This document shows, piece after piece, positions 1 to 64,000 of a DNA stretch of 64,000 nucleotides. The notes under the pieces are model-generated. The model was not told the origin of the DNA. It made no database searches and saw only the letters and a list, made by a program, of their open reading frames with translations. Position 1 is the stretch's first letter. The number at the start of each line of letters is the position of its first letter. The translations under genes and the position numbers were made by a program. Origin of the DNA: Pseudomonadota bacterium (GTDB lineage Bacteria > Pseudomonadota > Gammaproteobacteria > Burkholderiales > Sulfuriferulaceae); assembly GCA_021845925.1 (NCBI GenBank), contig JAJZUW010000004.1, forward strand, positions 26,668-90,667, written 5' to 3'.

Positions 1-391
1 GCGGAATGACATCTTGGTGCACGCGGAATGACGGGTGCAAATAGCGCCAGTAATGCCTGTCGATGTGGATTCCGCGACTGCGCGCGGAATGACACTCAAG
101 CAAACCTCGTCATTCTGCGCCCTTCCCCGTCTCGTCATTCTGCGCGGAGCGAAGCGGAGTCGCAGAATCCATGCCTTTAATACAGCACCGTACCGGATTT
201 ATGGATTCCGCGACTGCGCGCGGAATGACATCTTGGTGCACGCGGAATGACGGGTGCAAATAGCGCCAGTAATGCCTGTCGATGTGGATTCCGCGACTGC
301 GCGCGGAATGACACTCAAGCAAACCTCGTCATTCTGCGCCCTTCCCTGTCTCGTCATTCTGCGCGGAGCGAAGCGGAGTCGCAGAATCCAT
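1..391. repeat. Tandem duplication (219-bp period) made of short palindromic repeats
   Basis: Bases 1-172 recur at 220-391 with one clear substitution (cccgt against cctgt near 127/346). Each copy contains two dispersed elements. Family A is about 27 bp, an imperfect palindrome with arms GGATTCCGCG and CGCGGAATGAC. Family B is about 37 bp, with arms GTCATTCTGCG and CGCAGAATCC around a GGAGCGAAGCGGAG core. Both families recur at 814-1060, 11505-11843 and 46586-46723, so they are a genome-wide type of repeat and not a local accident. The position-1 end is cut by the window edge. Function is unknown; such elements can form hairpins in RNA read from either strand. Confidence 0.9.
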
Positions 392-676
392 CCAAGATTC
401 CGCCAAATCAAGCCATTCGGGATTGGTGGCTTCAATCAGATTGATTTTCCATTGTCTTGAACGATTCTTGATTTTCTTTTCCAGCTCAATTGCTGCCAGA
501 ATGCTATCACCCAAAACAAACCATACCAGACGATCAACATGGTATTTGCTGCTAAATCCATCAACCAAATGATTTTTATGCTCGTAAACACGACGTTCCA
601 GATTACTGGTGACTCCGGTGTACAACGTCCCACATTTTTTGTTTGCCAGGATATAAACATAAGCTGTTTTCGACAT
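329..676 (-). CDS. GIY-YIG nuclease-family protein with a repeat-encoded tail
   Basis: This is a small single-domain GIY-YIG protein of 115 residues. The N-terminus carries the family signature AYVYIL...LYTGVTSNLERRVYEHK, followed by the conserved C-terminal stretch NPEWLDL, where many relatives stop. The start at 676 is chosen because GGAGGG lies just upstream (680-685); an upstream in-frame start at 730 would add 18 unsupported residues. Roughly the last 23 residues are encoded by a family B repeat, so the natural stop seems to have been lost to a repeat insertion and translation runs to a stop inside the repeat unit. Stand-alone GIY-YIG proteins of this size are common and mostly uncharacterised; a structure-specific nuclease is the usual prediction. 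Whether the altered tail still allows folding cannot be told. Confidence 0.8.
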   Translation of the reverse strand: MSKTAYVYILANKKCGTLYTGVTSNLERRVYEHKNHLVDGFSSKYHVDRLVWFVLGDSILAAIELEKKIKNRSRQWKINLIEATNPEWLDLAESWMDSATPLRSAQNDETGKGAE

Positions 677-813
677 TTTCCCTCCATTCAGACGCATTGA
701 ATGACAATCGCTGCATGATTCTGCATCCAAACGGGCATTTCTGACATTCAGTAAAATGCGTTGGCTTTGTTAAAAACTCTCATCTGGAATGGCGCCATGG
801 TTCCCGGATTTCT

Positions 814-1100
814 GGATTCCGCGACTACGCGCGGAATGACATCTTGGTGCGCGCGGAATGACGGGCGCAAATGGCGGCGATTGTGCCTTGCGATGTGGAT
901 TCCGCGACTACGCGCGGAATGACACTCAAGCAAACCACGTCATTCTGCACACTTCTCTCACCACGTCATTCTGCGCAGAGCGAAGCGGAGTCGCAGAATC
1001 CATGCCATTGATACAATTTCATTACTTATCTCTGGATTCCGTGACTACGCGCGGAATGACATCTTGGTGCGCGCGGAATGACGGGTGCAAGTGGCAGTCG
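814..1100. repeat. Dispersed repeat cluster (A-A-B-A)
   Basis: Family A copies lie at 814-840, 897-923 and 1034-1060, and a family B copy at 965-1001. The linkers, for example ATCTTGGTGCGCGCGGAATG, match those in the tandem duplication at 1-391, so the repeated unit is a composite longer than the palindromes alone. The cluster sits between the GIY-YIG gene and the 3' end of the outer membrane factor gene. I see no gene in 731-1155. Confidence 0.85.
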
Positions 1101-1155
1101 TCTTGGGTAGCTGGATTTTCTGGCAATGCTAAAAACGGCTGCTGCGAGTCAGGTG

Positions 1156-2592
1156 CTAACGTTGTGCATGTGATCGTGATGGGGTAACTGTGGATTCAAC
1201 AGGCAATGCGAGGGCTTTTTCAAGAGCGACCCAGTCAACAGCGGCAAGCGTGCTGGCCTGTTGTGCACTGAATTGTGCCTGCAGCATGGTCAGGCGGCTG
1301 GCCAGTCGGTCCTGGCGGTTGGATTCGCCTGCAGCAAAGGATTGTGCAGAGTGGTTGTCGGCGCTGCTGGCTGCTGTCAGCGCGGCCTGGTTGCTATGGG
1401 CGCTTTGCAATGCCTGCTGATAATCGGACAGTGCCCGCTCGGCGTCGGCCAGTGCGGCCAGCACGGTGGAAACGTACGTCTGGGCAGCCTGTTGCTGTTG
1501 CGCCTCTGCTGCGTGGATCTGGGCGCGAATGCGGCCGCCATCGAGGATTTGCCAGCTGATCAGCGGAAAAATGCTGCCGGTCTGGCTTGGCATGGTAAAC
1601 AGGTTGCCCGGTTGCAGCGACTGAAAACCGGCGCTGGCACCAATGGTCAGCTGAGGAAACCATTGCGCGGTGGCAATACCGATATTGGCCGTTGCGGCTG
1701 CCAGTCTGCGTTCGGCTGCGCGCACATCCGGCCGGCGGCGCAAGACATCGGCTCGCTGGCCGACTGGAATGGGTGCAAGGCTGGGAAACTGTCCCTGACT
1801 GGCCAGCAAAGCCAGTCCGCTTTCTGGCGGGCGACCGGTCAGAATGCCGATCGACAATGCAAGACCGCGTAATGATCCGGTCAGTGCAGGCAATTGGCTG
1901 GCCAGGTTTTCACGCGCCTGAGTCGCTTGATCCAGAAGACTTTGGGGTGCATCGCCCGCCAGCACCCTGGCACGAGCTGCCGTTTCGTTGTCAGTCAGCA
2001 CGGACAGTTCGTCGGCCAGAATGGCCTGTTCGCGTTGTTCGCCACGCAATACGAGATAATCGCGGACCAGTTCTGCCACCAGACTCAGGCGCAGATCCTG
2101 GTCAGTGGCGACTGCTGCCTGCTGCAACGCACGTGCGGATTCAACTGCTCTGCGCTGACCACCAAACAGGTCGGCATCCCAACTGGCGTCGAATTCGACA
2201 TCACGGATGGTTTCATCGCGTGGAATGAATGGAATCTGCCGCAATGGCAATGGGCCGTTTTCACTCTGACGCAACATGTTGATGCCGCCGGCAACCCCAG
2301 CCTGTGGTAGCAATCTGGCGAAGGCGGCATCTCTGGCCGCGCGCGATTCGGCAATCCTCGCCCGGCTGGCCTGCAGGTCCGGATTGCTGGCCAGGGCGCG
2401 CGCCACCAGATCGTCCAGGGTCGCATCGCGCAATGTCTGCCACCATGGTGTGATCGACGGTGCCTGGGTATCGGCCTGTTCCGTCCAGTCAGCGCTTGCC
2501 TTGACCTCGGGAGGCGCATGGTAGTCTGGCCCTACGGTGCACCCCGACAGCAAACCTGCAGCCAGCAATCCGATGATTCGCCTTAATGTCAT
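1156..2592 (-). CDS. NodT-type outer membrane efflux lipoprotein (TolC-like)
   Basis: This is an outer membrane factor of the NodT/OprM type, 478 residues. It would form the trimeric exit duct for the ABC exporter encoded immediately upstream. The N-terminus has a lipoprotein signal peptide ending in the lipobox LLSGC, followed by the family-typical TVGPDYHAPP. The duplicated TolC-like repeats are visible as two coiled segments, with a late motif ILDGGRIRAQIHAAEA that is usual for the family. The start at 2592 is preferred because GAGG lies 6 nt upstream; an alternative ATG at 2604 overlaps the permease stop as ATGA and adds four residues. It is the last gene of a five-gene operon read from 7587 to 1156. 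Confidence 0.88.
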   Translation of the reverse strand: MTLRRIIGLLAAGLLSGCTVGPDYHAPPEVKASADWTEQADTQAPSITPWWQTLRDATLDDLVARALASNPDLQASRARIAESRAARDAAFARLLPQAGVAGGINMLRQSENGPLPLRQIPFIPRDETIRDVEFDASWDADLFGGQRRAVESARALQQAAVATDQDLRLSLVAELVRDYLVLRGEQREQAILADELSVLTDNETAARARVLAGDAPQSLLDQATQARENLASQLPALTGSLRGLALSIGILTGRPPESGLALLASQGQFPSLAPIPVGQRADVLRRRPDVRAAERRLAAATANIGIATAQWFPQLTIGASAGFQSLQPGNLFTMPSQTGSIFPLISWQILDGGRIRAQIHAAEAQQQQAAQTYVSTVLAALADAERALSDYQQALQSAHSNQAALTAASSADNHSAQSFAAGESNRQDRLASRLTMLQAQFSAQQASTLAAVDWVALEKALALPVESTVTPSRSHAQR

Positions 2593-2600
2593 GTTCAACC

Positions 2601-3710
2601 TCATTGCAATCGTCCGCGCACAAACAGGGTTGCTGCCGTCAATGTTGTCAGTGCGATCAGCAGCATGGGCCAGTCGTTTTCCCAGATCACACTGGCGGGC
2701 AGGTCTTTCAGAAAACTGCCCTGCAGCACAACCAGATAGTATTTCAGTGGAATCACGTTGGATAACCATTGCAGGAACGGCGGCATGTTTTCCACTGGCG
2801 TGGCAAATCCCGACATCAGCACGCTGGGCACTACAAAGGTAAATGTGCCCAGCATGGCCTGCTGCTGGGTTGAGCTGACGGCCGAAATCATCAGACCAAA
2901 ACCCACCACCGACAGAATGTACAGTTCGAGGCTGACCAGCAAGCCAGCCAGAGAACCGGTAAACGGCACGCGGAACACGGCAAAGGCAACGCCTGCCATC
3001 AGCGTTCCGAGGATGGTGCCGACCACCAGCGCCGGCACAATCTTGGCAATGATGATTTCCAGCGGTGTGCAGGGCGACACCAGCAACTGGTCAAATGTGC
3101 CCAGCTCGCGTTCACGCGCGATGGACAGTGCCGTCAGCAGCATGGTGATGAACGTGACCAGAATCCCGCCCACCCCCGGCACAACAAACCAGCGGTAGAT
3201 CAAATTGGGATTGAACCACTGCCGCAACGGGGCGATATCATCCATGGCCACTGTCGTGCCGTTTTCGGCGGCATAACGTCCCAGCATGGTGTTGAGATAG
3301 CCCATCAGAATGGCGCCGGCATTTGCCCGACGGCCGTCAAGTATCAGCTGGATGTGTACCTGCCTCCCCGCCGCCGCATCGCGCGAGGCATTGGCCGGAA
3401 TCACCAGCACGCCAAGCACTTCGCGACGATCGATGACATGGTGCAGGTCCTGTTCGCTGTACAGCGGTCGGACACTATCGACAAATCCGGCATGCGCAAC
3501 GCGTTCGACCCAATTGTGCGACCAGATGCCGGTATCCCGGTTCCATACCGCCAGACGTGCGTGTGACAGTTCCAGCGTGGCCGCAAACGAAAACACCAGC
3601 AGCTGGGCTATCGGCGGCACAATGAGCACCAGCCTTGTCCGCGGGTCGCGGAAGATGGTCAGCAGTTCCTTGATGATCAGTGCGCGCAATGCGGGAGAAA
3701 TCAGTGGCAT
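2601..3710 (-). CDS. ABC-2 type transporter permease (YbhR-like)
   Basis: This is an inner membrane permease of the ABC-2 family, 369 residues, with the standard plan of one N-terminal membrane helix, a large periplasmic loop (about residues 50-175) and five C-terminal helices. The cytoplasmic N-terminus LRALIIKELLTIFRDPRTR, and the motif ERELGTFDQLLVSP after the second helix, are typical of the YbhR/YbhS/YhhJ group. It probably pairs with the second permease (3714-4841) as a heterodimer. It follows that gene by 3 nt, and its stop overlaps an alternative start of the outer membrane factor. The exported substrate cannot be read from sequence; relatives are linked to drug or cation efflux. Confidence 0.87.
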   Translation of the reverse strand: MPLISPALRALIIKELLTIFRDPRTRLVLIVPPIAQLLVFSFAATLELSHARLAVWNRDTGIWSHNWVERVAHAGFVDSVRPLYSEQDLHHVIDRREVLGVLVIPANASRDAAAGRQVHIQLILDGRRANAGAILMGYLNTMLGRYAAENGTTVAMDDIAPLRQWFNPNLIYRWFVVPGVGGILVTFITMLLTALSIARERELGTFDQLLVSPCTPLEIIIAKIVPALVVGTILGTLMAGVAFAVFRVPFTGSLAGLLVSLELYILSVVGFGLMISAVSSTQQQAMLGTFTFVVPSVLMSGFATPVENMPPFLQWLSNVIPLKYYLVVLQGSFLKDLPASVIWENDWPMLLIALTTLTAATLFVRGRLQ

Positions 3711-3713
3711 GGG

Positions 3714-4841
3714 CTACTCCAGCGTTTTGTGCAGCTTGCGCCGGGCCAGCAGAAAAAACACCAAGCCCAACAGCAGCATGGCGCCCATGTCGGGCAACAG
3801 CAATGCCCAGGTATCACCGACCAGAAACAGTGTCTGCAGACAGGTGACGAAATAACGTGCCGGCACGACATGCGTCAAAAACTGCACCGGCAAGGGCATG
3901 GAATCAATTTCAAACAGAAAGCCGGACAGCATGAAGGCTGGCAGATAACCGGTTAGCAGCGCTGCCTGCGCCGCCACAAACTGGTTTTTGCCCAGCACCG
4001 AAATCAGCAGCCCCTGGCCCAGCGCAGGCACCAGAAAACAGGCCGAGACTGCCAGCAACGCCAGCCAGGAACCCCGCAGAGGCACTTCAAACACAGTCAC
4101 CGACAGCAAGGTGGCGATCAGCATGGCAATCAGTCCGAGCAGAAAATACGGAATCAGCTTGCCGGCCAGAATTTCGACCACCGACACCGGCGTTGCCATC
4201 AGCGCCTCCATGGTGCCGCGCTCCCATTCACGCGCCACCAGCAAGGCACTGAGCAAGGTCCCGATGATGGTCATCACGATTGCCAGCGCGCCAGGCACCA
4301 GAAACCGCCGACTTTCCACATCCGGATTGAACCAGAAGCGAGGTTCGATGACCGGGGCAGTGGTCGCGCTGTCCGCGCGGGCCGCCAGCCACTGGCCGAT
4401 CACCCCCTGGGCATATACCGCAACGAAATTGGCTGTATTGGGCTGCGAACCATCACCCACCACCTGCACCAGTCCCTGACGCATACCGGATTGCAGGCGA
4501 CGTGAAAAATCCTGCGGAATCACCACGAAACCGCGCAAACGGCCAGCCACCAGCAGATCGGCGGCGGCACGTCGGGTTCGCAAAGGGACGACCCGGAAAT
4601 AACGGGTTCCCGAAAACGCCGCCGCGAGTGATTGGGCTGCCTCGCCATCATTCTGCAGCACCACGCCCAGCGGGACCTGGCGGATATCCAGCGAAACCGC
4701 ATAGGTGAACAGCAACAGCAGGATCACCGGCAAGGCAAATGCAATCAGCGCGACAGACGGGTCGCGCATGATCTGCAGGCTTTCCTTGCGCATCAGGCCG
4801 GCCAGCCGATGCCAGTCAAAGGTCTGGTGGCCGGGTTTCAC
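3714..4841 (-). CDS. ABC-2 type transporter permease (YbhS-like)
   Basis: This is the second inner membrane permease of the exporter, 375 residues, with the same plan as its neighbour: an N-terminal helix after the motif MRKESLQIMRDPSVAL, a long periplasmic domain, and five C-terminal helices introduced by EWERGTMEALMATPVS. The start codon overlaps the stop of the ATPase gene as ATGA (4838-4841), which indicates translational coupling. Having two different permeases and one double-headed ATPase is the arrangement of E. coli YbhFSR, so a YbhS/YbhR heterodimer is expected. Confidence 0.87.
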   Translation of the reverse strand: MKPGHQTFDWHRLAGLMRKESLQIMRDPSVALIAFALPVILLLLFTYAVSLDIRQVPLGVVLQNDGEAAQSLAAAFSGTRYFRVVPLRTRRAAADLLVAGRLRGFVVIPQDFSRRLQSGMRQGLVQVVGDGSQPNTANFVAVYAQGVIGQWLAARADSATTAPVIEPRFWFNPDVESRRFLVPGALAIVMTIIGTLLSALLVAREWERGTMEALMATPVSVVEILAGKLIPYFLLGLIAMLIATLLSVTVFEVPLRGSWLALLAVSACFLVPALGQGLLISVLGKNQFVAAQAALLTGYLPAFMLSGFLFEIDSMPLPVQFLTHVVPARYFVTCLQTLFLVGDTWALLLPDMGAMLLLGLVFFLLARRKLHKTLE

Positions 4842-6604
4842 GTTGTTTCCTTGCTGGCACCGACGCGCTCGATGAGCCGGATGAAAGCCTGTTCCATGGT
4901 CGGATCCGGCATGGCGGCGTCTGCCACCTGGCTTTTCAGCGCATCCGGCTTGTCCAGGGCAATCACCCGTCCCTGCACCATCAGTGCGACACGGTCGCAG
5001 TATTCGGCCTCTTCCATGAAATGGGTGGTCACCAGAATGGTGACGCCTTTGTGCACCAGTCCGTTGATGTGCGTCCAGAATTCGCGTCGGGTAATCGGAT
5101 CGACACCCGAGGTCGGCTCATCCAGAAACAGCACAGGTGGCCGGTGCATCAGGGCACAGGCCAGCGCCAGCCGCTGACGGATGCCAAACGGCAAGCTATC
5201 TGGCGAAGCCGCAAGATGGTCCTCCAGCTGAAAGATATGCACCATTTCATCGATGCGCTCGCTCTTTGCCGCTCCGGACAGACCATACACGCCGGCAAAG
5301 AATGCCAGATTCTGTTGTACGGACAACAATCCGTACAACGAAAATTTCTGCGCCATATAACCAAGCTGGCGTTTGGCAGCACCCACGGCGCGCGCCAGAT
5401 CATGCCCCATGACCCGGGCTTCGCCGGAACTGGGTGACAACAAGCCGCACAGCATGCGGAACGTGGTTGATTTTCCGGCTCCGTTAGGTCCGAGCAGGCC
5501 AAAAATCTCGCCTTGCCGGATGTCAAAATCGACATGATCGGTGGCGACAAAACTGCCAAAGCGGCGCGTCAGCCCACGACAGGACACCGTGGCCCCCTCA
5601 TGGCGCGGAACCGCTGGAAAATGCTCTGCCAGCACCGATTTTCCGCCTGGACCGCCACCCAGCAGATCGACAAACGCATCTTCAAAACGCGGCGGAACCG
5701 GTGTCATGGTGCTGGCTGCACGGCTGGCCAGATCGGCCAGTGGCGCCAGATCCTGCCCCTGACGCAACACAACGCGCAGACCTTCGCCCTGGATCACGCC
5801 ATCACACACCTGCGGCAGTTCGAGTGCCTGTGCCAGCCAGCTGCGCCGATCGCCCTGCGGCGAAGACAGATGATAGCTGCGCCCGTGCAAACGACGGGTC
5901 AAACCCTCCGGCGCGCCCGCATAGGCAAGCTGTCCCTGTTCCAGCAGCAGGACTTCGGCACAGCGTTCGGCTTCATCCAGATAGGCTGTTGACCAGATAA
6001 CCGCCATGCCATCCGATGTCAGCGCATCGACCATACGCCACAGCTCCTGCCGGCTGACCGGATCCACACCGACGCCGGGTTCATCCAGCAGCAGCACTTC
6101 CGGCTCGCCCATCAGGGCACAGGCCAGACCGAGTTTCTGCTTCATGCCACCCGACAACTGCCCGGCCAGCCGTTCCTGGAACGGGGCCAGGCGGGTAAAA
6201 TCCAGCAAACGGGCAAACAGTTCCGACTGCTCGCCACTGGCCAGTCCTCGCAATCTGGCGTACAGACGCAGGTTCTCGATAACGCTGATGTCTTCGTACA
6301 GACCAAAGCGCTGTGGCATGTATCCGGTGACAAAATGCAGGTCATCGGCATCCTGCACCGTATCCAGTCCGGATACCCGGATCTGCCCCTGATCGGGTTT
6401 GAGCAGACCGGCCATCAGTCGCATCAGGGTGGTTTTGCCCGCACCATCCGGACCGACAACACCGGTAAGTCTCCCCCGCGCCAGCGTGGCAGAAACCGAT
6501 TTCAGCGCTTCACGCGCGCCAAAGCGCTTGCTGACCAGTTCAAGCCGGATGGCCGGCTGCGCACCAGCATCCTGCGTCGGGATCGCAACTTCTGCGGTAT
6601 TCAC
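4838..6604 (-). CDS. Double ABC ATPase subunit of the exporter (YbhF-like)
   Basis: This protein (588 residues) carries two nucleotide-binding domains in one chain and powers the exporter from the cytoplasmic face. Domain 1 has Walker A GPDGAGKTT (51-59), signature LSGGM (150-154) and Walker B LLLDEP (171-176), but the switch-loop histidine is replaced by alanine (STAYLDEAE near 205-213). Domain 2 has Walker A GPNGAGKST (372-380), an atypical signature LPFGIRQR (471-478), Walker B LFLDEP and an intact switch histidine (TTHFMEEAE, His528). The unusual signature and the asymmetric switch residues resemble what I recall of YbhF and RbbA, so the two sites are probably not equivalent. The start overlaps the stop of the membrane fusion gene as ATGA (6601-6604). 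Confidence 0.9.
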   Translation of the reverse strand: MNTAEVAIPTQDAGAQPAIRLELVSKRFGAREALKSVSATLARGRLTGVVGPDGAGKTTLMRLMAGLLKPDQGQIRVSGLDTVQDADDLHFVTGYMPQRFGLYEDISVIENLRLYARLRGLASGEQSELFARLLDFTRLAPFQERLAGQLSGGMKQKLGLACALMGEPEVLLLDEPGVGVDPVSRQELWRMVDALTSDGMAVIWSTAYLDEAERCAEVLLLEQGQLAYAGAPEGLTRRLHGRSYHLSSPQGDRRSWLAQALELPQVCDGVIQGEGLRVVLRQGQDLAPLADLASRAASTMTPVPPRFEDAFVDLLGGGPGGKSVLAEHFPAVPRHEGATVSCRGLTRRFGSFVATDHVDFDIRQGEIFGLLGPNGAGKSTTFRMLCGLLSPSSGEARVMGHDLARAVGAAKRQLGYMAQKFSLYGLLSVQQNLAFFAGVYGLSGAAKSERIDEMVHIFQLEDHLAASPDSLPFGIRQRLALACALMHRPPVLFLDEPTSGVDPITRREFWTHINGLVHKGVTILVTTHFMEEAEYCDRVALMVQGRVIALDKPDALKSQVADAAMPDPTMEQAFIRLIERVGASKETT

Positions 6605-7587
6605 GCCGGCTTCCGCACATTCGTAACCCGGATGGTGACCGGCATGCCTTGTCGCAAGGCATCGTCCGGATGGTCGATCGTGATACGGATGCGATACACC
6701 AGATCGGTGCGCAAGGTGGCGGTTTCAACTGTTTTTGGCGTGAATTCGGCAATTGGCGACACAAAACCAATGCTGCCGCGATAATGTCGGGTCGATGAAT
6801 CGGTCGTGACATCAACCGGGGTTCCCGGCACAACGCGTCCGAGGGCGGTTTCCGGCACATAGGCCCGCACGTAAACCGGCGTTGCCAGACTGAGCGTGAG
6901 TACCGGAGCCGACGGGCTCACCATGCTACCGGCCTCGCGCACCCGGGAAAACACAATGGCATCTGCCGGTGCAATCAGTCTGGTATCAGCCAGCGCGGTT
7001 CCGGCCTGGGCCTGCGTGGCTTCGGCTGCGGCCAGACGCGCCTTGCCTGCGGCAATGTCTTCTTCGCGCGAACCGACCTGCATCAGGTTATACTGCTGAC
7101 GGGCCGCAGCCAGAGCGGCATCTGCGGCATCACTGGCTGCACGGGCCGCATCCACGGCGTGCTGGCTGGTGGTGCCACCCGGCAGCAAAGTCTTCTGGCG
7201 CGCCAGTTCGGCATGCGCGTTAACATCGGCCGCCAGCGCCTGGCGAACTGCTTCGCGTGCCTGGGCAATCTGTTGCGGCCGGTTGCCGTGTTTCAGTTCA
7301 TCAAGCTGGGCACGCGCTTGCGCCACGCCTGCTGTCGCAGCGGCCAGCGCTTCACGAAAAGGCTCATCATCCAGCGTAGCCAGCAATTGGCCACCATGTA
7401 CCCGATCGCCTTCATCCACCAGCAGGTGGTTCATCCTGCCGCTTTGCCGGAATGCCATATCCACTTCGCGAATATCGACATCTCCGTACAGCACCAGGCT
7501 GCCATTCTGCTCCGGGTGCATTTCATGCCAGCCGATTCCGGCAGCTGTGGCCAGAAGAACGCCAATCAGAACAAACCGCTTTTTCAT
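6601..7587 (-). CDS. HlyD-family membrane fusion protein (YbhG-like)
   Basis: This is a periplasmic adaptor of 328 residues that links the inner membrane ABC complex to the outer membrane factor. It has an N-terminal signal anchor (about residues 4-18), the lipoyl-half motif GDVDIREVDMAFRQSGR, an alanine- and glutamine-rich coiled-coil hairpin (about 80-200), the second lipoyl half (ADTRLIAPADAIVFSR) and a beta-barrel region. GDVDIREV is characteristic of the YbhG/YhiI group. It is the first gene of the operon, 50 nt downstream of the barstar-like gene. I see no convincing promoter or operator in that gap. Confidence 0.88.
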   Translation of the reverse strand: MKKRFVLIGVLLATAAGIGWHEMHPEQNGSLVLYGDVDIREVDMAFRQSGRMNHLLVDEGDRVHGGQLLATLDDEPFREALAAATAGVAQARAQLDELKHGNRPQQIAQAREAVRQALAADVNAHAELARQKTLLPGGTTSQHAVDAARAASDAADAALAAARQQYNLMQVGSREEDIAAGKARLAAAEATQAQAGTALADTRLIAPADAIVFSRVREAGSMVSPSAPVLTLSLATPVYVRAYVPETALGRVVPGTPVDVTTDSSTRHYRGSIGFVSPIAEFTPKTVETATLRTDLVYRIRITIDHPDDALRQGMPVTIRVTNVRKPA

Positions 7588-7637
7588 TGTTCCCCCCGTT
7601 CAGAAACGCACCACGACGGGTGCGCACAGCCGGAAGA

Positions 7638-7901
7638 TTATTTGAGAATCAGGCTGAAATCATCCCGCTCGGCCACTGCATCGGCAAGCACTTCCAGCAG
7701 CAGCCAGTAATCTTCGCCGAGAGCATCCCGGCTGATGCCGGGGCGCTCCCATATCAGTTCCAGCGGGCCGGGCACTTCGGTGATCGCTTCCCACAGGCCA
7801 TCCATGTCACGCGGAAAACTGGCCGGAAACCCGAAAGCAAATGCAAGCTGTTCCAGAATCGAAGCCATGCTGGTTGCCTGGCGCAAATGACATGTTTTCA
7901 T
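7638..7901 (-). CDS. Barstar-family (RNase inhibitor-like) protein
   Basis: This is an 87-residue protein with a barstar fold signature: the central segment FPRDMDGLWEAIT followed by PLELIWE, a helix (LLLEVLADAVAER) and a final strand (DFSLIL). Barstar is the intracellular inhibitor of barnase, and many bacteria carry barstar-like proteins of unknown target such as E. coli YhcO. No barnase-type nuclease gene is adjacent. The start at 7901 keeps the first beta strand; GAGG lies about 10 nt upstream. A shorter start at 7868 is possible. It might inhibit an incoming toxin or a ribonuclease encoded elsewhere, but that is inference. Confidence 0.75.
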   Translation of the reverse strand: MKTCHLRQATSMASILEQLAFAFGFPASFPRDMDGLWEAITEVPGPLELIWERPGISRDALGEDYWLLLEVLADAVAERDDFSLILK

Positions 7902-7961
7902 TTTGGCTGTTCCTCGTCAGCGGCAGCAGACCGGCCCGGACAATCTTTCCGGTCTGCGCAA

Positions 7962-9362
7962 TTACAGTACTTCACCGGCATGATCAGCCAGACGCGAACG
8001 CTCTCCGCGTGCCAGCGTGACATGCCCGCCATGCTCCCATCCCTTGAACCGGTCGACCACATAGGTCAGACCAGAGCTGCCTTCGGTCAGATAGGGTGTA
8101 TCGATCTGGGAAATATTGCCAAGGCAAACCACCTTGGTACCGGGACCGGCACGGGTGATCAGCGTTTTCATCTGCTTGGGAGTCAGGTTCTGCGCTTCAT
8201 CGATGATGAGGAACTTGTTGAGAAACGTACGACCACGCATGAAATTGAGCGACTTGATCTTGATCCGCGTGCGGATCAGGTCCTGAGTCGCAGCCCGTCC
8301 CCATTCACCAGCTGCCTCGTCGGTTTTGTTGAGTACATCGAGGTTGTCTTCGAGCGCTCCCATCCACGGGCTCATTTTTTCTTCTTCGGTACCCGGCAGA
8401 AAACCGATGTCCTCACCCACCGGAACCGTGACCCGGGTCATGATGATTTCGGTGTAACGTTTCTGTTCGAGGGTTTGCGTCAGTCCGGCAGCCAGCGTCA
8501 GCAAGGTCTTGCCAGTACCGGCCTGCCCCAGCAGGGTCACGAAGTCGATCTCTGGGTCCATGAGCATGTTGAAGGCAAAATTCTGCTCGCGGTTGCGGGC
8601 CGTAATGCCCCAGACATTGTTTTTCTGGTGACTGAAATCCCGGATCGTCTGCAACTCGGCAGTCTTGCCATTGACCGCGCGCACGATGGCGTGAAACGGG
8701 GTATCGCCTTCGAGATAGACGAATTCGTTGACCAGAAACTGGGTAGCCAGCGGGCCTTGTACCCGGTACCAGGTCGAACCTTCCACCTGCCAGGATTCCA
8801 TGCCCTTGCCATGCGATTCCCAGAAATCCGCCGGCAGTTCGCGCATGCCCGAATACAGCAGATCGGTGTCTTCGAGCACCTTGTCGTTGAAATAATCTTC
8901 CGCCGGCAGTCCAAGGGCGCGAGCCTTGATGCGCATATTGATGTCTTTGGACACCAGGATCACCGGACGCTTCGGTTGTTCCTTGCGCAGGGTCAGCACA
9001 ACACCCAGGATCTGGTTATCCACCTTGACCGATGGCAAGGTGTCCGGCAAATCATTCTGCATCAGCCGGGTCTGCAAAAACAACCGGCCCGTGGCCGATT
9101 TGCGCGTCTTGCTGGCCAGCGGAATGCCTTCTTCGATCGATGATTCGAATCCACTGACCAGTTCATCCAGAAAACGGCTGACCTGACGGGCATTGCGCGA
9201 CACTTCGGTCATGCCCTTCTTGTGCTGGTCCAGTTCTTCCAGAGTGGCCATCGGCAGAAAAATATCATGTTCCTCGAACCGGAACAGGCTGGTCGGATCG
9301 TGCATCAGCACGTTGGTATCCAGCACAAACAGCTTGGTGACAACGACAGGTGCACGCGCCAT
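7962..9362 (-). CDS. PhoH family ATPase with N-terminal PIN domain (YlaK-like)
   Basis: This 466-residue protein fuses an N-terminal PIN ribonuclease-type domain to a C-terminal PhoH ATPase/helicase. The PIN domain begins KLFVLDTNVLMHDP, with the first catalytic aspartate at 15 and further acidic positions near LEELDQHK and VSKDINMR. The PhoH domain has Walker A GQAGTGKT (about 279-286) and Walker B FLIIDEAQN (about 384-392). In this family (PhoH2/YlaK) the pair is thought to unwind and cut RNA. It is 3 nt downstream of the peroxiredoxin gene, so the two are probably co-transcribed. Confidence 0.9.
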   Translation of the reverse strand: MARAPVVVTKLFVLDTNVLMHDPTSLFRFEEHDIFLPMATLEELDQHKKGMTEVSRNARQVSRFLDELVSGFESSIEEGIPLASKTRKSATGRLFLQTRLMQNDLPDTLPSVKVDNQILGVVLTLRKEQPKRPVILVSKDINMRIKARALGLPAEDYFNDKVLEDTDLLYSGMRELPADFWESHGKGMESWQVEGSTWYRVQGPLATQFLVNEFVYLEGDTPFHAIVRAVNGKTAELQTIRDFSHQKNNVWGITARNREQNFAFNMLMDPEIDFVTLLGQAGTGKTLLTLAAGLTQTLEQKRYTEIIMTRVTVPVGEDIGFLPGTEEEKMSPWMGALEDNLDVLNKTDEAAGEWGRAATQDLIRTRIKIKSLNFMRGRTFLNKFLIIDEAQNLTPKQMKTLITRAGPGTKVVCLGNISQIDTPYLTEGSSGLTYVVDRFKGWEHGGHVTLARGERSRLADHAGEVL

Positions 9363-9365
9363 GGA

Positions 9366-9815
9366 TTACTTCTCCGACAGGGTTTTGACCGTATCCAGTA
9401 CGCTCTGGGCATGTCCGGCAGAACTGATGCCACGCCATTCCTGCATCAGCTGGCCGGATTCATCGAACAGGAAAGTGCTGCGGCTCACGCCAAGCACTTC
9501 CTTGCCATACGACATTTTGGGCTTGATGACATCAAACAGCTTGCACACCGTCTCGTCGCTGTCGGACAACAGTTCGAACGGCAGGTTGAGTTTGGCCTTG
9601 AATTTTTCGTGCGAGGCGATGCTATCGCGCGAAACACCAACGATACGCACGCCAAGCCGAGTGAACTCATCGTGCAAATCGCGGAAATCGGAACCTTCGA
9701 CCGTGCAACCGGGCGTATCATCTTTCGGATAAAAATAGACCAGCAGCTTCTGACCACGCGCATCCGCAAAATGAAAAGTGGTATTGCCGGTGGAAGGTAG
9801 GGAAAAATCCTGCAT
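9366..9815 (-). CDS. bcp: Thioredoxin-dependent peroxiredoxin, Bcp/PrxQ family
   Basis: This cytoplasmic peroxidase of 149 residues reduces hydrogen peroxide and organic hydroperoxides. The peroxidatic cysteine is Cys37 in YPKDDTPGCTVE. The position five residues later, a resolving cysteine in E. coli Bcp, is Ser42 here. The only other cysteine is Cys91 (ETVCKLFDV), whose spacing does not match a usual resolving position, so the enzyme is either 1-Cys or uses an external thiol. It lies just upstream of phoH and in the same direction as trxB, whose product could reduce its partner thioredoxin. Confidence 0.9.
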   Translation of the reverse strand: MQDFSLPSTGNTTFHFADARGQKLLVYFYPKDDTPGCTVEGSDFRDLHDEFTRLGVRIVGVSRDSIASHEKFKAKLNLPFELLSDSDETVCKLFDVIKPKMSYGKEVLGVSRSTFLFDESGQLMQEWRGISSAGHAQSVLDTVKTLSEK

Positions 9816-9840
9816 CTGTGTTCTCCGTTCAGGGGACTTT

Positions 9841-10395
9841 TCAGGGGGCTTTGCCTGATTTCAATAATACGACGACCGCACCACTGCCGCCATCGCAGGG
9901 CCTCGCCTGACAGTATGCCAGCACCTCATCGCGTTGCGCCAGCCAGTGGCCGATTTTATTGCGCAGCACGCCCTGACGATTGCGTGAACCCAGACCCTTG
10001 CCGTGAATAATGCGGACGCAGCGCCGGTCCTGCTGGCGGCACATAGCCAGAAATTGTGCCACCGCCTGACGCGCTTCCACGCTGGTCAGACCGTGCAGGT
10101 CGAGTTCGGCTTGCAGCACCCAGGCCCCTCTGCGCAACTTACGAAGCGTATCCCGTTGCAAGCCTGGCCGCAGAAAAACCAGTTCCTCGCCGGTTTCCTG
10201 GCCATCATCCCAGTGAACCGGGTCCGACAGACTGTCGGCAATCACCTTGCTTTCATCCAGCATCCGCTGACGCGGCAAGGCAGCTGGTGGCACAGTCTTC
10301 TGCTCGGCACGATCGTTCGGTGGCAACGGACGAACATCCTGCATTGCCGCGCGGAACAGCTCGCGCTCATCCTGACTGCCGGTTGCCCTGTTCAT
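9841..10395 (-). CDS. Smr-domain protein (putative endonuclease)
   Basis: This 184-residue protein has a disordered, charged N-terminal half and a C-terminal Smr domain. The Smr signatures are LDLHG (98-102) and the nucleotide-binding-type IIHGKG (129-134), followed by the usual C-terminal strand VVVLLK. Smr domains are found in MutS2 and in stand-alone proteins such as E. coli SmrA/SmrB. Stand-alone Smr proteins can cut nucleic acid, and SmrB rescues collided ribosomes by cutting mRNA. Which role applies here is unknown. The gene lies 18 nt after trxB. Confidence 0.88.
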   Translation of the reverse strand: MNRATGSQDERELFRAAMQDVRPLPPNDRAEQKTVPPAALPRQRMLDESKVIADSLSDPVHWDDGQETGEELVFLRPGLQRDTLRKLRRGAWVLQAELDLHGLTSVEARQAVAQFLAMCRQQDRRCVRIIHGKGLGSRNRQGVLRNKIGHWLAQRDEVLAYCQARPCDGGSGAVVVLLKSGKAP

Positions 10396-10413
10396 GACCA
10401 GCCACGCCGCGAA

Positions 10414-11382
<969 letters not shown>

Positions 11383-11504
11383 TCAGAACAGGCTAGCTTC
11401 CGATTCTAGCAGGATGTCCGGAAAATGTATGGTGCAATTCCGGACCTGGATCAAATCCGGCCAGATGCCACATAGCTTCGTCGCCAGGTAAGACACAAGG
11501 TCAT

Positions 11505-11890
11505 GTCATTGCGCGCGTAGTCGTGGAATCCATGCAAACGCAACCCGCTACGTCACTCCGCGCGTAGTCGCGGAATCCAGCAATCGGGTACTGCGCTGGC
11601 GGTTCGCGTGGATTCTGCGACTCCGCTTCGCTCCGCGCAGAATGACGGTGGGGAGAAGGCGCAGAATGACAGGACTAGAGCTCCGCGCACGACAATGCTA
11701 TGTCATTCCGCGCGCAGTCGCGGAATCCATGCAAAGGCAACTTGCTACGTCATTCCGCGCGTAGTCGCGGAATCCAGCAATCGGGTTCTGCGCTGGCGGT
11801 TCGCGTGGATTCTGCGACTCCGCTTCGCTCCGCGCAGAATGACGGTGGGGAGAAGGCGCAGAATGACGGTGGGGAGAAGGCGCAGAATGA
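11505..11890. repeat. Dispersed repeat cluster with internal 197-bp duplication
   Basis: Family A copies lie at 11505-11531, 11552-11578, 11702-11728 and 11749-11775, and family B copies at 11610-11646 and 11807-11843. Bases 11505-11670 and 11702-11867 are near-identical, so an A-A-B block has been duplicated in tandem. At the end of the second block a 24-bp unit (GACGGTGGGGAGAAGG plus GCGCAGAAT) is repeated, an early form of the expansion seen at 46718. The rest of the trxB-ftsK gap holds no gene; TATAAT at 11940-11945 may be the -10 element for ftsK, without a convincing -35. Confidence 0.88.
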
Positions 11891-12003
11891 CGGAGACGGA
11901 AGTTCATGCACAATGAACGGAATGGTGTGGAAATCAGTCTATAATCTCAGCATGCTGGACGAAGACGCCAGCATCCGATAATCCAAGAGGAATAACGCTG
12001 TCT

Positions 12004-14277
12004 ATGCAAATGCCCGGTTCCCGTACCCAGGCCACCCGCAACCGCAAAACCGTAACCCAGCACATGTGGCAGGATATGCTCTGGCTTGGCGTTGCCATGG
12101 CTGCCATTCTGCTGGGTGCGGTTCTGGCCACGTATTCGCCAACCGATCCGGGCTGGTCGCACAGCGGCGCTACCGAAATTGCCAATGCGGGCGGCAGGAT
12201 TGGTGCTTGGCTGGCCGACATTCTGCTCACGCTGTTCGGCTTTTCTGCCTGGTGGCTGGTATTGCTGGGACTGTCGATTGCCTGGCGCGGACTACGCGAG
12301 GTACGGCTTGGCAAACAGGCGCCTGCAGGTCATGCCTTCCTGCATGGCATGGGCTTCGTGCTGCTGCTGTTTGCCAGTTCTGCGCTGGAATCGATGCGTC
12401 TGCACCATCTGGATGGTGATCTGCCGCAACTGGCCGGAGGGGTTGTCGGACTGGTGGAATCGGAAATCCTGACCATCTGGCCGGGTTTCACCCTCGCCAC
12501 CTTGCTGTTGCTGGTGTTGATGGCTGCCGGGCTGAGCCTGTTTACCGGCATGAGCTGGCTCAAGGTCAGCGAACTCACCGGACTGCAGACTGAAAAGGCA
12601 TGGCTCTGGCTGGCAGGCCGCTGGTCGGGCTGGAAAGTGCAACAACAGGGACGCACGGCAGAGCGCAAGCGCGAAAAAGTGGTCCAGGAACAGAAACAGC
12701 GCATGGCCAGCCACGAACCGGTCATCATCGAGCCTCCTGCACCCGCGATTGAGCAATCCGAACGGGTGGAACAGGAAAAGCAGGTTCCCCTGTTTGCCGA
12801 ATTGCCCGACTCGCCTCTCCCACCATTGCATTTGCTGGATGCTGCGACCCTACACGGTGAAGGCATGGCACCGGATGTCATGGAAGCCACTTCCCGACTG
12901 ATCGAGCGCAAGCTGGCGGAATTTGGCGTGGAAGCCCATGTGGTGGCGGCCTTGCCGGGTCCGGTGATCACCCGTTATGAAATCGAGCCGGCGTCCGGCG
13001 TCAAGGGCTCGCAAATTCTCAACCTGTCCAAGGACTTGGCGCGCGCGCTGTCGGTTGCCAGCATCCGGGTGGTGGAGACCATTCCGGGCAAATCGCTGAT
13101 GGCGCTCGAACTGCCTAACCCGCGCCGCGAAATTGTCCGTCTGTCCGAGATTCTGGGCGCCCGGGTCTACAATGACAATCCAAGCCCGCTCACCCTGGTC
13201 ATGGGCAAGGACATTGCCGGCCATCCGGTAGTCGCCGATCTGGCCAAAATGCCGCACCTGCTGGTTGCCGGCACCACGGGCTCGGGCAAATCCGTGGCAA
13301 TCAATGCCATGATCCTGAGTCTGCTGTACAAGGCGGACGCCAAACAGGTGCGCCTGATCCTGGTTGACCCCAAAATGCTGGAGCTGTCGGTTTACAACGA
13401 CATTCCTCACCTCCTGACCCCGGTCGTCACCGACATGAAACAGGCCGCTGCCGCGCTCAACTGGTGCGTGGGCGAAATGGAAAAGCGCTACAAGCTGATG
13501 TCGGCCCTTGGCGTGCGCAATCTGGCCGGCTACAACCAGAAGCTGCGCGAAGCACGCAAGGCGGGCCAGTCGGTATTCAACCCGTTCCCGATGAATCCGG
13601 CCGAACCGGACCTGCTGGACGAACTTCCACTGATTGTGGTGATCATCGACGAACTGGCTGACCTGATGATGGTTGTCGGTAAACAAGTGGAACAGCTGAT
13701 TGCCCGACTGGCGCAAAAAGCACGCGCATCTGGCATTCACCTGATTCTGGCCACCCAGCGACCTTCGGTAGATGTCATCACAGGTCTCATCAAGGCGAAT
13801 GTGCCGACCCGGGTGGCCTTCCAGGTATCCAGCAAGATCGACTCGCGCACCATCCTTGACCAGATGGGCGCGGAAACCCTGCTCGGCCAGGGGGACATGC
13901 TGTACCTGCCACCTGGAACCGGCTACCCGCAACGGGTACACGGTGCTTTTGTGGCCGATAATGAAGTGCACAAGGTGGTTGAATATCTGAAACAGCTTGG
14001 TGGTCCGCAATATGTCACCGGCATTCTCGAATCGACCGAGGCCTCCGGTGAGGACGGCGATACCGGTGACAATGATGCCGAAAATGATCCACTGTACGAT
14101 GAGGCGGTCAGTCAGGTGTTGCGCACCCGCCGGGCATCGATCTCGGCTGTGCAGCGCCAGCTGCGCATTGGTTACAACCGCGCCGCCCGTCTGATTGAAG
14201 CCATGGAAAAAGCCGGTATCGTGAGTGCCCAGCAATCCAATGGCAATCGTGAAGTCATTTTACCCCACCAGGAATAA
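12004..14277 (+). CDS. ftsK: DNA translocase FtsK
   Basis: FtsK (757 residues) is a septum-anchored motor that pumps chromosomal DNA and activates XerCD at dif during division. The N-terminus has four or five membrane helices (about residues 20-175), then a short charged linker (about 200-280). The motor follows, with Walker A in [12 protein letters not shown] (about 420-430) and Walker B in [16 protein letters not shown]. The C-terminal winged-helix gamma domain (about 690-757, [24 protein letters not shown]) reads chromosome polarity. The linker is much shorter than in E. coli FtsK, as in many Betaproteobacteria. It heads an operon with lolA and rarA. Confidence 0.96.
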
Positions 14278-14281
14278 TGTC

Positions 14282-14911
14282 ATGCGCATGCAACGCTTGT
14301 TTGGTCTGATCGTTCTGTCCACCCTGCTGGCCAGTGCAGCTGCCAATGCCGACGGGATTGCCGACCTGCATGCCTTTGTCGCCGCCACCCGTACGGCCAC
14401 CGCCGATTTCACCCAGGATGTGTATGACCGGCATCACCAGTTGCGCCAGCATTCCAGCGGCACGCTGGCTTTTTCGCGGCCTGGCCGGTTTCGCTGGGTC
14501 TATGGCGATCCGGTTGACCAAACCATTGTTGGCGATGGCCACAAGCTCTGGCTTTACGATGCCGGCCTGCAGCAGGTCACCGAGCGCCAGCTGGACCGGG
14601 CTCTGGGCAACACGCCAGCCGCCCTGCTGGCTGGCGACAACGACATTGACCGTTATTACAGCCTGCAACCGGATGGGCAGCACGATGGCCTGGTGTGGCT
14701 GATCGCCTCCCCAAAGCAGCAGGATGGCAGCTTCCGTGCCATCCACATGGGTTTTCGCAATGGCATGCTGGCACGCATGATCATTGAAGACAATTTCGGC
14801 AGCACGACGGATTTGCGCCTGCAAAACCTGCGCAGCAACCCCCGGCTGCCGGCAAACACCTTCCAGTTCACGCCACCGGCAAATGCCGATGTCATCAGCG
14901 ACCTCAAGTGA
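14282..14911 (+). CDS. lolA: Outer membrane lipoprotein carrier protein LolA
   Basis: LolA is the periplasmic chaperone that receives lipoproteins from LolCDE and carries them to the outer membrane. The 209-residue product starts with a signal peptide (about 1-23, cleavage near ANADG). It has the family features TATADFTQDV, SGTLAFSRPGRFRW and a late NTFQFTPP. The start at 14282 is chosen because AGGA lies upstream and the signal peptide begins there; an upstream in-frame ATG at 14225 lies inside ftsK. The gene is 4 nt after ftsK and its stop overlaps the rarA start. Confidence 0.94.
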   Translation: MRMQRLFGLIVLSTLLASAAANADGIADLHAFVAATRTATADFTQDVYDRHHQLRQHSSGTLAFSRPGRFRWVYGDPVDQTIVGDGHKLWLYDAGLQQVTERQLDRALGNTPAALLAGDNDIDRYYSLQPDGQHDGLVWLIASPKQQDGSFRAIHMGFRNGMLARMIIEDNFGSTTDLRLQNLRSNPRLPANTFQFTPPANADVISDLK

Positions 14912-16233
14912 GTCCAGACCTGTTTCCGCCCGGCGAGGTGCATGTACCGCTGGCAGAAGCCATGCGGCCGCGCAGCATCGACGAAGTCGCCGGACAACCC
15001 CATTTGCTGGGCGAAGGAAAACCGCTCCGGCTGGCGTTTGAATCCAGACAGGCGCATTCGATGATTTTCTGGGGTCCGCCGGGAGTGGGCAAAACCACCC
15101 TCGCCAGACTGACTGCCCAAACCTTTCAGTGCGAGTTCATTGCCATGTCAGCGGTGATGGCGGGCGTTAAGGATATTCGTCAGGCCATCGAAACAGCAGA
15201 ACAATCCCGTCTGCGTTCAGCCCGCCAAACCCTGTTGTTCATTGATGAAATTCACCGTTTCAACAAGGCCCAACAGGACGCACTGCTGCCACACATCGAA
15301 TCCGGCCTGTTTGTGTTTGTTGGCGCCACCACCGAAAATCCATCGTTCGAAGTGAACGCCGCTCTGCTGTCGCGCGCGCAGGTGTATGTGCTGCAACCGT
15401 TACAACAGGATGATCTGCAACAGCTGTTCTGGCGCGCACGCGAACGGCATTTTCCTGCACTCAGTTTCGAACAGGCCACCATCGAAATGCTGACTGAACT
15501 GGCCGACGGCGATGCCAGGCGAATGCTGACCTTGCTGGAACAGGTGGGGCATGCTGCCGAAAGTGCGGGTCTGTCCCACATCGACAGCACGTGGGCGGCC
15601 AGCCTGGTTGCCCGCAATCCGCAACGCTTCGACAAGGGCGGCGACCAGTTCTACGACCAGATTTCCGCTTTGCACAAATCCGTGCGCGGTTCACATCCGG
15701 ACGCCGCGCTGTACTGGCTTTCGCGCATGCTGGTCAGTGGCGCGGATCCGCTTTACCTGGCCAGACGCATTGTCCGCATGGCCTGGGAAGACATTGGACT
15801 GGCTGATCCGCGCGCCATGCAGATCGCCAACGATGCAGCCCTGACCTATGAACGACTGGGCAGTCCGGAGGGTGAACTGGCGTTGGGGCAAGCCGTCATC
15901 TATCTGGCGGTTGCCGCCAAGAGCAACGCCGGTTATCAGGCATTCAATCAGGCGATGGCATTCGCGCGCAATGATCAGTCACGTGCCGTGCCGGTGCATC
16001 TGCGCAATGCGCCGACACGTCTGATGAAAGAACTGGGTTATGGTCACGACTATCGCTACGCGCACGATGAACCAGGTGCCTATGCGGCCGGCGAAACCTA
16101 TCTGCCGGACGGTTTGGCAGAGCCGGGCTGGTATCAGCCGACAGACCGTGGACTGGAAGCCAGGATTGCCGAGAAGCTGGCCCGGTTGAAACAGCTGGAT
16201 GCACAGGCAAACCAGCCGGCTGAAGAAAACTGA
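14908..16233 (+). CDS. rarA: Replication-associated recombination protein A (RarA/MgsA)
   Basis: RarA is an AAA+ ATPase (441 residues) related to clamp loaders and RuvB that acts at stalled replication forks. Walker A is WGPPGVGKTT (55-64) and Walker B is TLLFIDEIHRFNKAQQD. The C-terminal tetramerisation region shows the typical RIVRMAWEDIGLADPRA and the closing LPDGL / GWYQPTDRG. Translation starts at a GTG whose last bases form the lolA stop (GTGA, 14908-14911), so the two genes are coupled. Confidence 0.95.
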   Translation: MSPDLFPPGEVHVPLAEAMRPRSIDEVAGQPHLLGEGKPLRLAFESRQAHSMIFWGPPGVGKTTLARLTAQTFQCEFIAMSAVMAGVKDIRQAIETAEQSRLRSARQTLLFIDEIHRFNKAQQDALLPHIESGLFVFVGATTENPSFEVNAALLSRAQVYVLQPLQQDDLQQLFWRARERHFPALSFEQATIEMLTELADGDARRMLTLLEQVGHAAESAGLSHIDSTWAASLVARNPQRFDKGGDQFYDQISALHKSVRGSHPDAALYWLSRMLVSGADPLYLARRIVRMAWEDIGLADPRAMQIANDAALTYERLGSPEGELALGQAVIYLAVAAKSNAGYQAFNQAMAFARNDQSRAVPVHLRNAPTRLMKELGYGHDYRYAHDEPGAYAAGETYLPDGLAEPGWYQPTDRGLEARIAEKLARLKQLDAQANQPAEEN

Positions 16234-16238
16234 CCAGC

Positions 16239-16259
16239 GCCCCCTGCCAGGCAGGGGGC
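16239..16259. terminator. Bidirectional terminator between rarA and clpB
   Basis: There is a perfect inverted repeat with 10-bp arms (GCCCCCTGCC and GGCAGGGGGC) around a single base, lying 5 nt after the rarA stop and 7 nt beyond the clpB stop. It is placed for both converging transcripts. On the minus strand TTTT follows shortly; on the plus strand only a weak T-rich stretch follows. Confidence 0.75.
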
Positions 16260-16266
16260 TGACTGG

Positions 16267-18849
<2,583 letters not shown>

Positions 18850-18878
18850 GGTATAGCTCCCGAAATTGTCTGACGGTT

Positions 18879-18906
18879 ATATGGGGAAACTCCACCCGAT
18901 TTCAAC
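18879..18906 (-). promoter_or_regulatory. Sigma-32 heat-shock promoter of clpB
   Basis: On the minus strand GTTGAAA (18900-18906) is followed after 13 nt by CCCCATAT (18879-18886). This is an almost exact match to the sigma-32 consensus CTTGAAA-N11-15-CCCCATNT. It lies 30 nt upstream of the clpB start codon, leaving room for a short leader. Confidence 0.9.
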
Positions 18907-19090
18907 CAGTGACCGGCAATATATCCGCAAGAATCCGGTGATTTGAAGGCTGCTCAAGAATACCCGCCGCAGACGACGCTCTACCAGTTGGGCTGTCAGC
19001 CTGTCAGAATTATAAAAGATTGTTACAAACCGAACCAAACGCGCGTCACTGCCATCCAACGCCTGTTCACCCACCCCGAAAGGAAACGCC

Positions 19091-19579
19091 ATGACATCCC
19101 GTTCGCTGCTAATCTCTCTTGTTCTGTTCACGCTGCCCGGCCTTGCCTTTGCTGACAGCAATACCACAACCGCGCCCACCTCCTCATCCACCGGTTCCAC
19201 CATGACCCGGCACAAGCATCCGGACATGCTGGCGATGGCCAAAATGCATCTGGATACCCTGAAACAGGATCTTAAACTGACAGACACCCAGCAAGCGGCA
19301 TGGGAAACCTTTGCCGGCAACACACTGGACCAGGTCCGCCAGGCTCAAAAAGAGCGTCTGGCCATGCTGAAAGACAGCAAGACCGACACCACCAGCGCAC
19401 CGGATCGTCTGCAGGAAATGGCAGACCGCATGACCGAACATGCCCAGATGATGACGCGCACAGCAGAATCCGCCAAGGCGCTGTACAACCAGCTGAGCCC
19501 TGAACAGCAAAAAACATTCGACGATGACATGGCCAAGCAGCGCCGCCACATGATGAAGCGCATGCAAGGCCGCAACTGA
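19091..19579 (+). CDS. Periplasmic LTXXQ-motif protein (Spy/CpxP-like)
   Basis: This secreted protein of 162 residues has a signal peptide (about 1-22, cleavage near AFADS), a low-complexity Thr/Ser linker and an alpha-helical body carrying two LTXXQ-type motifs, LTDTQQ and LSPEQQ. It is rich in Met, Gln and Lys. The family includes E. coli Spy, an ATP-independent periplasmic chaperone, and CpxP, a stress sensor partner. The upstream AAAGGA supports the start. It stands alone, divergent from clpB, and is followed by stem-loops. An envelope stress role is inferred from the family. Confidence 0.83.
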   Translation: MTSRSLLISLVLFTLPGLAFADSNTTTAPTSSSTGSTMTRHKHPDMLAMAKMHLDTLKQDLKLTDTQQAAWETFAGNTLDQVRQAQKERLAMLKDSKTDTTSAPDRLQEMADRMTEHAQMMTRTAESAKALYNQLSPEQQKTFDDDMAKQRRHMMKRMQGRN

Positions 19580-19611
19580 GCTGATTCCCCCGCTGGTTAT
19601 CCAGCAAGACT

Positions 19612-19670
19612 GACGGAGACGGCTACCATAACCGCTCCGTCTGTCACAGACTCTTCCATCAGAGAAGAGT
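19612..19670 (+). terminator. Two consecutive stem-loops after the LTXXQ gene
   Basis: The first stem pairs GACGGAG (19612-19618) with CTCCGTC (19635-19641), extended by CGG/CCG. The second pairs ACTCTTC (19650-19656) with GAAGAGT (19664-19670). Neither is followed by a long T tract, so these are only probable terminators. Confidence 0.5.
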
Positions 19671-19824
19671 ACAATTCCCCTGTTGATTTCAAAGACCTGA
19701 CAAACCCCGAAGTTGCTGTTGCCACGCAATCCGGGTAGCAAAGACAATGCAAAACGCCATGCCCGCGCACACGGGCGGTATTGCCAGAATGTCTGTGTCG
19801 CTAATCATGCATGGGGAGATCAAG

Positions 19825-22800
19825 ATGGCGAAAAAACTTCTGTTCACCGTGCGCAACATTCTGCTTGCGCTGGCGGCCCTTTGCATCCTTTGGGTCATTT
19901 TCACCACCTGGCTGGTCAACCCACTGTCGCAACGGCTGCTGGCCTGGCTGGGGCAGCACGAACTGAACAGCCGTCTTAGCGTGCAGTCAGTGCATCTGGC
20001 GCCGTTTTCACTCAAACTCGACGTGATCGGCCTGAAACTGGCACGTATGGACGGACAACCACTGGCTGGCATCGACCGTCTGCATGCCGAACCATCGCTG
20101 GCCAGCATCCGCAACCTTGCATGGCAAGTCAGACTGGTACAGATCGATCACCCCTACGCCTTCCTGCAGCGCGACAACCAGGGGCAGCTCAACTGGTCGC
20201 CCGTCATCAATGCCATCAATAGTCGTCCGCCCAGCCCGAAAAGCACTGGCTTACCAAGAATTCTGCTACAACAACTACAGATTCGTCAGGGTGATTTCCG
20301 CTACACCGCTTCCGGCACCAATGGTCAGCCCTGGCAGGCCAGCCTGAATCCGTTCAACCTGGATGTCAGCAACTTGACCACGCTGAAAGAACAGACTGGC
20401 GCTTACAGCATTCGCGCCGAACTGCCTCATCAGGGCGGAAGCTTAAGCTGGAGCGGTCATCTGGCGCTCAATCCACTGGCGACAGATGGCCTGATTGCGC
20501 TGCAAGGTGTACAGATCAACCGGCTGACCGGCATCATGCCATTGCCCGCCGGCATAAAGGTATCTGATGGCGTGATCACCAGCCAGATGCCCTACCATCT
20601 CGACATGCAGCAGAACAGCCTGCATCTGACCGTAACGGCCGCCACACTGGACCTGGCGCATCCAGACCTCAGTCTGCCAGTCAGCGCACTGCGATCTCCG
20701 CTCAGGCTGACCGGACAGCAGCTGCAACTGGGCTATTCGGTCATGCTGACCAAAGCGGCTGCACTGGATTACAGCCTGAACCTGCCCGAGATCCGCCTGA
20801 CACAACTGCAGGCCAGTTCCGGCGGCATCCAGCTGGCTCGTCTCGGCAGCGTTCATGTCCGCGAGATTCAGGTCAATCCACACACACAGGCTGTGCATGT
20901 GGCTGCGCTGCAACTGGACAACCTGCAAACCCAACTCCAGCGGGACCGCCACGGCAAGCTGAATATTCCATTGGCCATTCGCAAGACAAGCCCAGCCCCT
21001 GCCACGACACCAGCCACCAGCGCGACACCGGTCAGGCAGACAGGCACGGGCTCCGCGTCGTGGCATGTCTCGCTGGACCATTTTGTCGTGGATGGTGCGC
21101 AAATGGCCTTGCAGGACGATTCGACCGGCAAACCGCTCAAACTCGACCTGACCAACGGAAAACTGGCCATCGACCAACTGGGCTGGCCATTGCCGGCCTC
21201 GCTGCCGGTACGCTTTGCCATTGACAATGCCAGCGGCGGCAGTCTGCAACTGACCGGCAACTACCAGCCAGACGACCACAGTGGCGCATTCAGCACCCAC
21301 ATCAACCACTGGTCTCTGATGCCGATCGCACCGCTGGTGAACAAATTTGCCAGGCTGACGATGCAGAAAGGCAATCTGTCCACCGACGGCAAGCTGGATT
21401 TCCATGCCGGCAAACCGGTCATGCAACTGCAATATGCCGGCAATGTCAGCATTGACCAGCTGTCGATTCATGAACAGGACACCGGCAAGAATTTTCTGGG
21501 CTGGAACAGTCTGACTGCGCACGGACTGCGCTACAGCCTGCAGCCGGCACGACTGGATATCAATGAACTGGTGGCGACAAAACCTTACGCCAAAGTCATC
21601 ATTTATGCAGACAAATCACTCAATCTACAGCGCATTGAGCGCAAACAACCAGTTGCCGCAGCCGCCGGCCAGTCTGCGCATGTGACGCCTGCCAGATCCA
21701 GACAACCGGCAGGCGGTTCCGCTGGCAGCGCTGCCAGCAAGCAGGCCATGCAGATCCACATCCGGCGCATTCATGTCGTGGATGGCAGCGCCGACTACAG
21801 CGACCTGTCGCTGCCCACCCCTTTTGGCACGCGTATTCACGCGCTGCATGGTTATGTTGTCGGACTGTCCAGCAAAAGCAGCGATTCGGCGCGGGTGGAA
21901 CTGTATGGCAAGGTTGACCAGTACGGCAGCGCCAGCCTCACCGGCCGCCTGCAACCCTTCCATGCCACGGATAATACGCATCTGAAACTGGCGTTCACCA
22001 ACATTGAAATGGCCAATCTGACCCCGTATTCTGGCAAGTTTGCCGGCCGCAAGATCGATTCAGGCCGCTTGTCGGCAACCATGGATTACACGGTCGTCCA
22101 ACATCAGCTGAATGGAAAAAACACATTCATCATCAACAAATTGAGACTTGGTGAGCGGGTAGACAGCCAGGATGCGATCAACCTGCCCCTCAATCTGGCG
22201 ATTGCCCTGCTGGAAGACGACAACGGCGTGATCAACCTTGACCTGCCAGTCACGGGCGATCTGAATGACCCCAAGTTCAGTTACGGCGGCATCATCTGGA
22301 AGGCCATTGTCAATGTGTTTACCAAAGTCGTCACCGCCCCATTTCGCGCCCTGGGCCATCTGTTCGGCCTGAGCAGTGATCACCCGGAACAGGTTGCATT
22401 TGCGCCAGGCATCGGCAGGGTTTCGCCACCTGAACAGGAAAAACTGGCGCAATTGGTGCAGGCGCTGGACAAACGGCAGACCTTGCATCTTGGCGTGCAA
22501 CCCGGCTGGAACGAAGCCCTTGACCGGCCCGCCCTGCAGAAGCTGGCCTTGCGCACCCAGGTGGCCAGCATGCTTGGTCTCAAGGTGTCGCCGGGACAGA
22601 ATCCTGGCCCTATCGATCCGGACGATGGCAAAACACGACGGGTGCTGGAAAAACTTTGCGACCAGCAACTCAAGGGAGGATACGCTGCATTCGCACGCCA
22701 GACCAAGTTGTACGGCCACGCATTATATGTGGCAATCCTGCACGAACTGCAGAACCGGGAACCTGTCGGCGAAGACCAGTTGAAGTCGCTCGGCGAAGCG

Positions 22801-22935
22801 CGCGGTTCAGCGATCGCCAGACAACTGACCGAACACTTCCACCTGCCGGCCAACCGGCTTGACGTATCGCCGGCACAGGCGGTCAGCAGCCAGGATGGCG
22901 AGGTGATTGTCGGGCTGCGGCTCAGCGCCGAGTAA
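19825..22935 (+). CDS. Large DUF748 (AsmA-like) envelope protein
   Basis: This is a 1036-residue protein of the DUF748 family. One N-terminal membrane helix (about residues 5-30, LLALAALCILWVIFTTWLV) is followed by a very long, beta-rich periplasmic region. A low-complexity Ala/Thr/Pro linker lies near residue 395. The most conserved part is near NLPLNLAIALLEDDNGVINLDLPVTGDLNDPKFS, followed by an amphipathic segment and a C-terminal domain. AsmA-like proteins form hydrophobic grooves thought to move phospholipids between membranes; for DUF748 this is inference. The start at 19825 has GGGGAG 6 nt upstream; an ATG at 19747 would add 26 residues without a signal. Confidence 0.85.
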   Translation: MAKKLLFTVRNILLALAALCILWVIFTTWLVNPLSQRLLAWLGQHELNSRLSVQSVHLAPFSLKLDVIGLKLARMDGQPLAGIDRLHAEPSLASIRNLAWQVRLVQIDHPYAFLQRDNQGQLNWSPVINAINSRPPSPKSTGLPRILLQQLQIRQGDFRYTASGTNGQPWQASLNPFNLDVSNLTTLKEQTGAYSIRAELPHQGGSLSWSGHLALNPLATDGLIALQGVQINRLTGIMPLPAGIKVSDGVITSQMPYHLDMQQNSLHLTVTAATLDLAHPDLSLPVSALRSPLRLTGQQLQLGYSVMLTKAAALDYSLNLPEIRLTQLQASSGGIQLARLGSVHVREIQVNPHTQAVHVAALQLDNLQTQLQRDRHGKLNIPLAIRKTSPAPATTPATSATPVRQTGTGSASWHVSLDHFVVDGAQMALQDDSTGKPLKLDLTNGKLAIDQLGWPLPASLPVRFAIDNASGGSLQLTGNYQPDDHSGAFSTHINHWSLMPIAPLVNKFARLTMQKGNLSTDGKLDFHAGKPVMQLQYAGNVSIDQLSIHEQDTGKNFLGWNSLTAHGLRYSLQPARLDINELVATKPYAKVIIYADKSLNLQRIERKQPVAAAAGQSAHVTPARSRQPAGGSAGSAASKQAMQIHIRRIHVVDGSADYSDLSLPTPFGTRIHALHGYVVGLSSKSSDSARVELYGKVDQYGSASLTGRLQPFHATDNTHLKLAFTNIEMANLTPYSGKFAGRKIDSGRLSATMDYTVVQHQLNGKNTFIINKLRLGERVDSQDAINLPLNLAIALLEDDNGVINLDLPVTGDLNDPKFSYGGIIWKAIVNVFTKVVTAPFRALGHLFGLSSDHPEQVAFAPGIGRVSPPEQEKLAQLVQALDKRQTLHLGVQPGWNEALDRPALQKLALRTQVASMLGLKVSPGQNPGPIDPDDGKTRRVLEKLCDQQLKGGYAAFARQTKLYGHALYVAILHELQNREPVGEDQLKSLGEARGSAIARQLTEHFHLPANRLDVSPAQAVSSQDGEVIVGLRLSAE

Positions 22936-22952
22936 CTGCGGCCGTATCGGGT

Positions 22953-24446
22953 TCAGGCAGATTCCTGCAGAACAAAACTGAACCGGGCTCCCTTGCCCGG
23001 TTCGGCTTCGGCCCAGATCCGGCCATTGTGTCGCAGGATGATCCGCTGCACGGTGGCCAGTCCGATTCCGGTGCCTTCAAATTCCGACGCATGGTGCAGA
23101 CGCTGGAATGCACCAAACAACTTGCTGGCATGGCGCATGTCAAAACCTGCGCCATTATCGCTGACCGTAAACACGGTCTGACCTGCCTGTCTTTCTGCCG
23201 TCAGGGCAATCCAGGCATCTGATGTCCGGCCGGTGTATTTCCACGCATTTCCCAGCAGATTGCTCAGCACAATCTGGATCAGACCGCTGTCGGCCATGAC
23301 TGTCAGGCCCGGTTGCACCCGGACATCGACCTTGCGCTCCGGCTGACTTTGCTGCAGACGTTGCAGGATATCGGTTGCCATGGCGCTCAGATCGACCGCT
23401 TCTGGATGCAATGGCGAACGCGAAACGCGTGACAGCCGCAGCAGATCATCAATCAGTCGCCCCATGTGTTGTGCCGCCTGGCGCACTCTGGCCAGATAAT
23501 CACTGGCGGTGCTGTCCAGGATATCGGCATAGTCTTCCGCCAGCGCCTGGCTAAAGCCATCGATCGCGCGCAAAGGCGCGCGCAGATCATGCGACACGGA
23601 ATAACTGAACGCTTCCATCTCCCGGTTGGCGATTTCCAGCGCCTTGGTGCGTTCGGCCACCCGATGTTCGAGATTTTCACGCGATTCCTGTAGCTGCTGC
23701 TGTTTTTCCTGCAACTCCAGCAGAATCTGCTGACGAGACAAATCATGCTGGTAGATGCGCTGCATCATGTCGTTGAATGCCTCGTACAGATCACCGATTT
23801 CATCGTGCGTCACTGGCGGTATCTGACGTGAATAATCACCGGCAACCGAAATTTCCTGCGCAGTTCGCGCCAGATGCTCAATCGGACCCGACACGCTGGC
23901 CTGCAGCCACATGGCCAGCACAAAGGCAATCACCAGCGTCACCGACGAAGAAAACACAAAATCCAGCAGTCTGGATCGCACATCGCGCCAGTACTGACGG
24001 GTTGAATAATCCAGATACACGAACCCATATTTGTTGCCACGGTACTGCGCAGGTTGCAACACCACCAGACTGCCACCACTCTGGCTGATCGTGCCGGTTG
24101 GCATGTCAAAATGCACGCTGGCGGGCACAGGACGGAGACTGACAAACACCTGGCGCTGGTTGTCCAGCAGCACCACATTGTTGATATCCGGATTTTCTGC
24201 CAGCGATGCCAGCGTGGCGCTCGCGGTTTTCTGATCCACAAACGCCAGATCCACTGCACTGTAATCGGCAACTGTGTGGGCAATCAGATTGGCACTCATG
24301 ATCATCTGCTGGCGCAAGCCATGCAAATCGTTGTCCAGAACGATGCCAAAACCAGTCAGACTGGACAGCCCGCTGACAAAAAAGATGATGGCAATCAGCT
24401 TGCCACGTAACGAAAGCGCCTGTAACCGCCGGATTATTGCGTTCAT
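22953..24446 (-). CDS. Membrane histidine kinase with CHASE8-like sensor and HAMP
   Basis: This is a 497-residue sensor kinase. Membrane helix 1 spans about 16-38 and helix 2 about 163-182; between them lies a periplasmic domain (about 40-160) whose pattern (VADYSAVDLAFVDQKTASATLASLAENPDI) resembles the CHASE8 domain of YfiN. HAMP (about 183-235) and a coiled coil follow, then the dimerisation helix with His286 in SYSVSHDLRAPLR. The ATPase domain has LLGNAWKYT (N box), DNGAGF and GTGIGLATV. It overlaps the yfiR-like gene by 4 nt. YfiN is a cyclase held in check by YfiR; here a kinase output seems to replace it. Confidence 0.85.
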   Translation of the reverse strand: MNAIIRRLQALSLRGKLIAIIFFVSGLSSLTGFGIVLDNDLHGLRQQMIMSANLIAHTVADYSAVDLAFVDQKTASATLASLAENPDINNVVLLDNQRQVFVSLRPVPASVHFDMPTGTISQSGGSLVVLQPAQYRGNKYGFVYLDYSTRQYWRDVRSRLLDFVFSSSVTLVIAFVLAMWLQASVSGPIEHLARTAQEISVAGDYSRQIPPVTHDEIGDLYEAFNDMMQRIYQHDLSRQQILLELQEKQQQLQESRENLEHRVAERTKALEIANREMEAFSYSVSHDLRAPLRAIDGFSQALAEDYADILDSTASDYLARVRQAAQHMGRLIDDLLRLSRVSRSPLHPEAVDLSAMATDILQRLQQSQPERKVDVRVQPGLTVMADSGLIQIVLSNLLGNAWKYTGRTSDAWIALTAERQAGQTVFTVSDNGAGFDMRHASKLFGAFQRLHHASEFEGTGIGLATVQRIILRHNGRIWAEAEPGKGARFSFVLQESA

Positions 24447-25018
24447 TTCTGTTCCGGCCCCTGTGACAGTCTCAACAACTGGGCACTGATGTTCAGCCGG
24501 CTGGCGCGCGCATCATCCGGACGGATGCTGAATGCCAGCCGATCGCCATGTCTGAACAGACGGATCATCAGTCCCTGCTCGTCGTTATCGCCATCCGAAA
24601 TGGTCAGTATGGGGCGTTGTCGTGTCGTTTTCAGGATGGCATTCAGTATGATCGGGTTGTCTGCCGGCACAAACACAGCCTGGCACAACAGACTGTCTTC
24701 GGCGTGCTGCATTTGCAGAACCGTCAGCGGGCGCCCATCAATCCGGGTGCGCAACGATGCCTGGCGCAGATACTGCGCCATCGGCTGATCGCCATAGACA
24801 CACAACACAAACGAATGTTGCGGAGTGGTCGCGAACACCTCCACCGGCCAGTCGACAAACTGGACAAACCGCAGCACAAAAGCTGCCTTCAGTTCGTCAA
24901 TATTGACGTCCGGCCTGGCCGACAGCGGCATTATCCAGCAGAACAGGACGAGCAACAGCCACCAGCGGCCGTATGGTCGTCTGTCTGCTCTGCTGGTCAT
25001 GTCACTGCTGTCGGGCAT
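24443..25018 (-). CDS. YfiR-family periplasmic regulator
   Basis: This 191-residue exported protein of the YfiR family (DUF4154) has a hydrophobic signal segment (about 20-35, WLLLVLFCWIMPLSARP), then the family opening DELKAAFVLRFVQFVDWP and later segments QAVFVPADN, PILTISDGD and the closing NISAQLLRLS. In Pseudomonas, YfiR binds the periplasmic face of YfiN and represses it. Here its stop overlaps the start of the CHASE8-like kinase (ATGA, 24443-24446), so the kinase is the expected partner. The start at 25018 lies 12 nt after the TonB receptor; an ATG at 25000 is an alternative. Confidence 0.85.
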   Translation of the reverse strand: MPDSSDMTSRADRRPYGRWWLLLVLFCWIMPLSARPDVNIDELKAAFVLRFVQFVDWPVEVFATTPQHSFVLCVYGDQPMAQYLRQASLRTRIDGRPLTVLQMQHAEDSLLCQAVFVPADNPIILNAILKTTRQRPILTISDGDNDEQGLMIRLFRHGDRLAFSIRPDDARASRLNISAQLLRLSQGPEQK

Positions 25019-25030
25019 CGGCTGGCTTCC

Positions 25031-27064
25031 TCACAGGCTGTAATGAACGGCAAGCCAGAATGAACGTGAAAAATCCGGCAAGCCATAATACGACGGATAC
25101 GGCTGGATGGAAGGCAGAAAATTGCTGCGATTGAACAGGTTGCGCACATCCAGCGACCATGAAAAATGGCTGGTCAGCTGTTGTGCCAGATGCACATCGG
25201 TACGCCAGAAATCTGGCAATACCATCGGATCGGGCGTCAATGCCGGATTCTGGTTGGTATAGCTGGTATCAAAACTGGAATGCTCATTGACCGAAATGTC
25301 CATGTCATGGTTTTCGATGTGATAGTTCAGCATCGCATTCAGCATGAATGGCGGAAATGCGGAGTAATCAATGGCGGCGGTGTCGTTTTTACTCTGGTTA
25401 TAACTGGCGTTCCAGCTGCACGACCAGTCGCCCGACTGCCAGGTTTGCGAAAATTCCACGCCATGTGACCGGCTGGTGCCATTATTGGCATACTGGCCAA
25501 CATACCCCGGCATGTTGAGCGGCAGGATCGAAATCATTTTGTACCAGGTACTTTGATAAACGGTCAGCTCATTCATCCAGTGCCCGGTGCGTTTCATGAA
25601 TGTCAATTCGTAGGTGTTGATGGTTTCTGGCTGGATGCTGGCATCGCCGAGCACCGCGCTGATGCCGCGGATTTCGCCGGCATTCGGCGCCCGAAACGCA
25701 TTGCCATACATCAGTTTGACAGCTTCGTCGGCTTCCGGGTGCCAGACCAGACCGGCATGTGGGCTGAAATGACGACCAAAATCGCTGTAATCATCATAAC
25801 GCCCGCCCCAATGCAAGGCCACATCGTGCAAGCCTGGCACCGGTGATTCCGCATCCAGCGCCAGATTGCGGTTGCGCCGGGCATATTCGCTGAAGGGTAC
25901 CGGCCCGGTCAGCGCCTGATCAATGACACCATTGGTATAGGTGCTGATGCGCGAATAATCCCCCATCTGACTGTTCTGCGCCCCCACCTGCAAACTCCAG
26001 CGCGTGGCATCCGCAGCAGCCTGATGACGGAAAATCAGCATGCTGCCATATTCCCGTTCACCACCATTCACCGTGAGCCAAAGATCCGGGCCCTGGGTGC
26101 GATTGTATTGCCGCTGCTGGCCATAGCCATACAGTTTCAACTCCAGACTGTCGAGATGATCCAGCCGCCAGACCAGTCCGGCCTGCTCCATGCTGAACAG
26201 CGAAGATACGCCCCCGACGTCGTTGGCTGCGACATCACTGCTGGTGCCCTGGCTGTAGGCATCGCCCACATTGTGGTCATCCAGATAAATACCGGCATAC
26301 CAGGACCATGGCAGGGAATGGTCCGATTCCAGGCGAAAAACCGCTGTCTCGTCGGCATACTGCAAACCGCGTGTGGCAGCCGCAGTTGCACCGGTGCCCG
26401 GCACCAGATAGGTATACGACTGGTTCTGCGATGGTTGGCCGCTGGCCGCCACCGCCACATTGAGACGCACGCCAGGCGTCACGGCCAGACTCTGTTTGTA
26501 ACTGGCATTGGCAAAGCCATTGCTGGCGTAACCGGTATCAAGCTGCAGGGTATCCGTAGTGGAACTGAAACTGTGCAGCGAAATCACGCCATGAAAAGCA
26601 TTTTCACCATACAGGGCGGAAGCCGGCCCACGGATGACTTCAATGTTGCTGAGCGTGCCAAGCTGGATGTCGGGATGGGTGAACTGGGTGCGGCTTTCCA
26701 GAAAATTCATCGGCACGCCATCCCAGACCTGATCGACACCATTGGTGTTGTTCGAACTGGAATAACCGCGAATCAGGATTTGCTGGGAACCGAACCAGTT
26801 TGGCACTACCTCGATACCCGGCATGTGCTGCAAGGCATCCGTCATGGTGCGCGCGCCCTGCTGCTCCCACTGCGCGGGGCCGATGGAAGACACCGTGGAA
26901 GCCGTGTCCAGTTGGTCTTCACTGAACCGGGAAGCCACATCCACCCGAACCTGCAGCAGATCCTGCAAGTCCATGTCGAGCAAACTGCCGGCGTCATCCT
27001 GTGCAAATACAGGCAAACCGGACAGCAACAGCAGAAACCCCATCAGCGAACGAATGCGATTCAT
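25031..27064 (-). CDS. TonB-dependent outer membrane receptor
   Basis: This 677-residue receptor has a signal peptide (about 1-21, ending VFAQ), a short extension, and then a plug domain (TVSSIGPAQWEQQGARTMTDALQHMPGIEV, QILIRGYSS, IEVIRGPASALYGENAFHGVI). A 22-strand barrel follows and ends in an aromatic residue pattern (SFWLAVHYSL). The plug motifs are those of siderophore/cobalamin-type receptors, but the substrate is not evident. It is the first gene of an apparent operon with yfiR and the kinase. Such TonB receptor-YfiR-kinase groupings occur in several proteobacteria, suggesting the receptor feeds or belongs to the signalling system. Confidence 0.88.
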   Translation of the reverse strand: MNRIRSLMGFLLLLSGLPVFAQDDAGSLLDMDLQDLLQVRVDVASRFSEDQLDTASTVSSIGPAQWEQQGARTMTDALQHMPGIEVVPNWFGSQQILIRGYSSSNNTNGVDQVWDGVPMNFLESRTQFTHPDIQLGTLSNIEVIRGPASALYGENAFHGVISLHSFSSTTDTLQLDTGYASNGFANASYKQSLAVTPGVRLNVAVAASGQPSQNQSYTYLVPGTGATAAATRGLQYADETAVFRLESDHSLPWSWYAGIYLDDHNVGDAYSQGTSSDVAANDVGGVSSLFSMEQAGLVWRLDHLDSLELKLYGYGQQRQYNRTQGPDLWLTVNGGEREYGSMLIFRHQAAADATRWSLQVGAQNSQMGDYSRISTYTNGVIDQALTGPVPFSEYARRNRNLALDAESPVPGLHDVALHWGGRYDDYSDFGRHFSPHAGLVWHPEADEAVKLMYGNAFRAPNAGEIRGISAVLGDASIQPETINTYELTFMKRTGHWMNELTVYQSTWYKMISILPLNMPGYVGQYANNGTSRSHGVEFSQTWQSGDWSCSWNASYNQSKNDTAAIDYSAFPPFMLNAMLNYHIENHDMDISVNEHSSFDTSYTNQNPALTPDPMVLPDFWRTDVHLAQQLTSHFSWSLDVRNLFNRSNFLPSIQPYPSYYGLPDFSRSFWLAVHYSL

Positions 27065-27183
27065 GATGACCGTGCCCTCCTCCTGGCGCCAGCATACATT
27101 TTGATTTTTATTGATCGCGCAGCGATTATATCAGGTGTTCAGGGGTTCGTCAGTCGGGCGACAAGCAGGCTCGGAATCTGTAT

Positions 27184-28851
27184 TCAGTCGCGCAGGGAAG
27201 CCGGTTTGTGAATGACAAATCCCTGGGCATAATCCACACCAAGTTCCTGCAGGCGTAACAGGATGTCATCCGTTTCGACATATTCGGCAATTGTTCTGAC
27301 GCCGACCACGCGGCTGATATTGCGGATGGAACGCACAATTTCATCATCGAGAGGGTCTGACAGCATGTCGCGCACGAAACTGCCGTCTATTTTCAGATAA
27401 TTGGCTGGCAGATGTTTCAGGTACGAAAACGAGCACAGTCCACTGCCGAAATCATCCAGCGCCACACTGGCGCCCAGACGTTTTACCGAAGTGATGAAAT
27501 CCAGCGCAACCGACAGGTTGGCAATTGCAGCGGTTTCGGTAATTTCAAAGCAGATCCGCGCAGGATCAAGCCCAAATTCCTGCAATTGTTCATGGACATA
27601 ACCCAAAAAGCCTTCTTCGCCGAGCGATGCGCCAGATACATTGATAAACGCCATGCCGTGCCGGTCGGCAACAACCAGATCTTCAAACACGTGCCTGACC
27701 ACCCAGCGATCCAGCATCGGCATCAGATTGTAACGTTCTGCGGCTGGAATGAATGCACCAGGCGGAATCAGCCCCCCCGGCTCATCCACCATGCGCAGCA
27801 GATACTCGTGGCCGAGCATGTCACTGTCTGCCACGCCATCAATGCGCTGACGAAACAGGCAGAACCGGCTGGTCTCCAGGGCATTGCGCAGCCGGCTGAC
27901 CCATTCCATCTGGCCATGGCGGTGCTGCATGTCTTCGTCGCCCGGCTGAAACACCTGAACCCGGTTACGCCCGCGATCCTTGGCTGCGTAACAGGCCAGA
28001 TCGGCATGCCGCAGTACATCGGCCAGCGACTGACCCGGATCATCCAGCATCACCAGACCTATGCTGACACCAATGCCGAACTGACGCCCCTGCCAGCTGA
28101 AACGAAATTCACTGACCAGGCTCAGCAGGCGGTTGGCGACCCGCAACGCATCTTCGAGGGTGCAGTCTTCAACCAGTACCCCGAATTCATCACCGCCCAG
28201 CCGCACCAGACAATCCGAATCACGCAATGGAGACTTGAACAGCGTGGCAACCTGACACAACAGTTCATCGCCTGCGCCATGACCGCAGGTGTCGTTGACA
28301 ATCTTGAACTGGTCCAGATCCAGAAACAGCACGCCGTGGTGCCTGCCTTCACGTGTGGATTCCAGCGCAAGCCGTACCCGGCGTTCGAATTCGAACCGGT
28401 TGAACAGGCCGGTCAGCGCATCATGCCAGGCCATGTGTTCGATCGTGCTGCGCGCACGATGCATTTCGCGTCTGGTTTCCGCATCACGCAGCTCGCGTTC
28501 GATCGCAGGGGCCAGGCGGGACAGGTTGTCCTTCATGATGTAATCGTGCGCACCTGATTTCATGGCCGAAACGGCGATTTCCTCGCCGATCATGCCGGAA
28601 ACAATAATCACCGGCAGATCAGGAGCATGACTGTGAATCAGGTTGAGTACCATGCCGGAATCCAGTCCTGGCAGATTGTGATCGGTGATGGCCACATCCC
28701 AGCGACCGGACGCGAGAGCCTGTTCAAGATCGGCCGAACGGTCGACACGCAACGCAGAAACATCAAAACCATGCCGCTGGATATGCCGCTGGATCAGCAT
28801 GGCATCGTTTTCGGAATCCTCGATCAGCAGGACATGCAGTGGCTTGCCCAT
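27184..28851 (-). CDS. Response regulator with GGDEF and EAL domains
   Basis: This 555-residue soluble protein has a receiver (phospho-acceptor Asp57 in ITDHNLPG), a diguanylate cyclase domain with intact GGDEF (219-223) and an inhibitory RxxD site (RDSD, 210-213), and a phosphodiesterase domain. The EAL motif reads EYL (349-351), while the DDFGSG and KIDGSFVR segments are intact. Both synthesis and breakdown of c-di-GMP are therefore possible, with the altered EAL residue leaving phosphodiesterase activity uncertain. The gene starts 6 nt after the stand-alone receiver gene and probably receives phosphate from a nearby kinase, such as the CHASE8-like one. Confidence 0.9.
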   Translation of the reverse strand: MGKPLHVLLIEDSENDAMLIQRHIQRHGFDVSALRVDRSADLEQALASGRWDVAITDHNLPGLDSGMVLNLIHSHAPDLPVIIVSGMIGEEIAVSAMKSGAHDYIMKDNLSRLAPAIERELRDAETRREMHRARSTIEHMAWHDALTGLFNRFEFERRVRLALESTREGRHHGVLFLDLDQFKIVNDTCGHGAGDELLCQVATLFKSPLRDSDCLVRLGGDEFGVLVEDCTLEDALRVANRLLSLVSEFRFSWQGRQFGIGVSIGLVMLDDPGQSLADVLRHADLACYAAKDRGRNRVQVFQPGDEDMQHRHGQMEWVSRLRNALETSRFCLFRQRIDGVADSDMLGHEYLLRMVDEPGGLIPPGAFIPAAERYNLMPMLDRWVVRHVFEDLVVADRHGMAFINVSGASLGEEGFLGYVHEQLQEFGLDPARICFEITETAAIANLSVALDFITSVKRLGASVALDDFGSGLCSFSYLKHLPANYLKIDGSFVRDMLSDPLDDEIVRSIRNISRVVGVRTIAEYVETDDILLRLQELGVDYAQGFVIHKPASLRD

Positions 28852-28857
28852 ATGGCT

Positions 28858-29316
28858 TCAGGTACGTCGTCCGCCAGGTGGGACATTGAGTACCAGCCAG
28901 TAGGTGCCCAGCTGGCGCAACACCTCGATGAACTGATCATAATCCACCGGCTTGCGGATGTAACTGTTGGCACCAAGCCGGTAGCTGCTTTGTACATCAG
29001 TTTCTTCGACCGACGTGGTCAGCACGGTAACCGGCAGTTGCCGCGTTCTTTCATCCGCTTTCATCTGGCGCAACACCTCCAGGCCATCCATGCGAGGCAG
29101 CTTGAGGTCCAGAAGAATGATGGACGGCTGAATGCGGACATCTCTGCCGGCGTGGCAGCCACGGGCAAACAGATAATCCAGCGCCTCCACGCCGTCACGG
29201 GCCACCACCAGCGGATTGGCAATGCGGTTGCGCTTGAGCGCACGACGGGTCAGGGCTTCGTCGTCCGGATTGTCTTCCACCAGCAATATGGGCATCAGCT
29301 CGGTCATGGCGTGCAC
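28858..29316 (-). CDS. Single-domain response regulator (Rcp1/CheY-like)
   Basis: This is a stand-alone receiver of 152 residues with the acidic pocket VEDNPDDE (13-20), phospho-acceptor Asp70 in SIILLDLKLPRMDG, the switch Thr in VTVLTTS and the conserved Lys in SYIRKPVD. The opening EDNPDDEALTRRALKR is typical of the Rcp1 group, often paired with phytochrome or PAS kinases. There is no output domain. An ATG at 29307 is an alternative start. It leads a two-gene unit with the REC-GGDEF-EAL gene and may act as a phosphate shuttle. Confidence 0.87.
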   Translation of the reverse strand: MHAMTELMPILLVEDNPDDEALTRRALKRNRIANPLVVARDGVEALDYLFARGCHAGRDVRIQPSIILLDLKLPRMDGLEVLRQMKADERTRQLPVTVLTTSVEETDVQSSYRLGANSYIRKPVDYDQFIEVLRQLGTYWLVLNVPPGGRRT

Positions 29317-29518
29317 GATTCCTGTGCATCAAGTCAAGATTCCGGTAAGTGTAGATGAAATTGATAGGGATCGCTACCTGACAATTTCACCAAAACGTCA
29401 TCAAATGGTCATATTTTTTGATGCGGATCTGATTTTTCATAAAAATCTACGCAAACAATAGATTTTATATTATTAACAATAAACATAGAATGCGGTTTTT
29501 CAAATCGAAGATCTCGCC

Positions 29519-30094
29519 ATGCCTTTCATTCAGTTCATCCGCACATCCTGGGCAAGATTACCGTTGCTGTTTCTGGCAGGACTGTTTACCCTGTCATGCC
29601 TTGCCGCCGACAACCCGGTCAGAGTTTTTGACCCGCAGGCCGCATCGTCAGTCAGTCACGCTGACGCCACTGCAAGCAGACCGGGCGAAGCAATACCGCC
29701 CCCAGGCAAGCCAGCCAGCCCTGGCTTTCTGGAACAACATGAAAATGCTGGCGGACATCTGATCAGCCGGCACGTTGGCAAAACCGAACAGGCGCTGAAA
29801 CAGCGCCTGCGAAACGAACCGCGCATCAGTGGCAGTTCAAGTTTCTACAATCATGCCATAGCCGAAACCACAGTCAGCAACGCAGTCCGGCAAAACCAGC
29901 CGCAAATCAGCCAGTGGCTTGGCAGCCACAGCGCCCGCCATGTCATTGTCTACAAAAGCACACAACCGGTTGGTCTCGCCATTCAGCGTGGTCAGCAAAA
30001 GGCCGTTCCGGTAAACTCGGCGCGAATCATTCTGCAAAGAGACCAGCGTATGCCCAATGGATACCGGATTGTGACGGGGTACCCAGTGCGATGA
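29519..30094 (+). CDS. Secreted toxin-like protein with bacterial RNase A-like (CdiA-CT type) domain
   Basis: This 191-residue protein has its own signal peptide (about 1-30, hydrophobic LPLLFLAGLFTLSCLAA) and a proline-rich linker. The C-terminal domain (about 70-190) matches the bacterial RNase A-like toxin family found at the tips of CdiA and other polymorphic toxins. Diagnostic segments are LEQHENAGGH, LISRHVGKT (candidate catalytic His80 and His85), ISGSSSFY, AETTVSNAV and a final GYRIVTGYP. Such domains cleave RNA. The domain is not attached to a CdiA, Rhs or VgrG carrier; it is a small Sec-exported protein, so release or surface display must follow another route. Its stop overlaps the immunity gene (ATGA). 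The upstream 29430-29500 stretch is strikingly AT-rich and no strong Shine-Dalgarno is visible. Confidence 0.85.
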   Translation: MPFIQFIRTSWARLPLLFLAGLFTLSCLAADNPVRVFDPQAASSVSHADATASRPGEAIPPPGKPASPGFLEQHENAGGHLISRHVGKTEQALKQRLRNEPRISGSSSFYNHAIAETTVSNAVRQNQPQISQWLGSHSARHVIVYKSTQPVGLAIQRGQQKAVPVNSARIILQRDQRMPNGYRIVTGYPVR

Positions 30095-30402
30095 CATTAC
30101 CCGGCATGACCTGTCTGCCCCAATTGCTGGGCAGTTATTTTCACCAGGACTGGCCGGATGAATTTGCCGACCACGAAGAAGCTTTCAGCCAGTTGCTCCA
30201 CAATGAATCACCCGACTGCCTGAAAACCGGGTTGGTAGAATTGCGCAAACTGCTGGCAACGGACATGAGCGAAGCAGAACTGCAAACCGTGCTGCAAGAC
30301 GATCTCGGCTGTGCATTCGCGCCAGCCAGCATCGGACTTGACTGCCGGCAATGGCTGATGCAGCTGGAATCCGTTCTGGCCGATCAATTGCATGACGGCT
30401 GA
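30091..30402 (+). CDS. CdiI-type immunity protein for the RNase A-like toxin
   Basis: This 103-residue acidic cytoplasmic protein matches the CdiI_2 family of contact-dependent inhibition immunity proteins. The opening QLLGSYFHQDWPDEFADHEEAF and later LRKLLATDMSEAELQTVL, DDLGCAF and CRQWLMQLE are the family pattern. CdiI proteins bind and block their cognate toxin domain in the cytoplasm. The ATG at 30091 overlaps the toxin stop as ATGA, so the pair is translationally coupled. A second ATG at 30106 is possible. Pairing with the preceding RNase A-like toxin is inferred from adjacency and from the families' usual association. Confidence 0.85.
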   Translation: MTLPGMTCLPQLLGSYFHQDWPDEFADHEEAFSQLLHNESPDCLKTGLVELRKLLATDMSEAELQTVLQDDLGCAFAPASIGLDCRQWLMQLESVLADQLHDG

Positions 30403-30643
30403 CACCCGCTGTCCTCTGCCCCCGGCATCCGGATTGTCTAATTTTTCATTCCGGTGTAGTCTTGTTTCGCGGCAAACACCGTTTGCGCCGCGATATACAA
30501 CAAACCACGATGATAAGGGCCACTGTTGCACCTCTGGCAACCTGATCAATGGCAGGCAGGCTCTCGCTGACACCAGCCGGACCGCCATGTTGGCCATTGC
30601 CAGACCAGAATGCTCAATGCCCACCAGACAAGAGGAACAACAC

Positions 30644-31033
30644 ATGACCATTCGCATAGCCCTGATTGGCCTGGGCCAGGTTGGCGAAACCTTCGCGGAA
30701 CACTTTCTCGCCAGCATCCAGACCCGCAACGTCGATGCCAAGATTGTCGCGGTCGCAACCCACAATACCGATTCTCCGGTTGCGCTGGGTTTTGAACACA
30801 GCCATGTGCCTGTTTACAAAGAAGGGCTTCAGATTGCCGAAATGGGGGATTCGATCGACATCATCTTCGATCTCACTGGCAACGCCGAATTCCGCCAGCA
30901 ACTGCGCAACAAGCTCCAGGAAATGAAAAACCAGCACACCATCATTGCCCCGGAAACGATCGCTCGACTGCTGTGGGCTTTTTTTGGTGAAGACAAGACA
31001 TTACCTGCTTCTCACGCCCGTACGGGATACTAA
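30644..31033 (+). CDS. Small NAD(P)-binding Rossmann-fold protein (homoserine dehydrogenase-like N-domain)
   Basis: This is a 129-residue protein beginning with a dinucleotide-binding beta-alpha-beta motif (RIALIGLGQVGETFAEHFL, with GLGQVG at about 8-13), then IVAVATHN, IDIIFDLTGN and a closing IIAPETIARLLWAFFGE. It resembles only the cofactor domain of homoserine or aspartate dehydrogenases and lacks any catalytic domain. Short forms like this occur next to, or fused to, signalling kinases in some bacteria, so a nucleotide-sensing role is conceivable. AGAGGA upstream supports the start. The 30403-30643 gap shows no gene, only an imperfect GC-rich inverted repeat near 30468-30500. Confidence 0.6.
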   Translation: MTIRIALIGLGQVGETFAEHFLASIQTRNVDAKIVAVATHNTDSPVALGFEHSHVPVYKEGLQIAEMGDSIDIIFDLTGNAEFRQQLRNKLQEMKNQHTIIAPETIARLLWAFFGEDKTLPASHARTGY

Positions 31034-31271
31034 CAAACAGGCACCTCAAATTACTTGCGGCACCGGCAAATTCAAACGTTTGCTGTCCGCTTGGTCAATT
31101 GCATAACGTGGCGTGGGGCTCGCTTACATCCGCAAATAGCAGTCTCTCGCCGCGCCTCATCCTGCACCACGACCAATTCTGCTGATCAGGCTGCCTGAAC
31201 TGCCTGCCTGGCCGTTGCTCCAAACAACGTGCGAAGCCGAAAGGGTCTTTGTTGAAACCTCTTCTAGCGAA

Positions 31272-31301
31272 TTGTTGCAATTGTAAATATTCTGCTATGA
31301 T
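31272..31301 (+). promoter_or_regulatory. Candidate sigma-70 promoter for the DUF945 gene
   Basis: TTGTTG (31272-31277) and TATGAT (31296-31301) are separated by 18 nt, 31 nt before the start codon of the following gene. The rest of 31034-31271 shows no gene or clear signal. Confidence 0.5.
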
Positions 31302-31332
31302 TCAAGTCTGCCATGGTTAGTGGACTAACAGC

Positions 31333-32970
31333 ATGCACAAATTATTGATCCGGATCACACTGGCAGTAGTTCTGATACTGGCCATTTATTCTGCAGCAGC
31401 CTGGTATGTCAGCACGACTGTCGACAACGAAGTCCGCCAGCAACTCAAAAGCATCAATCTCATTTTTCCGCAAACCGGCTTGTCTGAAGGCATCGACCTG
31501 CAACCGGGAATTTTCAGATCCACCTTGCATACGCGTCTGTTAGTCCAGACTGCCACACCCGCCATCCTTGAACTCAACATTGACCATTTGCCATTATCAG
31601 GCCTGCTGAAAGGCGACATCGCCCGCATCAGCGGCAGCATTCACCCACCAACGCAGGAAACCACAGGCTCCGGCAACACGTTGCACGGAGAATTATCCTG
31701 GTCAGGCCAGATCACCCTGCATTACCACAACACCCTGCCTGGCAACAAAATCCTGCATGCAGACAGCATGGACATTTTCGTGACCGGTGAGCGCGACAAG
31801 GCCACCATCCGAATCCTCATTCCCCATCTCTGGCAACAGAATCCGCAGTCCGGACTCACAAAAGTGACCGGACTTGAATATGAAGACCATGCCAGCCAGA
31901 ACAGCAGACAGAAAACAAGCGAAGAACATGGTGTACTGCATATCCAGAGCTTTCAATTCCGGCCAGTGCAGACCATTTCGCTCAACACCCGTCTGTCGGA
32001 TGTGACTGTCCGGCATCAGGCCAGCGCAGCCGCATCCGGCCTGTCGCAACTCAACAGTCAGATCGAGGTGGCCAACATCCAGATGGGCAAACTTTCCGCC
32101 GGCCCGATCAGATTCGACATGCAGGCCAGCCATCTGGACACTGCCGCCATGCAGACCATGTCGACATGGCTGCGCCATCAGCACCAGATTTCCGTGAATA
32201 GTCCCACCTTCAACTGGAATGATCCTGTCTGGCAAAACGCCTTGTCTCTCTGGTTGACCGCTCAGCCACGTATCGACAATCTCCGGGCTTCCCTGGTCAT
32301 GCCTATCGGCGACCTGCAACTGCAAAGCAATCTGGCTTTTGCCCCTATCGAAAAACCGGATCTGCTCTCGCCTACCCAGTTGCTGAAAAAGCTGATTGCT
32401 CACGGCACGCTGACCATACCGGCACCACCCTCTTCCAGCCACCCCACTCTGCCAAGCGCCTGGACCTTGCTGTCCAGCCCTGCCAGCAAGACATCCGCAG
32501 TCAACGTCTTCCACTTTGATCTGGATGCCGGCACCTTGCGTGTCAATGACAAGACCATCATGGTCGATGGTGCCCTGGTGAAACCACCCACCCCGACACC
32601 GGCCACCATGCAGGCAGGACCATCGCCCGTTGTCCCGGCAACAACCAGCCCTTCCGGACAGCCCGCCGTCCATCGCGCCGTGCTTCGCTGTATCGATTCC
32701 GCTGGACATGTGTCGTACACCAACACCAACTGCCCAGCCGGCGACCAGCAGATCATTTTACAGTCACCTCTCATCCGCCCGACTGGCGGAGTCCCCATTC
32801 CACCAGCACAAACAGCCAGCAGCACAGTTTCACAGCCAGCCAAGATGGCTGCCATTCACTGCCAATTGCAACATTACCAGCAATGGTTATCCAGCAACCC
32901 GAATGCCAGCAGCCAGGAGCGGCTGAATGCCTTGGTGACGTTCCGGAACCAGTGCCAGCCACAACCATGA
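31333..32970 (+). CDS. DUF945 (YdgA-like) protein with DUF4124-like C-terminal segment
   Basis: This is a 545-residue envelope protein. It has one N-terminal helix (about 5-27) followed by a periplasmic region with the DUF945/YdgA hallmarks GLSEGIDLQPGIFRSTL and a long central stretch with RTISL-like and QASHLDTAAM segments. After a Thr/Pro-rich linker (about 415-440) comes a segment VLRCIDSAGHVSYTNTNCP that looks like the DUF4124 domain, then a short helical tail with paired cysteines. Combining the two domains in one chain is unusual. No Shine-Dalgarno is evident; a small inverted repeat GTTAG/CTAAC sits just before the ATG. Function is unknown. Confidence 0.7.
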   Translation: MHKLLIRITLAVVLILAIYSAAAWYVSTTVDNEVRQQLKSINLIFPQTGLSEGIDLQPGIFRSTLHTRLLVQTATPAILELNIDHLPLSGLLKGDIARISGSIHPPTQETTGSGNTLHGELSWSGQITLHYHNTLPGNKILHADSMDIFVTGERDKATIRILIPHLWQQNPQSGLTKVTGLEYEDHASQNSRQKTSEEHGVLHIQSFQFRPVQTISLNTRLSDVTVRHQASAAASGLSQLNSQIEVANIQMGKLSAGPIRFDMQASHLDTAAMQTMSTWLRHQHQISVNSPTFNWNDPVWQNALSLWLTAQPRIDNLRASLVMPIGDLQLQSNLAFAPIEKPDLLSPTQLLKKLIAHGTLTIPAPPSSSHPTLPSAWTLLSSPASKTSAVNVFHFDLDAGTLRVNDKTIMVDGALVKPPTPTPATMQAGPSPVVPATTSPSGQPAVHRAVLRCIDSAGHVSYTNTNCPAGDQQIILQSPLIRPTGGVPIPPAQTASSTVSQPAKMAAIHCQLQHYQQWLSSNPNASSQERLNALVTFRNQCQPQP

Positions 32971-33275
32971 CAATACCACTTATCAATCGCATGGCCAGAA
33001 GAAGATCGCCACACGATTGTTGATGCCAGCCACATCATGCTGATCTTGGGGTTCACACGCCTTTTTTAATCTTGCGGCCCGAAAACTCGCCATCTTCCCT
33101 GACGTACCGCTGAAGCTGGACGAATGCGCGCATCAACCCAGGCAGAACCTGCGAAGCTGCTCTGTGGGCAGTTTCCGCTTTGTTCATACCCCGGTTTTGA
33201 CATCACAGGAAATTATCGTTATGGTTACACCGCCATGCTGATACGTGAAATTCAAATTTTTTCGGGAGACAATCA
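32971..33275. other. Intergenic region with one possible 44-codon minus-strand ORF
   Basis: No recognisable gene. The minus strand has an ATG at 33187 followed by 44 codons ending at 33053 (product opening MNKAETAHRAASQVL and ending in lysine-rich KIKKGV), with no good ribosome site. It may be a remnant. On the plus strand GGAG lies 7 nt before the start of the next gene at 33276. Confidence 0.35.
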
Positions 33276-34082
33276 ATGATCATGCGTTTTCTGTTACTGA
33301 TGTGGATGCTGATAGCTCCGTTGGCCGCATTGGCTGATGGAACCCAGTTGACCTGGTACGGCCATTCCGCGTTCAAGATCGTTACACCCAAGGGACACGT
33401 GCTCCTGATCGATCCGTGGATCACCAATCCTGCGAACAAGCATGGCAAGGAAGATCTGGCGTCACTGGACAAAGTGGATCTGATTCTGCTGACCCACGGC
33501 CATTTCGACCATGTCGGTGACAGCGTGGCAATTGCAAAACGGACTGGCGCGCATCTGGTAACAACCTATGATCTTGGTCAGGCGATGATTCAGTACGCCG
33601 GTTTTCCAGCCAAGCAAGCCGGGTTTGATACCCTGGGCGCGACTGGTGGCGTGATTACGGTGCTTGATGGTGAAGTCCGCATTGCCTACCTGCCGGCAGT
33701 ACACAGCTCCACGGTAACCGAGACTGACGGAGCGAAAAACATCCATGAGGGCGGCAATCCGGGTGGTTTTCTGATCATGGTGAAAAACGGCCCGACCATT
33801 TATCACACGGGAGACACCGATGTGTTCAGTGACATGAAGCTGATCCCGCAGTTTCACAAAGTGGACGTGATGCTGGCCTGCATCGGCGATCATTTCACGA
33901 TGGGGCCTGATCGTGCAGCGATGGCAGTACAACTGGTCAACCCGAAGATGGTGGTGCCGATGCACTATGGCACTTTTCCAGTGCTGACCGGAACGCCTGA
34001 GGCTTTTGACACAGCGCTGAAGAAACTGCACAGCCATACCAAACTGAAGGTGATGACTATCGACGAGACGCTGAATCTGTAA
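33276..34082 (+). CDS. Exported UPF0173 metallo-beta-lactamase-fold hydrolase
   Basis: This metallo-hydrolase of the UPF0173 family (268 residues) has a signal peptide (about 1-20, ending LAALAD), which cytoplasmic relatives lack. The metal-binding motif HGHFDH is at 74-79. Further ligands appear in VHSS, YHTGDTDVFSDM and the closing VVPMHYGTFPV. It is full length. The reaction is unknown for the family; hydrolysis of a phosphoester, lactone or similar is typical of the fold. It lies alone between the DUF945 gene and the accessory island. Confidence 0.87.
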   Translation: MIMRFLLLMWMLIAPLAALADGTQLTWYGHSAFKIVTPKGHVLLIDPWITNPANKHGKEDLASLDKVDLILLTHGHFDHVGDSVAIAKRTGAHLVTTYDLGQAMIQYAGFPAKQAGFDTLGATGGVITVLDGEVRIAYLPAVHSSTVTETDGAKNIHEGGNPGGFLIMVKNGPTIYHTGDTDVFSDMKLIPQFHKVDVMLACIGDHFTMGPDRAAMAVQLVNPKMVVPMHYGTFPVLTGTPEAFDTALKKLHSHTKLKVMTIDETLNL

Positions 34083-34085
34083 CCA

Positions 34086-34160
34086 TCAGTTTGCGCTCGG
34101 AAAGGTTGGCGAAATCGCCCCACACCATCCCCGACACTTTAAGTTGCGGAATGCCCAGAC
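34086..34160 (-). pseudogene. Remnant of a HigA-type antitoxin gene
   Basis: About 75 bp here closely match the inside of the intact antitoxin gene at 37886-38221 (its bases about 37975-38050): the segments TTGCGCTCGGAAAG, TTGGCGAAATC, ATCCCCGACACTTT and GTTGCGGAATGCCCA are shared. No open frame surrounds them. It marks the left side of the accessory region, 4 kb from the intact relative. The adjoining bases to 34248 hold nothing else that I recognise. Confidence 0.75.
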
Positions 34161-34248
34161 CTTCTGGCTCCGGAGTGTCTGGAAAATCGGGGCGATTCAG
34201 AATTCTTGGCGGAGTCTGTATCTGCACAGCCCAGGCGCCACGAAATGG

Positions 34249-34863
34249 TTAGTTGGCCTGCATCACTCTATGAGCAGCCTCGCACATGGCATTTCTGGCA
34301 CGCGCAAGGCTTGGTGAGCGCGCCGCGGCTCTGTCTGGAGACCATTCGGCCTGCACCCAGCCCACCAAGCGACGATTGTAGCCAAGCCCCTGCCTTGCAA
34401 CGGCTGCTTTCTGAGCAACCAAATCGTCCTTTACTGCTCTAGGTGCTCTTTTAGCCAGTCCTAGCAGGTGCTGTTTGGGGTCTGGAAGAGTGTCCGGTTG
34501 CACCGGAAAGCGGCCTTGATCACCGAGCAAGTTTCCGAGCGCTACGTGGTCAGCAAGCAGCCATGACTCGACCTCTCGTTCCGCAATCCGCAACAAAAGG
34601 TTTTGGGGAGCTTGACGTCCAGCTCCCAACCAATCGTCCAGCAGAATCAACGGGCAGGCCAGCCTGTCCAAATCGGTCAGAACAATCACAATCCGGTGAT
34701 TGGCCAGCTGCCGCCAGCTATCCATGCCTGAGCGCAAGTATCCGAAACCTTTCTTCCTCAGCAACAGCGGCGGAGTTGCTGCCAAAACCGGATGCTCTGA
34801 TAACAGTTTCACGCCTACCGCTTCACTGAGTTCATCCTCAGTAGCCAATGCAACAGGCATCAT
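34249..34863 (-). CDS. TOPRIM-like putative nuclease partner of the adjacent AAA ATPase
   Basis: This is a 204-residue protein with the acidic pattern of a TOPRIM/DUF4276-like nuclease: ATEDELSE (Glu9-Glu14), the strand IVIVLTDLD (Asp64 and Asp66), and the helix REVESWLLAD (Glu97, Glu99). It overlaps the ATPase stop as ATGA (34860-34863), which decides the start; a TTG at 34869 would add two residues. Pairs of an ABC/AAA-type ATPase with a TOPRIM partner are known from anti-phage systems such as PARIS (AriA/AriB), and fused versions from OLD nucleases. I cannot assign it to a named system. Confidence 0.65.
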   Translation of the reverse strand: MMPVALATEDELSEAVGVKLLSEHPVLAATPPLLLRKKGFGYLRSGMDSWRQLANHRIVIVLTDLDRLACPLILLDDWLGAGRQAPQNLLLRIAEREVESWLLADHVALGNLLGDQGRFPVQPDTLPDPKQHLLGLAKRAPRAVKDDLVAQKAAVARQGLGYNRRLVGWVQAEWSPDRAAARSPSLARARNAMCEAAHRVMQAN

Positions 34864-36014
34864 TCCCAAAATCCAAGCTGATTGACCGAACTGGGGCGCG
34901 TCTTCGGCAGCACAACCTCAGCCACCGAAAGTCCCGCTTCGAGGGCGGAAGCTTCTCCTTCTTGCAAGGTCCGTCCGATTGAGCCATCCGCCGTGGCTTC
35001 CAGTAGAATCACGCCACGGCCATCGATTCCCGGATTACTGAGAAGCGCTTCGCTGTGGGTACTGACAACCACTTGTCGCTTTAACTTCCTGTTTTTTTGT
35101 AGGCGCTGGATGATGAGCGGGATTTCTTTCACGACCGCATCATTGAGTGAGATTTCCGGCTCCTCGAGCAGCAACATGGAGCTACCGTCCAAAAAGGCCC
35201 ACAACAGCCCGAGCAACCGCAAGGTTCCATCAGAAAAATGCTCTTCTGACTGCCATCCCGCGTTGGGTCTGTGATGTGAATACAGAGCTTCTAGATGAGG
35301 ATGACCCGAATCGTCCTTGACGAACCGCAGTTCCTTGAATTGCGGCACGGCCAATGTCAACGCTGCACTGATCTTCTTTAATCGCGTATTCCTGACACGC
35401 TCGGTCGTTTTGGCAATCCGTTCCAGAAAGCTCTGGCCAAACGGATCATTTTCCAAAGGTCGCCCAGCTAACTGATTCGCGAACTTCAACAACTGAGGTA
35501 CCAGATGCAAATAGGTGATCGAGCCGAAAAACTCCGCAAGCTCCCTGAATTCGGCATTGGCAGCAATTTGCTCAAGGCGCGTTTGGGTCAGTAGTACAGA
35601 ATCCTTACCATCATTTCCGTCAGGCCTCGAAAACAACCGATTGCCCTCGTGCCAAACTTCCTCTTTGGATACTAGGATACGTTGCGCACCCTTGCCTTCA
35701 GGCTTGAATCCCAGTACATAACGCCAGTTGGGAACTTCATCATCCGGAGAGTCCGACAGCTCCACATCAATACAAACTTCTGGGTCTCGGCGTGCATGAA
35801 GACAACGTAGCTTGCTGATCCCACCCCTGGCAATCACGGCCGCCTGTAGCCCCCCGCCGGCGGGTTTACCGATATCCCGCAAGAAACGGAACACATCCAG
35901 AAAATTAGATTTGCCGGAAGCATTTGGACCAAGGATATAGGTGACATCTCGCACTGGTATATCAAATGATCTGAAGTTGCGCCAGTTCTTTAACCTGACT
36001 CTTGTGACTTGCAT
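34860..36014 (-). CDS. AAA (ABC-type, SMC/RecF-like) ATPase of a two-gene module
   Basis: This is a 384-residue ATPase of the AAA_15/AAA_21 group. The N-terminus VTRVRLKNWRNFRSFDI leads to Walker A GPNASGKS (29-36). The C-terminal half has an ABC signature-like FSDGT (260-264), Walker B LLLEEPE (281-287) and the switch His320 in VVVSTHSEAL. No nuclease domain is fused; that function seems to sit in the overlapping TOPRIM-like gene. The ATG at 36014 is chosen for AAGGA 7 nt upstream; a TTG at 36029 is also in frame. The pair lies between a TA remnant and the guaA-linked island, supporting a defence role by context. Confidence 0.8.
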   Translation of the reverse strand: MQVTRVRLKNWRNFRSFDIPVRDVTYILGPNASGKSNFLDVFRFLRDIGKPAGGGLQAAVIARGGISKLRCLHARRDPEVCIDVELSDSPDDEVPNWRYVLGFKPEGKGAQRILVSKEEVWHEGNRLFSRPDGNDGKDSVLLTQTRLEQIAANAEFRELAEFFGSITYLHLVPQLLKFANQLAGRPLENDPFGQSFLERIAKTTERVRNTRLKKISAALTLAVPQFKELRFVKDDSGHPHLEALYSHHRPNAGWQSEEHFSDGTLRLLGLLWAFLDGSSMLLLEEPEISLNDAVVKEIPLIIQRLQKNRKLKRQVVVSTHSEALLSNPGIDGRGVILLEATADGSIGRTLQEGEASALEAGLSVAEVVLPKTRPSSVNQLGFWE

Positions 36015-36270
36015 CGCTTTTTCCTTCAAGACTGCACATGTTCTGGACGCCGTGCAACTCCAGAGTGGCTGCGAAGTTGGTTGTCGGTGGCACCCACTAC
36101 GCTCATCACGCCGAAACTTGTGCTTCCGTCCAGAATGCCATAGAAAAAACCTGCTTGGAAGTGCCGGATGTTGCCAATCAGCGCCACATCAAAAAAGAAA
36201 AAATCCAGCAAAATAAATAGCTTATATTTGTTTTAGTGCCTGTCGATGCCAGCCACTGCCAGACGCGAGA

Positions 36271-36432
36271 TCATTCCCACTCGATCATCAACGAGTTAAA
36301 AAATCCGTTATTTGTCAACGGATTGTAGACACCCCTGCATTCTATGCCATGAAAAGTGCCACGCTCAGAAAATTTCACGCGGCGTTCAATTCCTGGGACA
36401 GTTCGGGGTGCTTGATGATCAGTCGTAACAGG
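36271..36432. repeat. guaA-tail att-like core with flanking duplicated segment
   Basis: The 15 bases TCATTCCCACTCGAT (36271-36285) are identical to the last bases of guaA, including its stop (38809-38823). From here to 36432 the sequence is related to 37250-37412, including the 3' end of the antitoxin gene. The region 36030-36270 upstream shows no gene. Confidence 0.75.
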
Positions 36433-36698
36433 CACAGCACGCCTCCTGGAGGCGCGAACCGTCCTTGCTCCCAATCGCGCAACGTCGCTACAGGGGTTTC
36501 GATCCGCTCGGCGAAGGCGGATTGAGTCAGCCCGGACTTCTCCCGTGCTTGACGCACGATGATCTGCGCCGGCGTTGTGACGCGCCCTCGCCCTGCCTTT
36601 GCCTCTGCGAGTGCTTGCCGCAGATCAGGTAGTGCCTCACCGGCATCGGCCTCGATAGCCGCCGCCACCTTTTCGACGTCGATTTTTCTGATGCCCAT
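36375..36698 (-). CDS. HTH antitoxin (NadS/HigA-like)
   Basis: This 107-residue DNA-binding antitoxin has a helix-turn-helix typical of the NadS/HigA group: AQIIVRQAREKSGLTQSAFAERIETPVATLRDWEQGRF (about 60-97), followed by a short tail. It follows the toxin gene by 1 nt, in the toxin-first order usual for HigBA-type systems. The start at 36698 has AGGTGG upstream; an ATG at 36755 would lie inside the toxin. Because the toxin is broken, the antitoxin is now an orphan that may still bind its promoter. Confidence 0.85.
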   Translation of the reverse strand: MGIRKIDVEKVAAAIEADAGEALPDLRQALAEAKAGRGRVTTPAQIIVRQAREKSGLTQSAFAERIETPVATLRDWEQGRFAPPGGVLCLLRLIIKHPELSQELNAA

Positions 36699-36699
36699 G

Positions 36700-36996
36700 T
36701 CACACCACCTTTTTGATTTCAGCGGGAAGCATGTTGGCACGTTCAGCTTTGGCATACGCCGCTACCAACAACACCACTTCCTGCTCTGTCAAGTTAAAGT
36801 AGATTACCCGTGCACCACTTGACTTGCCAGACCCTGCACGGCTCCAGCGAACCTAGCGTCCACCATCCGCACCCGGGATCACATCACCAGCCAGCGGATT
36901 TGCAGCAATCCAGTCAATGAAAGCCAGTCGCTCGTCCTCCGACCACAGCTTTTCCGCCTGCTTCTGAAAGGTAGGCGTTTCGATCACTGTGCGCAT
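36700..36996 (-). pseudogene. HigB/RelE-type toxin gene interrupted by an in-frame amber codon
   Basis: Reading from ATG at 36996 gives MRTVIETPTFQKQAEKLW and, after 47 residues, PGADGGR followed by TAG (36853-36855). The same frame continues without further stops, as VRWSRAGSGKSSGARVIYFN and VVLLVAAYAKAERANMLP, to TGA at 36700-36702. The two halves together make a normal 98-codon toxin of the HigB family (COG4737-like), where relatives have lysine or similar at the stop position (GARKVRWSR). The site is one base from a Lys codon (AAG). The antitoxin begins immediately after. The toxin is presumably inactive unless the amber codon is suppressed. Confidence 0.85.
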
Positions 36997-37002
36997 CGGC
37001 GC

Positions 37003-37031
37003 AGTGTACTGGATTCCCGCACAGAGATCAA
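37003..37031 (-). promoter_or_regulatory. Sigma-70 promoter of the broken TA operon
   Basis: On the minus strand TTGATC (37026-37031) and TACACT (37003-37008) are separated by 17 nt. The toxin ATG at 36996 lies 6 nt after the -10 element, so the transcript would start at or near the start codon. Confidence 0.6.
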
Positions 37032-37103
37032 GCTTCTGCTCTCAGTCTCCAAGTCGACGCGCTATCCAGTTAGCCCACACGCTTTGAGCTTCACCCGATA
37101 CCA

Positions 37104-37264
37104 TGATCCTCTCCCAATCCACAACATGGTATGGGGTCACCGCAAACATGGTGCCACGGAAACACCATGAAAAATGCCATTGATGATGCGACCAAGATCA
37201 TCAATGGCATTCATTTAATCCAATAGAATCAATCTTTTAAAAAACAACCTCACTCCCACTCAGT
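37104..37264. repeat. Diverged copy of the guaA tail and terminator region
   Basis: This stretch is a diverged direct repeat of 38657-38823. It contains, in the same order, an ATACCATG/CATGGTAT inverted repeat (compare 38660-38690), a perfect 15-bp hairpin (37173-37187 with 37197-37211, arm AATGCCATTGATGAT) matching the guaA terminator, and TCACTCCCACTCAGT (37250-37264), 12 of 15 bases like the guaA end. The order shows that a former guaA-adjacent boundary is preserved inside the island. Confidence 0.8.
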
Positions 37265-37412
37265 CATTAACAGCAGTGAAAACCCGTTACATGACAACGA
37301 GTTGCAAATGCCGCCACCATCGATGCCATGAAAAATACCACGTTCAGCAAAATTCATGCGGCGCTCAACTCTTGGGACAGATCGGGGTGCTTGATGATCA
37401 GCCGTAGCATTT
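37265..37412 (-). pseudogene. Second copy of the antitoxin 3' end (remnant)
   Basis: Bases about 37322-37412 match 36342-36432, which is the C-terminal part and downstream flank of the antitoxin gene at 36375-36698; shared segments include GGGGTGCTTGATGATCAG and TCATGCGGCGCTCAACTC-like sequence. The homology stops at 37412, where an unrelated frame begins. It is a truncated duplicate, not a gene. Confidence 0.75.
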
Positions 37413-37885
37413 ATATCTGCGGGTCCGCATCTTTTGGCGGCGGCGCAAGCAAGCGAAATTCGCGCCGAGGATTCTTGACGCGACTCGGCTCTACATCGTT
37501 ACGCATCGCCTGTATGACATCCCCAAGCAACGCATCGTGCCGCTCATCGCTCCGCTCTGAGTTACGGTATGAAATTTCCCGCTGAAACGCGTTGACGGCA
37601 TCCAATACAACCGGCGATGCAACGAGAGCCAGGGCATTCACAGCGTCAGCGACGCTCCTGCGCAGCGGGCGTAGAACGCCCTGAGACAACATTCGACAAT
37701 GCCGTAACGTACTCTTGGTAGTGCTCGACCTTTATCTGTCGCCACTCTGCCTCGTGTTCGCGCCTTCTCGCGAGGGTAGATGTAATGACCACCCCCAGCA
37801 GTGCGAAGACGCCAGAGGCAAGCGCTGCGAGAACTGCGGGCAATGAGTCTGGGCTGATGGTCATGATCCTAGTCATGGCACCCAA
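37411..37885 (-). pseudogene. Frameshifted small membrane-anchored protein of unknown function
   Basis: Two overlapping frames look like halves of one protein. The first half (37885 down to about 37646) has an N-terminal membrane helix (LPAVLAALASGVFALLGVVI) followed by RRREHEAEWRQIKVEHYQEYVTALSNVV and ends at a stop after TPAAQERR. The second frame (to 37411) continues VADAVNALALVASPVVLDAVNAF, ERHDALLGDVIQAMRNDV and a short tail. I recall a hypothetical family with exactly this order in one chain: a helix, ...W..QK..HY.EL..ALS..V, then a NTLALVASP-like block. A one-base shift near 37640-37655 would explain the break. It follows the antitoxin stop directly. Confidence 0.7.
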
Positions 37886-38221
37886 TCAAGCGATTGCGAG
37901 CGTCAGATGCCCAACCGGCTGGGCGGCTGGTCGCACGCTGATCTCGATGTCGTATCCGAGACGATTCAGGCACTCCATCAGCTTGCGCTCGGAAAGATTG
38001 GCGAAATCACCCCGCATCATCCCCGACACTTTCGGTTGCGGAATGCCCATGCGCCGGCCAGCCTCTTCCTGGGTCAAGCCGAGACGACGCACGGCACGGG
38101 TGATCTCAATCACCAGGCCGGACTTGATCTTGAGCTTTTCAGCATCGGGCAGGCCGAGGTCGGCGAACACGTTGCCTGAACTGGTTTCTATCTCGATGCC
38201 TTCAATCATGTGCTTGGTCAT
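37886..38221 (-). CDS. higA: HigA-family antitoxin (XRE helix-turn-helix)
   Basis: This 111-residue antitoxin has an XRE-type helix-turn-helix (about 48-90: LTQEEAGRRMGIPQPKVSGMMRGDFANLSERKL) after the family opening VFADLGLPDAEKLKIKSGL. It would neutralise the toxin encoded just upstream and repress the shared promoter. It overlaps the toxin by 20 nt. AAGGAG 7 nt before the ATG at 38221 decides this start over the ATG at 38209. A fragment of a close relative lies at 34086-34160. Confidence 0.88.
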   Translation of the reverse strand: MTKHMIEGIEIETSSGNVFADLGLPDAEKLKIKSGLVIEITRAVRRLGLTQEEAGRRMGIPQPKVSGMMRGDFANLSERKLMECLNRLGYDIEISVRPAAQPVGHLTLAIA

Positions 38222-38579
38222 GTCGTCGCTCCTTTGCCAGCGCCTCCGCCATCTTCAGCCTGGCGCGAATAATGTCCATGTCCTCTTTTGGCGTGGCGAT
38301 CCCGCGCTTGCTCTTCTTCTGGAAACAGTGCAGAACGAATACCGCTTCCGCGAACTTCACCGTGTAAACGGCCCGGTACGTACCGCCGGCGTCATCCTCG
38401 ACAACTTCAAGGACACCGGCACCGCCGAAGCCCTTGAGCGGCTTTGCCGCGTCGTGCTGGTCCCCGTGCTGAGCGAAGTCCAGGGCGTGACCGAAAAATT
38501 TCCGCACATCGAGCGGGAGCGCCATCAAGTCCTTTTTGCTGCTCCCAATCCAGATGAGCTTTTTTTCTTCGTCTGCCAT
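38202..38579 (-). CDS. higB: HigB-type toxin (RelE superfamily, Gp49-like)
   Basis: This 125-residue toxin belongs to the phage-derived Gp49-like branch of the RelE/HigB superfamily, ribosome-dependent mRNA interferases. Family segments are IWIGSSKKDLMALPLDVRKFFGHALDFAQ, KPLKGFGGAGVLEVVEDDAGGTYRAVYTV and AVFVLHCFQKKSKRGIATPK, with the basic C-terminal helix. It is intact, unlike the toxin at 36700-36996. It is first in its operon and overlaps higA. Confidence 0.9.
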   Translation of the reverse strand: MADEEKKLIWIGSSKKDLMALPLDVRKFFGHALDFAQHGDQHDAAKPLKGFGGAGVLEVVEDDAGGTYRAVYTVKFAEAVFVLHCFQKKSKRGIATPKEDMDIIRARLKMAEALAKERRHDQAHD

Positions 38580-38585
38580 GGGCAG

Positions 38586-38614
38586 ATTTTATATCTTTTC
38601 TGGTATTAAAACAA
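38586..38614 (-). promoter_or_regulatory. Candidate promoter of higBA
   Basis: On the minus strand TTGTTT (38609-38614) and TAAAAT (38586-38591) are 17 nt apart, with the toxin ATG 6 nt after the -10 element. The toxin message may therefore have almost no leader, as in the broken TA operon nearby. Confidence 0.5.
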
Positions 38615-38731
38615 TCGGGAAAATCGCTCTGCACAGCCCGCCGTCAGACAACTTGATACCATGAGCGCGCCTATCTTCCCATCATGGTATCTGTTCGCGA
38701 CACGCCCTTTTGTTTCAGCCATGCCATGAAA

Positions 38732-38770
38732 AATGCCATTAACGACGCACCTTGCATCATCAACGGCATT
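38732..38770 (-). terminator. Rho-independent terminator of guaA
   Basis: On the minus strand AATGCCGTTGATGATGC pairs along 17 positions, including G-U pairs, with GCGTCGTTAATGGCATT, separated by five bases and followed by a short T run. It lies about 40 nt past the guaA stop. A diverged copy with a perfect stem lies at 37173-37211. Confidence 0.75.
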
Positions 38771-38808
38771 GAAAATAGCTTATTTAATCAAATTGTTAAA
38801 AAATTGCC

Positions 38809-40374
38809 TCATTCCCACTCGATTGTCGCGGGGGGTTTGCCAGAAATGTCATACACCACGCGGTTGATGCCGCGGACTTCGTTAATAATCCGGTTGGACA
38901 CCTTGCCCAGCAGTTCGTATGGCAGATGCGCCCAGTGCGCGGTCATGAAATCGGTGGTTTGTACCGCTCTCAGGGCCACCACATATTCATAGGTTCGGCC
39001 ATCGCCCATCACGCCTACCGAGCGGACGGGCAGAAATACGGCAAACGCCTGTGCCACATGGTCATACCAGCCGGCAGCCCGCAGTTCTTCGATGAAAATG
39101 GCATCTGCACGCCGCAGGAGATCGGCATATTCCGCTTTCACCTCGCCCAGAATGCGTACGCCAAGGCCGGGCCCGGGGAAAGGATGCCGATACACCATCT
39201 CGGCTGGCAGGCCAAGTACGATGCCCAGTTCGCGCACTTCGTCCTTGAACAGTTCGCGCAAGGGTTCGAGCAGTTTGAGATGAAGCTTGTCCGGCAGGCC
39301 ACCCACATTGTGATGCGATTTGATGGCATGCGCTTTTTTGGTTCCGGCACCTGCCGATTCAATGACATCCGGATAGATGGTGCCTTGCGCCAACCAGGCC
39401 ACACCGGGCAAACGGGCGGATTCGCGCATGAACACTTCGACAAACTCGCGGCCGATGATCTTGCGTTTTTGCTCCGGATCGGTGATCCCGGCCAGATGGC
39501 GCATGAACTCGGCACTGGCATCGGCATGGATGACGCGAACGCCCAGATTGCGTGAAAACGTTTCCATGACTTGTGCGGCTTCGTTCAGCCGCAAAAGACC
39601 GTTGTCCACAAACACGCACACCAGCTGGTCGCCAATGGCGCGATGCAGCAGGGCGGCCAGTACGGAAGAATCGACACCGCCAGACAGTCCCAGCAGGACC
39701 TGCTCTGGGCCAACCTGCTCGCGGATGCGCTGCACTGCCTCTTCGACAAACGAAGGCATGCGCCAGTCGCCGCTCAAGCCACAGATGTCGTGGACAAAAC
39801 GGTGCAGCATGGCTTTGCCCTGACGGGTATGCGTCACTTCAGGATGAAACTGCACGCCATAGAATCGTCGCTGTTCATCGGCCATGGCGGCAATCGGCGT
39901 AGAAGCATTCGATGCGGTGATGCTGAAACCTGACGGCAGACGCGTCACCTTGTCGCCATGGCTCATCCACACGTCCAGCACGGCTTGCGGCTCGTCAACC
40001 GAATTGTCGCGCAGACCGGCAAACAGAGCGCCAGCAGCATCGATCTGCACAGCCGCATAGCCGAATTCACGCACCGCAGAATTTTCAACCGCACCGCCCA
40101 GCTGTGCGGCCATGGTCTGCATGCCATAGCAGATACCCAGCACCGGCACTCCCAACTCGAACACGCTGTCAGGGGCGCGTGGCGTATCGTCCCCCGTGAC
40201 CGAATTGGGCCCACCCGACAGAATGATACCGGATGGCTGAAACTCGCGCACAAAGGCATCGCTGACATCACAGGCGTGCAGTTCACAATAAACATGTGCC
40301 TCGCGAACACGGCGGGCAATCAGTTGAGTGTATTGGGATCCAAAATCCAGGATGAGGATTTTTTTGTGTTGCAT
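38809..40374 (-). CDS. guaA: GMP synthase (glutamine-hydrolysing)
   Basis: GuaA converts XMP to GMP using glutamine and ATP. The 521-residue protein has the class I amidotransferase domain (GICYGMQ with the catalytic Cys near 80-86, and [10 protein letters not shown]), the ATP pyrophosphatase loop [10 protein letters not shown] (about 225-234) and the C-terminal dimerisation domain ending TIEWE. ATG at 40374 gives the usual N-terminus [14 protein letters not shown]; a GTG at 40386 is also in frame. The 3' end is a known integration site for genomic islands, and copies of it occur at 36271 and 37250. Confidence 0.97.
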
Positions 40375-40477
40375 GCTGTCTGGCACCGTTGGTCAATAGA
40401 ATGAGTGCATCATGATTGATGCTGCGTCAGGTCGACTGGTCAACCGGCCGGCGCGCATCGCAACGGCCGGAAACAAG

Positions 40478-42403
<1,926 letters not shown>

Positions 42404-42463
42404 GAAGTCAAACCAGCGTTGTACGGACGTGATGAAAAACGTCTTGCGTGATGATAAAACGTA

Positions 42464-42778
42464 TCAGAGTTCTCCTCCGCCCTTTTTCATCGCTTTTCCA
42501 GCTTCAGCCCGCTGCCGGCGCACTTCTTTCGGATCGGCAATCAGCGGCCGGTAAAGTTCCACCCGGTCTTTTTCGCGCAGCACCTGATCCGGTTTGACGG
42601 CCTTGCCAAACACGCCCATGCGCGTTTTGTCCAGGTCGATTTCCGGAAACCGCCCCAAAATGCCGGACATCTCGACCGCCTGGCGGGCTGTGCCGCCGGC
42701 CGGCAAATCAACCGGCAAGATCACCTGAATATCTGATTTGGCGTAAGCCACTTCCACCCTGATCAGTTCGTTACTCAT
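42464..42778 (-). CDS. rnfH: RnfH / RatB family protein
   Basis: This 104-residue protein of the RnfH family (ubiquitin-like beta-grasp) shows IRVEVAYAKSDIQVILPVDLPAG, VGVFGKAV-like and DRVELYRPLIADPKEVRRQRAE. In E. coli it is the second gene of the ratA-ratB pair; its role is not settled. The ATG overlaps the ratA stop (42775-42778). The tail is lysine- and glycine-rich. Confidence 0.9.
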   Translation of the reverse strand: MSNELIRVEVAYAKSDIQVILPVDLPAGGTARQAVEMSGILGRFPEIDLDKTRMGVFGKAVKPDQVLREKDRVELYRPLIADPKEVRRQRAEAGKAMKKGGGEL

Positions 42779-43212
42779 GATGCCCCGTACACCTGTTCCG
42801 CGCGCTGAATGAACGCTTCCACAAAACTGTTGGCAATATAGCTGAATACCGGCCCCAGAACGCTGTCCAGCAATTTGCTGGAAAATTCGTAATGCAGCAT
42901 GAATTCGATCTTGCAGGCCGATTCGCCCAGACTCTTGAACCGCCACTCGCCATCCAGATGGCGGAACGGCCCATCGACAAGACGCATGCGGATCAGCGAA
43001 GGGGGCTGGTTGCTGTTTTCCGTGCTGAACGTCTGCCGGATATGCATATAATCGATGTCTATGCTGGCGACCAGACGATCTGCCGAGCGCATAAGCACCC
43101 GCGAACCACCACACCATGGCAGGAACTGCGGGTAGTCTTCCACCCGGTCTACCAGATCAAACATCTGCTGCGCACTGTGCTCAACCAGCAATGTCTTGTT
43201 GACCTGCGCCAT
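42775..43212 (-). CDS. ratA: RatA-family START-like protein (coenzyme Q-binding type)
   Basis: This 145-residue START-domain protein related to Coq10 opens [33 protein letters not shown] and carries [30 protein letters not shown], both family hallmarks. E. coli RatA was reported to block 70S ribosome assembly, while homology to Coq10 suggests quinone binding; the two are not reconciled. It is divergent from smpB and coupled to rnfH, the conserved proteobacterial arrangement. Confidence 0.9.
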
Positions 43213-43265
43213 ACGCTTGCCACATAAAAAAACTGCTAGAATACCCGATTCCGGGGAAAATGTGT

Positions 43266-43718
43266 ATGAGCATCACCGAAAACAGAAAAGCACGGCATGA
43301 CTACTTCATTGAAGAAAAATATGAAGCGGGGCTCATGCTGCACGGCTGGGAAGTCAAGGCCATCCGGGCTGGCCGCGTGCAGCTCAAGGAGGCCTATGTC
43401 GTCATCAAAAACGGTGAAGTATTCCTGATCGGCGCCCATATCAGCGCCCTGCCCACCGCATCGACCCATGTCCATCCGGATGCCACGCGCACGCGCAAGC
43501 TGCTGCTGCATGCCGAAGAAATCAGCCGCCTGATCGGCAAGGTGGAACGTGCGGGTTACACCCTGATTCCGCTGGACCTGCATTTCAAGAAATCACGCAT
43601 CAAACTTGAAATTGGTCTCGCCAAGGGCAAAAAAACGCACGACAAGCGTGAAACGATCAAGGAACGCGACACCCAGCGTGAAATCCAGCGCGCCATGCGC
43701 AGCCACAACCGTTACTAA
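43266..43718 (+). CDS. smpB: SsrA-binding protein SmpB
   Basis: SmpB (150 residues) binds tmRNA and brings it to stalled ribosomes for trans-translation. The motifs [24 protein letters not shown], the central [11 protein letters not shown] and the basic C-terminal tail [16 protein letters not shown] are all present. The start at 43266 has GGGGA 8 nt upstream; the ATG at 43260 is too close to that site. No ssrA gene is visible in the window. Confidence 0.96.
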
Positions 43719-43731
43719 CCCACTTTTCCCG

Positions 43732-44505
43732 TCAGGCAGAGGCAAGCGGCAACTGGTCTATCGCGGGTCTGGCGTAGAAAAATCCCTGCTGCAGCACAAT
43801 CCCCATGTCCAGCAAGGCATCCCGTTCTGCTGCCGCCTCGACTCCCTCGCCAATGACCCGCAATCCCAGGCTACTGGCAACCCCGACAACGCCTTGCACA
43901 ATCGACTGCTTCACTTTGTCCTGGTGAATGTCGCGCACCAGCTGGATGTCGATTTTCAGGCAATCGGGCTGAAACTGGCTCAACAGATTCAATCCGGCAT
44001 ATCCGGAACCAAAATCGTCAATCGCCGTCATGAACCCCTGACGACGGTACTCGGCAAAAATATTGCTCAGGTGTTGCGGATTTTCAACGGGTTCGGATTC
44101 GGTCACTTCAAACATCAGCCGGCCAACCGGAAAACCGCTGATCTGACAGGCATTGAGCGTTGACTGGATACAGGTCTCCGGCCGGTACACCGCATTCGGA
44201 AAAAAATTGATACTGAGAAAACAGTCTGGCAGATGTTGCAGTCCGAGAGCCGCTGCCTGTTCGATTGCCTTGACGCGACACGCCTGATCAAACCGGTAAC
44301 GGTTCTGGTCGTTGACTTTTCCCAGCACGGTCTGCGCACCGCCACCATCCACGCCGCGCACCAGAGCCTCATACGCAAATGGACGCATCGTACGAAGATC
44401 AAGAATAGGCTGGAATGCCATGATGAATTCGATATCGGGAACGACTCCGTCACGACATCCGGAACAAGAACGGTTGACGAGATCAAGCGGAAACTCGGTA
44501 TTCAT
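43732..44505 (-). CDS. EAL-domain c-di-GMP phosphodiesterase
   Basis: This 257-residue protein is almost entirely an EAL domain, without membrane or sensor parts. Catalytic motifs are intact: YEALVRG, the metal ligands in FLSINFFPNAV and FEVTES, IDDFGSGYAG, and GEGVEAAAE. The N-terminal cysteines (CSGC) could bind a ligand. It resembles the short blue-light or YcgG-type EAL proteins. ATG at 44505 is chosen over an upstream TTG. The gene converges on smpB with a 13-bp gap and is divergent from umuD. Confidence 0.88.
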   Translation of the reverse strand: MNTEFPLDLVNRSCSGCRDGVVPDIEFIMAFQPILDLRTMRPFAYEALVRGVDGGGAQTVLGKVNDQNRYRFDQACRVKAIEQAAALGLQHLPDCFLSINFFPNAVYRPETCIQSTLNACQISGFPVGRLMFEVTESEPVENPQHLSNIFAEYRRQGFMTAIDDFGSGYAGLNLLSQFQPDCLKIDIQLVRDIHQDKVKQSIVQGVVGVASSLGLRVIGEGVEAAAERDALLDMGIVLQQGFFYARPAIDQLPLASA

Positions 44506-44576
44506 ACATTTTCTCGACAAGCGTCATAAACAGAGCGGCAATTGTGACCGATATGGCATGGGTTGTAAAATGCGCC

Positions 44577-44605
44577 TTGCTGCGCAACTTGATTGTTGTT
44601 ACAAT
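44577..44605 (+). promoter_or_regulatory. Sigma-70 promoter of umuDC
   Basis: TTGCTG (44577-44582) and TACAAT (44600-44605) are separated by 17 nt. The start codon at 44636 lies about 30 nt downstream. No LexA box of the CTGT-N8-ACAG type overlaps it, although a weak TTGT/ACAA symmetry is present at 44594-44604. Confidence 0.65.
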
Positions 44606-44635
44606 TTTCAAATGAACAATGATCCTGGCGACCGG

Positions 44636-45223
44636 ATGAAAAACGGACACGGCGGCGCTCGCCCGAATGCGGGCCGCACCCGCGGTAGCGGCGCTTACGG
44701 GGAACCCACCCGGACAGTACGCATTCCGGAAAGTGCGATGACCGAACTCCATGCGCTGCTGGAACAGCATCGCCAGCAAGCCTTGCTGCGCCGGCATTCC
44801 GATACCTTGTTTCTGCCGGCCCAAGCTGCGGAATCCGCCAGACTACCCATGTACAGTCATCGGGTGGCAGCCGGTTTTCCGTCCCCGGCCGACGACCATG
44901 TCGAAGCCAGACTGAGTCTGGATGAGCATCTGATCTCGCACCGCGAAGCAACTTTTTTTGTTCGCGCCATCGGCAACAGCATGATCCAGGCTGGCATTTT
45001 TGATGGCGACCTGCTGGTGGTCGATCGATCAGTCACACCGGTGCACGGCCATATCGTGATTGCCGTGATCGACGGCGAACTGACCGTCAAACGCCTGCAT
45101 CAACGCGATGGCATCACAATGCTCAAGGCCGAAAATCCCCGTTACCGGGATATCCTGCTGAAAGAAGAACAGGAGTTGCGCATCTGGGGAGTGGTAACCG
45201 CCACCATCAAACAGCTGCTGTGA
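44636..45223 (+). CDS. umuD: UmuD-type self-cleaving SOS protein with an N-terminal extension
   Basis: UmuD (195 residues) is a LexA-like serine protease that cleaves itself when RecA filaments form; the shortened form works with UmuC. The catalytic pair is Ser115 ([10 protein letters not shown]) and Lys152 (TVKRL), 37 residues apart as in E. coli. The expected cleavage site is Ala79-Gly80 (RVAAGFPSP), again at the standard distance. The 50-residue extension ([21 protein letters not shown] and on) is absent from E. coli UmuD but resembles DNA-binding tails of some relatives. An ATG at 44612 would extend it by eight residues. Confidence 0.9.
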
Positions 45224-45275
45224 TCCAGTTGCACAGGCCCGAATGCGCTGCCAGTTTTTTTGTGGGAATCAGATC

Positions 45276-46541
45276 ATGTTCGCACTGCTCGATTGCAACA
45301 ATTTCTACGTTTCCTGCGAGAGGCTTTTCAACCCGCGCCTTGAAGGACGGCCTGTTGTTGTATTGTCCAACAACGATGGTTGCGTGGTTTCCCGCTCCAA
45401 CGAGGCCAAGGCGCTAGGCATTCGCATGGCAGAACCCTGGTTCCGGCTGCGTGCGCTGGCACGCCAGCATGGCGTGGTGGCATTGTCCAGCAATTACACA
45501 TTGTATGCAGATATTTCCGCACGCGTCATGAGCACGCTGGGGCGCCTGTCTGCCGGACAGGAAATCTATTCCATCGATGAGTGTTTTCTCGATCTGTCCG
45601 GCATGTCGGCACAAGAACGGATTTCACATGCGCAAGAACTCCGCCAGACCATTGCCCGCCATGTGGGCATTCCGGTTTGCGTTGGCATCGCCAGCAGCAA
45701 AACCCTGGCCAAGCTCGCCAATCACTTCGCCAAAAAAGGATTGGCGGGCCAGGATGGGGTTTGCGATCTGGATGCCATGACCAGTCACCAACGCCACGAA
45801 CTGTTTGCACACTGCCCTGTTGGAGACATCTGGGGTATTGGCCGGCAACTGGCCAAACAACTGCAAGCCATGGGCCTGGCGCACGTGGAAGACCTGCGTC
45901 GCGCCGACCCTGGGGCAATCCGCAACACATTTTCTGTCACGCTGCAACGCACGGCACTGGAACTGAATGGCATCGCCTGTATTGATCTTGCCAGAGACAT
46001 TGCGCCCAGACAGCAGATTATCAGTTCGCGATCGTTTGGCGAACCGGTGGACACCCTCGCGGATCTGCGCGAGGCTATCCTGTATCACACCACCCGTGCT
46101 GCCGAAAAACTGCGTGCAGATGGATCAGTTGCACATGCGATTGGCGTGCATGTTCGTTCCAATCCGTTCCAGCCCAAAGAGCCTCAGTACGATCGCACCC
46201 AGCTGGTTCCACTGGCACAACCAACCAGCGACACCATGCGGCTTGCCCGTGCCGCCATGCACGGTCTGCAGCAGATTTACCGGCCTGGCATCCGCTACAA
46301 AAAGGCCGGCATACTGCTGACTGGCCTGCAATCTGCAAACCATATCGAAACAGACCTGTTTGACCAGACGACTTCACGCAACCGGCAGCGCATGCAGACC
46401 ATCGACGCCATCAACCGCAAGATGGGCCGTGACACCATCGTGCTGGCAGGCAGTGGCATCGAGCGCCGCTGGAACATGCGTCGTGAGCATGTGTCGCCGG
46501 ATTACACCACCTGCTGGAATAATCTGCCCTGCGCACATTAG
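45276..46541 (+). CDS. umuC: DNA polymerase V catalytic subunit UmuC
   Basis: UmuC (421 residues) is the Y-family polymerase that copies damaged templates with UmuD'. The active-site acids are Asp6 ([14 protein letters not shown]) and Asp101/Glu102 ([10 protein letters not shown]), the same numbering as E. coli. The thumb helix-hairpin-helix region ([15 protein letters not shown]) and little finger domain follow, and the C-terminal DUF4113-like part ([29 protein letters not shown]) is complete. The start at 45276 lies 52 nt after umuD. Confidence 0.95.
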
Positions 46542-46585
46542 CCCGATCAAATAACAAACCGACTCAGGCAGCATTCACCACTATT

Positions 46586-46723
46586 GTCATTCCGCGCGTA
46601 GTCACTGAATCCCCCAATCCAACACCTGGCCCGTCATTCCGCGCGTAGTCGCGGAATCCATGCAACGAGAGCTAAGTTCATGGCTCAGATTCTGCGACTC
46701 CGCTTCGCTCCGCGCAGAATGAC
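46586..46723. repeat. Dispersed repeats downstream of umuC
   Basis: Family A copies lie at 46586-46612, with an altered ACTGAATCC end, and at 46633-46659. A family B copy lies at 46687-46723 and runs straight into the 27-bp array. No gene occupies 46542-47061. Confidence 0.85.
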
Positions 46724-47014
46724 GAAGAAAGTGGTTCCGCGCAGAATGACGAAGAAAGTGGCTCCGCGCAGAATGACGAAGAAAGTGGCTCCGCGCAGAA
46801 TGACGAAGAAAGTGGCTCCGCGCAGAATGACGAAGAAAGTGGCTCCGCGCAGAATGACGAAGAAAGTGGCTCCGCGCAGAATGATGAAGAAAGTGGTTCC
46901 GCGCAGAATGACGAAGAAAGTGGTTCCGCGCAGAATGACGAAGAAAGTGGCTCCGCGCAGAATGACGAAGAAAGTGGCTCCGCGCAGAATGACGAAGAAA
47001 ATGGCTCGCCGTTT
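46718..47014. repeat. 27-bp tandem repeat array, 11 units
   Basis: The unit is AATGACGAAGAAAGTGGCTC followed by CGCGCAG, repeated without spacers. Variants differ by single bases (GTGGTT for GTGGCT in units 1, 7 and 8; AATGATG for AATGACG in unit 7), and the last unit decays (AAATGGCTCG). The end of each unit equals the end of a family B element, so the array arose by repeated duplication of that boundary. Because 27 is a multiple of 3, open frames run through on both strands, but neither has a ribosome site or a plausible product. The unit number is likely to vary between strains. Confidence 0.93.
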
Positions 47015-47061
47015 GACCGACCTGTCCAACTGAACGCGCCCCACCTGAAGGCTGAAAATGT

Positions 47062-47529
47062 CTACCGCACCCCTTGCCAGCATTTCGCCTGATCCAGGAC
47101 TATGGCATCGCTCGTGACCAGCCAATCCGACAGTGCGTCCGCGGGCATGACCATCCCCCGGCTGCCAGGCACACAAAACAGCTCCAGCGGCAGATTATCC
47201 GCCACCAGCAAGGGCAACAAATCAAACATCAGCGTCTGTTTGCCAATCTGCCGGGGCGCATATTCCTTGTGCCAGCAAGAGTACTGATGTGCATTCCAGT
47301 CCTCGGCATGTTCCCATGTCGGCCAGAGCGGCAAGGCGAGCCGGGATGCGCCGTCATGGATCAACAGCCAGTGCCGTCCGCGACACAACCCCCACACATG
47401 ATGGCATGTCTGCAAACTTTCCATGAAATAACGAAAGCGGGCTTCGGGCGCAAGCGCTGCGCTTTCAACCAGTTGTCGGGGATGTCTACCACACCTGCCC
47501 GATCCGGATGGTTCATAAACCAGCTCCAT
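47062..47529 (-). CDS. DUF2750 family protein
   Basis: This 155-residue soluble protein of the DUF2750 type shows ARFRYFMESLQTCHHVWGLC, LALPLWPTWEHAEDW, a W-rich CWHKEYAPRQI and FCVPGSRGMVMPADALSDWL. Function is unknown. The 3' end lies about 50 bp from the tandem array. It is followed upstream by the secreted gene pair in the same direction, with a 68-bp gap. Confidence 0.65.
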   Translation of the reverse strand: MELVYEPSGSGRCGRHPRQLVESAALAPEARFRYFMESLQTCHHVWGLCRGRHWLLIHDGASRLALPLWPTWEHAEDWNAHQYSCWHKEYAPRQIGKQTLMFDLLPLLVADNLPLELFCVPGSRGMVMPADALSDWLVTSDAIVLDQAKCWQGVR

Positions 47530-47597
47530 GAATGCGCCTCCTGTTATGACAATAACGGATACTTCCTCTGGCTAGACTTTAGCGAGGTGCCCGTGCA

Positions 47598-48203
47598 TCA
47601 TGGCGAACCCGAAAGCGAACCGGAATCAGGCAGCGATCCGGAAGCGTTATTGCCGGACAGATCGTAAGCCTGCACCGGTGGCTCATCACTGCGACCGGTC
47701 TGCGTTGTCATCCCCAAAGCCTTGTCAGACTCATGTACCGGAAGCGAGGATTTTCTGGCGTTTTTTCCCGGGCGGCTCTGGGCCGTATTGGCAGCCATCA
47801 GGGCGTTGCGCTTTTTGTCAATCCGGCTGAACCGGTCAATCAGCCAGTCACGCTGGTGCAATGGCAATTGTTTGTGAACGAGCATGGCGCGCAGTTCTGC
47901 CTCGCGTCGCTGTTTTTTCGGACTGGGGGAATTGCTTGGCGGATAACCGCTGGCCAGTGCATGGACATCGCGCCGTTGCCAGCTATGGCTGTTGCCCTGA
48001 CGGCTTGCCGGCATAGGTGACGGCGGTCTTTTGGCTGCGTCGTTTTCGTATTCGCGCATCACCTGCTGACGCCAGGCCATCCGGTTATCTGCTGGGCTCT
48101 GGTCCCGGACAACCGGTTTTGCACCGCTGGTTGTGGTGTCTGCATTCGCCAGCGGCGCTGCCAGCCACAACACCATGGGTAACAGCACAAAAACTGACCG
48201 CAT
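47598..48203 (-). CDS. Secreted protein sharing a segment with the adjacent HNH toxin-like protein
   Basis: This 201-residue protein has a signal peptide (about 1-21, ending APLANA). The rest is low-complexity and charged. Residues about 101-135 (EAELRAMLVHKQLPLHQRDW, then LIDRFSRIDKKRNAL) parallel residues 152-184 of the upstream neighbour (EARLRQLGSDPKASSADRGW, then IRQEINRVDRNRSL). In polymorphic toxins this helical element precedes an HNH-type nuclease, but here no nuclease follows. It could be a decayed duplicate or an accessory protein. The stop lies in a Ser/Gly/Pro-rich tail. It begins 12 nt after its neighbour. Confidence 0.6.
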   Translation of the reverse strand: MRSVFVLLPMVLWLAAPLANADTTTSGAKPVVRDQSPADNRMAWRQQVMREYENDAAKRPPSPMPASRQGNSHSWQRRDVHALASGYPPSNSPSPKKQRREAELRAMLVHKQLPLHQRDWLIDRFSRIDKKRNALMAANTAQSRPGKNARKSSLPVHESDKALGMTTQTGRSDEPPVQAYDLSGNNASGSLPDSGSLSGSP

Positions 48204-48215
48204 CGTATTCCCCGT

Positions 48216-49127
48216 TTACTCAGCCCGACTGGCAGCAAGGCTGGAAACCGCTCCCGCCTGATTGCCAGCAGATGTATCAAATACCTGGACTGTTGACGGC
48301 GACTGGCCAACCTGATTCCTGTAGACATCGGGAACGCGTTCTTTCAGACGCCTGCCCCACTGGTCACCTCCGACATCGGGGTTATTCATGTCACGGTGAT
48401 AATCCCAGCGGTGGTCCAGCGCACCGGTGTGCTGCAAACGGTGCAGGTCGGCATCCTGCAGGTTGGCATACACGAATCCGTACCCCTTGTGATTTTCACG
48501 CCCGCGCTCGTGCGCCAGCTGTTTGCCGGGCGGCATGCGCAAGGTATCGCCGCCGGAGCGTTGTTTGACCGGCAGGCTGCGGTTACGGTCGACCCGGTTG
48601 ATTTCCTGACGGATCCATCCGCGATCGGCACTGCTGGCTTTCGGATCACTGCCAAGCTGGCGCAGGCGTGCCTCGTGGTCGTACTTGCGGTCATAATCCG
48701 GATTGCGCGCCGGCAAACCGCTTTTTGAGCCATCGTCGCTATAACCCGGTCTGTACGGATCAAATCCGGGCATGGCAGCATAGGCAGCCTGCTTTTTGTA
48801 ATACCAGTTTTTGCGCGGATCTGGCGCCAGCTTTGAATAACGTGAATTCGCCCTGTCTTGTTGCCCGGCGTCCCGCAAAGCGCCCGCACCACTGCCCTGG
48901 CGCAATTCCGCAGCCACCGGCTGCCTGACGGATGCCCCGCTGTTGCGCTGGACCTGCGCATCTGCGCTGATGGTTTGTTCATCCGCCCTGACCGGAACGC
49001 CGGTCAGGGTTGTCAAAACCAGCCAGAGCAGCAGCCAGACTGTACCAGATGTGACATGCGCCGGACGGCTACCCCACCCGGATTGCCTGTGCCGTGGATA
49101 CCGATTGTGTCCGCTGAAATATGGCAT
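48216..49127 (-). CDS. Secreted protein with polymorphic-toxin HNH-type nuclease-like domain
   Basis: This is a 303-residue protein with a long-n-region signal peptide (hydrophobic core about 28-42, cleavage near VRADE). Residues about 150-190 form a helical pre-nuclease element, RGWIRQEINRVDRNRSL. Residues about 196-235 show PPGKQLAHERGRE, KGYGFVYANLQDADLHRLQH, a His/Glu pattern like the HNH/Endo VII-type toxin domains (polymorphic toxin type 8 in Rhs-like proteins). His206, Glu211, His229 and His233 are the candidate metal or catalytic residues. No carrier module is fused, and no recognisable immunity gene follows. AAGGA just upstream supports the start. The upstream 49170-49200 stretch is AT-rich. 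Confidence 0.68.
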   Translation of the reverse strand: MPYFSGHNRYPRHRQSGWGSRPAHVTSGTVWLLLWLVLTTLTGVPVRADEQTISADAQVQRNSGASVRQPVAAELRQGSGAGALRDAGQQDRANSRYSKLAPDPRKNWYYKKQAAYAAMPGFDPYRPGYSDDGSKSGLPARNPDYDRKYDHEARLRQLGSDPKASSADRGWIRQEINRVDRNRSLPVKQRSGGDTLRMPPGKQLAHERGRENHKGYGFVYANLQDADLHRLQHTGALDHRWDYHRDMNNPDVGGDQWGRRLKERVPDVYRNQVGQSPSTVQVFDTSAGNQAGAVSSLAASRAE

Positions 49128-49224
49128 GGTCTTCCTTCATCAACAGGATGCACCATTCTTGCATACACAAGCAGAACAATCAACAATTATTAATAAATGA
49201 ATTGATGCGGGAGGATTGCTCGGG

Positions 49225-50580
49225 TCAGATCGCGGGCAGCCGGATGCGCGCGAGCAGGCCGGAACCGGTGTTTTGCAATTCAAGCCGGCCGCCGTGCATG
49301 GCAGCGATTGCAGTGACAATGGACAAACCCAATCCATTGCCGGGCAGGTGTCGGCTGCGGTCAACCCGATAAAACCGGGTCGTGACCTGGGCGAGTTCGT
49401 CCGCTGGAATTCCCGGCCCGCTGTCTCGCACATCCAGACTGACAAAATCGATTCCCGCGTGTGCCGAAAGATGAATCTGCCCCCCCGGCCCGGCATATTT
49501 GATGGCATTGTCCAGCAGGCTGGCCAGTGCATTGCCCAGCAGATTGCGGTCGCCATGCACGATCACGGCGCGAGGCTGGTCCACGACGATGGACATGCCG
49601 GCTGCTTCCGCACTGGCGTCGTACAGCTCGGCCATGTCCACGGCAATCCGGCTCAGATCCACGCGCTCGAAGGTCTGTGCATGCATGCCAGATTCTGCCT
49701 CGGCAATCTGCAACAGGCGATCAAACACCTGAATCAGGTTATCAATGTCCGCGATGGCCTCGCGCGAGGCATTTTCCATAGCGGTGCAGGAAGCCGGTTC
49801 GCGCAGCGAGGTGTCCAGACGATTGCGAATCCGGCTAAGCGGGGTGCGCAGATCATGGGCAATGGCATTGGAAACATGACGAACGCCATCCATCAGCTGT
49901 TCGATCCTGTCCAGCATCCGGTTGATATCGACACCCAGCCTGCCAAATTCGTCCTGACTGCCGACGGCAATGCGTTGTGTCAGGTCGCCCGCTTCAATTT
50001 CCTGCGCCGTGCGGCGAATCTGGCCAATCCGGGTTTCAATCTGGCGACGAAAGACAATAGCACCAGCAAACATCACCACCGCGGACAGCAGCGCACCAAT
50101 CAGCAACGCATGCCCGACCAGATTGCGTATCCGCACCGGCTCGCTCAACTCCCACCCCACCACCAGGCGATTACCGTTGGCCAGATCCATGGACAGCAGA
50201 CGAGCTCTTACCTGGCGACCATTGCGGGTCACACTGGCCGTCACCAGACGGTTCAGCGGCAGTTGCGGCCATGTCTGCAAATTGCCGGCCAGAACCCGGT
50301 TATGGGCCGTCACCAGGGAATAGATTTCGGTATCGCTGTTAAAACTGTCGGTCAACTGGCGATTGATTTCGGATGTCAGATCACTGACCGGGCGATTGTG
50401 ATATGCCTGCCATTCGTGACTGGCCAGATTCCTGATCCGGTTGTCGATGCTGTTCTGCAACACACCGATGGTGCCAAAGTAGAACACGGCCGAAACCATC
50501 GCGATGGATGCACCCACCAGCATGCCATAGCCCAGCACCAGCCTGGCGATTACCGAATGACGAAAATCAGGTTTTGCCAT
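49225..50580 (-). CDS. OmpR-partner sensor histidine kinase
   Basis: This is a 451-residue inner membrane kinase with helix 1 at about 14-36, a periplasmic domain of about 115 residues, and helix 2 at about 155-177. HAMP (178-232) follows, then the phospho-acceptor His242 in SNAIAHDLRTPLSRIR and the ATPase motifs ALASLLDNAIKY, DSGPGIP and GNGLGLSIV. It overlaps the response regulator gene by 14 nt, so the two form one unit. The signal is unknown; the sensor domain does not match one I recognise. Confidence 0.92.
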   Translation of the reverse strand: MAKPDFRHSVIARLVLGYGMLVGASIAMVSAVFYFGTIGVLQNSIDNRIRNLASHEWQAYHNRPVSDLTSEINRQLTDSFNSDTEIYSLVTAHNRVLAGNLQTWPQLPLNRLVTASVTRNGRQVRARLLSMDLANGNRLVVGWELSEPVRIRNLVGHALLIGALLSAVVMFAGAIVFRRQIETRIGQIRRTAQEIEAGDLTQRIAVGSQDEFGRLGVDINRMLDRIEQLMDGVRHVSNAIAHDLRTPLSRIRNRLDTSLREPASCTAMENASREAIADIDNLIQVFDRLLQIAEAESGMHAQTFERVDLSRIAVDMAELYDASAEAAGMSIVVDQPRAVIVHGDRNLLGNALASLLDNAIKYAGPGGQIHLSAHAGIDFVSLDVRDSGPGIPADELAQVTTRFYRVDRSRHLPGNGLGLSIVTAIAAMHGGRLELQNTGSGLLARIRLPAI

Positions 50581-51292
50581 CCGGAGGTTCCAGTAGCGAC
50601 GTCTCGGGTGATGTCAGGGCAGACAGCCGATAGCCTGCGCCACGCACGGTGTGGATCAGCGGCTGGTCGAAATCGCGGTCGATCTTGTTGCGCAGACGGC
50701 TGATCTGGACATCGATGACGTTGGTCTGGGGGTCAAAATGGTATTCCCATACCGATTCCAGCAGCATGGCACGGGTCACCACCTGGTCTTCATGCCGCAT
50801 CAGGTACTCCAGCAAGCGGAATTCGCGCGGCTGCAGGGCAATCACCTGACCTGCCCGGGTCACTCTCTGGCTACGCAGGTCCAGTTGGAGGTCCGCCACC
50901 TGCAACTGGCTGGTGGCGCGGGGTGGATGTTGGCGGCGCACCAGCACATCAAGTCTGGCCAGCAATTCTTCCAGTGCAAAAGGTTTGGTCAGATAGTCAT
51001 CCGCTCCGGCGCGCAGACCATGCACCCGTTCGTCCGTACTGGCAAGCGCGCTCAGGACCAGCACGGGCAGCTGCCGACCGGCACGGCGCAAACTGTCCAG
51101 CACATCCAGTCCATCCCGGCTGCCCGGCAACAAACGGTCAAGCACGATGGCATCCCAGTCACCAGTCAGGGCCAGCAGCTCGCCTTCCACGGCGTTGTCG
51201 CAGGACACCGCCTCGTGTCCTGCGACACGAAGAGCATGGCAAATGTAACGCGCCGATTCCTGTTCATCCTCGATGACCAAACACCGCATCAA
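50567..51292 (-). CDS. OmpR/PhoB-type response regulator
   Basis: This 241-residue transcription factor has a receiver with acidic pocket VIEDEQE, phospho-acceptor Asp52 (AIVLDRLLPG), and Lys in YLTKPFALEELLARL. The C-terminal winged helix shows LTLQPREFRLLEYLMRH-like sequence and TNVIDVQISRLRNKID, VRGAGYRL. It is divergent from mgtA across 376 bp, so control of mgtA or of its own operon is plausible, as in PhoPQ systems, but no repeat operator is clear. A second Met codon directly follows the first. Confidence 0.92.
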   Translation of the reverse strand: MMRCLVIEDEQESARYICHALRVAGHEAVSCDNAVEGELLALTGDWDAIVLDRLLPGSRDGLDVLDSLRRAGRQLPVLVLSALASTDERVHGLRAGADDYLTKPFALEELLARLDVLVRRQHPPRATSQLQVADLQLDLRSQRVTRAGQVIALQPREFRLLEYLMRHEDQVVTRAMLLESVWEYHFDPQTNVIDVQISRLRNKIDRDFDQPLIHTVRGAGYRLSALTSPETSLLEPPDGKT

Positions 51293-51389
51293 TCACTCCG
51301 AATCCGGTTGCCGGAAGATCCACAAAACTGCTGAAAATTCACACAATTGCAACATATCAGGCAAATGCAGATGTGGCGGACGTTTCATC

Positions 51390-51419
51390 TTGACACCCGC
51401 TTCGCCAAAGGCGTAGAAT
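51390..51419 (+). promoter_or_regulatory. Sigma-70 promoter upstream of mgtA
   Basis: A perfect TTGACA (51390-51395) and TAGAAT (51414-51419) are separated by 18 nt. Transcription from here would give mgtA a leader of roughly 245 nt. Confidence 0.7.
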
Positions 51420-51668
51420 CCGCCAGTCTTTTATACCAGAGGTATCGCAAGTTGGACTGTCATAGTTGTTGCAAAAACGCATCACATTGTACACGTTAGC
51501 GGCTTGCGCTCTCCAGTTTTCGTTCTGAACACTGACCGGGCGCCTGCCGTTAATTAACGGTGGCCCCGGCCAACCACCAGACATGGTTTTCCGGGATCTG
51601 TTACCAGACCGTGCAACCGGCCACAAGCCGGATTGCGCGTACTGCTGTGAATCAGGAAAGAACGAAAC
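51420..51668 (+). promoter_or_regulatory. Long mgtA leader with palindrome and possible upstream reading frame
   Basis: The leader contains an exact palindrome CCGTTAATTAACGG (51548-51561) followed by GGCCCCGGCC, and a small ATACC/GGTAT hairpin near 51434. A 29-codon frame (ATG 51583, stop 51670-51672) ends overlapping the mgtA ATG as ATGA. In enteric bacteria mgtA leaders sense Mg2+ or proline through a riboswitch and short leader peptide; this leader does not resemble those sequences, so a regulatory role is inference. AGGAAAG 8 nt before 51669 is the mgtA ribosome site. Confidence 0.45.
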
Positions 51669-51672
51669 ATGA
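51583..51672 (+). CDS. Possible 29-residue leader peptide overlapping mgtA
   Basis: The frame encodes MVFRDLLPDRATGHKPDC and a Cys-rich end (AYCCESGKNET). Its stop overlaps the mgtA start (ATGA), which would allow coupling. No good Shine-Dalgarno precedes it and no family is recognised, so it may be chance. Confidence 0.22.
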   Translation: MVFRDLLPDRATGHKPDCAYCCESGKNET

Positions 51673-54389
51673 AATTCACCCATCTCATCCCCGGTCTCGC
51701 CGGCCATCTGGCAACCGTGTTGCCCATCAGGCACCAGGCTGGCGCACGTGCGCTGCCCACTGTTTCTTCCCGTCTGCTCGAACTTGCCCATCTGCCGCCA
51801 GCCGAGGCATTGGCCCGTCTTGACAGCTCCGATGAAGGTCTGCTCGACCGCGAAGCCGAAGAACGCCTGGACCAGTACGGCCCGAACACCGTTTCGCACG
51901 AACACCACAAAAGTGCCGGTGCGCGCATCCTTGAACAGTTCAAGAATCCGCTCAACATTCTGCTGCTGCTGCTGGCAACCGTGTCGTTCTTCACTGGCGA
52001 CAAGGAATCCGCCACCATCATCACCATCATGGTGGCGCTGAGCGTCACCCTGACGTTTATTCAGGAGCACCGCTCGAGCCGGGCAGCCGAACGTCTGCGC
52101 GCCATGGTCAGCACCACAGCAACCGTCATCCGCAAGGACAAGCGCGCCGGCATTCCGGAAGAAGTCAATGCCGCATTCAATATCCGGCTGATCCCGCACG
52201 GCCCCGAACGCAAGGAAGTACCGATCACCCAGCTGGTGCCTGGCGACATCATCCAGCTGTCCGCCGGCGACATGATTCCTGCCGACGCCCGCATTCTCAG
52301 CGCCAAAGACCTGTTCATCAACCAGGCTTCGCTGACCGGCGAGTCCATGCCGGTGGAAAAATTTGTCGCTGCCAGCGATCCGGGCATCCAGGACCCGCTG
52401 CAACTGGAAAACATCTGTTTCATGGGCACCAACGTGGTCAGCGGCAGTGCAATGGCCGTCATCGTGCTGACCGGCGCCGACACCTATTTCGGCAGTCTGG
52501 CCAGCGTGGTCACCAGTGAACGGGTGCAAACCAGTTTTGACCGTGGCGTCACCAGTTTCACCTGGCTGATGCTGCGGTTCATCATGGTCATGGTTCCATT
52601 GGTGTTTCTCATCAATGGCCTGACCAAGCACGAGTGGGTGGAAGCCTTTTTCTTTGCCATGGCGGTCGCAGTTGGCCTGACACCGGAAATGCTGCCGATG
52701 ATCGTCACCGTCAATCTGGGCAAGGGCGCGCTGCAGATGTCGCGCAAAAAAGTCATCGTCAAGCGGTTGAACTCGATCCAAAATTTTGGCGCCATGAACG
52801 TGCTGTGCACGGATAAAACCGGCACCATCACCCAGGACCACATCATCCTGGAAAAGCATCTGGACATCTATGGCGAAGACAGTCTGCCAGTGCTGGAATA
52901 CGCCTACCTCAACAGTTATTACCAGTCCGGACTGAAAAACCTGCTTGATGTGGCCGTGCTGCGTCATGTCGAGATGAACGAACACCTGCGTGTCGAAAAG
53001 GATTACCGCAAGGTCGATGAAATTCCATTCGATTTTGTGCGTCGCCGCATGTCCGTTGTGGTCGAAGGCCGCGGCAAGCACCTGCTGATCTGCAAGGGTG
53101 CCGTTGAAGAAATTTTCAACATCTGTGTCGACAGCGAGATCGGCGACGAAAAATTCCCGCTCGATGCCAGCCACCACAATCACCTGCGCTCGATCACCCA
53201 GACGCTCAACGAGGACGGTTTCCGCGTGATTGCGATTGCGGTCAAGGAGATCGACGGCAAACAAGCCAGTTACAGCGTGGCGGACGAAGCCGGCATGACG
53301 CTGGTCGGTTATATTGCGTTTCTTGATCCTCCCAAGGAAAGCGCAGCTGCCGCCATTGCCGCACTCAACCGGCATGGCGTGGCCGTCAAGATTCTCACCG
53401 GCGACAACGACATCGTGACCCGCAAAGTCTGCAAATCGGTCGGCCTGCACGTCGACCACATCGTGCTGGGCGCCGAGGTCGAGCGCATGAGTGAAAGCGA
53501 ACTGGCCGATGTCGCTGAAAAAACCGAAGTGTTTGCCAAGCTGTCTCCTTCACAAAAGGCAAAGGTCATCCGGGCATTGCATCTGAAAGGCCATGTTGTC
53601 GGTTTCATGGGTGACGGCATCAACGACGGTCCGGCGCTCAAGGCGGCCGACGTTGGCATTTCCGTTGACACGGCGGTCGATATCGCCAAGGAGTCGGCCG
53701 ACATCATTCTGCTGGAAAAAAACCTGATGGTGCTGGAGGAAGGTGTCATCGAAGGCCGCAAGGTATTTGGCAACATCATCAAGTACATCAAGATGGGCGC
53801 CAGCTCCAATTTCGGCAACATGTTCAGCGTGCTGGGCGCCAGCGCCCTGCTGCCTTTCCTGCCCATGGCCCCGATCCAGATCCTGACCAACAACCTGTTG
53901 TACGATTTTTCACAAACCGCAATTCCGACCGACACCGTCGACGACGAATACCTGGCACAGCCTCGCAAGTGGGATATCGCCAATATCACCCGGTTCATGG
54001 TACTCATCGGCCCGATCAGCTCGATTTTCGATTACGCCACTTACGCGCTGATGTATTTCATTTTCCACGCCAACACGCCAGAACAGGCACCCCTGTTCCA
54101 GACGGGCTGGTTTGTTGAATCGCTCTTTTCGCAAACGCTGATCATTCACATCATCCGCACGGCCAAACTGCCATTCATCGAGAGTCGGGCCAGCCTGCCT
54201 CTGATGCTGACCAGCCTGGTCATCTGCAGCATCGGTGTCTGGCTGCCGGTTTCCCCGTTTGCGCATGCATTGGGCTTCGTGGCGTTGCCAACCAGCTACT
54301 GGTACTACCTGGCAGCAATGATCCTGACATATGCACTGTTGACGCACGGCGTAAAAACCTGGTTTGTGCGCAAGTACGGATTGAATTGA
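51669..54389 (+). CDS. mgtA: Magnesium-transporting P-type ATPase (MgtA/MgtB)
   Basis: This inner membrane P-type ATPase of the P3B group (906 residues) imports Mg2+. The phosphorylation site is Asp382 in LCTDKTGT; other motifs are the actuator LTGESMPVEK, the P-domain hinge MGDGINDGPALKAADVGISVD, and ten membrane helices with the transport motif PEMLPMIVTVNLGKGA. It is full length, with an N-terminal cytoplasmic extension. It is monocistronic, divergent from the two-component system and followed by a strong stem-loop. Confidence 0.95.
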   Translation: MKFTHLIPGLAGHLATVLPIRHQAGARALPTVSSRLLELAHLPPAEALARLDSSDEGLLDREAEERLDQYGPNTVSHEHHKSAGARILEQFKNPLNILLLLLATVSFFTGDKESATIITIMVALSVTLTFIQEHRSSRAAERLRAMVSTTATVIRKDKRAGIPEEVNAAFNIRLIPHGPERKEVPITQLVPGDIIQLSAGDMIPADARILSAKDLFINQASLTGESMPVEKFVAASDPGIQDPLQLENICFMGTNVVSGSAMAVIVLTGADTYFGSLASVVTSERVQTSFDRGVTSFTWLMLRFIMVMVPLVFLINGLTKHEWVEAFFFAMAVAVGLTPEMLPMIVTVNLGKGALQMSRKKVIVKRLNSIQNFGAMNVLCTDKTGTITQDHIILEKHLDIYGEDSLPVLEYAYLNSYYQSGLKNLLDVAVLRHVEMNEHLRVEKDYRKVDEIPFDFVRRRMSVVVEGRGKHLLICKGAVEEIFNICVDSEIGDEKFPLDASHHNHLRSITQTLNEDGFRVIAIAVKEIDGKQASYSVADEAGMTLVGYIAFLDPPKESAAAAIAALNRHGVAVKILTGDNDIVTRKVCKSVGLHVDHIVLGAEVERMSESELADVAEKTEVFAKLSPSQKAKVIRALHLKGHVVGFMGDGINDGPALKAADVGISVDTAVDIAKESADIILLEKNLMVLEEGVIEGRKVFGNIIKYIKMGASSNFGNMFSVLGASALLPFLPMAPIQILTNNLLYDFSQTAIPTDTVDDEYLAQPRKWDIANITRFMVLIGPISSIFDYATYALMYFIFHANTPEQAPLFQTGWFVESLFSQTLIIHIIRTAKLPFIESRASLPLMLTSLVICSIGVWLPVSPFAHALGFVALPTSYWYYLAAMILTYALLTHGVKTWFVRKYGLN

Positions 54390-54400
54390 ACCGGCCAGCA

Positions 54401-54428
54401 GCCGGGCACCAGAAGACTGGTGCCCGGC
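54401..54428. terminator. Bidirectional stem-loop between mgtA and the HD-GYP gene
   Basis: Twelve-base perfect arms (54401-54412 and 54417-54428, GCCGGGCACCAG) flank a four-base loop AAGA. It sits 12 nt after the mgtA stop and 15 nt past the stop of the converging gene. There is no T tract. Confidence 0.65.
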
Positions 54429-54442
54429 AAGATGGCAGACAT

Positions 54443-56041
54443 TCAGTGCGTTAGAGCCTGCTGCACAATCGTCTGCACCAGCGTCGCATCATCCGGGAAC
54501 GCCCACAGCACGCCAACCATTGCTGACTGATTGGCCTGTACCCATTCGACAAGCCGTGGATCGAACTGCTTGCCCTTTTCCTGCTCGAAATACGCCATGA
54601 TGCGTTCGATGGACCATGGCTCCTTGTAACTCCGTCGCCCGGCAAGCGCATCAAACACATCCGCCACAGATCCGATTCGGCCAAAAATATGGATATCTTC
54701 GCCCTTCAGCCCCTTGGGATATCCGGTACCATCCCAGCGCTCATGATGCTGGCCGGCAAGAATGGCGCCCGCTTGCAGGATTTCCCGCCCAGAACGTGAA
54801 AGCATTTCTTCGCCAAGACGGGCATGGCTTTTCATGATCGTCCATTCTTCTTCATTCAGCTTGCCCGGTTTGTGCAGGATATGATCCGGTATGCCAATCT
54901 TGCCGAAATCGTGTAGCGGGGCCGCGGTATGCAGAATTTCGGCCTCACGTTCAGACAGACCGATGCCGCGGGCAATCAGACGACAATATTCGGCAACGCG
55001 CCGGACATGCTGGCCGGTTTCATGGGACCGCGTTTCGATGGCTTCGCCAAGCATGTAGACCATGTCCCGCTGCGTACCTTCGATATCGTCACGCAACAAG
55101 GCATTCTCGTACGCAATCGACACATTGTGCAAAAAAAGCTCGATGAGCTTTTCGTCGTCAGTGGTCAACGCGCGTGTACTGTTGACCAGCACAACATCTT
55201 CGCGGCCAGGCCGCGGCTGGAAATAACCGATATACGTGTTTTTGCGCAACATGGAGCGTTTGTTGCGCAGCACCTCGCGCACCAGTTCAAGACATTCGGC
55301 ATCAAGACATTCATCCGGATTCTTGCCGACGTGCCCGGCATAACAGCCTGTGGACGCCACAACCGCAATACGGTTCATCTGGTTTTCCACTGCAACCGTA
55401 TCGCATTCGAGATAAATGGAATTCTTGCCCAGATACAACAGGGCAACCATCTGTTCCAGAACACCATTGATGAAACTGCCAAGATCAGAAATCCGGAAAA
55501 TGGCACCCGATGCACGGATCACGTGTTCCAGTCCGCGCCGGTTGGCGTCAAGAGCGGCAAGATCACGGTAAGAACGCAGACTGGTAAAAACCGTGCTGTA
55601 CAGCTTTTGCGCCGTCAGCTCGACCTTTTCCTTGTAGTCGTTGATATCGTAATCACGGATGACATTGCGCTCTGGCGCCTGACCGGGCTGGCCTGTGCGC
55701 AACACGATGCGGACGAGATGATTTTTAAGCGTTTCACGAATATGGCGCACCAGATCAAGGCCTGCATGTTCGTGCTCCATCACCACATCTACCAGCGCCA
55801 ATGCAATATCAGGGTGAGCATCCAGAAGCGCCCGGGCTTCCATGCCGGAATATGCGTGCAAAAATCCGATCTGCCGGCCATCGAACTCGAAATTTTTCAG
55901 CGCGAGCGCGGTAATCTCATGAACACTGGGTTCATCGTCGACCACGAGAACTTTCCAGGCCGCGTGAACAGGCTGCGATGCAGGAACGTCCGTTAGTTCG
56001 GGGGCAAACAGCAGATCATCATGCTGCCTGGAATTGCTCAT
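54443..56041 (-). CDS. HD-GYP response regulator (DUF3369 type)
   Basis: This 532-residue regulator has a receiver (VLVVDDEPSV, phospho-acceptor Asp85 in LALVDVVMEH), a central DUF3369 domain (about 170-330: VIRASGAIFRI, ENQMNRIAVVASTG) and a C-terminal HD-GYP phosphodiesterase. The last has HETGQHVRRVAEY, LHDFGKIGIPD and HHERWDGTGYPKGL, all metal ligands intact. It would degrade c-di-GMP in response to the upstream kinase. ATG at 56041 overlaps the kinase gene by 23 nt; a TTG at 56059 is the alternative. Confidence 0.92.
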   Translation of the reverse strand: MSNSRQHDDLLFAPELTDVPASQPVHAAWKVLVVDDEPSVHEITALALKNFEFDGRQIGFLHAYSGMEARALLDAHPDIALALVDVVMEHEHAGLDLVRHIRETLKNHLVRIVLRTGQPGQAPERNVIRDYDINDYKEKVELTAQKLYSTVFTSLRSYRDLAALDANRRGLEHVIRASGAIFRISDLGSFINGVLEQMVALLYLGKNSIYLECDTVAVENQMNRIAVVASTGCYAGHVGKNPDECLDAECLELVREVLRNKRSMLRKNTYIGYFQPRPGREDVVLVNSTRALTTDDEKLIELFLHNVSIAYENALLRDDIEGTQRDMVYMLGEAIETRSHETGQHVRRVAEYCRLIARGIGLSEREAEILHTAAPLHDFGKIGIPDHILHKPGKLNEEEWTIMKSHARLGEEMLSRSGREILQAGAILAGQHHERWDGTGYPKGLKGEDIHIFGRIGSVADVFDALAGRRSYKEPWSIERIMAYFEQEKGKQFDPRLVEWVQANQSAMVGVLWAFPDDATLVQTIVQQALTH

Positions 56042-57263
56042 CCTTCTGTCCTCTGTCAATAACCGGGAAATCCAGGCAGAAAGTAGTCCCCTTGCCGGGT
56101 TCGCTTTCTACCCTGACCTGTCCATTCAATGATCTGGTCACCAGATTATAAAGAATGTTCAGTCCCAACCCACTGCCGCCTTGTCCACGGCGAGTGGTGA
56201 AAAATGGTTCAAAGATGCGGTCAATATGTTCTGCGGGTATTCCCTTGCCATTGTCACTGAACACCAATTGCAGACCACCGGCTGTCCTGTGCACGCGGAT
56301 GATGAGTTTGCCGCCCTTGCCTGCATCAAATGCATGGGTAATGGCGTTGATGATCAGATTGCTCAGAATCTGGTAAATACCGCCCGGATGGGTAAACAGA
56401 ACCAGATCAGGGTCGCAGGTCTTTTCAATATCAAGCCGGTATGGCTTCAGCTTTGGTTGCAGACTGCGCAGTATTTCATCAATATAATCATCCAGTCGGA
56501 TTTCGCGCCATTCATCGCTGGACTGGTCCACGGCAACCTGTTTGAAACTGCCTGTCAGTTCGGCAGCACGGTTCAGGTTGCTCAGCAGGATTTCGCTGAT
56601 TTTTTGCATGTGCTGCAGATACTGTTCCAGCTGCGAACGCCTGATACTGCCATTTTCAAGTGCTTTCGCAATCTGCAGCGTGTCTTCGTAGATGCTGCTC
56701 GCCGAAGTGACACTTACACCAAGAGGTGTATTGATCTCGTGCGCCATGCCAGCCACCATGCTGCCAAGCGCCGCCATTTTTTCAGACTGTACCAGATAAT
56801 CGCGTGTATTGCGCAGGGTATCCAGGGTTTCCTGCAGAATCCTGTTCGCCTGTTCGCGTTCCTGCAAGCTTTCTTCCAGTTGCCGATTCAGCGTATGCAG
56901 TTCGGTCATGTCCCGAATGGTCACCAGCAGCTCGGGAATCTCGTACCGGTCATCGTAAATCGCCTGCACATTTTTTGAAATATGCACTTCTGACCCATCG
57001 GCACGCCTGAAAATCGTTTCCTGGTCATTGCAATGGCCATTGCTCTCGACACTAGCCATGCAGATTCCCAGAATATCCATATCCACCAGATAATCGGTTA
57101 TCAATGAACCACGCAATATTTCTGCCGGATAACCAAGCAGTTTGCAGAATGCCGGATTGACATACCGGATATGCAAATTCATATCAATGGTAAATACACC
57201 ATCCGGCGAATGTTCAAGCAATTGTTTCAGATAAGCATGTTCGTCATCAGTTCTTGTTTTCAT
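56019..57263 (-). CDS. Cytoplasmic PAS-domain histidine kinase
   Basis: This 414-residue soluble kinase has an N-terminal PAS domain (about 10-120, LLEHSPDGVFTIDMNLHIRYVN ... ELLVTIRDMTE) and a coiled coil (about 120-160). The H box has His175 in GSMVAGMAHEINTPLG, and the ATPase motifs are LIINAITHAF, DNGKGIP and GGSGLGLNI. The AHEINTPLG box is typical of NtrB/HisKA-type kinases. It is coupled to the HD-GYP regulator. No membrane helix is present, so it senses an internal signal. Confidence 0.92.
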   Translation of the reverse strand: MKTRTDDEHAYLKQLLEHSPDGVFTIDMNLHIRYVNPAFCKLLGYPAEILRGSLITDYLVDMDILGICMASVESNGHCNDQETIFRRADGSEVHISKNVQAIYDDRYEIPELLVTIRDMTELHTLNRQLEESLQEREQANRILQETLDTLRNTRDYLVQSEKMAALGSMVAGMAHEINTPLGVSVTSASSIYEDTLQIAKALENGSIRRSQLEQYLQHMQKISEILLSNLNRAAELTGSFKQVAVDQSSDEWREIRLDDYIDEILRSLQPKLKPYRLDIEKTCDPDLVLFTHPGGIYQILSNLIINAITHAFDAGKGGKLIIRVHRTAGGLQLVFSDNGKGIPAEHIDRIFEPFFTTRRGQGGSGLGLNILYNLVTRSLNGQVRVESEPGKGTTFCLDFPVIDRGQKDEQFQAA

Positions 57264-57427
57264 TCATGCCCCCCATCATGCACGCATGACAATGACAGTC
57301 ATCGTAACACATTACACTACAACTGATTACCAGTTTAAAACGGTTGCACGAAACCGGATTGCACAGACATGTCACGAATGGTTGGAAGCGCATGATGGCT
57401 AGAAATGCCAGCGCAGGATGATGGTAT

Positions 57428-57506
<79 letters not shown>

Positions 57507-57581
57507 GCAGAAAATATGCGGCGCAGTGAATGTGCGCCGCCTGATCATGACTCGGACAGGCAGTCTGACTGCGCTGCCAGA

Positions 57582-59546
<1,965 letters not shown>

Positions 59547-59690
59547 ATCAACCTTCATCCGCAAATAATAATTGCCGATTTCCCTGTACTTCCTGTCGGA
59601 GCCTGAACCCCTGTAGCGGTTTGCCAGACCGGATCACGCATGCAACCGGTCATGCAAAAAGCATAGTCCAATGATGCAAATCCTGCCCGC

Positions 59691-61400
59691 TCAATGCAGG
59701 CCGCGCAGTTCTTCGCGCTCTTCATCACTCAGTTCGGACAGCGATTTTCGTGCCAGAACCGCCAGTCTGGACTGTCGCCACGCGTTGCGGGCCTGACCCG
59801 CCGCCAGCTCAAATTCCGCGACCACATCAAACGACTCATCCCAGATCAGACTCTCGGCGGCGCGCGCAGCCAGCAACTGGGCTTCGGGCAACTGCTGGCA
59901 GGCCTCTGCCAGCACGGCTCCGTTGAGGTTGGGGCTTGCCGCCAGTATTTCAAGTAGCCTGACCAACGCGCTGCCATCGGCATCCGGGCCAGTGATCCAT
60001 TCCTTCCTCAGCTGTCCGGCCAGATCGGGCCGAAACAGGATCAGGCGCAACAACTTGTGATTCACGCTCGCCGGTGCCGGCCGCTTTCCGCGCGCAGCCA
60101 CAGGCAGTCCAGGCTTGCCTGGCGCCGGCAGCTTCCACAGCCCCGCCAGTTCGCCAGCTTCCAGACCAGTCAGTTCGGCAGCCCGCTTGCGCAACAGCAA
60201 GGCCAGCGTTGGCGCCTGCACCTGGACCAGAAGCGGTTGCAGTTCTTTCAGAAAGGCGCTCCGCCCCTCTTCCGTCTGCAAATCATGGCGCTCTGTCAAA
60301 TGGCGGAACAGGTAGGCCGACAACGGCAGACCTTGTGCCTCCACCAGGCTGACAAAGGCATCCCGGCCAAATTCCCGCACGTAACTGTCCGGATCGTGCT
60401 GTTCCGGCAAAAACAGGAAGGTCAGCCGACTGGTGTCATCCAGCACTGGCAGGCTCTGTTCCAGCGCTCGCCAGGCAGCGCGCTGTCCGGCAGCATCACC
60501 ATCAAAACAGAACACCACATCGCTGGTCTGCCTCAACAGCTTTTTGACATGCGCCGGTGTCGTTGCAGTTCCCAGCGTCGCTACTGCCCAGTCAATGCCG
60601 TGTTGCGCCAGGGCCACCACATCCATGTAGCCTTCCACCACCAGTACCCGTCCGGCGGACCGGATGGCCTGGCGTGCCTGAAACAGCCCGTACAGCTCCT
60701 GTCCTTTCTGAAACAGCACTGTTTCGGGTGAATTCAGATACTTGGGTTCCCCCCGATCCAGAATCCTGCCGCCAAAACCGATCACATCACCACGGGTGCT
60801 GTGAATCGGAAACATGATACGGTCGCGGAAGCGGTCATACCGCCGACCATTGTCATTCACAATCACCAGACCGACTTCCGCCAGCGCCGGCGATTCGTAA
60901 TCCTTGACAACCTGCGCCAGCCCCTGCCAGTTGTCTGGAGCGTAACCAAGGCCAAAACGGGCAGCGATTTCTCCTGTCAATCCGCGTTGCTTGAGATAGG
61001 CAATCGCACGCGAAGACTGTTTGAGTTGCTGCCGGTACCAGCGCGTCACCGCCTGCATGAGCTCGGCCAGCCCCGGTTCGTTCCGTGGTCGGACCGACTG
61101 CTCGCGATCGGCTTGCGGAACCTGCAGGCCCGCCTGATCTGCCAGCATGCGAATCGCTTCGACATAGCCAACGCCAGAATATTCCATCAAAAAACCGATG
61201 GCGGATCCATGCGCACCACAACCGAAACAGTGGTAAAACTGTTTGGTTGGCGAAACCGTAAACGATGGGGATTTTTCCTGATGAAATGGACAGCAGGCCT
61301 GAAAATTGGCGCCTGCCTTTTTGAGCGGCACATACCGGCCTACGACATCAACGATATCGACGCGGGACAACAGGGTCTGGATAAACGCCTGCGGAATCAT
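59691..61400 (-). CDS. dnaG: DNA primase DnaG
   Basis: DnaG (569 residues) lays RNA primers for replication. The N-terminal zinc domain has CPFHQEKSPSF and FHCFGCG-like YHCFGCGAHG. The TOPRIM core shows VLVVEGYMDVVALAQHG, LGTATTPAHVKKLLR and FCFDGDAAGQRAAWRAL. The C-terminal DnaB-interacting domain is present but short and weakly conserved. It lies between yqeY and rpoD; the 144-bp gap to rpoD probably holds a processing site or internal promoter. Confidence 0.96.
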   Translation of the reverse strand: MIPQAFIQTLLSRVDIVDVVGRYVPLKKAGANFQACCPFHQEKSPSFTVSPTKQFYHCFGCGAHGSAIGFLMEYSGVGYVEAIRMLADQAGLQVPQADREQSVRPRNEPGLAELMQAVTRWYRQQLKQSSRAIAYLKQRGLTGEIAARFGLGYAPDNWQGLAQVVKDYESPALAEVGLVIVNDNGRRYDRFRDRIMFPIHSTRGDVIGFGGRILDRGEPKYLNSPETVLFQKGQELYGLFQARQAIRSAGRVLVVEGYMDVVALAQHGIDWAVATLGTATTPAHVKKLLRQTSDVVFCFDGDAAGQRAAWRALEQSLPVLDDTSRLTFLFLPEQHDPDSYVREFGRDAFVSLVEAQGLPLSAYLFRHLTERHDLQTEEGRSAFLKELQPLLVQVQAPTLALLLRKRAAELTGLEAGELAGLWKLPAPGKPGLPVAARGKRPAPASVNHKLLRLILFRPDLAGQLRKEWITGPDADGSALVRLLEILAASPNLNGAVLAEACQQLPEAQLLAARAAESLIWDESFDVVAEFELAAGQARNAWRQSRLAVLARKSLSELSDEEREELRGLH

Positions 61401-61477
61401 AAGGTATTCAGCAACCCCAAACGTCCTGCACCCGAACGCGGAACCGGATATCCGATTCTGCGTAGCCCTGCACCCGG

Positions 61478-61924
61478 TCAGGCGCCCAGCAAAGCCTTGA
61501 TCCGGCCGGAGACCTGAGCCATGTCAGCCCGACCAGCCAATCCTGCCTTCACCTGGGCCATGACCTTGCCCATATCCTTGACGCCGCTGGCTCCAGTCGC
61601 CGTTATGGCAGTCTGGATGGCCGCATCAATTTCTTCATCGGTTGCTGCTGCCGGCATATACGCCTGCAACACCTCCACCTCAAATCGTTCGGAATCCGCC
61701 AGATCCTGTCGCCCTGCAGCATCGTACTGGGCAATCGAATCGCGTCGCTGCTTGAGCATTTTGTCGATCACCGCAACGACCCTGGCATCATCGAGTTCGA
61801 CGCGCTCGTCAACCTCGATCTGCTTCATGGCCGCCAGCAGCAGGCGCAAAGCGCCAAGGCGCCCGGTTTCCCGGGCGCGCATGGCAGACTTCATGTCTTC
61901 GGTAATTCTGGCTTTCAGACTCAT
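61478..61924 (-). CDS. yqeY: GatB/YqeY domain protein
   Basis: This 148-residue helical protein of the YqeY family opens SLKARITEDMKSAMRARETGRLGALRLLLAAMKQIEVDERVELDD and ends in a domain like the tail of GatB (GVKDMGKVMAQVKAGLAGRADMAQVSGRIKALL). It is thought to bind tRNA or act with tRNA-dependent amidotransferase, but the role is unproven. It has its usual place between rpsU and dnaG. Confidence 0.93.
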   Translation of the reverse strand: MSLKARITEDMKSAMRARETGRLGALRLLLAAMKQIEVDERVELDDARVVAVIDKMLKQRRDSIAQYDAAGRQDLADSERFEVEVLQAYMPAAATDEEIDAAIQTAITATGASGVKDMGKVMAQVKAGLAGRADMAQVSGRIKALLGA

Positions 61925-62001
61925 CGGCAGCGTTTTGCCTGCTCCAACCTTCGGGCGAAGCCTGGCAAATTCAATCGTTATCTGCTAACAATCCACACGG
62001 A

Positions 62002-62214
62002 TCAATACATTTTCGGCGGCAGCATCTGACTGCGAATGCGTTTGTAGTGCCGCTTGACAGCCGCTGCCAGCTTGCGCTTGCGTTCGGCGGTAGGCTTTTC
62101 GTAGAATTCGCGGGCGCGCAGTTCGGTCAGCAGGCCGGTCTTTTCAACAGTGCGCTTGAAACGGCGCATGGCAACTTCAAACGGTTCGTTTTCCTTGACG
62201 CGTACACTTGGCAT
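62002..62214 (-). CDS. rpsU: 30S ribosomal protein S21
   Basis: S21 (70 residues) is a very basic small-subunit protein, near the anti-Shine-Dalgarno end of 16S rRNA. The sequence [26 protein letters not shown] and the closing [13 protein letters not shown] are standard. First gene of rpsU-yqeY-dnaG-rpoD, with a strong promoter directly upstream. Confidence 0.97.
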
Positions 62215-62252
62215 GTAGGGGATGCTCCAAAACAGTGGGAGGAAAAAGGAGA

Positions 62253-62281
62253 ATTATAGCTCAGCAAACAGGAATTTCCAA
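62253..62281 (-). promoter_or_regulatory. Sigma-70 promoter of the rpsU-dnaG-rpoD operon
   Basis: On the minus strand TTGGAA (62276-62281) and a perfect TATAAT (62253-62258) are separated by exactly 17 nt, 38 nt upstream of the rpsU start. Confidence 0.8.
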
Positions 62282-62317
62282 CAAGCAAAGCGGGCTTTTT
62301 TCAGCTAGAATAGTCGC

Positions 62318-64000
62318 ATGAGCTATCAGGTACTGGCGCGCAAGTGGCGCCCGCGCAATTTTTCCGAGCTGATGGGGCAAACGCACGTCGTGCGTGCGCT
62401 CAGCAACGCGCTCGAACAGAACCGGCTGCACCATGCCTGGCTGTTTACCGGCACGCGCGGAGTTGGCAAAACCACCATTGCACGCATTCTGGCCAAATCG
62501 CTCAACTGCGAATCCGGCATCACCGCTCATCCATGCGGTACATGCGCGGCCTGCCGCGAAATCGATGCCGGCCGGTTTGTCGATCTCATCGAGCTCGATG
62601 CCGCGTCAAACACCGGTATCGACAACATGCGCGAAGTGCTCGACAACGCGCATTATGCGCCGACTGCGGGACGTTTCAAGGTATACATCATCGACGAAGT
62701 GCACATGCTGTCGCGCTCCGCGTTCAATTCGATGCTGAAGACCCTCGAAGAACCTCCCGAACACGTCAAGTTCATTCTCGCCACGACGGATCCGCAAAAA
62801 ATCCCGGTCACTGTCCTGTCGCGCTGCCTGCAGTTCAACCTGAAGCAGATGACGCCATCCCAGGTTGCCGAACACCTGCAGCACGTTCTGGCAGAAGAAC
62901 ACATCGACTGCGAACCCGCCGCGCTCAACCGGATCGGACATGCCGCGCGTGGCAGCATGCGCGATGCGCTATCTTTGCTGGACCAGGCAATTGCCCATTC
63001 CGCCGGAGAAATCCGGGATGCTGCCGTCCAGGAGATGCTGGGCGGACTTGACCGCGCATCGCTGTGCGGACTGCTGGAAGCCATTACGGATGACAATGGC
63101 GCCGAACTGCTCACCCGTTCTGCCGCCATGACCGAACGCAGCATGGATTGCGCTGCTGCATTGCAGGAACTGGCGCTGATCCTGCATCAGATTGCCATCC
63201 TGCAAACCCTGCCGGAAGCCCTGCCGGAAGACACGCCTGACCTGGAGCGTCTGTCCAGCCTCGCTGGACGGATGCCGGCAGAGCTGGTCCAGCTATGTTA
63301 CCAGATCTGCCTGCTTGGTCGCCGCGACCTGCCCCTGGCTCCCGATGAAACAGCCGGCTTCAACATGACCTTGCTGCGCATGCTGGCCTTTCGCCCGGAT
63401 GCCCATCCAGCCGGAACCGACACATCGCAGCAGCCGGCTCCTGCGCGGTCGGCGCAGGCAAGACCAGCCGGCGCACCCACACACCAGACAGCACAACCCA
63501 GGCCGGAAAGCCGGCCCGAACATCCGCACCCGCTGCCTGCCAGCAACCCTGATCACGCAACTGCCCGCGCACAACCGGACGACGCACCTGCTCCGGTTGC
63601 CGATGCCAGATCTCCGGCGCCAGGCAACTTGCCCGCCGATGCCCGCCAGTGGGCGGAACTGTTGCAGCGCCTGCGTCTGGGCGGTCAGGCGCGCATGCTG
63701 GCAACCGAATGCGAACTGGTCGCCTGCGAAGGTTCGACCATTCGCATGCGCCTGGCAAACATCCACCGCCATCTGGCCGAGCCTGGCTACCAGTCCCGTC
63801 TGCGGGAAGCACTGGAAAAACATTTCGGTCTGAACTTGCGACTGGAAATCGAACTGGCCGATGGCGAAACCAATTCCCCCCAGCGCCTGCAGACCGAAGC
63901 GCGGGAGCGCCTGCAAGCCGCTGCCGAACAGACAGTGGCAACCGATCCGCTGGTGCAGGATATCATTCAGCAAATGGGGGGACGAGTGACCCGCGTCACC
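62318..64000 (+). CDS. dnaX: DNA polymerase III tau/gamma subunit (3' end outside window)
   Basis: DnaX is the clamp-loader ATPase; 561 codons are visible and the frame stays open to the edge. Walker A is GTRGVGKTT (45-53), the zinc cysteines are Cys64, Cys73, Cys76 and Cys79, and Walker B and sensor segments are VYIIDEVHMLSRSAFNSMLKTLEEPPE and ILATTDPQKIPVTVLSRC. A Pro/Ala-rich linker (about 375-430) precedes the tau-specific C-terminal domain. No gamma frameshift heptamer is seen in the linker region. No Shine-Dalgarno precedes the ATG, and TAGAAT lies only 6 nt upstream, so a leaderless message is possible. Confidence 0.95.
   Translation, partial: MSYQVLARKWRPRNFSELMGQTHVVRALSNALEQNRLHHAWLFTGTRGVGKTTIARILAKSLNCESGITAHPCGTCAACREIDAGRFVDLIELDAASNTGIDNMREVLDNAHYAPTAGRFKVYIIDEVHMLSRSAFNSMLKTLEEPPEHVKFILATTDPQKIPVTVLSRCLQFNLKQMTPSQVAEHLQHVLAEEHIDCEPAALNRIGHAARGSMRDALSLLDQAIAHSAGEIRDAAVQEMLGGLDRASLCGLLEAITDDNGAELLTRSAAMTERSMDCAAALQELALILHQIAILQTLPEALPEDTPDLERLSSLAGRMPAELVQLCYQICLLGRRDLPLAPDETAGFNMTLLRMLAFRPDAHPAGTDTSQQPAPARSAQARPAGAPTHQTAQPRPESRPEHPHPLPASNPDHATARAQPDDAPAPVADARSPAPGNLPADARQWAELLQRLRLGGQARMLATECELVACEGSTIRMRLANIHRHLAEPGYQSRLREALEKHFGLNLRLEIELADGETNSPQRLQTEARERLQAAAEQTVATDPLVQDIIQQMGGRVTRVT

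What the first reader, a model, noticed from the sequence alone, without database searches (positions are those of the whole stretch)
29519..30402. Self-contained secreted RNase A-like toxin with coupled CdiI-type immunity gene, free of any CDI, Rhs or T6SS carrier
The toxin domain belongs to a family normally found at the C-terminal tip of CdiA and other large delivery proteins. Here it is fused only to a signal peptide and a short Pro-rich linker, and its stop overlaps a CdiI_2-type immunity gene. This implies a small exported ribonuclease used outside the classical contact-dependent machinery, for competition, defence against grazers or periplasmic action, or a domestication event. The AT-rich upstream region hints at acquisition. 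A weak T-L-S-C lipobox leaves surface lipoprotein display open.
Basis: partly seen in the sequence, partly recalled or inferred. Interest (0 to 1): 0.85.

Follow-up and report, generated by a model that had tools for sequence, protein, structure and literature searches.

The report
Carrier-free exported RNase toxin with immunity
This bacterium carries a small RNA-cutting toxin of a kind normally found at the tip of giant contact-killing proteins, here attached only to an export signal and paired with its own antidote gene; the same slimmed-down form has arisen several times in unrelated bacteria, so it looks like a recurring strategy that has been little described.

Summary
Window 29519-30094 (+) encodes 191 aa: a signal-peptide-like N-terminus, a disordered linker and a complete RNAse_A_bac domain (PF18431, 7e-32). 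The ATGA-overlapping gene 30091-30402 is CdiI_2 (PF18593, 5e-22). Both predicted folds match the Yersinia kristensenii CdiA-CT/CdiI crystal structure (toxin Z 18.7, rmsd 1.1). All four catalytic residues are kept (H85, R96, T186, Y188).

The protein is carrier-free. The genome gives no hit for TssC (T6SS) or GspL (T2SS); a TPS search was also empty but had no working control. One other species of 18 in the genus has the same architecture. Carrier-free exported copies with an adjacent immunity gene also occur in a cyanobacterium, a verrucomicrobial MAG and a Firmicute, and a weaker case in another proteobacterium. A tree forces at least three changes between carrier and carrier-free forms and suggests five.

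Acquisition is not supported: gene GC equals the genome's. A lipoprotein is unlikely. The same window holds a second exported carrier-free toxin, Ntox8, with its known partner Imm16/DUF2750.

Most likely it works like barnase-barstar or a short secreted polymorphic toxin: exported by Sec and released by an unknown route, while CdiI protects the producer. Delivery and target are inferred.

The parts
29441..29500 (+). AT-rich promoter region: 8-bp inverted repeat AAAATCTA (29442-29449) / TAGATTTT (29459-29466); sigma-70-like TTTATA-16-TAGAAT at 29464-29491
   Evidence: Sequence; GC 0.25 at 29400-29500, lowest 0.05% of 100-bp windows; promoter scan 2 hits against 1.0 expected, so weak.
29519..29608 (+). 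Signal-peptide-like N-terminus, residues 1-30 (MPFIQFIRTSWARLPLLFLAGLFTLSCLAA)
   Evidence: n-region charge +2, hydrophobic core, AxA-like site; low-confidence, unstructured in the AlphaFold2 model.
29609..29746 (+). Short disordered Ala/Pro/Ser-rich linker, residues 31-76
   Evidence: No Pfam match; pLDDT 48-70 through residue 70.
29747..30091 (+). RNase A superfamily domain (PF18431), residues 77-191, catalytic H85, R96, T186, Y188
   Evidence: PF18431 7.2e-32; 43% identical to 5E3E chain B; VIA-align Z 18.7, rmsd 1.1 over 112 residues; catalytic residues aligned.
29519..30094 (+). Complete toxin gene, 191 aa
   Evidence: ORF; purifying selection against the congener copy, dN 0.34, dS 1.85.
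30091..30402 (+). CdiI_2 immunity gene, 103 aa, no signal peptide (cytoplasmic), ATGA overlap with the toxin stop
   Evidence: PF18593 4.9e-22; AlphaFold2 mean pLDDT 93, Foldseek 5E3E chain A prob 1.00, rmsd 1.8.

Best explanation
A small, self-standing toxin-immunity pair. The toxin is an RNase A-superfamily ribonuclease with the CdiA-CT(Ykris)-type active site. A Sec signal peptide replaces the giant CdiA/Rhs carrier, so the toxin is exported to the periplasm and cleaved there. It then leaves the cell by a route not encoded beside it: lysis, vesicles or an unrecognised exporter. The co-translated, signal-less CdiI_2 protein stays in the cytoplasm, covers the active site of un-exported or re-entering toxin, and so makes producer and siblings immune. 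Functionally it works like barnase-barstar and like the short Sec-exported branch of polymorphic toxins: an exported RNase that harms or scavenges RNA of non-immune bacteria. Shown here: domain, fold, active site, immunity partner, coupling, carrier-free architecture, recurrence, purifying selection. Inferred: cleavage of the signal peptide, RNase activity, inhibition by CdiI, release, entry into targets.
For: PF18431 and PF18593 far above cut-off. Both folds match the two chains of 5E3E, whose toxin is an RNase blocked at its active site by CdiI (PMC9086364). Catalytic residues kept; H85, R96 and T186 invariant in 25 aligned sequences. ATGA overlap. Same compact architecture in a second species of the genus (L013: 162 aa, ATGA overlap) beside the DUF748 gene that also lies upstream in the window. 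Purifying selection on both genes. Signal peptide plus domain plus CdiI_2 in Microcoleus, Verrucomicrobia and Lihuaxuella, among ordinary chromosomal genes with no carrier. At least 3 forced changes between carrier and carrier-free on the tree. A second exported toxin with its known immunity family, Ntox8/Imm16 (DUF2750), lies 18 kb away. Signal-peptide-only export is a recognised trafficking mode of polymorphic toxins (PMC3482391), and MafB is released in a signal-peptide-dependent way (PMC4287609).
Against: No activity, secretion or inhibition was measured. No T2SS GspL was found, so the route across the outer membrane is unknown and the enzyme may stay periplasmic. No receptor-binding or translocation part is visible, so entry into target bacteria is unexplained. 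The signal peptide was judged by eye and hydropathy only. Only 2 of 18 species of the genus carry it.
Confidence: 0.6

Rival explanations
1. Periplasmic or extracellular scavenging RNase: the enzyme stays in the periplasm, or leaks out, and degrades RNA for nutrients or against incoming nucleic acid. CdiI only protects the producer's own cytoplasm before export.
For: No GspL and no TssC in a 99.94% complete genome; no uptake part in the protein. Relative L025 has lipobox LVGC followed by Asp, which in other Gram-negatives favours inner-membrane retention (established knowledge).
Against: Immunity proteins are diverse (17-43% identical) and the toxin family is otherwise used in competition. A second dedicated toxin-immunity pair sits nearby.
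Confidence: 0.2
2. Anti-eukaryote weapon: like Ribocin of Pseudomonas aeruginosa, an exported RNase A-fold enzyme taken up by grazing protists, where it cuts RNA.
For: Ribocin has a signal peptide, no known carrier and the same fold, and acts in a grazer host (PMC13189344).
Against: A cognate bacterial immunity gene is kept here and in the carrier-free relatives. Zhang et al. take a missing immunity gene as the sign of host-directed toxins.
Confidence: 0.1
3. Intracellular toxin-antitoxin-like module: the N-terminus is an uncleaved membrane anchor and the pair regulates or kills the producer itself.
For: Overlapping genes and a small size resemble toxin-antitoxin operons. In both species AT-rich inverted repeats precede the gene.
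Against: An export leader is present in every carrier-free member, with differing leader sequences and both lipoprotein and non-lipoprotein types. A cytoplasmic TA toxin would not need export.
Confidence: 0.06
4. Orphan or decaying CdiA-CT/CdiI cassette left from a lost CDI locus.
For: Nearest carrier-bound relative by tree is a longer Caballeronia protein. Orphan cassettes are known in CDI loci.
Against: It has its own start and signal peptide. No TPS domain was found (control did not ring). dN/dS is about 0.18 and the active site intact. The same architecture persists in a sister species near a conserved DUF748 gene.
Confidence: 0.03

Closest known systems
CdiA-CT/CdiI of Yersinia kristensenii (PDB 5E3E)
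   Same: Same toxin domain (43% identity, Z 18.7), same four catalytic residues, same immunity family and fold, toxin followed by immunity.
   Different: There the domain is the C-terminal tip of a giant CdiA delivered by CdiB; here a signal peptide and a 46-residue linker are all that precede it.
NCBIfam NF041883 RNase A-like domain-containing lipoprotein
   Same: Same small size and layout: export leader plus RNase A-like domain (71.8 bits; congener copy 91.1 bits).
   Different: Far below the curated cut-off of 200 bits; no canonical lipobox here.
Barnase-barstar (Bacillus amyloliquefaciens)
   Same: Small secreted RNase with a cytoplasmic protein inhibitor and no carrier; works alike.
   Different: Unrelated domain families (PF18431 and PF18593 here); Gram-negative envelope.
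MafB-MafI of Neisseria
   Same: Signal-peptide-dependent export, immunity gene downstream, no T5SS/T6SS; one MafB-CT has the RNase A fold (PMC9970974).
   Different: MafB has an N-terminal DUF1020 domain and sits in islands with cassettes; no such domain here.
Ribocin (RbcN) of Pseudomonas aeruginosa
   Same: Signal peptide plus a lone RNase A-fold domain.
   Different: Reported as 15% identical to CdiA-CT(Ykris), without annotated domains, acting on eukaryotic ribosomes; no immunity gene described.

Membership tests
PF18431 RNAse_A_bac (bacterial RNase A superfamily) | Full-length profile match above curated cut-off | tested here: met
   111 bits against 27, profile 1-113 of 113
PF18431 RNAse_A_bac (bacterial RNase A superfamily) | Catalytic His/Arg/Thr/Tyr | tested here: met
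   H85, R96, T186, Y188 align with H175, R186, T276, Y278
PF18431 RNAse_A_bac (bacterial RNase A superfamily) | Fold of CdiA-CT(Ykris) | tested here: met
   pLDDT about 97 in the domain, Z 18.7, rmsd 1.1, 112 aligned
PF18431 RNAse_A_bac (bacterial RNase A superfamily) | Ribonuclease activity | not testable with these tools
   needs an assay
PF18593 CdiI_2 immunity | Profile match, all-alpha fold, adjacent to its toxin | tested here: met
   78.9 bits against 26.7; 5E3E chain A rmsd 1.8
Contact-dependent inhibition (CDI) system | Toxin fused to a TPS-domain filament (CdiA) | tested here: not met
   191-aa protein with only PF18431
Contact-dependent inhibition (CDI) system | TPS-domain protein elsewhere in the genome | tested here: inconclusive
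   0 hits for PF05860, but no control genome rang
T6SS effector | T6SS sheath in the genome | tested here: not met
   PF05943 0 hits, control rang
T2SS substrate | T2SS apparatus present | tested here: not met
   PF05134 0 hits, controls rang; only GspL was tested
NF041883 RNase A-like lipoprotein | Curated score 200 and lipobox | tested here: not met
   71.8 bits; TLSC not canonical
MafB polymorphic toxin | DUF1020 N-terminal domain | tested here: not met
   only PF18431 found in Pfam
Barnase family | Barnase-type RNase domain | tested here: not met
   only PF18431 found; resemblance is functional
Short Sec-exported polymorphic toxin (Zhang et al. 2012 'T2SS/Sec-dependent' mode) | Signal peptide, C-terminal polymorphic toxin domain, linked immunity gene | tested here: met
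   signal peptide by hydropathy only

The most novel reading that the evidence does not exclude
A carrier-free class of exported toxin-immunity pairs, evolved repeatedly by swapping giant CdiA/Rhs carriers for a bare Sec leader. They act on neighbours without any dedicated delivery machine, even in genomes that lack T2SS, T5SS and T6SS, which would imply an unrecognised release and entry route.
Probability: 0.18. Interest if true: 0.75.

Novelty: new variant of a known kind. Interest (0 to 1): 0.5.

Why it matters
[quoted passage not shown] This pair, and its independent counterparts in other phyla, keep the immunity gene but have no carrier; in this genome no T6SS sheath or T2SS GspL was found. 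That makes a concrete test possible: can a nuclease normally thrown by a contact-dependent machine work as a plain exported enzyme, and how does it leave and enter cells? It also warns that genome surveys keyed on carriers miss such pairs.

Tried and rejected
Recent horizontal acquisition judged by composition: rejected, gene GC and GC3 are close to the genome's. Link with the neighbouring HK-YfiR-TonB-GGDEF/EAL-response regulator block: rejected, in the sister species that block lies on another contig with other neighbours, while the toxin sits next to the DUF748 gene. Phage or virus carriage: tblastn in phage records and a scan of viral contigs found nothing. Plasmid carriage: only Pantoea plasmids, and there the domain sits in about 280-aa proteins without a signal peptide. 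First scan of genome contigs with the single protein found nothing; the alignment query found 27 loci. Shared trafficking element between the RNase A-like and Ntox8 toxins: none by BLASTP. No paper was found on the lipoprotein form. An anti-phage system in PADLOC: no match for either gene.

Full report
Check of the observation. The toxin ORF 29519-30094 and the immunity ORF 30091-30402 are present as described, overlapping in ATGA. Pfam gives only PF18431 RNAse_A_bac for the first (7.2e-32, residues 79-189, whole profile) and PF18593 CdiI_2 for the second (4.9e-22). In PDB sequences the best hits are the two chains of one complex, 5E3E, CdiA-CT/CdiI of Yersinia kristensenii (1.1e-23 and 0.001). 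Each family has exactly one place in the 2.34 Mb genome, and the two are adjacent. The finding is real.

Fold and active site. AlphaFold2 with 25 aligned sequences gives the domain a pLDDT near 97 and leaves residues 1-65 disordered. Against solved structures the model matches 5E3E chain D with Z 18.7, rmsd 1.1 over 112 residues. Next, at the level where fold alone proves little, come vertebrate RNase A family members at Z 4.5-5.1. The residues required in CdiA-CT(Ykris), H175, R186, T276 and Y278 (PMC9086364), are H85, R96, T186 and Y188 here. The first three are invariant in all 25 aligned sequences. The immunity protein is an all-helical 103-aa fold (pLDDT 93) matching 5E3E chain A at rmsd 1.8. 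It has no leader, so it should be cytoplasmic.

Export and carrier. Residues 1-30 have a positive n-region, a hydrophobic core and a CLAAD cleavage-like site. The only cysteine (C27) lies in TLSC, which does not fit the lipobox, and the sister species' copy has no lipobox; a soluble exported protein is more likely. No carrier domain is present. Genome searches found no TssC (T6SS) and no GspL (T2SS), with working controls, and no TPS domain, without a working control. How the protein would cross the outer membrane is therefore open.

Evolution. In the genus, 2 of 18 species have the domain. The second (G370, the same contig as L033, deposited as Thiobacillus sp. UBA2487) has a 162-aa version of the same design with an ATGA-overlapping CdiI_2. 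There it directly follows a DUF748 gene whose orthologue lies 6.5 kb upstream in the window; a histidine kinase/YfiR/TonB receptor/GGDEF-EAL/response regulator block lies between in the window but on another contig in G370. This suggests an old shared location rather than two recent gains. The two genes evolve under purifying selection (toxin domain dN 0.34, dS 1.85; immunity 0.53, 1.63; dS near saturation, so the ratios are rough). Gene GC matches the window; only the roughly 100-bp promoter region is AT-rich, and the G370 copy also has an AT-rich stretch upstream.

Recurrence. Among fetched relatives most domains are at the end of long CdiA, Rhs or T7SS-like proteins, or of about 270-340-aa leaderless proteins. 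Carrier-free exported versions with a CdiI_2 gene behind them also occur in Microcoleus (176 aa, ATGA), a verrucomicrobial MAG (about 184 aa, ATGA) and Lihuaxuella thermophila (184 aa, lipobox LTAC). A further case, L025 (lipobox LVGC), has only a sub-threshold CdiI_2-like neighbour. Their flanks are ordinary chromosomal genes. On a maximum-likelihood tree the six carrier-free rows need five changes, at least three forced by well supported branches; some placements, L025 above all, are unsure. So the bare form has arisen, or been kept, more than once.

A second pair in the window. 48216-49127 (-) encodes 303 aa with a leader and Ntox8 (PF15545, 41.1 bits against 25), including the HxR and HxxxH motifs listed for that toxin. 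47062-47529 (-) encodes DUF2750 (PF11042), which Zhang et al. name Imm16 and list as the immunity partner of Ntox8. A 201-aa exported protein of unknown function lies between. It, too, is carrier-free. Two unrelated exported toxin-immunity pairs in 64 kb make a shared strategy plausible; their N-termini share no element.

What it most likely does. Shown: domain, fold, active site, coupled immunity, lack of carrier, recurrence. Inferred: Sec export, RNase action, protection by CdiI, release and action on non-immune bacteria. It works like barnase-barstar (PMC8837141) and like the short signal-peptide-only branch of polymorphic toxins (PMC3482391; MafB, PMC4287609), but it is not a member of the barnase or MafB families. 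Ribocin (PMC13189344) shows that a lone exported RNase A-fold enzyme can serve against a eukaryotic grazer; the immunity gene here makes a bacterial target likelier.

Novelty. The domain family, the immunity family and signal-peptide-only polymorphic toxins are known, and NCBI already names an RNase A-like lipoprotein family (NF041883), though no paper on it was found. What is new is the carrier-free, non-lipoprotein pair, its repeated origin, and its presence in a genome where no T6SS sheath or GspL was found. I rate it a new variant of a known kind.

Noticed in passing
window 48216-49127 (-), 47598-48203 (-), 47062-47529 (-): Second carrier-free exported toxin: signal peptide + Ntox8 (PF15545), then a 201-aa exported protein of unknown function, then DUF2750/Imm16, the known partner of Ntox8.
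   Followed up: partly
window 34249-36029 (-): Candidate anti-phage pair: AAA ATPase (PADLOC HEC-01A, 6.6e-150) and DUF4276-like partner (HEC-01B, 1.9e-49).
   Followed up: no
window 46707-47007; 11503-11893: Tandem arrays built on GCGCAGAATGACG..., including 11 copies of a 27-bp unit at 97% match; the words CCGCGCGTAGTCGCGGAATCC and GCGCAGAATGACG occur at both places and may be a dispersed repeat.
   Followed up: no
L076 7537-8374 (-) (same stretch as L025): Lipoprotein RNase A-like gene directly downstream of carotenoid/beta-carotene dioxygenase genes, with a CdiI_2-like neighbour below threshold.
   Followed up: partly
L013 7852-7883: Perfect 14-bp inverted repeat AATTATTTATATTT-4-AAATATAAATAATT just upstream of the sister toxin gene; the window gene has a shorter 8-bp one; possible operators.
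   Followed up: no
G074 (L004, L008-L011): One genome of the same order holds several RNAse_A_bac places (five matched stretches), some broken, behind a common leaderless N-terminal domain (EGIxIVxSxxQLAAxL...GAGALCxAPEPT) also seen in Pantoea plasmids and others; looks like a carrier domain I could not name.
   Followed up: partly
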